From: Bacteroidota bacterium
GTDB lineage: Bacteria > Bacteroidota > Bacteroidia > CAIKAF01
Reading direction: 5' to 3'
Assembly: GCA_016866335.1 (NCBI GenBank)
Contig: VGMT01000019.1
Span: 1 to 40,273, forward strand
Length of the DNA stretch: 40,273 bases
Shown: one piece after another, positions 1 through 40,273 of the stretch
Position numbering within the stretch: position 1 is the stretch's first letter
How the letters are laid out: each line of letters opens with the position of its first letter
Notes under the pieces: generated by a model
What the model was told of the DNA's origin: nothing
The model's database searches: none
Seen by the model: only the letters and a program-made list of their open reading frames with translations
Made by a program: the position numbers and the translations under genes

Positions 1-221
1 GGCCATCCTGCCTTTAAGGTTTGGATGCGGCTCTATTGGTCGTGGCGTAAATTCTCGGGACACGGCCCGCGGCAGGGATTGAGCGGAGTTGCCCGCAAGG
101 GGCCGGCCGGCTGCCGCGACTTTAGGAGCTACTTTTGGGCCATACCCGGCCCGGCAGGCACCGCGGACAACCCGTGAAAGCCCAGCAGCCGCCCCATTTT
201 CAAAAAATACCCTATCAATTT
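1..221. other. Non-coding stretch downstream of the PhoD-like gene
   Basis: No credible gene is visible here. The stretch is mostly occupied by a GC-rich repeat element (about 61-195, described separately) in the sense of the minus-strand phosphatase gene that ends at 222. The short open frame at 89-298 is a translation of the repeat plus the antisense of the phosphatase gene and is not believable. Bases 1-60 show nothing I recognise, and what lies upstream is outside the window. Confidence 0.6.
61..195 (-). repeat. GC-rich structured 3' element, copy A
   Basis: Read on the minus strand, this copy starts with a GGGGCGG box about 27 nt after the phosphatase stop codon. It carries the family blocks GGGCTTTCAC, GTCCGCGG, GCTCCTAAAGTCGC, CCTTGCGGGC and CAATCCCTGCCGCGGGCC. 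An outer helix is visible: 61-65 pairs with 172-176 (CACGG/CCGTG) and 67-72 pairs with 161-166 (CCGCGG/CCGCGG). The inner arms are GC-rich and pair imperfectly. The 14-nt block GCTCCTAAAGTCGC is identical to that in copy B. GC content is plainly higher than in neighbouring genes. Boundaries are estimated by comparing the four copies by eye. Confidence 0.75.
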
Positions 222-1754
222 TTATTTTTCTGAAATCAAGAAAACCCGGAAGGAGCCCAAGCGGTCTTCTTCTAAAAACAAGGGGCTGGAAATTTTAGGT
301 GTTTGTGTGCAAAGAATAAGGGGGTTTGATTCGCCTGCGGCAGCAGCGTCTAGAATATTCCCTTTTGCAGTTCGAAGCCTGTAAAGGCTTCCCGATTTTT
401 CCGATGTAATTGGAATTTTGACGTTGAGCGTATTTTCAGTCCGGTCAATGTCGAACGAATCTCCTTGATTTTTGGAACTTGGTAAAGACCAAAAAAAGGA
501 TTCGTGGAACAATATGGTTGGTTGTAAATATCCTGGCATTGTTTGTTGGCCAGTAATTCTAAGGCTAATTGCCGCGGCATCGTTGTCAATAATTTGAAAT
601 TCCACCCATTGTCCGGCTCCCAAGGGGTTGACAAATGCACCGTGCGAATAGGTGCCGCCTTTGTTGGATCCAAAACTCAACAAAGCTCCAGCTTGAACAA
701 CGGGGAATCTTGTTTTTAAGGTATTTGGGGACGTTTGAATTGAAGATAAGGCAGCAGCGTTGCTGCCATCATCTAGGGCGCTCATATGGGCATCTCCGCA
801 GATTATGGCCACCTTATCTATGCTGTTTTCTTCGATGTATTCAACAATCATTTTGCGTTCTTCTGGGAATCCACCCCAGTTGTCTGTTTCGTTTCCGTAC
901 CAAGAAACCGAGCTAAAAATAAGAGCCAGTTGATGGTTAAGGTGGGCGGTACGAAGTTCTTGTTTTAGCCAATTCATTTGTTCGGAGCTCATGATGGTTG
1001 AATCGGTTCTTTCGCTTCTTAAGTCAAGAACAATAAATCGAACTCGACCATTTTGAAAGGAATGAGCCATTCCTGCGGCTTGCCGATAGGGGGTATAACC
1101 GGGAAATCCGGCTAGGTATGCGGCTCTTGCGGCATTTCCGCATGGGGAGGGTCTGGCAGAGTTATTGCCGCAGTAATCATGATCGTCCCAGATGTAATCT
1201 ATGGGCACACGTTGGCAAAATGCTTGTTCTTTTTTACCGTTTAAAAATCGAGTTAAATAGGGGCGAAGATGATCTTCAATTTGAGTGCTGCTAATGTCGC
1301 CGTAATGCAAATCACCCAGATGCAAAAAGAATTGAGGGTAAAAGTCCATCATAGGCAAATAGGAGGGACTTCCTAGGGTAAAGGAGCAACTGCTGGCTAT
1401 AAATTTAAATCCTGTTGGTCGATTGCTGAATGTTTTAAAGCTGCCTGAATAGCTTGAATCTTGGCCTGTAGCGATAAGTCGGTAAATATAGGCCCTGTTT
1501 TCATCTAAATCGGTTGCCTTAGATGTCCAAACAAAAGTGTTTCCAATTTTTCGCGTTTCTACGGGAAGTCGGCGAATAATTCCAGAGGCCGGATCAAGGA
1601 TTTCCCAATTGCCTTGGTTTTTCGTTTGGGGGGCGGAAGGGAAAGCCGTTAATTTAGCAGAATGGGAATTTACCCCCCCTACCCACATGGGTATCTGCCC
1701 TATACCATTTTTAATTAGGAGGCAAAAAAACAATACAGCAAATAAAGCCTTCAT
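222..1754 (-). CDS. PhoD-like secreted metallophosphatase
   Basis: This 510-residue protein begins with a signal peptide (MKALFAVLFFCLLIKNGIGQ). It resembles the PhoD/alkaline phosphatase D group of calcineurin-like phosphoesterases, which cleave phosphomonoesters or diesters outside the cytoplasm using a metal centre. Visible metal-site motifs are HLGDLHYGD, DDHDYCGNN and GDAHMSALDDGSN, inside a domain covering roughly residues 110-420. The part before it looks like the beta-sandwich common in PhoD proteins. The family is clear but the substrate is not. It is the last gene of a tight minus-strand run, 3 nt after the propeller-amidohydrolase gene, and is followed by repeat copy A. Confidence 0.85.
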   Translation of the reverse strand: MKALFAVLFFCLLIKNGIGQIPMWVGGVNSHSAKLTAFPSAPQTKNQGNWEILDPASGIIRRLPVETRKIGNTFVWTSKATDLDENRAYIYRLIATGQDSSYSGSFKTFSNRPTGFKFIASSCSFTLGSPSYLPMMDFYPQFFLHLGDLHYGDISSTQIEDHLRPYLTRFLNGKKEQAFCQRVPIDYIWDDHDYCGNNSARPSPCGNAARAAYLAGFPGYTPYRQAAGMAHSFQNGRVRFIVLDLRSERTDSTIMSSEQMNWLKQELRTAHLNHQLALIFSSVSWYGNETDNWGGFPEERKMIVEYIEENSIDKVAIICGDAHMSALDDGSNAAALSSIQTSPNTLKTRFPVVQAGALLSFGSNKGGTYSHGAFVNPLGAGQWVEFQIIDNDAAAISLRITGQQTMPGYLQPTILFHESFFWSLPSSKNQGDSFDIDRTENTLNVKIPITSEKSGSLYRLRTAKGNILDAAAAGESNPLILCTQTPKISSPLFLEEDRLGSFRVFLISEK

Positions 1755-1757
1755 GGT

Positions 1758-4700
1758 TTAGTGTTTACCGCAACCGCAATGGTGGTGCAATAGGTCCTCG
1801 CCTTCAACCCAAGGCGAGGAAAAGGCGTGGTTGGATTGCCAATAGAATGGTTTTGGGGAGAAGCTTCCGGAGATTTCTTCTTTTAAAGAATCTGGATTGT
1901 ATATTCTTCCATTTAGAATTACTCGGTGAATACCCAAGGTATTTTGAATGTTTTTCAAGGGATTTTCATCCAACACCAGAATGTCGGCCAGTTTGCCTGG
2001 CTCAAGACTGCCAAGTTCATGGTCAAGGCCTATGTATTCAGCACCGTTTAGGGTGGCCGAGCGAAGGGCTTGCATGGTTGTCATTCCCCCTTGATGAAGC
2101 ATCCAAGTTTCCCAGTGGGCACCAAGCCCTTGGAGTTGTCCGTGGCTTCCCATGTTGATGTTTACTCCTGAATTTTGAAGGTTTGTGCAGCTTTTGCTCA
2201 CCAAAATATGGCCGTTTTCGTATTCTTCGTCTGGAATCATGGTGCGGTGCCTTGACCTAGCATCTACAACGGGGCGAGGGGTAAATTGAAGCAAGCGCTT
2301 GTTTTCCCAGACATTGGTTTTTTGAAACCAGTAATATTCCCCGTTTACTCCGCCGTAATTTACAATTAGGGTGGGAGTGTTGGCGGTTTTACCGGCCGAC
2401 CAGAATTGAATAACGTCTTGGTAGAGTGGAGCTACGGGAATGTTGTGTTCTATGCCCGTATGGCCGTCTAGAACCATAGTCATGTTGTGGAAGAAATGAG
2501 AACCACCTTCTGGAACCACCCGAATGTGTTCTTCTTTTGCTGCTTGAATAACTTGTTGGCGTTGGTTTCTACGGGGTTGGTTGTAGCTTTTTACGCTAAA
2601 AGCTCCAAAAGCCTTATTTCGGCGAATGGCTTTTCTGGCGTCCTCTAGGGAATTAACTACAGCTTTGAAGTCGCCATCGGCTCCATATAAAATGGTGCCG
2701 GTTGAAAACAAGCGGGGACCCAGCATTTTCCCATTGCGTAGCATTTCGCTTTGAGAGAACACCATTTCGGTATTGGCAGAAGGGTCGTGGGTGGTGGTTA
2801 CTCCAAAGGCTAAGTTTGCAAAGTATTCCCATTGTTGTTCAGGGCTAATTCCATGCCTAAAATTTCCGGTATGGGCATGGACGTCAACCATGCCTGGCAT
2901 TAGGGTTTTGGTAGAATAGTCAACCACAGTTCCTTCCACGTAGGGCAAGGTTTCGGGGCTACCTATGCCAGCAATTCGGTTGTTTTTTATGAGTAAAACC
3001 CCTGGTTCAAATACTTCATCGCCTTTCATGCTGATGATGCGCCCTGCTTTGATATATAGGGTTTGATTTGGGCTGTTGCCTTTCAATTGAATTTTAATGG
3101 AATCGGTGCGCAAGGTTTTAATCAAACTGGTATCGCTGAATACTCCATTTTGAGGAAGGTTAAGGGAAGAATACCAAGGTCCTAAGGTCCAATGCAAAGT
3201 TTGGTTGGCGGACCAGTGCAAGGCAATTCCAGCGTCTTCAGAAAGGCAGCGGATTGGGAGTTCTTGGGCAGTTCCAGAAAGTGGAATGGTTTTTCCCGAT
3301 TCGGGAAGGGGCATCAGGTACACCTTGTACAATTCAGAAAAAGCAAGGTATTTACCATCGGGACTTGGGGCATAAAAACCGGCGTATTTTGAGCTACTAA
3401 TGGTTTGCTTTGATTTGTCTTTAAAGGAATAGAATTCGAAGGTCTTTGACATGCTGCCAAAAACAATCCCTCCGGTTTGAAAGTAAAAACCCGATTCGTC
3501 TGATTTCCACCATGGGTTTTCGCCGTTGTCGGTTTGTTTTTCTAGGAATCCGCTCTTAAGGTTGAATTTGTAAATACCTGGTTCTGATGTGTAGGCATAA
3601 CCAAGGTGGCCGTTTCCTGGTTCTTTTACGATTAAAAGGTCGTTTCCTGAGGGAGAAAGTTTTGGGTAGCGGTAAATGCTAGGGGGTAGATTCAGTTTCT
3701 TTGGAGATTGGGCTTGTCCGTTACGAAAGGCAATTGACCATACGCTGCCCAAGTCGTTATCGTTCCAAACGGCAACATACAATTGGTCGCCCAGTTTGTT
3801 CCATGAAGGATCGTTGGGCAATCCTGGAAGACCTTCTATTTTTTTCATGTTATCAGGTTTGCCTACCCAAAGTTGTCCCGCAGCTATACAGGCTATTGTT
3901 CCATTGGGGGCAGTAACTGTCCCTCTTAAAGCTTTTGCTGAAAAAGCATCTTCGAGTTTGGATTGTTTGAACTGAAGTGCAGGGTTTAAAACCTGCTTTA
4001 CCTCGGCTTCAAAAGGTATGGTAATGCCGGTTGAATTGACTACATCTATTTTTTGAATTTTTCCCCGAGCCCAGATGTAAATGTGTTGGTCGTTTGGGGA
4101 CCAGGCAAACCCGGGGTACACGCCAAAAATGGCCCAAGCCTCTTGTTGGTCTTTTGATAATCCATCGTACACTATTTTCTCGGCACCTGTTGCGAGGTTA
4201 TAAACAATAAGAGCCGTTGATTCCCTAATTCGGCGAACAAAAGCCAAATATTTTCCATTGTGCGACGGGGTGGGTCGAACAGCGCCTCCAGCTCCACTTA
4301 TAAGGGTGGATGATTTCCCTTGACTGAAATCATACTTTTGAACTACATAAATCTGGTCGTTTGGGTTTTTATTGTATTGAAAGTACCCGCCAGGGTAAAT
4401 GTCTTCGCTGTAATACAAGGACTTGCCAGAAGGGTCGAAGAAGGGTTCGTTGACATCTTGTTGGTCGTTTTTTCGAGCTGTGAGGGCTTGGCCTTTGCCG
4501 CCGTCAAGGTGGTACAACCACATTTCACCAGCTCCAGCTGAGCGGGTGGATGTAAAGTGTTTTCTGGCTACAATGTATTTGCCGTCGGGCGACCAAACGG
4601 GATTGTTTAAAAGCCGAAAATCTTCTTTGGTAATGGCCTTAGCCTTTTTTCCATTTAAATCACAAACCCAAATATTGTCGGCCCCATCTCGGTCGCTGGT

Positions 4701-5000
4701 AAAGCACAGTTGTTTTCCATCGGGGCTGAATCTAGGTTGAACTTCCCAAGCAGGACCCGATAAAATGCATTGGGCTTTTCCGCCTTTTGAATCAAGCAAA
4801 TAAATATCACCAAGCAAATCAAAGGCAATGGTTTTTCCATCTGGACTCAAATCTAAGTTCATCCAGGTACCTTCGGTGGTTGAGAATTCAACGGGAATGG
4901 GGTTTGAGAACAAAGCCGAGTCCACTTTCCAAGTAGATTGTCCCCATGAAAGAGAGTTAATGGTTAAAATGCAAAATAGGCTAGGGGTAAAGAGTTTCAT
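1758..5000 (-). CDS. Secreted beta-propeller amidohydrolase
   Basis: This 1080-residue protein has a signal peptide (MKLFTPSLFCILTINSLSWGQ). Residues about 45-560 hold repeated TolB/PD40-like propeller blades, with SPDGK motifs recurring (LSPDGKTIAFD, FSPDGKQLCFTSDRDG, PSPDGKYLAFSE). Residues about 640-1060 form a metal-dependent amidohydrolase, with the MPGMVDVHAHTGN metal motif, GIEHN, and the typical closing motif LGSLEPGKLADILVLDENPL. Proteins of this build are known in Bacteroidota as exported amidohydrolases or imidazolonepropionase-like enzymes, but the substrate cannot be read from sequence. The last residues are unusually His/Cys rich (LLHHHCGCGKH). It lies 9 nt after rsmI and 3 nt before the phosphatase gene, so all are probably cotranscribed. 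Confidence 0.85.
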   Translation of the reverse strand: MKLFTPSLFCILTINSLSWGQSTWKVDSALFSNPIPVEFSTTEGTWMNLDLSPDGKTIAFDLLGDIYLLDSKGGKAQCILSGPAWEVQPRFSPDGKQLCFTSDRDGADNIWVCDLNGKKAKAITKEDFRLLNNPVWSPDGKYIVARKHFTSTRSAGAGEMWLYHLDGGKGQALTARKNDQQDVNEPFFDPSGKSLYYSEDIYPGGYFQYNKNPNDQIYVVQKYDFSQGKSSTLISGAGGAVRPTPSHNGKYLAFVRRIRESTALIVYNLATGAEKIVYDGLSKDQQEAWAIFGVYPGFAWSPNDQHIYIWARGKIQKIDVVNSTGITIPFEAEVKQVLNPALQFKQSKLEDAFSAKALRGTVTAPNGTIACIAAGQLWVGKPDNMKKIEGLPGLPNDPSWNKLGDQLYVAVWNDNDLGSVWSIAFRNGQAQSPKKLNLPPSIYRYPKLSPSGNDLLIVKEPGNGHLGYAYTSEPGIYKFNLKSGFLEKQTDNGENPWWKSDESGFYFQTGGIVFGSMSKTFEFYSFKDKSKQTISSSKYAGFYAPSPDGKYLAFSELYKVYLMPLPESGKTIPLSGTAQELPIRCLSEDAGIALHWSANQTLHWTLGPWYSSLNLPQNGVFSDTSLIKTLRTDSIKIQLKGNSPNQTLYIKAGRIISMKGDEVFEPGVLLIKNNRIAGIGSPETLPYVEGTVVDYSTKTLMPGMVDVHAHTGNFRHGISPEQQWEYFANLAFGVTTTHDPSANTEMVFSQSEMLRNGKMLGPRLFSTGTILYGADGDFKAVVNSLEDARKAIRRNKAFGAFSVKSYNQPRRNQRQQVIQAAKEEHIRVVPEGGSHFFHNMTMVLDGHTGIEHNIPVAPLYQDVIQFWSAGKTANTPTLIVNYGGVNGEYYWFQKTNVWENKRLLQFTPRPVVDARSRHRTMIPDEEYENGHILVSKSCTNLQNSGVNINMGSHGQLQGLGAHWETWMLHQGGMTTMQALRSATLNGAEYIGLDHELGSLEPGKLADILVLDENPLKNIQNTLGIHRVILNGRIYNPDSLKEEISGSFSPKPFYWQSNHAFSSPWVEGEDLLHHHCGCGKH

Positions 5001-5009
5001 AGAGGTAAT

Positions 5010-5690
5010 TTATAATCCAATAACCAAAACCAATTCTCCTTTCCAGGTAGATTGGTTTGATTGTTCAACAAGTTCGGCAAGGGTTCCGCGGATAGCTTCT
5101 TCGAAGAATTTAGAAATTTCTCTGACCACGGCGGCGGGCCTATTGGGGCCGCAATGTTCTAAAGCTTCTTTTAGTGTTTTTTGTATGCGGTGAGGGCTTT
5201 CATACAGAACGATGGTGCATGGAAGGGTCGCCATGAATTCCCACTTTGTTTGGCGTCCTTTTTTAGGGGGCAAAAACCCTCCAAAATAAAATCGATCGCA
5301 GGGAATCCCCGACATAACCAATGCGGGCACGAAGGCGGTTGGGCCAGGCAGGCAGGTTACAGGAATATGTGCTTCAATTGCGGCACGAACCAAAAGGAAG
5401 GCAGGGTCTGAAATCCCTGGGGTTCCAGCATCTGAAACCAAGCCCAAATTTTTGCCTTGTTTCAATTGGTTGATCCACGCTGGCGTAGCCTGATGCTCGT
5501 TGTGTTGGTGGAACGGAAACACGGTTGCCTGCAACCCAAGCATGGAAAGTAATTTACGCGTAACCCTTGTGTCTTCGGCCAGCAGAGCATCACAACGTTC
5601 TAGCATTTCTTTGCTGCGTTGGGTTATGTCGCCCAGATTTCCAATAGGGGTTGGAATTACAATTAATTGCCCTTGCGCTGAGCTATCCAT
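5010..5690 (-). CDS. rsmI: 16S rRNA (cytidine1402-2'-O)-methyltransferase RsmI
   Basis: RsmI methylates the ribose of C1402 in 16S rRNA, in the ribosomal decoding centre, using S-adenosylmethionine. The 226-residue protein opens with the family signature IVIPTPIGNLGDITQRSKE, followed by LLAEDTRVTRKLL, GLVSDAGTPGISDP and CLPGPTAFVPALVMSG, all typical of this tetrapyrrole-methylase-fold family. Its length is a little short of many RsmI proteins (about 280), because the C-terminal helical extension is reduced; it ends soon after the ELVEQ region. The chosen ATG overlaps the end of the M28 peptidase gene by 28 nt, implying translational coupling. The next gene starts 9 nt downstream. Confidence 0.95.
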   Translation of the reverse strand: MDSSAQGQLIVIPTPIGNLGDITQRSKEMLERCDALLAEDTRVTRKLLSMLGLQATVFPFHQHNEHQATPAWINQLKQGKNLGLVSDAGTPGISDPAFLLVRAAIEAHIPVTCLPGPTAFVPALVMSGIPCDRFYFGGFLPPKKGRQTKWEFMATLPCTIVLYESPHRIQKTLKEALEHCGPNRPAAVVREISKFFEEAIRGTLAELVEQSNQSTWKGELVLVIGL

Positions 5691-6982
5691 GTTGGAGTTT
5701 GAAGGGATTTTAAGAACTGCACCAGCAAGGAATGGATTTCGCCTGCTTTTGCCATGGGGGTATTTTCGGCAGTGTCAAATACGCTATGGTACCCTTTAAC
5801 CGAACCCTCGGTGTACAAAAATACGGCGGGAATACCCAACTGGGCGAAATAATAATGATCGGAATTGGCAGCCTGTGCCCGAGTTTTTATTTTTTGTACC
5901 ACCCCCATTTTATTATTTAACGAATCCAATAGATTAAAGGCATTGGATTGTTCGGTTGCGTTAACCATGGTAATGGCCTCTTCGCTTCCCATAATATCTA
6001 AATTTAAAACAAAACGCGTTTTTGGAAACGGGACGATGGGGTTTCTAACATAATGGATGCTGCCCAATAAGCCAGCTTCTTCGCCGCTGAAGGCAATAAA
6101 AGCCATGGAATAATCGGGTTGATTTTCAGGTTGGCTAAAGTAATGAGCCAGTCCCAGCATAGTGGCAACACCAGAGGCATTGTCGTTGGCTCCGGGAAAA
6201 ACAATATGTGGCCCTATTTGACCCAAATGGTCGTAATGGGATGTGACAAGAATAAAGGTGTCTTTTACCGTTTTACCTTGGATGTAGCCGACCACATTGG
6301 CATTTGGAAAGTTAGGCATATGAACAGAAGCAATAGCCGCTCGAATTTCTTTGTGTGAGCGATTGAGCATACCTCTTTTTACTTGAACAATTCCATGCTT
6401 TGAGGCTTCGGTTGAAACGCCCCAAATCAAATTGTCTTCAAATTCTATAAATCCGGCAGCATTAAATGGATTTGTTCGAAAATTTGCGACCACATCTTTC
6501 AATCCTTTTGGTAAGGTTTTCGGAAGATCCATAACTAGAAAGGTAGTTCTTAGGTCTTTTTTAGAAATAGATTTGAACTTTTTTGGGTCTTGAAAGTGGC
6601 TGGTATCGATCCACATTAGATTAAAATTCCCTTGAATACTCGGGCAGGATGGATGTGGAAGGTAATCAATCCCGCAGGTTAAAAAATCTTGGTCGAAGGC
6701 CAAGGTTGGGTGTTGGGTGAAAATGTTCACCGGCATTTCAAAACTTTGGTAGTAAGAGGGGGCAGGGTTGAAGTTTTTTAACCCAAGTTTTACAAACTCG
6801 GTTGCCAAATGATAGGCAGATAGTTTTTGCCCATCTTTTAGGTAACCGCGCCCGTGAAATAAAGGGCTGGACATGGTGTCTTTGGCTTGCCGAATGTATG
6901 CAGTGTAGAAATCAGAATTTGTTTGTCCAAAGCCTAAAATGGGCAAGCAAAAGATGAAAATAAGGATATACTTAATTTTCAT
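5663..6982 (-). CDS. Secreted M28-family zinc aminopeptidase
   Basis: This 439-residue protein has a signal peptide (MKIKYILIFIFCLPILGFGQ) and a C-terminal M28 peptidase domain from about residue 230. The co-catalytic zinc ligands of the family are recognisable: HYDHLG, GANDNASG, FSGEEAG, NLDIMG and the late GYHSVFDTAEN. The N-terminal 200 residues correspond to the usual variable or PA-like region. M28 enzymes release amino acids from peptides, and some members are glutaminyl-peptide cyclases; specificity is not resolved. The start ATG overlaps the stop of the upstream gene by one base (TAATG), and the 3' end overlaps rsmI by 28 nt. Confidence 0.88.
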   Translation of the reverse strand: MKIKYILIFIFCLPILGFGQTNSDFYTAYIRQAKDTMSSPLFHGRGYLKDGQKLSAYHLATEFVKLGLKNFNPAPSYYQSFEMPVNIFTQHPTLAFDQDFLTCGIDYLPHPSCPSIQGNFNLMWIDTSHFQDPKKFKSISKKDLRTTFLVMDLPKTLPKGLKDVVANFRTNPFNAAGFIEFEDNLIWGVSTEASKHGIVQVKRGMLNRSHKEIRAAIASVHMPNFPNANVVGYIQGKTVKDTFILVTSHYDHLGQIGPHIVFPGANDNASGVATMLGLAHYFSQPENQPDYSMAFIAFSGEEAGLLGSIHYVRNPIVPFPKTRFVLNLDIMGSEEAITMVNATEQSNAFNLLDSLNNKMGVVQKIKTRAQAANSDHYYFAQLGIPAVFLYTEGSVKGYHSVFDTAENTPMAKAGEIHSLLVQFLKSLQTPTWIAQRKGN

Positions 6983-7686
6983 TATGAAAAGCGCTTTTCT
7001 ATCAATTCGATTAACTTCTCCAACAATGGGTGTTCAGATTCCCAATTTTCTTGGCGTTGAATATCTGACAGCATAGAAATCGCATTTTGCGTAGAACCTG
7101 CATTTTCGAACTGGTTCATAGCCTTATCAAAGTTCTCAGCACTTCCTTTGAAAAGTTCATTTATGAACCTGAATTTTTCATGCAATGGCAAGGCTTTTCT
7201 TAAATCCCTTACCTGTCCACGGTGAATTTTATCGGCCAGTCGTTGGGCGTTTTGGGGTGTAGCTTTAACTGTTTCTTTTTTTACCTTTTCTAAGGCAGGT
7301 TCTTCCTCTGTTCTGGTCTCCTCGGTCTTTAAATCTGCACCCTGGTTTAATGTTTCTGAGATTGGGGAAGGTGTTGGATTTTTTTTGGGAGCCGAAATTT
7401 CGACATCGGGTTTTGAATCGATTTTTACAGCAGGAGCAGAGCTTGTTTGGGTCCTAGGACTATTTCCCTGTTCTAGTTGATCAAAATCGGGGAGTTCGGG
7501 ATTCGATTCAGGCCTTTTCAAACGTTCTTGGATCAAAATGCACTCTTTCAAAAAATGTTGGGCGCTGTCGTACAATTCCTCTAATTGAGTTTCGGTAGAC
7601 GTACTCTGCACAGTGCATTTCGCAAGTAAGGCATCGATAGCCCGTATTTGCTTTCTTAATTCGGTAACCCTTTCGGAATGATTCAT
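6982..7686 (-). CDS. Conserved Bacteroidota coiled-coil protein, unknown function
   Basis: This 234-residue protein has no signal peptide. Residues 1-60 look like a coiled coil (heptad-like charged and hydrophobic pattern around LRKQIRAIDALL). Residues about 65-140 are Pro/Ser/Glu/Lys rich and probably disordered. The C-terminal 90 residues form a compact helical domain with LPLHEKFRFINELFKGS and ending LIELIEKRFS. That C-terminal pattern (a 'KFxFINELF' motif followed by 'W..E......L..LIERRF') is one I associate with conserved uncharacterised proteins of this phylum. It is the first gene of the minus-strand run, divergent from tdk with overlapping promoter-like boxes. No function can be assigned. 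Confidence 0.8.
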   Translation of the reverse strand: MNHSERVTELRKQIRAIDALLAKCTVQSTSTETQLEELYDSAQHFLKECILIQERLKRPESNPELPDFDQLEQGNSPRTQTSSAPAVKIDSKPDVEISAPKKNPTPSPISETLNQGADLKTEETRTEEEPALEKVKKETVKATPQNAQRLADKIHRGQVRDLRKALPLHEKFRFINELFKGSAENFDKAMNQFENAGSTQNAISMLSDIQRQENWESEHPLLEKLIELIEKRFS

Positions 7687-7698
7687 TTAAACAATATA

Positions 7699-7730
7699 TT
7701 TGGTGGGTAGAGCTTTTACCAATAATTTTC
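7699..7730 (+). promoter_or_regulatory. Putative tdk promoter
   Basis: TTTG at 7699-7702, a 20-nt spacer and TAATTTTC at 7723-7730 match the Bacteroidota promoter pattern with only the last base of the -7 box differing. This predicts a leader of about 15-20 nt before the ATG at 7754, which supports that ATG over the upstream TTG at 7700, since the TTG overlaps the -33 box itself. Confidence 0.55.
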
Positions 7731-7735
7731 GTGCT

Positions 7736-7766
7736 CGAAAGTACCATTTTTCCATGTTTGTAGAAA
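7736..7766 (-). promoter_or_regulatory. Putative promoter of the 7686-222 operon
   Basis: On the minus strand, TTTC (7766-7763), a 19-nt spacer and TACTTTCG (7743-7736) resemble the Bacteroidota TTTG / TAnnTTTG promoter, with one mismatch in each box. It would give a leader of about 45 nt. It overlaps the start of the divergent tdk gene and lies beside the tdk promoter. Confidence 0.45.
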
Positions 7767-8335
7767 ATACGTTAAAAGAGGGCGAACGTCGTGGCTGTAT
7801 AGAAGTCATTTGTGGTTCCATGTTTTCTGGAAAGACCGAGGAGCTAATCCGGAGGCTGAAGCGGGCAAGAATTGCCAAGTTAAAGGTAGAGATTTTTAAG
7901 CCAGAAGTAGACAGTAGGTACGATGAATCAGATGTAGTGTCTCACGATTCGAATGCCATCCATTCAACGGCTGTTCCAAATTCAGGGGCTATTTTATTGC
8001 TAGCAGATCAGGTGGATGTGGTGGGCATTGATGAGGTGCAGTTTTTTGACGATCAGTTGATTCATGTTTGCAATATGTTGGCCAATAGAGGAATTCGGGT
8101 TATTTGTGCTGGTTTAGATATGGACTATTCGGGTCGTCCATTTGGAGTTATGCCTGGATTGATGGCTGTGGCAGAATATGTAACCAAAGTCCATGCGATT
8201 TGTGTGGATTGTGGTCATATTGCCAATCATTCTTACCGAATGGTAGCCGATCAAAAATTAGTTATGTTGGGCGAAACCGATTCCTACCAAGCTTTATGCC
8301 GAGATTGTTTTAAAAAGAAAACGAAGCTTAAGTGA
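7754..8335 (+). CDS. tdk: Thymidine kinase
   Basis: Tdk phosphorylates thymidine to dTMP with ATP in the salvage pathway. The 193-residue product has the P-loop [11 protein letters not shown] near residue 20, the [10 protein letters not shown] motif carrying the catalytic Glu, the GLDMDY(S)GRPFG lasso-side motif, and two Cys pairs (CVDC and CRDC) that bind the structural zinc of type II thymidine kinases. The usual length for the family is 190-200. An in-frame TTG at 7700 would add 18 residues with no family support, so ATG 7754 is preferred. The TGA stop shares a base with the murF-alr ATG (TGATG), indicating translational coupling. Confidence 0.96.
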
Positions 8336-10806
8336 TGATTCGGCTTCCTTTGATTTGGGATTTCGAGGGTCTGATTTCATTGATGGGTTTGAAATCGGTT
8401 CGGCCTAAATTACCCGTCAAAGATTTAAAAATTCAATTCCTAAATTTAGACACCCGAACATTTCGTCCCGAACCAGGGGTGCTTTTTTTTGCTCATAAGG
8501 GTAAAAATCACGACAGCCATGGCCTTTTACACCACCTACCCAATTCGGTTGCCGCAATAATTTTAGAATATCAGGTTGAATTACCCCAACATTTGTCTGA
8601 AATTCCTGTCTTTATTGCCCCATTAGGAATGCAATCTGCGTTAAATTCTTGGGCTTTACATCAACGTAGAAATTTTAAGGGAAAAGTTATTGGTATTACA
8701 GGGTCGAATGGAAAGACAATTGCAAAGGAATGGCTTGCTCAATTGTTGCTGCAAAATTACCGGGTTTACAAAAGCCCAGGTAGTTTTAATTCAGAATTTG
8801 GAGTTGCCCTATCTTTGATTCAGTTGGATTTGCGGGCCGAATGGGCTTTGTTTGAAGCGGGTATTTCACAACCAGGCGACATGGAAAACTTGCGGCGGCT
8901 GATTTTACCAAACTTTGGTGTTTTTACACATTGGGGAATTGCCCATATTGAAAATTTTGGTGGAGATAGAATTGCCATTTTGAAAGAAAAACTCCATTTA
9001 TTCAAAGGTAAAATACCATGGATTGGTCCAGTTGGTATTTTGGAAGTCATGGATTCCAATGCAGAAATTTTGCCCCCAACTCTAACAACAGGAGTATCAA
9101 GTTCGGCAGATGTTTGGTTTGATCAAAACAAGGGAAAACGATTATACTATCCCAATGGTAATTTAGACTTCCCAATATGCAATTGGACTCGGATTGACCA
9201 GGAAAATATACAAACCATTGTAGGAACCCTTTTGCTGTTTGGATTGAAGCCGAATTTGTTTCGTGAAACATTGCTCCAACTCGAATCTCTTCCGATGCGT
9301 TTGCGAACCATAGAAGGAAAAAAAGGCAGATTGCTGCTTGATGATTCTTACTCAATGGATGAAGAGGCTCTGTTTTTGGCCATCCAAAAATTCCATTTAT
9401 TGGCAGGGAATCGCTCAAAGACCATAGTAATTTCAGATTTTCCAAAAAGCGACGATGACCCTTCTTTTTATTCTAAGCTTTTGGATAGGATTATGCTAAA
9501 TGGGTTTGACCAGTTTATTGGAATTGGGGAACAATGGATTAAATTACCCCCGTATCCTGATTCGGATGTCCGTTTTTTTAGAACTTTAAATGAGGCCATT
9601 GAGGTTATGGGCAATCTTATACCTGAACAGGCCGCGGTTTTGATTAAAGGAGGGCGCAAAGCAAGGTTAGAAGATGTGGTAGCATTCCTAAAATCGACCT
9701 CCCACCGAAGCCAGCTTACTGTATCGGTCTCGGCGGTTGTTCGCAATTTGTCTTACTTCAAATCAAAGCTTCCTGAGAAGGTTAAGCTGATGGTTATGGT
9801 AAAAGCAGCCAACTATGGAATTGGCTTTAGGGAACTTCCGATTTTGCTTCAAAATTATGGGGTAGATTATTTTGGAGTTGCCTTCCCTGACGAGGGCGTC
9901 GCACTAAGAAAATTGGGAATTCAAATTCCCATTATCGTCTTAAATGCCCAGCCCGCCGAATTCGATTTACTTCAAGACTACAATTTAGAGCCTGAATTGT
10001 ATTCAATGGCCATGGTTGGGGCCTGGATAGAATATGTGTCTATAAAAAAGTTGAAATCTATTCCTGGTTGCCATTTAAAAATAAATACTGGAATGAACAG
10101 GCTCGGATTCAATCTTGAAGAACTGGATGATTTGGTGGCATTGTACCCTAATCTGCCAAGCGAATTCAACTTGATTTCTGTTTTTTCCCATTTTATGGCC
10201 GCAGGAAATCCTGAAAAAGACGAAATTACACGCAATCAAGCTCAGCGTTTTTCTGATGCTTGCGCTCGGATTTCAGGTTGGGTTTCAAAACCATTTTTTA
10301 GACATATTTCAAACAGCGATGCCCAAGAGCGTTTTCCGGAGTTTCAGTTTGAAATGGCAAGGCTAGGTATTGGATTGTATGGCCCACAGCATGAAAAACA
10401 AGCGTTGGAAGAAGCCTTAAAGCTTAGCAGCTATGTGTTGCAGTTGAGAATTTTAAAGCCGGGTGAATTTGTTGGATATGGAGCTGATTTTTTTGTTGAA
10501 AAGGAAACTAGGGTTGCGGTGATCGCCTTGGGGTATGCCGATGGATTTAAACGAATTTTAAGCCGAGGAAAGGGGAAAGTTCTCATCCACGGACATGAAT
10601 GCCCCGTTTTAGGTAACATCTGCATGGATTTAAGCATGGTTGACGTAAGCAGCCTTAATGGGAACGAACTTAGGGTTGGAGACGAGGTCTTGATTTTTGG
10701 CCCAGGCTTCCCTTTGTGGAAGCACGCAGAACGAGCAGAAACCATTTCATATGAAATCTTAACATCCATAGCAAACCGCGTTCCTCGCGTGTTTGTATAC
10801 GATTGA
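8335..10806 (+). CDS. MurF - alanine racemase fusion enzyme
   Basis: This 823-residue protein joins two steps of D-Ala-D-Ala use in peptidoglycan synthesis. Residues about 1-455 are MurF, which ligates D-Ala-D-Ala to UDP-MurNAc-tripeptide; the ATP P-loop GITGSNGKT lies near residues 120-128 and the Mur-ligase motif THWGIAHIENFG follows. Residues about 456-823 are alanine racemase, with the PLP lysine at residue 490 in VKAANYGIG, the catalytic Tyr region ALGYADGFKR, and GNICMDLSMVDV. This fusion is known in Bacteroidota. The ATG at 8335 overlaps the tdk stop; a GTG one codon earlier is also possible. All key residues are present, so both halves are probably active. Confidence 0.95.
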   Translation: MIRLPLIWDFEGLISLMGLKSVRPKLPVKDLKIQFLNLDTRTFRPEPGVLFFAHKGKNHDSHGLLHHLPNSVAAIILEYQVELPQHLSEIPVFIAPLGMQSALNSWALHQRRNFKGKVIGITGSNGKTIAKEWLAQLLLQNYRVYKSPGSFNSEFGVALSLIQLDLRAEWALFEAGISQPGDMENLRRLILPNFGVFTHWGIAHIENFGGDRIAILKEKLHLFKGKIPWIGPVGILEVMDSNAEILPPTLTTGVSSSADVWFDQNKGKRLYYPNGNLDFPICNWTRIDQENIQTIVGTLLLFGLKPNLFRETLLQLESLPMRLRTIEGKKGRLLLDDSYSMDEEALFLAIQKFHLLAGNRSKTIVISDFPKSDDDPSFYSKLLDRIMLNGFDQFIGIGEQWIKLPPYPDSDVRFFRTLNEAIEVMGNLIPEQAAVLIKGGRKARLEDVVAFLKSTSHRSQLTVSVSAVVRNLSYFKSKLPEKVKLMVMVKAANYGIGFRELPILLQNYGVDYFGVAFPDEGVALRKLGIQIPIIVLNAQPAEFDLLQDYNLEPELYSMAMVGAWIEYVSIKKLKSIPGCHLKINTGMNRLGFNLEELDDLVALYPNLPSEFNLISVFSHFMAAGNPEKDEITRNQAQRFSDACARISGWVSKPFFRHISNSDAQERFPEFQFEMARLGIGLYGPQHEKQALEEALKLSSYVLQLRILKPGEFVGYGADFFVEKETRVAVIALGYADGFKRILSRGKGKVLIHGHECPVLGNICMDLSMVDVSSLNGNELRVGDEVLIFGPGFPLWKHAERAETISYEILTSIANRVPRVFVYD

Positions 10807-10812
10807 TTGAAA

Positions 10813-10851
10813 AAGGCAATCGATTCTAGGTTAGGTAATCCGGATTGCCTT
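10813..10851. terminator. Strong hairpin after murF-alr
   Basis: AAGGCAATC (10813-10821) is exactly complementary to GATTGCCTT (10843-10851), and GATT/AATC (10822-10825/10837-10840) extends the stem across a 2-nt bulge. No T run follows on the plus strand, but five T follow it on the minus strand. It may act as a terminator or mRNA-end structure for murF-alr. Its right arm overlaps the -33 box of the next promoter. Confidence 0.4.
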
Positions 10852-10880
10852 GCAGGGGCAGGGTAGTTTCATTACCTTTG
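10850..10880 (+). promoter_or_regulatory. Putative promoter of the E2 gene
   Basis: The -33 box is CTTG with TTG at 10850-10852. After 20 nt comes a perfect TAnnTTTG box, TACCTTTG, at 10873-10880. The predicted transcription start is about 10 nt before the ATG at 10897, so the leader would be very short. Confidence 0.6.
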
Positions 10881-10896
10881 CACAAAGTTTTAACCT

Positions 10897-12240
10897 ATGA
10901 CAGCAACTGTCGTTCAAATGCCCAAGTTGGGCGAAAGTGTTATGGAGGCTACCTTAACCAAATGGTTGGTTCAAGTCGGGCAAACCGTTGCCTTGGATCA
11001 GCCTTTGGTGGAAATTGCTACAGATAAGGTTGATTCTGAAGTCCCTTCTCCCTTCGCAGGAGTTCTTACACGGCAATTGTATGCAGAAGGCGATGTAGTT
11101 AAAATTGGAGAAGTTTTTGCAGAACTAAATGGGGGCGGAGCAGGAACTACCCCTGTTGCTTCAGCACCAAAGATTGAGGTAGAGTCGGTGAAATCTTCTG
11201 ATGAAATGCCTTCGACAGAACCTCCCTTTATCCCATCTGCCGCACCCACTGGGGCTCCCTCTGCCTCAACGGGATTTTTATCTCCCCTGGTCAAAACCAT
11301 TATTCAAAAAGAAGGCATTTCAGACCATGAACTTTCAACCATTCTGGGAACGGGTTTGGATGGTCGAATTACAAAAGAAGATATCCTAGGTTATTTGAAA
11401 AATAGGGGCAATATTTCCAGTGGCTCCGCTCAAGGTATTGTTTCAACTCCCAAAATTCAGGAGGCTTCTCAAGTAACCACAGCTTCAAAGCCCATTCCTG
11501 CTGCATCGAAACCTGCTGTCAGCATTGGTGGAGGCGATGAAATTATTGAAATGGACCGCATGCGAAAACTCATTGCCGCGCACATGGTAATGAGCAAGCA
11601 GGTTTCTCCTCATGTTACAAGTTTTGTGGAAGCCGATGCAACAGAAATGGTAAAATGGAGAGATCGGGTAAAAGATGAGTTCTTTAAAAAACACGGAGAA
11701 AAATTAACCTACACCCCTATTATTTTGGAAATGGTGGCTCAGGCCCTGAGGGAGTTCCCTGGCGTTAATGCCTCGGTTGATGGAGATCGAATTGTTTTAA
11801 GAAAGAACGTCAACATTGGAATGGCTGCCGCTTTGCCCTCGGGAAATTTAATCGTTCCAGTGATTAAAAATGCAGACCAAATGAATCTAATTGGGCTAAC
11901 TAGGTCGGTAAACGACCTAAGTCTGCGGGCCCGAACCAACAAACTTAGTCCCGATGAAATTTCAGATGGCACTTACACCGTTTCTAATGTTGGAACATTC
12001 GGGAATGTGATGGGAACCCCCATAATTAACCAACCCCAAGTTGCCATTTTAGCCGTTGGAGCTATCCGCAAAAAACCTGCTGTTATTGAAACTTCGGATG
12101 GAGATTTTATTGGAATCCGCCACATGATGTTTTTGTCGCATTCTTACGACCATCGAGTTGTTGATGGTGCGTTAGGAGGTAGTTTTGTGAAGCGAGTGGC
12201 TGACCTTTTGGAAGGCTTCGACCCCCAAAGACCTATTTAA
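10897..12240 (+). CDS. Dihydrolipoamide acyltransferase (E2) of a 2-oxoacid dehydrogenase
   Basis: This 447-residue E2 subunit transfers acyl groups from a lipoyl arm to CoA. Residues 1-80 are a lipoyl domain with the lipoylated Lys at residue 44 in EIATDKVDSEVP. An Ala/Pro-rich linker leads to a peripheral-subunit-binding domain at about 126-170 (FLSPLVKTI...GRITKEDIL). The catalytic domain occupies about 210-447, with His419 and Asp423 in SYDHRVVDGALGG. The TDKVDSEVPSP lipoyl context and single lipoyl domain favour a branched-chain or 2-oxoglutarate-type E2 over the pyruvate enzyme, but this is inference. No E1 or E3 gene is adjacent. Confidence 0.92.
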   Translation: MTATVVQMPKLGESVMEATLTKWLVQVGQTVALDQPLVEIATDKVDSEVPSPFAGVLTRQLYAEGDVVKIGEVFAELNGGGAGTTPVASAPKIEVESVKSSDEMPSTEPPFIPSAAPTGAPSASTGFLSPLVKTIIQKEGISDHELSTILGTGLDGRITKEDILGYLKNRGNISSGSAQGIVSTPKIQEASQVTTASKPIPAASKPAVSIGGGDEIIEMDRMRKLIAAHMVMSKQVSPHVTSFVEADATEMVKWRDRVKDEFFKKHGEKLTYTPIILEMVAQALREFPGVNASVDGDRIVLRKNVNIGMAAALPSGNLIVPVIKNADQMNLIGLTRSVNDLSLRARTNKLSPDEISDGTYTVSNVGTFGNVMGTPIINQPQVAILAVGAIRKKPAVIETSDGDFIGIRHMMFLSHSYDHRVVDGALGGSFVKRVADLLEGFDPQRPI

Positions 12241-12259
12241 CCTTAAACTATTTATTTTG

Positions 12260-13015
12260 GTGCTTAAACTTTCTCGCCCCCTTGTTTTTTTTGATATTGA
12301 ATCGACGGGCTTATCCATTACCCAAGATCGAATGGTTGAAGTAGCCTTTTTAAAGGTTCATCTTGACGGAACTACTGAATTTAAAAGGTATTTATTGAAT
12401 CCTGGGATTCCAATTCCGGCCGAGGTTTCTGCCATTCATGGTATCAAAGATGAGGACGTTCGATTTGCCCCAAAATTTGACCAACTAGCTGGTGAAATGT
12501 ATGAATTCCTTCAAAATTCCGACTTTGCAGGTTTCAACGCCCTACGTTTTGATATCCCAATGCTGGCTGAAGAGTTTTTTCGAGCCGGCCTGGACTTGGA
12601 GGTGGAAAAACGACAAACCGTTGATGTTCAGTTAATTTTTCATAAAATGGAGGAGCGTAATTTGAGTGCTGCCTACCGTTTTTATTGCCAAAAAGAACTA
12701 GAAAATGCTCATTCGGCCGAGGCTGATATTCGGGCGACTTGGGAGGTCTTTCAAGCCCAAATTCAAAAGTACCAAACCTTGCCAAACACCGTTCAAGGCA
12801 TAGCTGAATTTACTGGAAATCACTTGCGGGTTGACATGGAAGGCAAGCTAATAAAGGGAGATGACGGTTTTGTTAAATTTAATTTTGGTAAGCATAAAGG
12901 CAAAAGGGTGGCCGATGTTTTTCGCACCGAACCTTCTTATTATTCGTGGATGATGGACGGTGATTTCCCCGCCTACACCAAAAAAATCATTACCGGAATT
13001 AAACTAAATTTATGA
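12260..13015 (+). CDS. DEDDh 3'-5' exonuclease (DNA Pol III epsilon-like)
   Basis: This 251-residue protein has an N-terminal RNase-T/DnaQ-type exonuclease fold: FFDIESTG (first Asp/Glu pair, residues 12-14), FAGFNALRFDIPML (ExoII) and HSAEADIRAT (ExoIII, His and Asp). A short C-terminal module with FGKHKGKRVADVF and YYSWMMDGDFP is often found attached to such exonucleases in this phylum. It may proofread or trim DNA or RNA ends; whether it is the replicative epsilon subunit cannot be told. The start is non-ATG: GTG 12260 is chosen, with TTG 12257 one codon upstream as an alternative. The only early ATG falls inside the catalytic domain. It lies 19 nt after the E2 gene. Confidence 0.88.
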   Translation: MLKLSRPLVFFDIESTGLSITQDRMVEVAFLKVHLDGTTEFKRYLLNPGIPIPAEVSAIHGIKDEDVRFAPKFDQLAGEMYEFLQNSDFAGFNALRFDIPMLAEEFFRAGLDLEVEKRQTVDVQLIFHKMEERNLSAAYRFYCQKELENAHSAEADIRATWEVFQAQIQKYQTLPNTVQGIAEFTGNHLRVDMEGKLIKGDDGFVKFNFGKHKGKRVADVFRTEPSYYSWMMDGDFPAYTKKIITGIKLNL

Positions 13016-13057
13016 TTTTTCATTTTTTGGAAAAGTCTACTTAATTTGGAAATAGTG

Positions 13058-13065
13058 TATTTTTG
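13058..13065 (+). promoter_or_regulatory. Putative -7 box upstream of the PorE-like gene
   Basis: TATTTTTG matches TAnnTTTG and lies 16 nt before the ATG at 13082. No TTTG stands at the expected 19-20 nt distance upstream, so only half of the promoter pattern is seen. Confidence 0.35.
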
Positions 13066-13081
13066 CCATTAAATTTTCCTC

Positions 13082-15340
13082 ATGCGGTTATATTACCTTT
13101 TTTGTTTTTTATTCCTATCCTTAATTCCCCTAGTTTTGAAAGGCCAAAACGTGCCTTTCGATCCTTTGCAATTTGGCCAACAAGAAGAAGAGTTTAATAT
13201 TGCCGTAAATGAATACAATGAAGGCGATGAGTTGTTCAGTAAAGGACCTGCATACTACCGTCAAGCTTTAGAAAAGTATTTAAATGCCCACGGTTTCAAT
13301 CCCAACGAAGCCAGACTAAATCATCAAATTGGAAGTATTTATTCCGAATTGGCTCAACTAGAAAAGGCTGTCTTTTTTATGGAAAGGGCAATGGAGTTTG
13401 ATCCGAAATACAAACCCGATGCCGTTTTTCAACGGGCAAGGTTGCTTCACCAACAAGGCGACTGGGATGCGGCCATGGTTAAGTATCGTCAATATTTAAA
13501 ATTGGCCTCAGTTAATTTGGAATTTATGACCGCCGAACAGCGGTTTGATTTGGAATCCGATCGCGCCGTCGTGAATAGGTACATCATGCAATGCGAAAAT
13601 GGCAAGGTGCTTTTGGCCGATACCATGCCGGTTATTGTAGCCAATCTTGGGTCTCGTTTGAATAGTCCCTTCCCTGATTATTCCGTCTGTGTTAATGGTG
13701 ACGAAAGTTATATGATTTTTACCAGCCGTCGTCCTAGCTCCGATAAAAAGAAAAAAGGTAGAGGCATTCAAGAATTATTTGGTAACGAGGATGTTTACTA
13801 TACCATGAAAACCAAAACAGGATATTGGGTTCCTGCCCAAACTTTGAGTGAATTAAATACCCGAAAACACGACGCTTCAGTTTGGCTATCGAAAGACGCA
13901 AATACCTGCATAATTTATAGATTTAAAAATGGCGGTGATTTGTATTTGGCTACCCGCGAAGATAACTCACAAAAATGGGGCCGCCCTAAATCTATGCGTA
14001 TGCTCAATTCTGCATTTCGAGAAGCACATGCTTCCATGACCGCAGACGGTAAAACCATTTATTTTACCTCAAACAATCCAGAATTAGGAACAAAAAGCTT
14101 GGATATTTATAAAGTAACCCTCGACTCGGCTTCCGGTCGCTGGACTCAACCCGTAAACCTTGGAGGCATTATTAATACGGAATACGACGAAGAAGGTGTT
14201 TTTATTAGCCCCGATGGAAAAACCCTTTACTTTTCTTCCGAAGGCCACCCCTCAATGGGAGGAAAAGATCTCTTTAAAGCAGTCTTAACTCCTGAGGGAA
14301 AGTGGGATAAGCCTGTTAACCTTGGATATCCTATCAATTCTCCGGCTGATGATGTGTTTTTAAGTGTTTTAAATGGGGGAGAAAAAATGTACATCGACTC
14401 GGATCGATTGAAGGGCCTAGGAGAAAAAGATATGTATTTGGTCGAAAATATGGCCAATAAAACCATTCCATATCACTTTACCGTAATTGACTCGGTTACG
14501 GGCGAACAAATTAGTTCTTCTATTCAGATTGTCGGAGGCGAAGAACAAATGGAATTCAAAACCTTTGAGCAACCCGATGGGTATATGGCGGTTTTGCCCG
14601 TTTACAAGAAATTTTTTGTCAAAATTACATCCCTAGGCTTTAAATCCTATGTTGGTGAAATCAGTACCATTTACGAAACCGCTGAAACCATCGATTTTAG
14701 AGATACCATTTACATGAACCTCGGAGAAGATGTGGTAACCCTCGCTGGGACCGTATACGATGCATTTACCCGCGAGAAAATTACCGGTGAAATTGAAATT
14801 AGTTCTGAGGAGCATTTTGCTCAATTAATTAAAGCCGATCAATCGGGTAGATTCAAAACCGCTATAAGTCCAGAGGAGGTATACACGTTAAAAGTAACTT
14901 CTGAAGGGTATCAAACAGTAGTTGAAACAGCTAAAATTGATGAAAGTGCTGCCCCTGAGTACATCCGAGATTTCTATTTGAATAAATTGGATTTCGACAA
15001 AGATTATAAGTTGTCAAAAATTTATTTCGATTTTGATCGAGCTAGCCTTCGCCCAACCTCCATTAAAGAGCTAAAAGACTTGAAGTTTTTGTTGGACCGG
15101 TATCCGAACGTGCGTGTAGAATTGTCGGCCCATACAGATAATGTTGGAAGCAGGTCTTACAATTTAGTACTGTCAAGTCGCCGAGCTCAAGCTGTCGTTG
15201 ATTGGTTGGTTCGTAATGGTATCAAAAAGGAACGCTTGGACCCCCGCGGCTATGCATTCGATAAGCCCGTTGCTCCAAATAGCACTCCTGCCAATCGCCA
15301 ATTAAATAGGCGAGTTGAGTTTAAGTTTCTTCGGGATTAA
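13082..15340 (+). CDS. PorE-like TPR / PD40 / OmpA envelope protein
   Basis: This 752-residue protein has a signal peptide ending LVLKGQ, TPR-like helices at about 30-165 (EARLNHQIGSIYSELAQLEK), and a PD40/WD40-type propeller at about 190-455 (ISPDGKTLYFSSEGH and others). Two carboxypeptidase-regulatory-like beta domains follow at about 463-625 (VIDSVTGEQIS; GTVYDAFTREKITG). A C-terminal OmpA peptidoglycan-binding domain occupies about 645-752 (IYFDFDRASLRPTS, LSAHTDNVGS, NRRVEFKF). This domain order is that of PorE, the protein proposed to tie the type IX secretion machine to peptidoglycan, but the phylum carries several paralogs, so the T9SS role is inference. The gene appears monocistronic and is followed by repeat copy B. 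Confidence 0.85.
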   Translation: MRLYYLFCFLFLSLIPLVLKGQNVPFDPLQFGQQEEEFNIAVNEYNEGDELFSKGPAYYRQALEKYLNAHGFNPNEARLNHQIGSIYSELAQLEKAVFFMERAMEFDPKYKPDAVFQRARLLHQQGDWDAAMVKYRQYLKLASVNLEFMTAEQRFDLESDRAVVNRYIMQCENGKVLLADTMPVIVANLGSRLNSPFPDYSVCVNGDESYMIFTSRRPSSDKKKKGRGIQELFGNEDVYYTMKTKTGYWVPAQTLSELNTRKHDASVWLSKDANTCIIYRFKNGGDLYLATREDNSQKWGRPKSMRMLNSAFREAHASMTADGKTIYFTSNNPELGTKSLDIYKVTLDSASGRWTQPVNLGGIINTEYDEEGVFISPDGKTLYFSSEGHPSMGGKDLFKAVLTPEGKWDKPVNLGYPINSPADDVFLSVLNGGEKMYIDSDRLKGLGEKDMYLVENMANKTIPYHFTVIDSVTGEQISSSIQIVGGEEQMEFKTFEQPDGYMAVLPVYKKFFVKITSLGFKSYVGEISTIYETAETIDFRDTIYMNLGEDVVTLAGTVYDAFTREKITGEIEISSEEHFAQLIKADQSGRFKTAISPEEVYTLKVTSEGYQTVVETAKIDESAAPEYIRDFYLNKLDFDKDYKLSKIYFDFDRASLRPTSIKELKDLKFLLDRYPNVRVELSAHTDNVGSRSYNLVLSSRRAQAVVDWLVRNGIKKERLDPRGYAFDKPVAPNSTPANRQLNRRVEFKFLRD

Positions 15341-15426
15341 TTCCATTTCGCGCCCATTTTGAGCTCCAAAGTTCTTCAAAGTTCTTTGGTGAATATTCTC
15401 CTTATGTCTTTGTTTAGGTATTGTTT

Positions 15427-15577
15427 GGGCGGGTAATCGGGCTTTCACCGGTGGTCCGCGGCTGCAGGCTATGGCCCCAGCGGGGTTGCGGGGGCTCCTA
15501 AAGTCGCCTCCGCCCCTCGCGGGGCCATGGCCTGACACCCTTGCGGGCCACCTGGTTCAATCCCGCCCGCGGCCATT
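15427..15577 (+). repeat. GC-rich structured 3' element, copy B
   Basis: Starting 86 nt after the PorE-like stop codon and in the same sense, this copy carries GGGCGGG, GGGCTTTCACC, GGTCCGCGG, GGCTCCTAAAGTCGCC, CCTTGCGGGCC and GGTTCAATCCCGCC. Three nested helices are visible. The outer one pairs 15453-15461 with 15567-15574 (CCGCGG/CCGCGG plus GG/CC). The middle one pairs 15465-15478 with 15521-15534, 13 Watson-Crick pairs and one G-U. The apical one pairs 15488-15495 with 15506-15513, 7 pairs plus one G-U, closing the loop TCCTAAAGTC. In the antisense both G-U pairs would be A-C mismatches. Confidence 0.82.
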
Positions 15578-15743
15578 CAAAAATAATGGCTCCTCCCAAA
15601 TTGATTTTGCCCATTAACCATCCTTCCACTGTCGCATTGAATTGAAAACCTAAATAAAGGTTAAAAAGTGCGGAAATGCCCTTGACAAAATTGTTGAAGG
15701 TTCGTAATTTCGTAACTCACTAGTGATAAAAAAGTAGCATTTG

Positions 15744-15772
15744 CTTCGCCACGTTTTTTTGGGGTGGCGAAG
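15744..15772. other. Perfect 9-bp hairpin in the convergent spacer
   Basis: CTTCGCCAC (15744-15752) is exactly complementary to GTGGCGAAG (15764-15772), with an 11-nt loop made mostly of T and G. No T run follows closely on either strand, so it is not a clear intrinsic terminator. It may be part of an unrecognised RNA or only a local fold. Confidence 0.4.
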
Positions 15773-16128
15773 AACACTTAGGGATTATTTTTAGGCGTGA
15801 AGTGTGTTTTGTGGATTGTAGGAAAGCTGAAAAGCAATTCAATGGTTCATAGGGGGTCTCAGAAAAGCCTTCTAATTTGGTAAAGGCAACTTTGCTGAAG
15901 GGGAAGGCGGGAGTTTCGGGAATGAGACGGGATGAAGTGGTAGATCATCCTTTTTGGGTTAGGGTTGATGAGAGGAATGGGAGTAGCGGTGAAAGGTAAA
16001 AAGGAGTTAGGCAAATGCCAGCGCTCGTTTCTCGAATCGGTATTGGATTGGAAGAGGCCGCGGTGCCCAAGGGAGTCCGTCTTGTCATTTTGTCAAGATC
16101 GCGTCTCTAAAAGGCGTTGTTTTTTTAT

Positions 16129-16278
16129 CACGGCCCGGCGCAGGGATGGAACAAGGTAGCCTGCAAAGGGACAGGCAATCCAGGGCCCAGCGAGGAGGCG
16201 ACCTTGGGAGCCACCGCAGCAGGCTGCCCTGGACTGCCTGTACCTAGCTGCTACCTGAGACAGCCGGTTAGCGCCCCT
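16129..16278 (-). repeat. GC-rich structured 3' element, copy C
   Basis: In the sense of the minus-strand gene ending at 16294, this copy begins with GAGGGGCGC about 15 nt after the stop codon. It ends with CCATCCCTGCGCCGGGCCGTG, close to copy A. A middle helix pairs 16240-16226 with 16186-16172: 14 Watson-Crick pairs and one G-U in the sense strand. The arms CAGGCAGTCCAGGGC / GCCCTGGATTGCCTG differ in sequence from copy B but keep the pairing. The enclosed block at 16190-16218 (TGCGGTGGCTCCC...GTCGCCTCCTCGC) is nearly identical to copy D. Confidence 0.8.
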
Positions 16279-16293
16279 CAAAAAAACTATCCC

Positions 16294-17616
16294 TTAGGGC
16301 AGTTTGAAATCGACAACAACGCCCAATCGGAAACTAATTCCAGCCAATGGATATTGATTTAGGCCTGTTATGGTTTCCAATGGATCCAAAAATTCAAGTA
16401 AATTTTGAACGGGTAGGTGATAGGTCAAAAGAGGTTTAATTCGAAATTTACCTTGAGGGTCGGCGAGCGAAAAACCTGTACTCAAAACCAAGTCAAATTG
16501 ATTTAAAGCCTTGTTAAACAGTAAGGTACCTTCTTTGTCTATTTCAATGGAACCACTTGACCCATTTATTCTTTGGTTAAGGAATGGATGAAATGTAAAA
16601 TCAAAGCCGCCCCCAATGAAAAAATCGTTTTGGTGGTATTCAAACATGGTGTAGCCGCCTAGGTAGGTCATGTTCCAGGTTTCGGTAAGTTGAATAGGGA
16701 TTTGCGTAACCGAATCCATCTGCACATTTGCAGAATAGGTTACCCGGAGTCCCTTGGCGGAGAGGTTCAGCCCTGCCCGAATCAAGAGTCGCTTTCGCCA
16801 TTCTAGGTTTCCGCCGATTTGGATTTGGTAGCCTGGACCAGGAGTACTAAAGCGCAAACCAAGGGTATTAAAGGTGAACTCATCGTATTGAATAATTCCA
16901 AGACCTAAGTAAGCACCGGTTTCAAGATTAAGTTCAATGGGAGAATAGGTAGGTTCGGTTTGAGGCTTTTTAACTTGGATTGTAGGCCCGGGATCTTCTT
17001 TGAGGGTATAATTTCCGTTTTCTTCAGCCCAACTGTTGGCTGGTTTTCCAGCTTTTATCCAACGGTTGTATTCGGCAACCAATTCTTGACGTTGTTCAAA
17101 CCCATAAACACGATCATTTAGGTCTTTGTACAACCGTACATGGTCTTTAATGTGGCGGCCTGCAACCCGTCTAAAGTTACTGGATTGAATTTCGTCGGGA
17201 ATTGCATTTGCCGCAGAATCGAGCAGGTAAAATCTCCATATCAAGGTTGATTTTCCGTTCACTTTTTCTTTTTGTGCCAGTTCTATCAATTGAAGGGGGC
17301 CATTTTCTGCAACCCACCCAAAAAGGTAGGAATCGTTAAGGCGAAGAGACCGAATAATATGGGTGTCGGAACTCCCTTTGGGTTGAAAGTAAAGTGTTTG
17401 AAGGGTACGGGGATAAAATTTTTGTGGATTTTCTGTGGTTGGGGTTGAATAAAATAGAATTTGCTTTAATGCTTGGGTGGTTAAAGGCTCCTCAATAAAT
17501 CCCACCATTGTATCTCCTTTTGTTGTGATTAATGTGGCAGGAACCTGTCCCCATAATCCAGTAGGAAGAACTTGCAAACAAAATAGGATAATTAAAAATT
17601 GTATGCCCCGAAACAT
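16294..17616 (-). CDS. Probable outer-membrane beta-barrel protein, unknown function
   Basis: This protein of 440 residues from ATG 17616 is not one I recognise by family. The chosen start gives a good signal peptide (FRGIQFLIILFCLQVLPTGLWGQ); the longer start at 17670 would overlap mnmD by 17 nt and bury the signal. Residues about 20-210 form an N-terminal region with VPATLITTKGDTMVGFIEE, a pattern seen in Bacteroidota proteins that handle a 'transition metal/ligand' or stress readout, but no role is established. Residues about 230-440 alternate polar and hydrophobic residues (NLEWRKRLLIRAGLNLSAKG) and end in VVVDFKLP, as in an outer-membrane barrel. It is the last gene of the ten-gene minus-strand cluster and is followed by repeat copy C. 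Confidence 0.7.
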   Translation of the reverse strand: MFRGIQFLIILFCLQVLPTGLWGQVPATLITTKGDTMVGFIEEPLTTQALKQILFYSTPTTENPQKFYPRTLQTLYFQPKGSSDTHIIRSLRLNDSYLFGWVAENGPLQLIELAQKEKVNGKSTLIWRFYLLDSAANAIPDEIQSSNFRRVAGRHIKDHVRLYKDLNDRVYGFEQRQELVAEYNRWIKAGKPANSWAEENGNYTLKEDPGPTIQVKKPQTEPTYSPIELNLETGAYLGLGIIQYDEFTFNTLGLRFSTPGPGYQIQIGGNLEWRKRLLIRAGLNLSAKGLRVTYSANVQMDSVTQIPIQLTETWNMTYLGGYTMFEYHQNDFFIGGGFDFTFHPFLNQRINGSSGSIEIDKEGTLLFNKALNQFDLVLSTGFSLADPQGKFRIKPLLTYHLPVQNLLEFLDPLETITGLNQYPLAGISFRLGVVVDFKLP

Positions 17617-17653
17617 AGCGTTAAAGGTAGACAGAATTACGAAAATCTTTGGC

Positions 17654-18307
17654 TTATGCTTTAATGGCACGAGTCATTTCTCTTTTACCGAGCGGGCCGG
17701 GAAGATTCTCAATACTAAAACCAACCTGCTTTAAATTTCGCTTAAATTGGCCTTGGGCGCAATAGGTAACAAGGGAGCCTCCGGGAAGCATTGAATCTGC
17801 TATTTTAGCAAAAATTGAGTTGGTCCATAATTCAGGTTGTTTGGATGGAGCAAACGCATCAAAATAAACAAGGTTGTAGAAGGATTTTGGCAAAATTGCC
17901 TCTTCCAATTTGCCGTATTGGTATTCCAGTGTTAGAGCTTCAGATTGGATTGTTTTTTTGTGGGAATAAAAACCATACCAGTCAAAAGGAAGAGGAGCGT
18001 CCTCCCAAAATTCTTTTAGGGTATCAAGATTTGGAGGGTAGGCCTCGGCAATGTGGTAGCAGGCGTTGTGCTGATGATGAATTAGCCAATCTTCTGTAAG
18101 CCTAGCATTTAAAAGGGTTCCTCCCCCGACTTCCAAAATTTTTATGGGAAAAAGGCTAGGGGATAAGGAAGCCAGCCCCATTTTAATAAACACATGCAGC
18201 GATTCTTGCCTTGCTCCATGGGTAGAATGGTAATGTTCGTTAAACCGTTTTGAAAACAGGGTTTTACTTCCGTCGGCTGTTGAAACGATATACGGTTCAG
18301 GGTTCAT
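17654..18307 (-). CDS. mnmD: tRNA mnm5s2U34 biosynthesis methyltransferase MnmD
   Basis: MnmD methylates aminomethyl-2-thiouridine at the wobble position of certain tRNAs. The 217-residue product is the stand-alone methyltransferase found where the MnmC fusion is absent. Visible family motifs are DGSKTLFSKRFNEHYHSTHGA near the N-terminus, the SAM-binding segment ILEVGGGTLLNARLT, LVYFDAFAPSKQPELW (the catalytic DAF.P motif) and GGSLVTYCAQGQFKRNL. Its 3' end runs 17 nt into the longer possible frame of the next gene, and its start overlaps the PD40 gene end by 11 nt, so it is cotranscribed with envelope genes although unrelated in function. Confidence 0.93.
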   Translation of the reverse strand: MNPEPYIVSTADGSKTLFSKRFNEHYHSTHGARQESLHVFIKMGLASLSPSLFPIKILEVGGGTLLNARLTEDWLIHHQHNACYHIAEAYPPNLDTLKEFWEDAPLPFDWYGFYSHKKTIQSEALTLEYQYGKLEEAILPKSFYNLVYFDAFAPSKQPELWTNSIFAKIADSMLPGGSLVTYCAQGQFKRNLKQVGFSIENLPGPLGKREMTRAIKA

Positions 18308-20216
18308 TTTTAGGAATGGAAAGTTGAAGGCAATTCCTTGGAGTTCCGGTAGAAAATCGAATGGACATTTGCATTTCGGGGTGCAAACGGCTAAGGTGGT
18401 TTTTAAGGTAACTTAGAGGAAGCGAAAGTCCTTCTAGGTTGTAACTAAGTTCAAATGTTTGGCCTGGATGGTATTGATTCCAATGGTCTAAAACTTTGAA
18501 TACTTGGGGCAGCAATGCCGAGGGTAAATCTTCAAGTGTAGGTCGAATAGGCAAACATGACCCTGCTTTATCGGTAGGCGGAAGTCGGTTTAGGCTTTTA
18601 CTAAAACCTTCAGGGTATAGGTGATCAATGCTGAACATTCTGGGAATTCTTCCCGTTGGCAGCAGAGTAATTTTATATCTTCGTTCGGCAGGCAAAGCCA
18701 GTTGAATTAAAGTGTCGACAGGCCCGTATCCAATCTGAAACAAAGGTTGCTGGATAACATCATCTTCAATCCATATCAAACCACCTAGATGGTTTTCTGG
18801 CAATTTTAAATTCCACTGCCGAACGGGTGAGCATGATGGACAAAGGTCTTTTCGTTGAATTGGAACGGCAAAGGGCTTGGCTTGATGAATGGAGGCCTTA
18901 TCGGCCAGAACCAGCATAGGTTCCTTCGTTTGAGCAAACATAGAAACCAATCTTAATTTAGACATGGGATTTTTTTCGTCGGGCCTAATTTGCATAAGTG
19001 CGAAATGTCCATCAGGACTTAGATTCAGGTGAAGGTCATCGGATGGGGTATTTATAGGATAGCCTACATTTTGAGGTGCTTGAAACTGGTTTCCACGAAT
19101 CTCGCTAAAATGAATATCCGCCCCACCGATGCTAGAGTGGCCATACGATGAAAAATAGAGTGTTTTGCTATCCATATGGCACCAAACAAAGGGTTCGTGC
19201 CTTCTTGTATTGATTATTTGACCAAGATTTTGGACATTGCACCAGCCACGATCAGGGTGGAAATCGGCAGAATAAATGTCAAAACCGCCGAAACCACCAG
19301 GTCTGTTGGAACAAAAGAAAAGACGTTGCAGGGTAGGGGAAAATGCTGCAGAAATCTCATCGTCCGATGAATTAACTCCAGGTGGAAAAGGAATGGGATT
19401 TGACCATACTCCATTGAGTTTTTGCGCATACCATAAATCAGCACCTGTTTTAGGATGTTCAGATTTAAGGATCATTAATTGCCCGTCGGCCGATAAGCAA
19501 ATTGGTTTTTGCTGAAATTGTGCTTCGGATTTTCCAAGAACAGGGACTTCAGACTGATAAGGGATTTGTTTAAGTCGATAGACTTTGTCTTTTGAGTCGT
19601 ATGCTACCCCAAAAAACAATTTTTCAGAGGCAAAACTAAGGGGCGAAAACAAAGAATCTGAATCGACTTCAAATAGAGTTTGAGAAAACAACTGGTCCCT
19701 TCTATCTACAAGTCGAGTTCCAGTTTCTGCTTGAATTAACCTATTTTTTGCCCAAGAAATTCGTTCAGAAGGTTCAAGTTTTAGCTCTCGGAAATATAGG
19801 CGGTACGATAAGGTCGCCGATTCAAAATCTCCTCGCAAATGTTTAGCCATAGCTCGAATAAGAACATCTGAACCTTGAAGGGAATAACCCTTTGCTTCGG
19901 CTTGAATGAGCAAGCTGTCGGCTGCAAGATAATGCCTTTGCAAGAAGGCGTTTTTTGCTTGAGCGGTCCATAATGTGGGATCTTCAGGGAATAGTTTAAG
20001 CAGCAAGGGCAGCACATTAGATTCCTGATTTTTGCTTAAACGAAAATGATTTTTTTGCCAATTTTTCAAAGAGGCGGCCTTAAAACGTAAACGCTTATTG
20101 TTGGCCCAGATCAGCGAATCCTGCACGTTTTTCGGCCTCTTCCAAATTGGCCAACTTTGCCCTTCCAATTGGATTTGAACCAAAAAAAGGAATGTAAGGA
20201 TTAAAATTCTACGCAT
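18297..20216 (-). CDS. Secreted PD40-propeller protein without OmpA domain
   Basis: This 639-residue protein (ATG 20216) has a signal peptide (RRILILTFLFLVQIQLEGQ). A longer in-frame start at 20276 lies inside the neighbouring gene. Residues about 40-170 are helical and TPR-like. Residues about 180-430 contain PD40 blades such as FSPTLQRLFFCSNRPGGFGG, CHMDSKTLYFSSYGHSSIGG and LSPDGHFALM. A Cys pair motif, DLCPSCSP, comes after the propeller. The blade sequences resemble those of the PorE-like protein at 13082-15340, but the OmpA peptidoglycan-binding domain is missing and the C-terminal 150 residues are not recognisable. It overlaps the TPR gene upstream by 16 nt and mnmD downstream by 11 nt. 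Confidence 0.8.
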   Translation of the reverse strand: MRRILILTFLFLVQIQLEGQSWPIWKRPKNVQDSLIWANNKRLRFKAASLKNWQKNHFRLSKNQESNVLPLLLKLFPEDPTLWTAQAKNAFLQRHYLAADSLLIQAEAKGYSLQGSDVLIRAMAKHLRGDFESATLSYRLYFRELKLEPSERISWAKNRLIQAETGTRLVDRRDQLFSQTLFEVDSDSLFSPLSFASEKLFFGVAYDSKDKVYRLKQIPYQSEVPVLGKSEAQFQQKPICLSADGQLMILKSEHPKTGADLWYAQKLNGVWSNPIPFPPGVNSSDDEISAAFSPTLQRLFFCSNRPGGFGGFDIYSADFHPDRGWCNVQNLGQIINTRRHEPFVWCHMDSKTLYFSSYGHSSIGGADIHFSEIRGNQFQAPQNVGYPINTPSDDLHLNLSPDGHFALMQIRPDEKNPMSKLRLVSMFAQTKEPMLVLADKASIHQAKPFAVPIQRKDLCPSCSPVRQWNLKLPENHLGGLIWIEDDVIQQPLFQIGYGPVDTLIQLALPAERRYKITLLPTGRIPRMFSIDHLYPEGFSKSLNRLPPTDKAGSCLPIRPTLEDLPSALLPQVFKVLDHWNQYHPGQTFELSYNLEGLSLPLSYLKNHLSRLHPEMQMSIRFSTGTPRNCLQLSIPKNEP

Positions 20217-21226
20217 TCGTTGGCTAAAAAGAGTTGAGCATTTGGGGTACCTACATCGGCAGCCTTTTGCCAGCAATGGCAGGCATCCTTTTTCATCAAT
20301 TTATGCTCGTATGCAATTCCCAAGTTCATCCATGCCACACCTAGGGTGGGTTGGTTTTTTATTAAAGTATTTAAGACGTCAATTGCTTCATCAACTTTAC
20401 CTCGTTTAAGGTTAAGGGCCGCATTGTTCAAGGTAACTGGAATTCTCAAATCGGGGTAATCCTTTAAGCTCTCCAATATTTTTTCAGCATCATCAAATCG
20501 ATTCGTTTCAAGTAGGGTTACGGAGTAGTTGAGCCTATGGACAGGGTCGTCCATATCGTAATTGAAGGCTCGTCTTAGCATTGTCATTGCAGAGTCCCAC
20601 TGATTTAATTCTATCAAAACCAATGCAAGTTCAGCCGAGAAGTCTGCTTGATTTAGGGCAGAGCTGGGGGCTTTATCCCAAATTTTTGAAGCCGAATCAA
20701 GGTATCTTACTCGGCGGTATGCCCTAGATAGTTCCAGGTTCGGCGACCATTCCATTTGAGTGAGTTCCTTTGCCTTTTTTAGGTAGTAAATGGCAGAACG
20801 GTAATCGTTTAGCCCTAATGATAAACTGCCAAGGTTCATCCATGCGTCAAATCGAGTTGGGTCTTCATCAATGGCCTTTTTAAAATGATTCAAAGCCAAG
20901 GAAGGGTTTAAACCTGTTTTTAAAGCAAGGAGTCCAAGGGTTCTTTGGAGGTTTGGGAAAGCAGAATCGACCTGAGCTAAAGCGCTAAAGGTTTGGTAGG
21001 CTTTTGAATCAAAGTGTTGTCGAGCATAGACAACACCCAAATTGTAAAGAACTTTGTTGGATTTGGGAAATTCAATAGAAAGTTGTTCAAGGGCCTTTTG
21101 AGCCAGGGGATACTCCTTTTCGCCGATCCATGTTAGGGTTGAATCCCATAATGACTGCCTATGCTGGAACTCCTGACAAAAAAGCAGCCCAGGAAGGCAA
21201 AAGATACAAATCAAGAAAAACCTCAT
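20201..21226 (-). CDS. Secreted TPR-repeat protein
   Basis: This 341-residue protein from ATG 21226 has the signal peptide RFFLICIFCLPGLLFCQ. The longer start at 21370 would overlap the upstream lipoprotein gene extensively and hide the signal. Most of the chain consists of tetratricopeptide repeats with canonical spacing, for example YNLGVVYARQHFDSKAYQTF, AWMNLGSLSLGLNDYRSAIYY and AWMNLGIAYEHKLMKKDACH, so it is probably a periplasmic scaffold for protein-protein contacts. Tight packing with the PD40 gene (16-nt overlap) suggests the two products work together, which is inference. Confidence 0.88.
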   Translation of the reverse strand: MRFFLICIFCLPGLLFCQEFQHRQSLWDSTLTWIGEKEYPLAQKALEQLSIEFPKSNKVLYNLGVVYARQHFDSKAYQTFSALAQVDSAFPNLQRTLGLLALKTGLNPSLALNHFKKAIDEDPTRFDAWMNLGSLSLGLNDYRSAIYYLKKAKELTQMEWSPNLELSRAYRRVRYLDSASKIWDKAPSSALNQADFSAELALVLIELNQWDSAMTMLRRAFNYDMDDPVHRLNYSVTLLETNRFDDAEKILESLKDYPDLRIPVTLNNAALNLKRGKVDEAIDVLNTLIKNQPTLGVAWMNLGIAYEHKLMKKDACHCWQKAADVGTPNAQLFLANECVEF

Positions 21227-21240
21227 TGCTGCAAAGGTAA

Positions 21241-21870
21241 TTAATGAACTCGGGTTTCTTTCCAAGGAATTGAAGGAGCAATGAGTTTGCCAAGCGATGA
21301 ATCTGTAAGGATTTGAAAATCTGTGGTTGGATTTTGGCTTGACCATTGTTTCCCTGCATGACTGTAGCAATAAAAAATCAGTTCACTGCAGTACAGTTTT
21401 GAGGAATCATTTGGGTTAAATTGATGGTCAAACCGGATGCCTCTTTTCAAACACAACAGCGCTTTTTTGGCAGCGGCCTTTCGATTTTTTTTTGAGAGAT
21501 TTGGGCGTAAAATAAAGACTGTATTTGGTTTGGCTTCCCTAAGGAACTTTTCAATGGAGCTAACCTGTACCCCATCCTCAGCATCCAACATTCCAGAAAT
21601 ACTATGAATTACGACCCATTTTTTATTTAAATTGACAACTAGTCCAGCATGGGAAACATGAATGGCCGAGGATTGTTTGTAATTTATCCAATCTGAAACT
21701 GCGCCAATTCCATGTCGGAAAATGACATCACCCTCTTGAAATATAGGCAGCCAATAACCTAAAAAGGGGGGATTGGGTTGTGGCTGTTTTTGGTTGGAAT
21801 CATTACAGCCCAAAAACAAAGCAATGAGTGCAACAAGAAAGGAGTGTGCTTTGCAAGTTCCTTCTGTCAT
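21241..21870 (-). CDS. YiiX/YebB-like NlpC/P60-fold lipoprotein
   Basis: This 209-residue protein has an N-terminal lipobox (IALFLGC, Cys near residue 22), so it is probably anchored in a membrane. Residues about 45-190 resemble the permuted NlpC/P60 cysteine hydrolases of the YiiX/YebB group: EGDVIFRHG at the start, HVSHAGLVV supplying a likely catalytic His, and LYCSELIFYCYSHAG supplying the nucleophile Cys. Members of the fold cleave amide or thioester bonds in peptidoglycan or lipid-linked substrates; the substrate here is unknown. It lies 13 nt after the DUF4878-like gene and 14 nt before the TPR gene. Confidence 0.82.
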   Translation of the reverse strand: MTEGTCKAHSFLVALIALFLGCNDSNQKQPQPNPPFLGYWLPIFQEGDVIFRHGIGAVSDWINYKQSSAIHVSHAGLVVNLNKKWVVIHSISGMLDAEDGVQVSSIEKFLREAKPNTVFILRPNLSKKNRKAAAKKALLCLKRGIRFDHQFNPNDSSKLYCSELIFYCYSHAGKQWSSQNPTTDFQILTDSSLGKLIAPSIPWKETRVH

Positions 21871-21883
21871 TTACCTTTGGGAA

Positions 21884-22399
21884 TCATTTTCCTGGATTCT
21901 CCTCAGGAATAAATTCCTCATCGGGTTCAATGGCGGGGGTTTCCTCTTCGGGATTAAATTCAGCCTCATCCAAATCGGCTTCATCAAACATTTTGTCGCT
22001 CATGGGATCCAAAGGCATATTGCCGCCAAATTTGGTTTGATGTACCTTCCATTCACCTGATTTATTTGAAATTTCAAGGGTTTCGGGTTGACCTTTTTGG
22101 TTGCAGCAATATTCGACCAAAACTACTTTATACGAACCTTTTTTGGTAATGGATGAGATGGAGTCTAAGCCAGGCATTTCATCTTTGATGCTTTCAAGCA
22201 TATCAATGTAGGTGGCAGATTCTTCGGTAGCCATAGATTTGGCTTTAGCCCAATCTTTACTTTGAAGTGCTTTAAGGTAATTTTCAGCTACTTCAACGGC
22301 ACTGGATTCATTGGAGAAAATATCACCTATTGCTGAGCAACCCATTCCGGTGGTCAAAAAGAGAGCAAGAAACAAGGGGGCGAATACACGCATTTTCAT
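21884..22399 (-). CDS. DUF4878-like lipoprotein
   Basis: This 171-residue protein has a lipoprotein signal (LFLTTGMGC). Residues about 35-130 show the NTF2-like pattern of the DUF4878 group: AVEVAENYLKALQSKDWAKAKSMATEE (shown in part), a beta-rich middle, and SGEWKVHQTKF. The last 40 residues are very rich in Glu, Asp and Pro and are probably disordered. DUF4878 proteins are small exported proteins of unknown role. A promoter-like pair of boxes precedes this gene, so it may be transcribed both with plsY and on its own. Confidence 0.78.
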   Translation of the reverse strand: MKMRVFAPLFLALFLTTGMGCSAIGDIFSNESSAVEVAENYLKALQSKDWAKAKSMATEESATYIDMLESIKDEMPGLDSISSITKKGSYKVVLVEYCCNQKGQPETLEISNKSGEWKVHQTKFGGNMPLDPMSDKMFDEADLDEAEFNPEEETPAIEPDEEFIPEENPGK

Positions 22400-22417
22400 T
22401 ATGGTTGAATTTGGCTA

Positions 22418-22447
22418 CAAAGGTGCAGAAACTATTTCATTTTCAAA
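22418..22447 (-). promoter_or_regulatory. Putative internal promoter before the DUF4878-like gene
   Basis: On the minus strand, TTTG (22447-22444), an 18-nt spacer and CACCTTTG (22425-22418) resemble the TTTG / TAnnTTTG pattern with one mismatch. It lies mostly in the 32-nt gap after plsY and would give a leader of about 12-15 nt. Confidence 0.4.
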
Positions 22448-23058
22448 AGCAGGGTTTTGTTTTCATTTCCATGAATTAAGCGCTGGATATTAGAACGATG
22501 TGTAAAAACGAACAGGGCAGGAAATCCCCACACTACCCAGGATGAAATTTGGAAGTCTCTATTCAAGGAAAAAAGAAAGGCAAAAAGGAAAGCCGAAAGC
22601 ATAGATGATAAAGAAACATACTTTGACAATTGAAGGGAAATTACAAAAGCAAAGATCCCAATGCCTGCCAAAGCAGGTTGAATTACGAGCATACTACCTA
22701 ATAGAGTTGCGACTCCTTTACCCCCTTTAAAGCCGGCAAAAATCGGATAAATATGCCCCAATCCTGTGGCATAAGCAACCAAGAACGCGGCCAACTCTGG
22801 CTGGCTGGTTTGTTCAAATTGAAAACCAGGTAAATTTAGGAGGATAAAAGGAGGGAGAGCACCTTTTAAGACATCTAAAATCAAGGTAACCAGACCGACT
22901 TTTTTTCCAAAATTCCGAGCCATATTGGTTGCCCCCGCGTTTCCACTTCCAAGGTTTCGAACATCTTTCCCAAACAAAACTTTGCTGATAAGTACAGCGA
23001 AGGGAATGCTTCCTACCAGATAACTTGCGGCCAACAAAAGGAAAAAAAACTTATTCAT
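22432..23058 (-). CDS. plsY: Glycerol-3-phosphate acyltransferase PlsY
   Basis: PlsY transfers an acyl group from acyl phosphate to glycerol-3-phosphate, the first step of phospholipid synthesis, at the inner membrane. The 208-residue protein (ATG 23058) has several membrane segments and all three family motifs: SYLVGSIPFAVLISK, NLGSGNAGATNMARNFGKK and GHIYPIFAGFKGGKGVAT. An upstream in-frame start at 23127 lies inside the preceding gene and would put 23 non-family residues ahead of motif 1. The ATG overlaps the end of the 1494-residue gene by 8 nt (ATGAATAA), implying coupled translation. Confidence 0.96.
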   Translation of the reverse strand: MNKFFFLLLAASYLVGSIPFAVLISKVLFGKDVRNLGSGNAGATNMARNFGKKVGLVTLILDVLKGALPPFILLNLPGFQFEQTSQPELAAFLVAYATGLGHIYPIFAGFKGGKGVATLLGSMLVIQPALAGIGIFAFVISLQLSKYVSLSSMLSAFLFAFLFSLNRDFQISSWVVWGFPALFVFTHRSNIQRLIHGNENKTLLLKMK

Positions 23059-26000
23059 TCGCTGGGGGCTGGCTAGCCGGATCAGGTTGGGTTTCTTGTT
23101 CGGGAGATAGGTCAGAAGGTAGGCCATCTACGGCCACGAAGAGGCTTTTAAAACGATCTGACCGACGTTTTGATGAAGGTATTACGGTTAGGGTACCGCC
23201 TTTCTTTTCAGTAAATTGTCGGTCTTTGGCATCTAAAGCCATAAGGGTTTGCTGGAATTCTTTTATACTGGAATAGACCTGCATTGTACCTGCTTTGTAT
23301 TGAAAATAGAACTCCTTGTTTTCTTCTGGAATTAAGAGAAGCGAGAACAAATCACCTGAGGGTTTTCGGTTTAACTCCATCATAATATTCAATGGCTTAA
23401 GGATTTGTTCCCCGTCGTAAACCACCAATCCAGATTCACCACTGTATTGCAATGCCTTGTCTCGTTTCCACCAGCTTAGTTTTACTTTATTAAAAACAAG
23501 GGTTCGATCAAATTCTTTCGGGAGTCGCTTGAATTTTCCATCCTCCTTGATTCCGGCGAAGGCCTTTTCTGAGGTTGTACTGTCGAGCATATCGGTCAGG
23601 TATTTGACCGTTTCTTCGTCTTTTAGGTCTAGGGAAGAACCGCCCAAATTTTCAAAACTGTTTCCCATAATTTTCTTCAATTCATTCGGGAATGGGAAAT
23701 TAATGCTAAGTGTTAAATTCAATTCCGTGCTATCGCTATCCGGGAAGTATAGGATATGTCCTGCAGCTTTGAGTTCTACCTGTCCCATTTTTGACCCCAA
23801 ATCCATTCTGCCTTCCCCATACGATGTACAATTCATTGTATTAAATGAAAGGTAGGGCCCTGAAAGGTTTCGGTCGGCCAACTTTTCTTTGCTTCCTACT
23901 CTGAATTCTTTGTTTCTTCGGTCATATTTCAGGTACCCAGGCACCTTTAACACCTCATAATCCGTAAATCTCTTTTTCTTAGTAAAAATAGCTGGGTACA
24001 AACCTGTAGAATCACTTGCAAAAAGAAATCCGTTGAAAAGAGGCAGGTCGTCGTCGTTTTTCGGGTTGTCGCCTATTGGAATCATGATGTCCTTAGGGTC
24101 AATTTTTGATTCAAAATTCAGCCATTCATTGATTAAGTTGCTACAGGGGTGAATGATCTTGGTAAAACCTGTGAATGTGAGCAATGGGTCGTTGCCTTGC
24201 AATTCCACACCGCCTTTGAACGCGAAATGCGGACTCATGGTAAAATTTGAAATTTGTTCTACTTTTCCGCTGGCGTACGTTATATCGTTTTGACTTAGAA
24301 CGCTTGCAAAATGAATGAGTTGCCCAGTCCCCATTTCATCCACATAGGTGTAGTCAGCAGTTCCATTGTAGTCGTGACTTGTAAAAATGCGTACGTCTGC
24401 TTTGGTCAACACATGGGTTTGCATCTCTTTACCCACCCAAACCGTTGCATTGGTAAGTGGATCGAGTTCGGCTCCTTTTTGAATGGTTACCTTTTTATCA
24501 CCAGGTTTAATTCTTGCATCAGCAACATCAATGTATTCAACACCCTCGCAAAAAATGGTTTTGGTTTTCATTACAAACTTTGCAATTGGTGCCGCAAAGG
24601 CTAAAGAATCCATCCCAGGCGTGGTTGAAACGAATAAGGCGCCTTTGAGTCCTAATTCATCTACTTTTGATGAATTCATGTCTACTTCATTTCGATCCAT
24701 AAACCACTCTAGTTCCTCCATATAGGCCTTGAAATTGTTCATTGGGAATTCGACATGGCTTTCGGCGCTATTGGACTTTAATATGCCTTTTCGTCCTTCA
24801 AAAGTTACATCTGCTTTTACATTGTCGGTCTTTAGACCAACATTGGCGGTATCGTTGTTAATGGTTTCATCTTTTAATGCAAAGGAAGTGGTATCGGTTT
24901 TGAAGTCGTTGGCTTTGTAATTAAAGATTGAGGATTCCATTTCGGCTGTTCCAAAATCCATTTTGCCATCTCCAGTCAACCCTTTTGGAGTCAGGGTGAG
25001 TTGACCCGACATAGCACTTTCACCCTCGTACATTTCCAAAGGTTTGTCTGAATTTGATACTTCCAATAAGTCGTTGTTAGGTTCCCAGTGGACATAAACA
25101 TCAAGGGCTTTAACATCAGGTGTTTCAATGGGGCCTTTGCTTTTATCAATCCCGAATTTGTAAGCCATGGTATTCGTAGAATCTGGATAGAATACAAAGT
25201 CGTGGCTCCAAATGTTTGAGGTTAAGTACTTTAACTTCCCAGCCCCACGGATACCTTTATGAGAAAGTTGCAATGTATCATAAAATTGACCTTTGCCTCC
25301 ATAGGCCGGCAGGCCTTCGGGTTTTAAAAAGCGCTGAAAACCAAGAGAATAATCTGTTTGTATGCTTAGTTTTTCGTCCAATACAGGGAAGATGCCACTA
25401 TGAAAATCACCTTTTAACTGAATTTGTTCTGTTCTAAAATTATCTAAGCTATCCAGGGTGAACGGTGCAATCTTAAAAAAAACTTCATTTCGGTTGTAAA
25501 CACCTTTCTCAATTTCGGGGCGGTCGTAGTAGGTATAGGAATCTTTATGACTGATTAACCGTGGGTATTCTGGCAATCCTTTTGCGCCTGATTTGTTGCC
25601 TGGGTCATCAATCAAAAGTTCTCCTTTTAATCGTTCAATTACTGTTTTAACGAACCTAATATCGTTGGTTCCCGCAGCTGCAGCTTCAAAACTTTGAACG
25701 GCAATTTTTACCGAGTCAACGTTGTTTAAATCGATTTTAAAACGATCATAGTTAAACTCAAAGGTTTTACCATAAATACCAAATTTGCCCGCTTCAATGG
25801 TTCCACTAAAACTCAAATCCCGGTTTTTTTTAACCTGAACCAACTGTTCGGCTGGGTAAATAAAAACACTCTGGCTGTCGGATACAGAGAATCGACTCAC
25901 ACCAAATAAATCCAACCTAAAATCCAATAGCGATAACCTTGCATTGTCTTTATTTATTATCGATTCAAAGGCTAAAACGTCATAATCTCTTTGTCCAGTT

Positions 26001-27535
26001 CGTGCAAAGTAGAAATTAAAAAACCGTTCATTTATGTACACCGTTTGATTTTCGGTTTGATATGAAACGATTCCCGAAATACTCATTTGAATAAGCATGT
26101 TCTCGACCTGGTCAATATTCATGCGCATAAATTTGGCTAAATCCCCTGCCTTGAATGAGGCAGGAAATTCCAGCGATTTCAATAAATTGAAAATGGGAAT
26201 AACGGGGTGGGTTTCAGCTAATCCGCGTATGGCATCCGATTCAGCGGTACTGAAATAGGAGGCCGATTTGAAAAGGGCACGGCTGTCGGCACTTCCCTTT
26301 GCCATCGCAATTCTTAAATAATCTTCGTTTGTTTTCCAATATAGAGCCTCAAAATACATGTCTAATTTATGGTAGGAATTGAAAAATGGAGTTCGGGCTG
26401 TGCCATCTCCAATCCTTAACAAGGATACCTCTTTGCTTTCTGTTAAGTACTTAAATTGAATGCCTGGGTGGAAAATAGAATCTTCCTCCAAAATCATGGT
26501 CACCGAGGCTTGGTTGCCTGAAATTTTTTCTTTGCTGATTGAAAAAGTTTTGCTCCTAAAAACCATAAATGGTTTTCCATCACGCTTAAAGGTGAGCCTA
26601 GAATATTCATCTGCAATTGATTTGGCAATAAATCGGTTCCCATAATAGGAAAATCCACCCTGATAATCTACCCCAGGTACTACATTTTCCAGTTCGAAAC
26701 GAGCTTCGTATGAGTCGAATTTAGGATACCTAGAATCTCTGTCTTCGCCGGTAGCAGTTAGTTTTTCTTCCATTTTGCCTAGCAAGGGTTCTTCAAAAAA
26801 TTCTTTTTGAACCATCCAAACGCTGTCGGCACTGTAGGAATTTCGTTTTGCGTTTATTTTGGCCGTCGATAATGTTATGTAGGCCATGTCGGCGGGCACT
26901 TCATTTCTTGTAAAATAGACCCGTCCGCCTTTCAATGTTATTATTTGTTCTAAGGGTTCAAAAACCAGAGTGCTCCCTTCCACAAGGCTAGAATCGAAAG
27001 AAGTTGCCACCGAAAGCAAGCATCGGCTGCATTCCAGTTTTGGTTTTCCTTGGTCTTCGAAAAAACGAAAATCGCCCTCTGCTCGCCAGGCATGACCTGA
27101 AGATTTGTAAAGGGTATGATTAACAAAAAATCCTTCTCCAAAATCCAACAATTCTTGGATCGAGGTGGGCGAAGCTTTTTGTGTGGTTTTTCGAACCAGT
27201 CCCAAATAGTCAAAATAGGGCTTTAGTTCCCCCTTCCAGCTATCTAATGCCAATACAGATTTCATTAATGCTTGGTAATGGGTTGCCCTCATTTTCTTGC
27301 GCATTAGAACCTTGGTTGCCTCTTTAAGGGAATCTTCAACGGCGGAAAATGTGGCCGATTCAAAAAAATCCTCGTTGTCTTTAAATGCGGATTTCCATTC
27401 TTTGCTAGAGGCCCCATCATCCATTAAATCAAGGTAGAATTTTAAAAAATCGCCACGTTGCTCGGGTAGAGTTTGACCGAAAGCCAAACTGCTGATGATC
27501 AAACTCAATCCCAGAAAAATCTGCCTAATATTCAT
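23051..27535 (-). CDS. Giant secreted beta-rich protein, unknown function
   Basis: This 1494-residue protein begins with a signal peptide (MNIRQIFLGLSLIISSLAFGQ). I do not recognise a named domain. A helical N-terminal part (about 20-120) is followed by long stretches of short beta strands with repeated small-scale patterns (FKLD/TLTPKGLTGDGKMDFG, RFKIDLNNVDSVKI), suggesting an extended beta-helix or beta-solenoid like those of lipid-bridge or OstA-type proteins. A segment near 460-500 (DLAKFMRMNIDQVENMLIQM then SGIVSYQTENQTVYI) resembles a winged-helix fold inside an exported protein. It lies 4 nt after prmA and overlaps plsY by 8 nt, so it is probably made with phospholipid-synthesis enzymes. 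Function is open. Confidence 0.75.
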   Translation of the reverse strand: MNIRQIFLGLSLIISSLAFGQTLPEQRGDFLKFYLDLMDDGASSKEWKSAFKDNEDFFESATFSAVEDSLKEATKVLMRKKMRATHYQALMKSVLALDSWKGELKPYFDYLGLVRKTTQKASPTSIQELLDFGEGFFVNHTLYKSSGHAWRAEGDFRFFEDQGKPKLECSRCLLSVATSFDSSLVEGSTLVFEPLEQIITLKGGRVYFTRNEVPADMAYITLSTAKINAKRNSYSADSVWMVQKEFFEEPLLGKMEEKLTATGEDRDSRYPKFDSYEARFELENVVPGVDYQGGFSYYGNRFIAKSIADEYSRLTFKRDGKPFMVFRSKTFSISKEKISGNQASVTMILEEDSIFHPGIQFKYLTESKEVSLLRIGDGTARTPFFNSYHKLDMYFEALYWKTNEDYLRIAMAKGSADSRALFKSASYFSTAESDAIRGLAETHPVIPIFNLLKSLEFPASFKAGDLAKFMRMNIDQVENMLIQMSISGIVSYQTENQTVYINERFFNFYFARTGQRDYDVLAFESIINKDNARLSLLDFRLDLFGVSRFSVSDSQSVFIYPAEQLVQVKKNRDLSFSGTIEAGKFGIYGKTFEFNYDRFKIDLNNVDSVKIAVQSFEAAAAGTNDIRFVKTVIERLKGELLIDDPGNKSGAKGLPEYPRLISHKDSYTYYDRPEIEKGVYNRNEVFFKIAPFTLDSLDNFRTEQIQLKGDFHSGIFPVLDEKLSIQTDYSLGFQRFLKPEGLPAYGGKGQFYDTLQLSHKGIRGAGKLKYLTSNIWSHDFVFYPDSTNTMAYKFGIDKSKGPIETPDVKALDVYVHWEPNNDLLEVSNSDKPLEMYEGESAMSGQLTLTPKGLTGDGKMDFGTAEMESSIFNYKANDFKTDTTSFALKDETINNDTANVGLKTDNVKADVTFEGRKGILKSNSAESHVEFPMNNFKAYMEELEWFMDRNEVDMNSSKVDELGLKGALFVSTTPGMDSLAFAAPIAKFVMKTKTIFCEGVEYIDVADARIKPGDKKVTIQKGAELDPLTNATVWVGKEMQTHVLTKADVRIFTSHDYNGTADYTYVDEMGTGQLIHFASVLSQNDITYASGKVEQISNFTMSPHFAFKGGVELQGNDPLLTFTGFTKIIHPCSNLINEWLNFESKIDPKDIMIPIGDNPKNDDDLPLFNGFLFASDSTGLYPAIFTKKKRFTDYEVLKVPGYLKYDRRNKEFRVGSKEKLADRNLSGPYLSFNTMNCTSYGEGRMDLGSKMGQVELKAAGHILYFPDSDSTELNLTLSINFPFPNELKKIMGNSFENLGGSSLDLKDEETVKYLTDMLDSTTSEKAFAGIKEDGKFKRLPKEFDRTLVFNKVKLSWWKRDKALQYSGESGLVVYDGEQILKPLNIMMELNRKPSGDLFSLLLIPEENKEFYFQYKAGTMQVYSSIKEFQQTLMALDAKDRQFTEKKGGTLTVIPSSKRRSDRFKSLFVAVDGLPSDLSPEQETQPDPASQPPANE

Positions 27536-27539
27536 GGGT

Positions 27540-28370
27540 TTAATTCCTTTTTTGAAGGGCTAAGCATACCCAGCCTTCTTTTATTTGTTTGAATGTAATT
27601 AAAAAACCGCAGTTTTCGGCTCCTTGCATCAACGTTTGAACTTGGTTTTCTAATATACCCGAAATTAGAATTTCTCCATCTGGATTAAGCAGCCTGAACA
27701 TTTCAGGAAGTTTTTCATTGATTACGTTCAAATGGATGTTCGCGGCAATGAGATCGAAACGGCCATCGGGTAGGTTTGATGAACATACAATATGGAACCT
27801 GCCTGATCCTGATTTTTCTGATTCAATATGCCTTTTTGCCGTTTTTACTGCTCGCTCATCGTTGTCGACGGCGGTTACATGAGAGGCTCCAAAACGAAGC
27901 ATTATCATAGCTAAAATCCCCGTTCCGGTTCCAAAATCTAGACAAGTTTTGCCAGCACTTCGGGTGTGAAGGGCCTCCGCCATTAAAAAGGTGGTCGGGT
28001 GATGGCCTGTACCAAAGGACATATCTGGTTCCAATTCAAATTCTTCCCTGTTGCTTTTATTTTTTTCATGAAATGGGGCCCTGATTCGAATCGCATCTCC
28101 AATATCAAGCATTGGATAGGAAGATTCCCAGGCTGCATTCCAATTCTGTTCTGGGGTACATTCGCTTGTCCATTCGAGTTCTGCTGGTAGGGCATGGATC
28201 AGCTCCGAAATTTTCGATTCCGCACCTTTTTTCAATGGACGAGAAGCAACAACCCAACCTTTTCCTTCTTCAAGAAATCCATCAAAGCCTTCTTCAGCCA
28301 ACAATGCCATAATGACTTCCGTCATTTCAGGCGGCAGAACCCTGTACCTAAGTGTTTCAAAGTGCCTCAT
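27540..28370 (-). CDS. prmA: Ribosomal protein L11 methyltransferase PrmA
   Basis: PrmA trimethylates ribosomal protein L11 using S-adenosylmethionine. The 276-residue protein has a typical small N-terminal substrate-binding domain, then FGTGHHPTTFLMAEAL, the SAM-binding motif CLDFGTGTGILAMIMLRFGA with TAVDND after it, and the NIHLNVI motif (DLIAANIHLNVI). Its length fits the family. The ATG overlaps the tpiA stop by 4 nt (ATGA), and the giant gene begins 4 nt downstream. Confidence 0.95.
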   Translation of the reverse strand: MRHFETLRYRVLPPEMTEVIMALLAEEGFDGFLEEGKGWVVASRPLKKGAESKISELIHALPAELEWTSECTPEQNWNAAWESSYPMLDIGDAIRIRAPFHEKNKSNREEFELEPDMSFGTGHHPTTFLMAEALHTRSAGKTCLDFGTGTGILAMIMLRFGASHVTAVDNDERAVKTAKRHIESEKSGSGRFHIVCSSNLPDGRFDLIAANIHLNVINEKLPEMFRLLNPDGEILISGILENQVQTLMQGAENCGFLITFKQIKEGWVCLALQKRN

Positions 28371-29122
28371 TTCGGAAAATGCCGAGCAATTTGCAAAAAG
28401 GCTTCAGCATTAAGGGCTGCACCCCCTATTAAACCTCCATCAATGTCAGGTTGGCTCAAAAGTTCTTCTGCATTTTCAGGTTTCATACTTCCCCCATACA
28501 AGATTCGAGTTGCTAATGCTTGGGTATCGCCTACATACCTTTTCCAAACATCTCGAATGAAAGAATGAGCCTCTTGTGCTTGCTCTGCACTGGCCGTTTT
28601 ACCAGTGCCTATGGCCCAAACGGGTTCATATGCTAAAACTACCTCTTGCGTTATGCGCTTAAATTGGCCTAAAACTTCATTGATTTGATTTTCCAGAACC
28701 TGATTTGTTAACCCCTTTTCTCTCTGCTCCCACGTTTCTCCAACGCAAAATATGGGTATGCAATTTGACCCATGCAAATGGACCACCTTCCCAATTAATT
28801 CTTCCGCACTCTCCTTAAAATATTGCCTACGTTCGCTGTGTCCAACCAAAACGTATCGACAGCCCAACTCTTTTAACATTTCTACGCTAATTTCGCCAGT
28901 ATAGGCCCCATTTAAAGCGTGGCTGCAATTTTGAGCACCCACCTGAATGTCTCCCAAATTTAGCATTCCTGCCAAATGGGTGTAGGGAGGCAAAACCAAC
29001 CATTCTAAGGTCTCAGAAAAGCCTCCTTTTTTTTTCCCTTCAAGTAGTTCCTTGTACAATTTTATTCCCTCGGATGGGCTGGTGTTCATTTTCCAGTTTC
29101 CTGCAAGCAGCGGACGTTTCAT
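28367..29122 (-). CDS. tpiA: Triose-phosphate isomerase
   Basis: TpiA interconverts dihydroxyacetone phosphate and glyceraldehyde-3-phosphate in glycolysis and gluconeogenesis. The 251-residue product has every active-site motif: GNWKMNTS (Asn and catalytic Lys), YVLVGHSERR (electrophilic His), LAYEPVWAIGTGKTAS (catalytic Glu and start of loop 6), YGGSMKPEN and DGGLIGGAAL (phosphate binding). It is the first gene of the ten-gene minus-strand cluster, with a promoter-like -7 box upstream, and couples into prmA by an ATGA overlap. Confidence 0.98.
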   Translation of the reverse strand: MKRPLLAGNWKMNTSPSEGIKLYKELLEGKKKGGFSETLEWLVLPPYTHLAGMLNLGDIQVGAQNCSHALNGAYTGEISVEMLKELGCRYVLVGHSERRQYFKESAEELIGKVVHLHGSNCIPIFCVGETWEQREKGLTNQVLENQINEVLGQFKRITQEVVLAYEPVWAIGTGKTASAEQAQEAHSFIRDVWKRYVGDTQALATRILYGGSMKPENAEELLSQPDIDGGLIGGAALNAEAFLQIARHFPK

Positions 29123-29354
29123 TCAACAGCAGATTGGTTGCTCAAAGGTATGATTTCAATAGTATTATTTGAATTTATCCCGATAGACCAATTGGGAATT
29201 CAACCTAAAATTTAAAAATAGAGCGAAACTTGAATTTGGGGGCTTGCTACAAGGGGAATTTAGGTCGGAAAAAGGACAAAATTAGAGGAGGCATGGTATA
29301 ATTATCCTTGAAGGCATTCAGGAAACCTCATTCAAGTGGATTTTTCAGATCTGC
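29123..29354. other. Intergenic gap holding the tpiA leader
   Basis: No gene is visible in these 232 nt. They hold the 3' end of the aldo/keto-reductase run and the upstream region of tpiA. On the minus strand, 29150-29143 reads TACCTTTG, a perfect -7 box about 20 nt before the tpiA ATG; no convincing -33 box was found at 19-20 nt. The GC-rich repeat found after other operons is absent here. Confidence 0.5.
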
Positions 29355-29693
29355 TTAACCTCTTAAGGCGGTTACAATCGCTCCTGTTAGGGCTACGGCT
29401 AGGGCCGAAAAAAAAATGCCCATCAGAAAAAGTCGCAGAGGCCGGTCGGCAATTAGGTACGATTTGGATGCTGCTTTTACCTGAGCATTGCAATCGAATG
29501 CTTTGTCAAAATCGGTTTTTGGAATACTAACCAACCAAACTCCTGTCTTTTCTCGGTGTTCAATATGCGCATCGATTCCCGCCTCTTGGCTTCGGTGCAG
29601 CATTTGTTCAGCCTCATTTTGCTGAAGGTATACGAACATTTTTCGATGTTTGTTTTTTGGATCGGTGCCGTAATTCAAGTAACCAAATTTCAT
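29355..29693 (-). CDS. Small tail-anchored membrane protein, unknown
   Basis: This 112-residue protein from ATG 29693 overlaps the thioesterase stop by 4 nt (ATGA), which decides this start over an upstream frame at 29789. Residues 1-85 are soluble and charged (NKHRKMFVYLQQNEAEQMLH, then VWLVSIPKTDFDKAF). Residues about 89-110 form one C-terminal membrane segment (LFLMGIFFSALAVALTGAIV). The soluble part is somewhat like small DUF2007-type signal-transducing domains but I cannot assign it. It is probably cotranslated with the thioesterase and the aldo/keto reductase. Confidence 0.7.
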   Translation of the reverse strand: MKFGYLNYGTDPKNKHRKMFVYLQQNEAEQMLHRSQEAGIDAHIEHREKTGVWLVSIPKTDFDKAFDCNAQVKAASKSYLIADRPLRLFLMGIFFSALAVALTGAIVTALRG

Positions 29694-30115
29694 GAGGAGA
29701 AGGTATTTCGAAAGGCTTGGGGCATGGTGGCTAATTTCCGGGTTTGGTAGTCCATAAAGGCCATCCCTATTTGCCCGCTGCCTACCCATTCCATTGAATC
29801 TGCTTCATAAAATCCATACACCAAAGTAAAACTGCTCATGCCCAAATCGGCCACCGCCAATTTAATTAGCAAGTTGTTGCCATAAAAAACCTCGCGGCGA
29901 AACCGTATTGATGCATCCGACATGATTAATCCTACTCCTTCTAAATTCATCTCAGACCAGCCATGAATGTGAAGCCATTGTACCCTTGCCTCATGCATGT
30001 AGGCTAAAAAATGCTGGTTCCCCACATGCCCTCCATAATTCAAGTCGGTAATTCGTACGGCTACTCTAGTTTCAAAATGCCAGTCATTCGGCAAATCAAT
30101 CTTTATACGCGACAT
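29690..30115 (-). CDS. Hot-dog fold acyl-CoA thioesterase
   Basis: This 141-residue protein has the single hot-dog domain of the 4-hydroxybenzoyl-CoA thioesterase group. The core motif VRITDLNYGGHVGNQHFLAY contains the Asp and the helix typical of this family, and RFRREVFYGNNLLIKL and FMDYQTRKLATMP follow the fold's strand pattern. The substrate acyl-CoA is unknown. It starts 3 nt after the aldo/keto reductase gene and is coupled to the small membrane protein by an ATGA overlap. Confidence 0.87.
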   Translation of the reverse strand: MSRIKIDLPNDWHFETRVAVRITDLNYGGHVGNQHFLAYMHEARVQWLHIHGWSEMNLEGVGLIMSDASIRFRREVFYGNNLLIKLAVADLGMSSFTLVYGFYEADSMEWVGSGQIGMAFMDYQTRKLATMPQAFRNTFSS

Positions 30116-30118
30116 AAT

Positions 30119-31168
30119 TTAAGGGTTTTGACGGTAGAGTGGGGGTGTTGGGTATTGGTTGTACTGTGGGCCAAATTGAAGCTGTCGAACCAAATCGCCC
30201 CTTAAAAAATCATGCGGGAATCCATATGAAATAGCCGATGCTTTGTCCAGTTCTGCCAAAACATCTTCGGGAATTTTCAGTGCCATGCCTTGAAGGGATT
30301 GTTCTAGTTGTTCGGCGTTTCGAGCACCCACTATGGGAATGAGTTTTCCGGGTGCCTGCAGTGTCCAAGCTAGGGCTAAACTAATGGGCTGAACCCCTAA
30401 TCTTGCTGCCAATTCAACCACAGTTTGGGTCAACAGATTGGCTCTGGCGCTTCGACGCAGGCTATTTTCAGGTACTCGTCCCCCTTCACCTTTTAGATAC
30501 TTCCCGCTAAAAGCACCACCCGCAAGGGTTCCCCAAGCCAAAACGGGAACGCCATAATGCGCAGCAGCGGGCAACATGTCGCGTTCCATGTCGCGGGTTA
30601 ATAGGCTGTATTCACCCTGAAGGGCAACCGGCTGAGCATAATGCCTTTCGCGGGCTATACTCATGCAGGCTGAAAATACCCACGCAGGAATATCGGATAA
30701 GGCAATGTGTAAAACCTTACCTGATTGCACCAACAGGTTTAAATTGTACATCAACTCTTCTGGTTCTACAGAAAAATCCCAAGCATGCAGGTAAAAAAGG
30801 TCCACATAATCCATACCAAGACGTTTTAAACTGGCATCAAGGGATTGCACCATGTTTTTTCTATGGTTGCCTCCGTCGTTTGGTTTTCCATCAAGAGTCC
30901 GCAATGAAAATTTGGTGGCCACTACTACCAGTTCGCGAACCGCAAATTCACGAATTAGTTCCCCTAATATTCGCTCGCTACTGCCTTCGGTATAGCGGTT
31001 TGCCGTATCGAAAAAATTGCCGCCTATTTTCAAAAAAGCTTCGAAAAGGCGGCGAGATTCACTATGGTCTGCCCCGTAACCCCATTCCGTGCCAAAGGTC
31101 ATGGTTCCTAAGCAAACGTTGGAAACCCGCATGCCAGATTTCCCTAATAAAATTGAGGCTAATTCCAT
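30119..31168 (-). CDS. Aldo/keto reductase
   Basis: This 349-residue NAD(P)H-dependent oxidoreductase has the TIM-barrel pattern of aldo/keto reductases. The catalytic tetrad is visible: Asp and Tyr in FFDTANRYTEGSSERILG, Lys in VVATKFSLRT and His in DLFYLHAWD. The C-terminal cofactor region IPIVGARNAEQLEQSL is also typical. Substrate unknown. A box resembling TAnnTTTG (TACCTTTA, 31180-31173 on the minus strand) lies only 4 nt before the ATG, with TTTC 19 nt further up, so the message may be nearly leaderless. Confidence 0.9.
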   Translation of the reverse strand: MELASILLGKSGMRVSNVCLGTMTFGTEWGYGADHSESRRLFEAFLKIGGNFFDTANRYTEGSSERILGELIREFAVRELVVVATKFSLRTLDGKPNDGGNHRKNMVQSLDASLKRLGMDYVDLFYLHAWDFSVEPEELMYNLNLLVQSGKVLHIALSDIPAWVFSACMSIARERHYAQPVALQGEYSLLTRDMERDMLPAAAHYGVPVLAWGTLAGGAFSGKYLKGEGGRVPENSLRRSARANLLTQTVVELAARLGVQPISLALAWTLQAPGKLIPIVGARNAEQLEQSLQGMALKIPEDVLAELDKASAISYGFPHDFLRGDLVRQLQFGPQYNQYPTPPLYRQNP

Positions 31169-31172
31169 GGAA

Positions 31173-31203
31173 TAAAGGTATAGAAAAGCGAGATGTGTGG
31201 AAA
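31173..31203 (-). promoter_or_regulatory. Putative promoter of the aldo/keto reductase run
   Basis: On the minus strand, TTTC (31203-31200), a 19-nt spacer and TACCTTTA (31180-31173) resemble the Bacteroidota promoter with one mismatch per box. The gene's ATG follows 4 nt later. Confidence 0.4.
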
Positions 31204-31305
31204 AGGCTAAGCCTAATTATTGGATTTTAGGGCTGCACTAAATATATTTCCCTCGCTTTAAGTTCTGCTCCTTGACAAGCTCCTGCCGTTCAAGTAACTT
31301 GCTGA

Positions 31306-31677
31306 ATGAACGAAACAAAAACGAAAGATCCTCGAAAACAAACCGGCGCCACAGGCGAAAATTTGGCTAAGGTTTTTTTGGAGAGCAAAGGCTACCGTTG
31401 TTTGCATCAAAATTGGTCTCTAGGCAGGGGAGACATCGATTTGATTATGGAATTAGATGAAACCCTAGTCTTTGTTGAAGTGAAAACCCGCTCGGCTCTT
31501 GTACCTATGGAAGATATGGGCCCTAGCAAAAGGCAGATTACCCATTTGCTTGAATTGGCGGAACGTTATTTGGAAAAATTCCCTCCTAAGGCCGAGGTAC
31601 GGTTTGATTTAGTTTTCGTGAGCAGTCGATTCGGTAGAGCAGATATCATTCATATTGAGCATGGCCTTTCGGGTTGA
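31306..31677 (+). CDS. YraN family putative endonuclease
   Basis: This 123-residue UPF0102/YraN protein has a restriction-endonuclease-like core: TGATGENLAKVFLESKGY, LGRGDIDLIMEL and LVFVEVKTR, giving the E...D...EVK active-site pattern. Family members are implicated in nucleic-acid processing but poorly defined. The last 69 nt overlap, on the opposite strand, the 3' end of truB. A weak promoter-like pattern (CTTG, 20 nt, TAACTTGC at 31295-31302) ends 3 nt before the ATG. Confidence 0.9.
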   Translation: MNETKTKDPRKQTGATGENLAKVFLESKGYRCLHQNWSLGRGDIDLIMELDETLVFVEVKTRSALVPMEDMGPSKRQITHLLELAERYLEKFPPKAEVRFDLVFVSSRFGRADIIHIEHGLSG

Positions 31678-32361
31678 TTGTACCAGCTCTCGAAATCCGT
31701 CCATGGTGTATGCCCCCTGAAGCGTAAATCCACCCGAACGGGTTCGTGTCAATCCACTTAAATACGCTCCACAACCCCATTTTTGTCCTAAATCATGGGC
31801 TAAACTTCGAATGTAGGTGCCTTTGCTGCAAACCACCCTAAATCGAAGCACAGGAGCCTCAAAACTTAACATTTCAAGCTCTGAAATGTCTATGGAATTG
31901 GGCAATAAGCGTACTTCTTTTCCTTTTCGAGCCGATTTGTAGGCACGTTTTCCGTTAATTTTTTTTGCTGAAAACACCGGGGGCGTTTGCCATTGTTCGC
32001 CTTTGAAAGATTCAAGGGTTGCTAAAACTTCCTCTTGAGTCGGCATTTCAACTCCCTCAAGTATACTCACCTCGGTTTCTAAATCATAGCTAGCCGTGGT
32101 ACCTCCAAGGGTTATTTCAGCAATGTATTCTTTTTCGGCACCAGAATGGTCTGCCGCTTGACGGGTGGCCTTGCCCGTGCAAATGACCATAACCCCTTCT
32201 GCCAGGGGGTCTAATGTCCCAGCATGCCCAACTTTGATGCGGGGTTTACCTCGGTCGGTTATTACACCACGAACAAACCGAACCAGTCCAAATGAGCTCA
32301 TTCTATAAGGTTTATTGAAAACCAAAATCGCTCCTTCCCTAAAATAGGAATCTGTTAACAT
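31609..32361 (-). CDS. truB: tRNA pseudouridine(55) synthase TruB
   Basis: TruB makes pseudouridine 55 in the T-loop of tRNAs. The 250-residue product begins at ATG 32361; the longer frame to 32415 would overlap the divergent protease gene. Motifs are FNKPYRMSSFGLVRFVRG, the catalytic Asp in GHAGTLDPLAEGVMVICTGKATR (shown in part), KEYIAEITLGGTTASYDLE and CSKGTYIRSLAHDLG. The C-terminal 23 residues are encoded antisense to yraN. Both protein ends look normal for their families, so the overlap appears genuine. Confidence 0.95.
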   Translation of the reverse strand: MLTDSYFREGAILVFNKPYRMSSFGLVRFVRGVITDRGKPRIKVGHAGTLDPLAEGVMVICTGKATRQAADHSGAEKEYIAEITLGGTTASYDLETEVSILEGVEMPTQEEVLATLESFKGEQWQTPPVFSAKKINGKRAYKSARKGKEVRLLPNSIDISELEMLSFEAPVLRFRVVCSKGTYIRSLAHDLGQKWGCGAYLSGLTRTRSGGFTLQGAYTMDGFRELVQSTRKAMLNMNDICSTESTAHEN

Positions 32362-32390
32362 GGCGTAAAGATAAGGTATGCAACAATCTC

Positions 32391-32398
32391 TATCTTTG
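32391..32398 (+). promoter_or_regulatory. Putative -7 box of the M48 protease gene
   Basis: TATCTTTG matches TAnnTTTG and lies 15 nt before the ATG at 32414, in the short divergent gap with truB. No TTTG stands at the expected distance upstream. Confidence 0.4.
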
Positions 32399-32413
32399 AG
32401 CGGTCTTTTTTCC

Positions 32414-34267
32414 ATGCAAATTAAGGTGTGTAGGTTTTTTTTGAGCGTTTTCTTTTACCTAGCCTTTTATGGCTCCTCAATGGCTCAAGCATCCGGGCCT
32501 TGCATGAAAAAGGCAGCCAATGGATTGGTTGAGCGCCCCTTGCTGGAAGTATATAATCCTGTACTTCAAATTGAATTGGAATCCATTTTTAAGGGTATTC
32601 AAATTCAAAGCAAATATGCGGCCCCTGTTCAAATCCGCGTTTTGGCGGCGGGTGAAAAAACCATTTACACCGAAGCACATGGGGATATTTCCATTAGCAT
32701 TGGTTTTATTCAGGCTTGCCTTCACAAGGCTGAACTGGCTTTTGTGCTTGCCCATGAATTGGCGCATTTAGAATTGAGACACTCTTATGCAAAATCACAT
32801 TATTCTTCAATTTTTTCTGAAAATGAGGTGTATATTGAAAAGGAAGCCGATAAACGGGCCTTAGAGTTGGTCAAGGCTGCCGGTTATTCTAGCTATTCAG
32901 CCAATGCCTCCTTTGCGTTATTTACTGACCAAAACGCAAATTTCAAGCCTATTCCTAGTCGTTTTTTCCCAACAGGAATGGCCCAAGTTGAAAACCAGTT
33001 ACCCAATCTGCCAAACCTACCTTACGATGGGTTGTATGAAGAACGCCAAGCTATTGCAGAACGAATGAAGTTGCTTGCATCGCGCAATTCCAAGATCCCT
33101 ACAACCCCGTTGGATTCCCTTCGGTTACCCAAAGAATTTATTCATCAGGCTAATTTGGAGCTTATTCAAACTTACCTAATGGAGGCGAAGCCCATCCGTG
33201 CTTTGCAAATTTGGTTGTCTGATTCTGTTTTAGATCTTCAAATGGAGCGCCTTAAGGCCCTCATTGTATTGCAATTGGCAAGCCAAAAGAATGCCATGGC
33301 ATTGCCTATGCCCCATGGAATGGGAAACCGTGAACTTCATCAACTGGAATCTGTTTTTTTTCGGTGGACGCCCAAGGAAGTTTCAGCCTGGGCGCTTCGA
33401 CACATGTTTGATGCGCTGGTTCGATTCCCTCAAGATTCAGCATTATTAAGACCTCTTGCCGAATCGATCGCGCTACAGTTTACCTTTAACGGAAAGCAAT
33501 CTTGGAATGCTTTTTCAAGGGTTCCTTTTAATACTAAAAAGTACTTTTTATTAATCGATAGCCTTCATAAAGTTCAACGTCGCAGCGATTGGGCTGCCTG
33601 GAAAAGGCTTGCCCTAACAGAAAAGCTCAGCAATCAATTGGAGTTTCCTGTATTTTATCAGGCAGCTGAAATGCTCGACTCCGATTGGTTTTTAGAACTA
33701 AAATCTGGCTATCAATCTTTTTCGCCTCGCAATCCAACCAAAACCTTAGATTGGTTTTCGGGCCGTGGAGGTTTGCATCCTTCCCTGCTTTTGGGTACCC
33801 AATGGTTGCCAATGGACAACTCAATGCTAACCGGAGCCCATACGAACCCGTCTGAAAAAAAGTATGCATTGAGCAATTCTCCTAAAAGAGCTGAAGGTAG
33901 CCGCCTTATTTGTTCGGATAAAAAAAAGCTATGGGATTTGTGCTTTGCTCTGGTAGCCAATCCATCGGTGGAGCAAATTCCTGCGAACCACCTAGAAATT
34001 TTGAAAATCCGAAAAGAACTTGGGGTTCGATATCTGGCCGTTTTGGTTCGGAATTCGATGTCCGAGAACAGCTCGGCAAGCCAACCCTACATGGTATGGC
34101 TGCCCTCGGTTAAAGAACATTTGGCCGACCTGCCCGAAAGCAAAACCAATGTATGGGTTGTTTTTATAGATTTGGCGAACTACTCCATTCGTTTTTATCT
34201 TCCCTTAAATTCTACCAAAACTTTAGAGAATCCGTGGGATTACGCGGCAGAAAAATGGCCCTTCTAA
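32414..34267 (+). CDS. Secreted M48-like zinc metalloprotease with long unknown tail
   Basis: This 617-residue protein starts at ATG 32414 with a signal peptide (KVCRFFLSVFFYLAFYGSSMAQ); the upstream start at 32378 would extend into the truB leader. The zinc motif HELAH spans residues 114-118 and a third ligand Glu144 lies in IEKEADKRALE, as in the M48 (HtpX/Oma1/BepA) family. Unlike the usual M48 proteins it lacks clear membrane helices. About 430 residues follow with helical and mixed segments that I cannot assign; some early parts look TPR-like (QANLELIQTYLMEAKPIRAL). BepA-type periplasmic quality control is a plausible analogy only. Confidence 0.8.
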   Translation: MQIKVCRFFLSVFFYLAFYGSSMAQASGPCMKKAANGLVERPLLEVYNPVLQIELESIFKGIQIQSKYAAPVQIRVLAAGEKTIYTEAHGDISISIGFIQACLHKAELAFVLAHELAHLELRHSYAKSHYSSIFSENEVYIEKEADKRALELVKAAGYSSYSANASFALFTDQNANFKPIPSRFFPTGMAQVENQLPNLPNLPYDGLYEERQAIAERMKLLASRNSKIPTTPLDSLRLPKEFIHQANLELIQTYLMEAKPIRALQIWLSDSVLDLQMERLKALIVLQLASQKNAMALPMPHGMGNRELHQLESVFFRWTPKEVSAWALRHMFDALVRFPQDSALLRPLAESIALQFTFNGKQSWNAFSRVPFNTKKYFLLIDSLHKVQRRSDWAAWKRLALTEKLSNQLEFPVFYQAAEMLDSDWFLELKSGYQSFSPRNPTKTLDWFSGRGGLHPSLLLGTQWLPMDNSMLTGAHTNPSEKKYALSNSPKRAEGSRLICSDKKKLWDLCFALVANPSVEQIPANHLEILKIRKELGVRYLAVLVRNSMSENSSASQPYMVWLPSVKEHLADLPESKTNVWVVFIDLANYSIRFYLPLNSTKTLENPWDYAAEKWPF

Positions 34268-34341
34268 CCAATCGATGATACCAAGGTATTTCTCGGCTCT
34301 TTTTTTTTAATTTCAATCTTCAATCTTTAGCAATTTTTACC

Positions 34342-34575
34342 ATGGATTTTTTTGATAAGCTCTTCGCCAATCCGATATTCATTGCAATCGCGGTAGGTTT
34401 ATTGGCCTTTTTGGTTTATTTTCTTTTAAAGAGGCTAATAAAGTTGGTCCTTATCATTTTGATAGCCCTAGTTTTGTTTTTGGCCTATGTTCATTTTACG
34501 GGTGGGGACGTAAGAGAGACACTAGATCAGGGAAAGGACAAAGCTGGACAGCTTTTAGATTCCCTTAACAACTAA
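34342..34575 (+). CDS. Small membrane protein, unknown
   Basis: This 77-residue protein has a long hydrophobic stretch (residues about 11-53) that reads as two membrane segments around a short basic turn (FLLKRLIKLV). A soluble C-terminal tail follows with VRETLDQGKDKAGQLLDSL, which may be amphipathic. It lies 74 nt after the protease gene and 12 nt before the M15-like gene. No function is known to me. Confidence 0.65.
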   Translation: MDFFDKLFANPIFIAIAVGLLAFLVYFLLKRLIKLVLIILIALVLFLAYVHFTGGDVRETLDQGKDKAGQLLDSLNN

Positions 34576-34587
34576 AATTATGTTGGA

Positions 34588-35202
34588 ATGGGCAAGGGAA
34601 CATTTTTGATTGCTCTATTTGGAATTGTAGTTTGTTTCGGTATCTGGAATGTAAGGGTTTTATCGAAACATAAAGAACTTCCCTCTTTTGCTGCGTCCAA
34701 GTGGGACATCAATTCCTTTCATTTGGATGCAGCAAAAAGAGTAGGTTGCAGTTTTATCTCCTCATCAAGTGATTTTAAAAAAAACCTTGCTACTGGTGAT
34801 TTAGTAAAGGTTGAATCAAGTAAGGGCTTTTTTATTCCGAACCTTAACCATTCATGCGCTGCAATGACTCCAAATGCCAAACAAATTGTTCAACAAATGG
34901 GATTGGAATTTTATCGGCAAACGGGGTGCAGTTTCATTGTTACCTCTATGACCCGAACGGCACAGCAGCAAAAGAAATTATCAAAAGGGAACATAAATGC
35001 AGCAAGTGAAAGTGCCCATTGCTATGGAATCACCTTTGATGTCAGTTATATTAATTTTGAAAAATGCACCAATAAATCAGTTCAGGACCTGTCGTCGATA
35101 CTCGAAAATACGGTTCAGTTTTTCAGAAAAGAGGGCTTAATCCTCGCTATTAAAGAGAAAAGACAAAAGTGTTTTCATATAACCGTTTTATTTAATCCTT
35201 AA
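34588..35202 (+). CDS. Membrane-anchored DUF5715 / M15-like protein
   Basis: This 204-residue protein has one N-terminal membrane segment (TFLIALFGIVVCFGIWNVRVL). Residues about 90-204 resemble the D-Ala-D-Ala-type metallopeptidase fold (M15/DUF5715): FIVTSMTRTAQQQKKL, then SAHCYGITFDVSYI where the His and Asp would bind zinc, and a late CFHITVLF supplying the last His. Members act on peptidoglycan crosslinks, but activity of this one is unproved. It is preceded closely by the small membrane protein gene. Confidence 0.75.
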   Translation: MGKGTFLIALFGIVVCFGIWNVRVLSKHKELPSFAASKWDINSFHLDAAKRVGCSFISSSSDFKKNLATGDLVKVESSKGFFIPNLNHSCAAMTPNAKQIVQQMGLEFYRQTGCSFIVTSMTRTAQQQKKLSKGNINAASESAHCYGITFDVSYINFEKCTNKSVQDLSSILENTVQFFRKEGLILAIKEKRQKCFHITVLFNP

Positions 35203-35442
35203 CTGGCTCCTGTTTTCGACAAGAAAGTCGTATGGGTTTCCTAACTTTCACGTATAGAGGCGATTGTGTTTTTTGTGATTAAAAAGTGGGTGTCCCAGCG
35301 GGGTGTTTTTTAGTTTTACAGGGTGTTTGTACGAAAAAAGCCCAATAAAAGTGGAGTAATAAGTGTCCAGGTCATAGATAAGAGCAGAGGCTGTTCTTTG
35401 CTTCAATTTGACAGCCCACAAAAATCCCTTACCTTCGGGGGC
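35203..35442. other. Intergenic gap before aroC
   Basis: These 240 nt hold no convincing gene; an open frame in phase with aroC from 35323 lacks any family support. A weak hairpin around CCCAGCGGG followed by six T (about 35289-35311) could terminate the upstream message. The aroC promoter lies at the right edge. Confidence 0.45.
35407..35437 (+). promoter_or_regulatory. Putative aroC promoter
   Basis: TTTG at 35407-35410, 19 nt, then TACCTTCG at 35430-35437 fits TTTG / TAnnTTTG with one mismatch. The box ends 5 nt before the aroC ATG, so transcription probably starts at or next to the start codon. Confidence 0.55.
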
Positions 35443-36528
35443 ATGGCTGTGAATCGTTTTGGGCGACTGCTGACCCTGACCACATTTGGTGAATCCCATG
35501 GACCAGCCATTGGCGGTGTTCTTGACGGATTGCCCGCGGGCATGCCGATTGATCTTAATTTGGTGGAGGAATGCATGAACCGAAGGCGGCCAGGGAAAAG
35601 TCCTTATGCATCGGCCAGAAACGAATCAGATTCCATTGAATGGCTTTCGGGCATGTACAATGGATTTACTCTAGGTAGCCCGCTCGCCTTTCTGATTCGG
35701 AACTCCGACGCTCGTTCTACAGATTATCAAGACCTAGAATCGGTTTTTCGGCCTTCGCATGCCGATTATACATACTCGAAAAAGTACGGAATCCGCGACC
35801 ATAGAGGCGGGGGACGCTCCTCGGCCCGAGAAACAGCAGTACGAGTGGCTGCCGGAGCTCTTCTCTTACCGTGGCTTCATCAACAGGGAATTTCTATTTT
35901 GGCTTATGTAGACCAAATTGGTTTGCATCGAACCCCAACGCTCACTTTCTCTCCCGACCAGGTTTACAGTAGCCCTGTGCATTGTCCGGAGCCTGAAACA
36001 GCAAAAAAAATGATGCAGGCCATTGAAACGGCTAAATCAAATGGCGACAGTCTGGGGGGAACCATTCGTTGTCAGATTTTAGGTCTTCCTGTTGGATTGG
36101 GTGCGCCCGTGTATGCTAAATTTCACGCCGATATGGGCAGCGCTATGCTCTCAATTAACGCCGTCCGAGGACTGGAATGGGGAGAGGGATTCGATATGGC
36201 CACCCGATTCGGTTCCGAAACCAACGATGCCTTTGTGCCTGGCGAATCTGGCATTGAAACCCTTACCAATCATTCCGCAGGAGTACAAGGGGGAATAACC
36301 AATGGCATGCCTGTCGATTTTCGGCTGGCCTTTAAACCAACTTCGACCATTGCTCGCCCCCAGAAAACGGTAAACCAAAAAGGCGAACCCATTACCATGA
36401 GCGCCACAGGGCGTCATGATCCCTGCGTGGTGCCCCGAGCTGTGCCCGTAGTTGAAGCCATGGCTGCTCTGGTTGTGGCCGACCATATTTTGGCCGCAAA
36501 GGCCTATGCCAATCTTTGGAAACCATGA
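35443..36528 (+). CDS. aroC: Chorismate synthase
   Basis: AroC makes chorismate from EPSP using reduced flavin, the last step of the shikimate pathway. The 361-residue product opens with FGRLLTLTTFGESHGPAIGG, then has RRRPGKSPYASARNE, DHRGGGRSSARETAVRVAAG and the closing GRHDPCVVPRAVPVVEAMA, all signatures of the family. Length is normal. The start at ATG 35443 is set by alignment to family N-termini; 40 extra upstream residues in the same frame would include the promoter. The end overlaps the symporter ATG (ATGA). Confidence 0.96.
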   Translation: MAVNRFGRLLTLTTFGESHGPAIGGVLDGLPAGMPIDLNLVEECMNRRRPGKSPYASARNESDSIEWLSGMYNGFTLGSPLAFLIRNSDARSTDYQDLESVFRPSHADYTYSKKYGIRDHRGGGRSSARETAVRVAAGALLLPWLHQQGISILAYVDQIGLHRTPTLTFSPDQVYSSPVHCPEPETAKKMMQAIETAKSNGDSLGGTIRCQILGLPVGLGAPVYAKFHADMGSAMLSINAVRGLEWGEGFDMATRFGSETNDAFVPGESGIETLTNHSAGVQGGITNGMPVDFRLAFKPTSTIARPQKTVNQKGEPITMSATGRHDPCVVPRAVPVVEAMAALVVADHILAAKAYANLWKP

Positions 36529-37844
36529 AAAAAAGACTAAACCTTCCTCTATATCAAAAAATTTTGATTGGCATGCTCTTGGGCCTGCTCTATGGCTGGA
36601 TTTCCATTCAACAGCAGTGGCAGTTTTTTACCTTCCATTACATTCAACCTGTGGGCGACGTTTTTATGCGCCTCCTTCAATTGATTGCCGTTCCTTTGGT
36701 TATAGCCTCGTTGGTTACAGGTTTGGCCCAAATTAAAGACATAGCCAGCCTTGGGCGCATGGGCATTCGCACCCTTATTTTGTTTTTAACTACCACTTTT
36801 TTGGCTGTGGCAATCGGACTTGGAATTGCCAACTTTGTGAAGCCGGGAAATCAACTCCCTGCCCACATTCGAACCGAACTTCAGCAAACCTACACAAACG
36901 CACAATCGACCAATTCCTCGGTTTTAACCCGTCAAAAAGCCCTGGAAGAACAACCAACCCTTCAGTTTTTGACCGATGCCGTACCAAAAAATATATTTGG
37001 TGCAGCATCCGACAACAGCAACATGCTGCAGGTTATTTCTTTTGCTCTGCTTTTAGGTTTGGCCTTGGTTCTTGTACCGGTCGAACAGGGTAAGCCTCTG
37101 CTGCGCTTTTTTGAATCGCTCAATGCGGTGGTTTTAAAGATGGTTGATTTAATCATGGCAGCGGCACCCATTGGGGTGGCAGCTTTAATGGCTTCGGTTT
37201 TGTCGAACCTTGCCGGAAATACCTCGGCCGCTTTTGATTTGGTTTTGGCTTTAGGTACGTATGCCCTCTGTGTCATTGCAGGGATTTTTTGCCTCCTTTT
37301 TATTATGAATCCTCTGGTCCTGTTTGTTTTTTCAAAAAAATTTAAATTCAAAGATTTGTTTTTCTTCTACAAATCTATTTTTCCCGCTCAATTGCTCGCC
37401 TTTTCAACCAGCAGCTCAGCGGCTACCTTGCCTTTAACCTTTGAAAGGGTGGAGCAGCACCTGAAAATCAGACCACGTGTGGCTGGGTTTGTTTTGCCTT
37501 TGGGAGCCACCATCAATATGGATGGAACCTCTCTCTATCAGGGCGTGGCTGCGGTTTTTATTGCCCAGGCCTTCGGGCTAGATTTGAGCATTTCTGAGCA
37601 ACTTACTTTGCTGCTGACCTCGGTTTTGGCTTCCATAGGCTCGGCCGCCGTTCCCGGAGCCGGCATGGTTATGCTTGTTATCGTTTTAAAATCGGTGGGA
37701 ATGGACCCTGCAGGAATTGCCCTAATCATTGCCCCCGATAGGTTGTTGGATATGTTCCGCACCACCGCCAACGTTACCTCCGATTGCATGGTGGCCTACA
37801 TTGTAAACAGCCACGAAAAAGAAGACGAACATGGTTTCTGTTAA
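36525..37844 (+). CDS. Glutamate/dicarboxylate:cation symporter (DAACS family)
   Basis: This 439-residue inner-membrane carrier belongs to the glutamate/aspartate/C4-dicarboxylate symporter family (GltP/DctA type). It has the serine-rich hairpin FSTSSSAATLPLTFERVEQH, the GATINMDGTSLYQGVAAVF helix and the DRLLDMFRTTANVTSDCMVAYIV substrate/cation-binding segment. Eight hydrophobic segments fit the fold. Which amino acid or dicarboxylate it carries cannot be read. ATG 36525 overlaps the aroC stop by 4 nt; an upstream TTG at 36516 is unlikely. Its end overlaps the hydrolase gene by 14 nt, so the three genes form an operon. Confidence 0.93.
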   Translation: MKKRLNLPLYQKILIGMLLGLLYGWISIQQQWQFFTFHYIQPVGDVFMRLLQLIAVPLVIASLVTGLAQIKDIASLGRMGIRTLILFLTTTFLAVAIGLGIANFVKPGNQLPAHIRTELQQTYTNAQSTNSSVLTRQKALEEQPTLQFLTDAVPKNIFGAASDNSNMLQVISFALLLGLALVLVPVEQGKPLLRFFESLNAVVLKMVDLIMAAAPIGVAALMASVLSNLAGNTSAAFDLVLALGTYALCVIAGIFCLLFIMNPLVLFVFSKKFKFKDLFFFYKSIFPAQLLAFSTSSSAATLPLTFERVEQHLKIRPRVAGFVLPLGATINMDGTSLYQGVAAVFIAQAFGLDLSISEQLTLLLTSVLASIGSAAVPGAGMVMLVIVLKSVGMDPAGIALIIAPDRLLDMFRTTANVTSDCMVAYIVNSHEKEDEHGFC

Positions 37845-38736
37845 AGCCCGTGCCATGGTCTTAATGCTAAGGGGCTTGCGAAAAGCGGTTTACAGGGAAA
37901 ATATGCCTGTTTTGAACATGCGAAAGGGCTTTGAACTTTTAATGTCGCGCTTCCCCATTCCAGACGGAGTTACGGTACAAAAAAAAACCGAAGATGGCAT
38001 TCGGGGCTGGAGCATTCAGCCCGAAAATCCAAAGCATTCAGGCTGCATTTTTTTTCTGCATGGGGGCGCCTACGCCATGGGTTCAGGTAGAACCCACGCC
38101 CCCTGGGTAGCTCAGTTGGCGCTCAATTCCGGTTGCAGGCTTTTTTTGCCTGAATACCCCCTTGCTCCCGAGCACCCCTTCCCGGCAGCTTTTAAAATGC
38201 TGAGCAACCGTTTGCCCGCCTGGTCGCATTCGCAAAACCATAATTTTGTTTTGGCAGGCGATTCGGCCGGAGGGGGCCTGGCACTTGCTCTGCACCACCG
38301 TTTACTGGCCAACAATTTGCCTGCGGGCCGAGCTTTAACCCTGTTTTCCCCTTGGGTTGATTTGCGTCCTCTGCAGGCCCAAGCTTTGGCCATGGAACCC
38401 TTCGATGCCTACATTCAAGCCGCCGATGTGGAGCGATTTGCCGAGCTTTACGCCCCCGGTCAACGTGAAAATCCGGAAGTTTCGCCCCTGATCCAGGCCC
38501 ATCAAACCAAGGCTCCGGTCTTGTTGCATTACTGCTCTAACGAGCTGCTCTATTCTCAATGTCAGCAACTTACTGAAATTTTGAGGAACTCGAATATTCA
38601 AGTTGAGTCGCAGGTCTGGCCTGGCCTTTTTCACGTTTTTCAAGCCGCGGGTAACTGGCTTCCCGAATCTGAAGCTTCCCTGTTAGCAGCCGCTGGGTTT
38701 ATTCAAAAGGCTTTCAATGATGCTTGTACAGGGTAA
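37831..38736 (+). CDS. Alpha/beta hydrolase, HSL-type esterase
   Basis: This 301-residue cytoplasmic hydrolase resembles the hormone-sensitive-lipase group: FFLHGGAYAMGSGRTH forms the oxyanion hole, AGDSAGGGLALAL holds the nucleophile Ser, and PGLFHVFQA the His. The acid residue lies in SNELL, where Glu seems to replace the usual Asp; this is tolerated in some relatives. LPEYPLAPEHPFPAAF is typical. The substrate is unknown. It is the last gene of the aroC operon, and repeat copy D begins a few bases after its stop. Confidence 0.88.
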   Translation: MVSVKARAMVLMLRGLRKAVYRENMPVLNMRKGFELLMSRFPIPDGVTVQKKTEDGIRGWSIQPENPKHSGCIFFLHGGAYAMGSGRTHAPWVAQLALNSGCRLFLPEYPLAPEHPFPAAFKMLSNRLPAWSHSQNHNFVLAGDSAGGGLALALHHRLLANNLPAGRALTLFSPWVDLRPLQAQALAMEPFDAYIQAADVERFAELYAPGQRENPEVSPLIQAHQTKAPVLLHYCSNELLYSQCQQLTEILRNSNIQVESQVWPGLFHVFQAAGNWLPESEASLLAAAGFIQKAFNDACTG

Positions 38737-38741
38737 TTTTA

Positions 38742-38890
38742 GGGCGCCTTTTCCCGCTTTCACCTGTAGGCTGCTTGCCCAATCCTACTCAACCTTGAGC
38801 TGCGGTGGCTCCCGGTGGTCGCCTCCTCGCTCTGGCTTCGTTGGGCTTGGGCTTCGCCGCCTGCCGGTTCAATCGGGGGCGCTGAGCCCC
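38742..38890 (+). repeat. GC-rich structured 3' element, copy D
   Basis: In the sense of the hydrolase gene and starting about 6 nt after its stop, this copy carries GGGCGCC, CCCGCTTTCACC, the block at 38801-38830 (TGCGGTGGCTCCC...GTCGCCTCCTCGC, nearly identical to copy C) and GGTTCAATC as in copy B. Helices visible are GCGCC with GGCGC at the two ends, GCCCAA (38777-38782) with TTGGGC (38841-38846), and GAGC (38797-38800) with GCTC (38829-38832). A closing hairpin GGGGC (38876-38880) / GCCCC (38886-38890) is followed by T-rich sequence, so this copy could also end transcription. Confidence 0.75.
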
Positions 38891-38940
38891 TCAAGATTTG
38901 GTTGTTTTGTTTATTTAAAGGTCAAACTCATATTTTAATG

Positions 38941-38955
38941 TTAACTTAGTGTTAA
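38941..38955. promoter_or_regulatory. Inverted repeat upstream of the lamin-tail gene
   Basis: TTAAC-N5-GTTAA is a perfect 5-bp inverted repeat 15 nt before the ATG at 38971, in the AT-rich region between copy D and the gene. TTAGTTTG at 38961-38968 is a poor -7 box match. An operator role is speculative. Confidence 0.25.
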
Positions 38956-38970
38956 GAAATTTAGTTTGTA

Positions 38971-40273
38971 ATGCAAAAACATGCCCTATCCCTCTGTCTT
39001 TATGTGTGTTGTTCTTTTGGGCTATTGGCTCAGTTGCGCATCAACGAGGCCGGAAACCGTAATTTTTCTCAGGTTTTCGATGAATTAGGGGAAACCGAAG
39101 ATTGGATTGAAATTTACAATGCAGGCAGCCAAGTACAATCCTTGCTGGGCTATGGTTTAAGCGACGATCCAAGTTTGCCAATGAAATGGCTTTTTCCATC
39201 TATTTCATTGCAACCCGGCAGCCATTTACTCTTGTTCGCTTCAGGAAGAAATTTAACCAGTGTCTTAGACCATTGGGAAGCTGCTGTAGTTGAAGGAAAC
39301 CAATGGCGGTATAGAACCGGTGCAGCATCAATTCCCGCCAATTGGAATCAAGTAGGGGTAAATCCAGCAGGATTTTCAACAGGAACAGGCGGTTTTGGCT
39401 TTGGCGACAACGACGATGCCACCGTGCTTGCAGCAAATATATTTACCGCCTACATTCGAACAGATTTTCAAATTTTAGATACCACCAAAGTCGAACGCAT
39501 GACCTTAAGCGTAGATTACGACGATGCTTTCGTAGCCTACCTTAATGGAGTTGAAATTGCCCGCAATAACTTTAGCGGACAAGTTGCCTACAACGTACTT
39601 GCAGATGGCCAACACGAGGCTGCCATGTACCAAGGTGGAAGCCCTGAGCATTTTATTTTAGACATGAACCAAATTCGGGGCATTTGGAATCAGGGTACCA
39701 ATACCCTTGCTTTGGTAGGAATTAACGCCACACAAAACAGTTCCGATTTTAGCTTAAGGCCTTGGCTGCATATTGGTCTTCGGGATGCCAATACCTTTTG
39801 GTCGGCCCCTGAACCGTGGTTCCCAAGCTCAAATGTAGGGTCTTTGCACACCAATTTTAAAATCGACCGGAATGGAGAAGATGTTATTTTAACGGATCCC
39901 AGCGGAAATATCCAGGATGTCTTAACTGTGGACAGTTTAATGACAGATTGGTCGGTGGGCAGCCAAACCGATGGATCCAACGTTCGGGTTACCTTTCAAC
40001 AATCAACACCAGGGGCCACAAACAATGCCCAAATCGGTTTCCCCAAAGGTTGGGCTCCGGCACCCGTATTTACTACGCCCGCTGGATTTTACGGTGGAGC
40101 CATTTCTGTGGGATTTTTAGCTCCACCTCCAGGTTTTGAAATTCGATACACCACAAACGGTGCAACCCCAACCCTGGCTGACCCTGTGTACAACGGTTCC
40201 AATTTTGGCATCGGACAAACCACGTTTTTGCGCGCACGCACCTTTCATTCTACCGGCCAGATTCTTCCATCTG
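38971..40273 (+). CDS. Secreted lamin-tail / CotH-type protein, 3' end outside window
   Basis: An open frame of 434 codons runs off the window end. It begins with a signal peptide (HALSLCLYVCCSFGLLAQ). Residues about 20-110 look like a lamin-tail domain (LRINEAGNRNFSQVFDE, DWIEIYNAGSQVQSLLGYGL). Residues about 120-270 form a beta-rich ligand-binding-like part (SVDYDDAFVAYLNGVEIARN). Near 365-434 is a chitobiase-C-terminal-like domain (PVFTTPAGFYGGAISVGF, EIRYTTNGATPTL). This order is common in Bacteroidota before a CotH kinase domain and a type IX secretion tail, but those parts are not in view, so CotH membership is inference. Confidence 0.8.
   Translation, partial: MQKHALSLCLYVCCSFGLLAQLRINEAGNRNFSQVFDELGETEDWIEIYNAGSQVQSLLGYGLSDDPSLPMKWLFPSISLQPGSHLLLFASGRNLTSVLDHWEAAVVEGNQWRYRTGAASIPANWNQVGVNPAGFSTGTGGFGFGDNDDATVLAANIFTAYIRTDFQILDTTKVERMTLSVDYDDAFVAYLNGVEIARNNFSGQVAYNVLADGQHEAAMYQGGSPEHFILDMNQIRGIWNQGTNTLALVGINATQNSSDFSLRPWLHIGLRDANTFWSAPEPWFPSSNVGSLHTNFKIDRNGEDVILTDPSGNIQDVLTVDSLMTDWSVGSQTDGSNVRVTFQQSTPGATNNAQIGFPKGWAPAPVFTTPAGFYGGAISVGFLAPPPGFEIRYTTNGATPTLADPVYNGSNFGIGQTTFLRARTFHSTGQILPS

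Follow-up and report, generated by a model that had tools for sequence, protein, structure and literature searches.

The two covarying helices found between positions 15465 and 16240 of the window (the whole stretch of 40,273 nt that was analysed) belong to two of its four copies, designated A to D, of one dispersed rod hairpin of 146 bases. The best explanation, in which we have about even confidence, is that this family is a REPIN-like single-stranded DNA hairpin element moved in trans by a RAYT/TnpA-REP enzyme. A sequence-only reading of the same DNA had suggested that selection acts on RNA and not on DNA cruciforms. Its covariation is borne out; its strand-polarised wobbles and its gene-sense orientation are not, and selection on a gene-sense RNA is not shown. 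Single-stranded DNA, which the choice between RNA and DNA cruciform had left out, fits better.

The rod hairpin and its copies

Direct reading of the letters placed the helices exactly where they had been described, within elements that are longer than the helices named. The helix of copy B (15465-15478 with 15521-15534, + strand) consists of 13 Watson-Crick pairs and one T-G pair at 15470-15529. In that of copy C (16240-16226 with 16186-16172, - strand), 14 Watson-Crick pairs are joined by one G-T pair, and the apical helix of copy B (15488-15495 with 15506-15513) has seven Watson-Crick pairs and one G-T pair. As had been noticed, the arms differ between the copies yet keep their pairing, and the single odd pair of each helix is T-G or G-T in the element strand. 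The coordinates of the copies and their parts are shown in Table 1. Copy B folds at -103.1 kcal/mol with a z score of -6.6, and none of 200 shuffled sequences folded as well. The fold of copy C is only somewhat better than that of shuffled sequence (z -2.4), and copy A by itself folds no better than its shuffles. The stop codon of the gene at 37831-38736 (+) lies 5 nt before copy D.

Table 1 Positions of the rod hairpin copies and associated features.
Feature	Position	Strand	Evidence or remark
Copy A, diverged rod hairpin 3' of gene 222-1754 (-)	67..194	-	69.8 bits (cmsearch)
Copy B, near-consensus 146-nt rod hairpin	15427..15572	+	145.2 bits (cmsearch)
Copy C, older diverged rod hairpin	16135..16277	-	79.8 bits (cmsearch)
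Copy D, very diverged rod hairpin	38742..38884	+	40.8 bits (cmsearch)
Variable middle arm and apex of copy B	15465..15534	+	Sequence; covarying columns
Variable middle arm of copy C	16172..16240	-	Sequence; orthologue comparison
Fixed wobble U15455-G15547 in GTCC/GGGC	15455..15547	+	U-G in 100 of 117 copies
T-rich, C-poor 5' flank, family-typical	15417..15426	+	Flank composition across copies
3' tail, GGCC-N-CTCA-like, end of family similarity	15573..15584	+	Alignment of B with its closest copy
Second dispersed repeat (rep2) between B and C	15740..15964	+	27 matches in genome
Close inverted rod pairs	G000 C2:11331/11524; G003 C20:11987/12180; G003 C23:150708/150935		Positions of pairs
RAYT loci with upstream element, high-copy species	L156, L158, L161, L163, L153 (partial copy)		One RAYT is a fragment

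A covariance model built from 30 copies found at least 150 copies in the 2.45-Mb Flavobacteriales genome, the weakest of the matches listed scoring 107 bits, and blastn of the window's own genome (G000) with copy B gave 41 places. In an unbiased sample of ~430 kb, the window included, the density was ~10 copies per 100 kb, and thus ~250 copies are expected per genome. Copy number is likewise high in the sister species G001, G003, and G004; the congeners G002 and G005 have fewer and more diverged matches, in diverged subfamilies. The elements are oriented about equally on both strands of the sampled contigs. No replication-strand bias was seen, the copies being about equal per contig and the GC skew too weak for a test. 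Close pairs of rods were always inverted, with their 3' sides facing each other and 50-84 nt apart. A phage or plasmid origin of the element was rejected as it gave no match, and an informal look for attC-like integron sites revealed neither arrays nor GTTRRRY ends in the copies. A literature search by sequence letters returned chance matches only.

The repeat rep2 between copies B and C is ~225 nt long and has no match in Rfam. A promoter-like CTTGACAA-N17-GTAATTT lies ahead of the window copy at about 15683-15712. In four aligned rep2 copies a rod precedes the repeat by ~90-170 nt in the same orientation, and a Bacteroidota-type promoter is retained in the stretch ahead of the repeat; rep2 may be a multicopy small RNA gene. 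The stretch comprising B and rep2 (15427-16000) is near-copied in the same order at G000:C2:78394-78959 (rod about 94% and rep2 93% identical), which looks like the duplication of a composite unit. In the G003 orthologue of window 15341-16293 (C15:89064-89735), rep2 is reversed and adjoins the orthologue of copy C, and copy B is missing.

Placement and substitution rate

Each of the copies A to D lies behind a gene and runs in the same sense, and the helices had been read in the direction of the upstream gene. This arrangement holds for A to D but not for the family, in which 27 sampled copies lie between convergent genes, 9 between divergent genes, and 42 between codirectional genes, the last divided into 23 sense and 19 antisense copies. 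The polarity is therefore that of the element and not that of the gene. The 10 nt on the 5' side of the element are T-rich and nearly free of C whatever the direction of the gene, so this asymmetry also belongs to the element. Specifically, T accounts for 65-73% at positions -6 to -2, and TTTT occurs within the last 10 nt before the element in 67% of copies, compared with 8% at -40 to -30. An intrinsic terminator was rejected because the T-run is 5' of the hairpin, and no hairpin followed by a T-run was found on the 3' side. A TCAA end as in IS608 was present in the expected place in only 27% of copies (TCA in 42%), and its conservation is not claimed.

Three more distant sister species lack copy B at the orthologous locus, and no clean, alignable empty site was found there or elsewhere. 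Between G003 and G004, two sister species about 94-96% identical, the sites are stable. All 16 sites with both flanks scorable in G004 were filled in both genomes of this ~96%-identical pair, which argues against recent movement. At one shared site, the G004 copy has a 52-nt internal deletion. Same-site elements differ at 23 of 2402 positions (0.96%), and the flanks at 130 of 2085 noncoding (6.2%) and 59 of 2140 coding positions (2.8%), so that the copies evolve 6.5 times slower than their noncoding flanks (p about 1e-23). At the G003/G004 scale, therefore, both genomes hold the same old copies, and these change slowly; it is unusual for a dispersed repeat to evolve several times slower than the surrounding noncoding DNA. 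A copy is present in 45% of convergent intergenic regions and in 14-19% of regions elsewhere (p = 7e-5), and the median distance of the copies is 57 nt to gene 3' ends and 111 nt to gene starts. This preference for convergent gene ends, together with the slow evolution, indicates that the copies are constrained in place. The low substitution rate suggests that they now serve, or are tolerated under, a constraint at gene ends.

These features would also be those of a host-selected boundary element at gene 3' ends, whatever its origin, which, as a stable hairpin, would protect transcripts from 3'-5' decay or act as a barrier to convergent read-through. The two strands are almost equally stable when folded (-88 and -86 kcal/mol), so such an element would work in either orientation. 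We consider this reading rather unlikely, despite its agreement with the substitution rates and with the convergent and 3'-end bias. Avoidance of promoters and coding DNA alone would account for much of the placement, the slow change may instead reflect low mutability of GC-rich hairpins, 19 of the 42 codirectional copies are antisense, and 9 copies lie between divergent genes. Moreover, with the hairpin and T-run arranged as they are, it is not a classical terminator.

Covariation and wobble pairs

The RNAalifold consensus of the family is one unbranched rod, with double changes in 24 of its 46 pairs. Covariation was assessed on 92 copies aligned with MAFFT without a structure model, using an R-scape-like test in which the APC-corrected G statistic was compared with a null of substitutions permuted over the tree. 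Ten column pairs were significant at E ≤ 0.05, and all of them are base pairs of the consensus hairpin, with none elsewhere. Covariation of the arms beyond the phylogenetic background, as had been predicted from copies B and C, was thus confirmed. Orthologues of copy C in G001 and G003 keep the helix despite changed arms; compared with each of them, copy C has five pairs that are changed on both sides and still Watson-Crick, as well as several one-sided changes. One end of copy C is also present at a contig edge in G004. The internal loops, the bulge, and the fixed wobble are among the best conserved features of the rod.

The wobble pairs gave a different result. It had been implied that the odd pairs are only G-U, and never A-C, in the gene-sense strand, and a count of one against the other had been proposed. 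The stem cells of 117 distinct copies contain 245 G-U and 47 A-C, and most of the G-U cells are contributed by two columns in which the majority of copies have a wobble. When these two fixed columns are set aside, the numbers are about equal at 67 G-U to 47 A-C (p = 0.07, uncorrected for kinship). Among 18 same-site pairs of G003 and G004, five changes were between Watson-Crick and A-C and two between Watson-Crick and G-U. In view of both counts, the rule does not hold and the three wobbles noticed at first are not representative. The strand-specific feature is one fixed wobble in GTCC/GGGC, which is found in several subfamilies. Strand-polarised wobbles are therefore not supported as evidence for RNA, and significant covariation with few G-U pairs is by itself no proof of RNA. 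Strand asymmetry at a fixed site and compensatory changes would be equally expected of a single-stranded DNA hairpin element.

A structured RNA, either non-coding or part of a 3' UTR and transcribed in the direction of the upstream gene, as proposed by the sequence-only reading and by Rfam for the related family Flavo-1, appears improbable. It would account for the significant covariation and for the two fixed wobble columns, which pair only on one strand, and Flavo-1 has been rated as "probably" RNA (PMC2864571). With RNA parameters the element strand is on average 2.3 kcal/mol more stable, but with DNA parameters the other strand is favoured by 1.2 kcal/mol. Neither the near balance of G-U and A-C nor the lack of any orientation preference toward a transcribed gene agrees with a gene-sense RNA, and the Rfam model of Flavo-1 describes the opposite strand of the same hairpins. 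Published RNA-seq does not show consistent transcription of Flavo-1: its matches in the F. psychrophilum transcriptome show no preference for sense over antisense, and many are not transcribed (PMC9723704), which agrees with a DNA element. Least probable of all is retention of the repeat as a cruciform or palindrome in double-stranded DNA that serves a DNA-binding or nucleoid protein, with the arms equalised by hairpin-templated repair instead of selection on pairing; changes are mostly from Watson-Crick to Watson-Crick (985 double-changed cells, with only the 67 G-U and 47 A-C intermediates outside the fixed columns), as copying from arm to arm would give, but repair of this kind should remove the internal loops, the bulge, and the fixed wobble, all of which are conserved, and the T-tract lies on one side only.

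RAYT genes and comparison with known systems

In the REPIN-like explanation, B and C would be copies of a non-autonomous dispersed hairpin element. The moving unit would be one DNA strand folded into the long rod and recognised in that folded form, and a Y1 HUH enzyme (RAYT/TnpA-REP), provided in trans, would copy the rod into new sites that are extragenic and T-rich. An element of this type would explain the covarying arms, the fixed wobble of one strand, the constant end motifs, and the T-tract on the same side. We infer mobility itself, single-stranded DNA as the moving form, and a RAYT as the mover.

A RAYT protein search detected intact RAYT genes in sister species. No intact RAYT was found in the 99%-complete G000 genome, where PF01797 had no match at E ≤ 0.001 and the only RAYT is a decayed fragment at C9:5861-5974 beside a copy; the element population in G000 is therefore probably no longer moving. 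Each of the five RAYT loci of the high-copy species (Table 1) has a copy or part of a copy on the same strand within ~600 nt upstream, compared with 32 of 571 sampled genes (5.6%) having a same-strand element within the same distance. The RAYT proteins scored below the cut-off of the NCBIfam model for REP-associated tyrosine transposase and above that of Pfam Y1_Tnp, and the G003 protein is identical to one from a Flavobacteriales MAG. The RAYTs of the congeners G002 and G005 are mostly without a neighbouring copy. Several RAYT loci, L156 and L158 among them, bear their own GTAGAGACG-type palindromes, which may be the true partners of the enzymes. At L156:1372-2217 (+), in-frame GTAGAGACGCAA...TTGCGTCTC palindromes occur in and around the RAYT gene, as for TnpA-REP subclass 2.4. 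The RAYT-like genes of G002/G005 at L157 and L159 end, at ~2100-2350, in ERPDERPDE/SPTESPTE repeats, and this tail overlaps a rod in antisense orientation. Outside the genus, RAYT-like genes were present in 21 of 22 genomes with the short hairpin and 13 of 22 without it (mean 4.3 vs 1.3), a comparison confounded by phylogeny, and in a strict scan no hairpin of the same motif turned up next to the best RAYT genes of other genomes and phyla.

Flavo-1 (RF01705) is likewise a dispersed high-copy hairpin in Bacteroidota. The window copies had no Rfam match at the gathering score (42 bits for Flavo-1), and copy B had no Flavo-1 match up to E = 10; their apparent miRNA matches were those of generic long hairpins. 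Only three weak Flavo-1 matches occur in G000, and those with loci (L370 and L382) are separate short hairpins. The ends of B and C nevertheless have the Flavo-1 architecture (T-run, GGGCG, CGGGCT-N-TC ... ATCCC, and closing CGC), and the short Flavo-1 copies, including L370 and L382, share with them the T-rich 5' side, the GGGCG start, CGGGCTTTC...CAATCCC, and a closing CGCC. Due to this shared end architecture, B and C are placed in the Flavo-1 superfamily, though they fail the Flavo-1 score. They differ in being about twice as long, in having an extra arm that covaries and an apex that is conserved, and in lacking the side hairpin, and the Rfam model represents the complementary strand. Short hairpins with the same ends are present in the genus of the window at L370, L382, L371, L383, and L372. 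Among 296 genomes of the phylum, 23 contain the conserved-end pattern CGGGCTNTCCGC...ATCCCTNNCGC, and none contains its reversed form. Rfam assigns several hairpins bearing the pattern to Flavo-1, on the opposite strand, and the Rfam model gave up to 127 Flavo-1 matches in one genome and 0 in 14 control genomes. We tentatively propose, at somewhat less than even chance, that Flavo-1, a "probable RNA" for 16 years, is the short form of a phylum-wide Bacteroidota superfamily of REPIN-like single-stranded DNA elements, whose long form is kept in this genus by purifying selection at gene ends after decay of the enzyme. An orphan RNA family would thereby be linked to mobile DNA hairpins, and the question becomes whether a Bacteroidota RAYT cuts one strand of the rod.

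With IS200/IS605-derived single-stranded DNA elements, the rod shares a strand-specific hairpin and a one-sided flank preference; it differs in having no left and right end pair around a gene, and it showed no fixed target tetranucleotide. The atypical structures of TnpA-REP subclass 2.6 (RAYT group 5) are similar by description (PMC6006769) in belonging to the same phylum, in their adjacency to the enzyme gene, and in having copies elsewhere. The RAYT at L163:1474-2103 has a YIHQNP motif resembling that of the subclass and a copy ~150 nt upstream; it has DHFH where the consensus given there is NH[LIV]H. In REPIN hairpins compensatory changes are reportedly common (PMC3116915), and the enzyme of REP sequences cleaves one strand only (PMC8266576). 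Compared with the REPIN/REP and RAYT systems, the window element is a longer rod without an intact RAYT in G000 and without the constant unpaired GTAG/CGTC tetranucleotide at the foot, the position being GTTG, GTAG, or GTGG and paired. It shares with them its extragenic location, hundreds of copies, a compensated palindromic hairpin, a strand-specific motif, vertical persistence, and adjacency to RAYT genes, which copies flank in the high-copy species (PMC3116915, PMC8266576).
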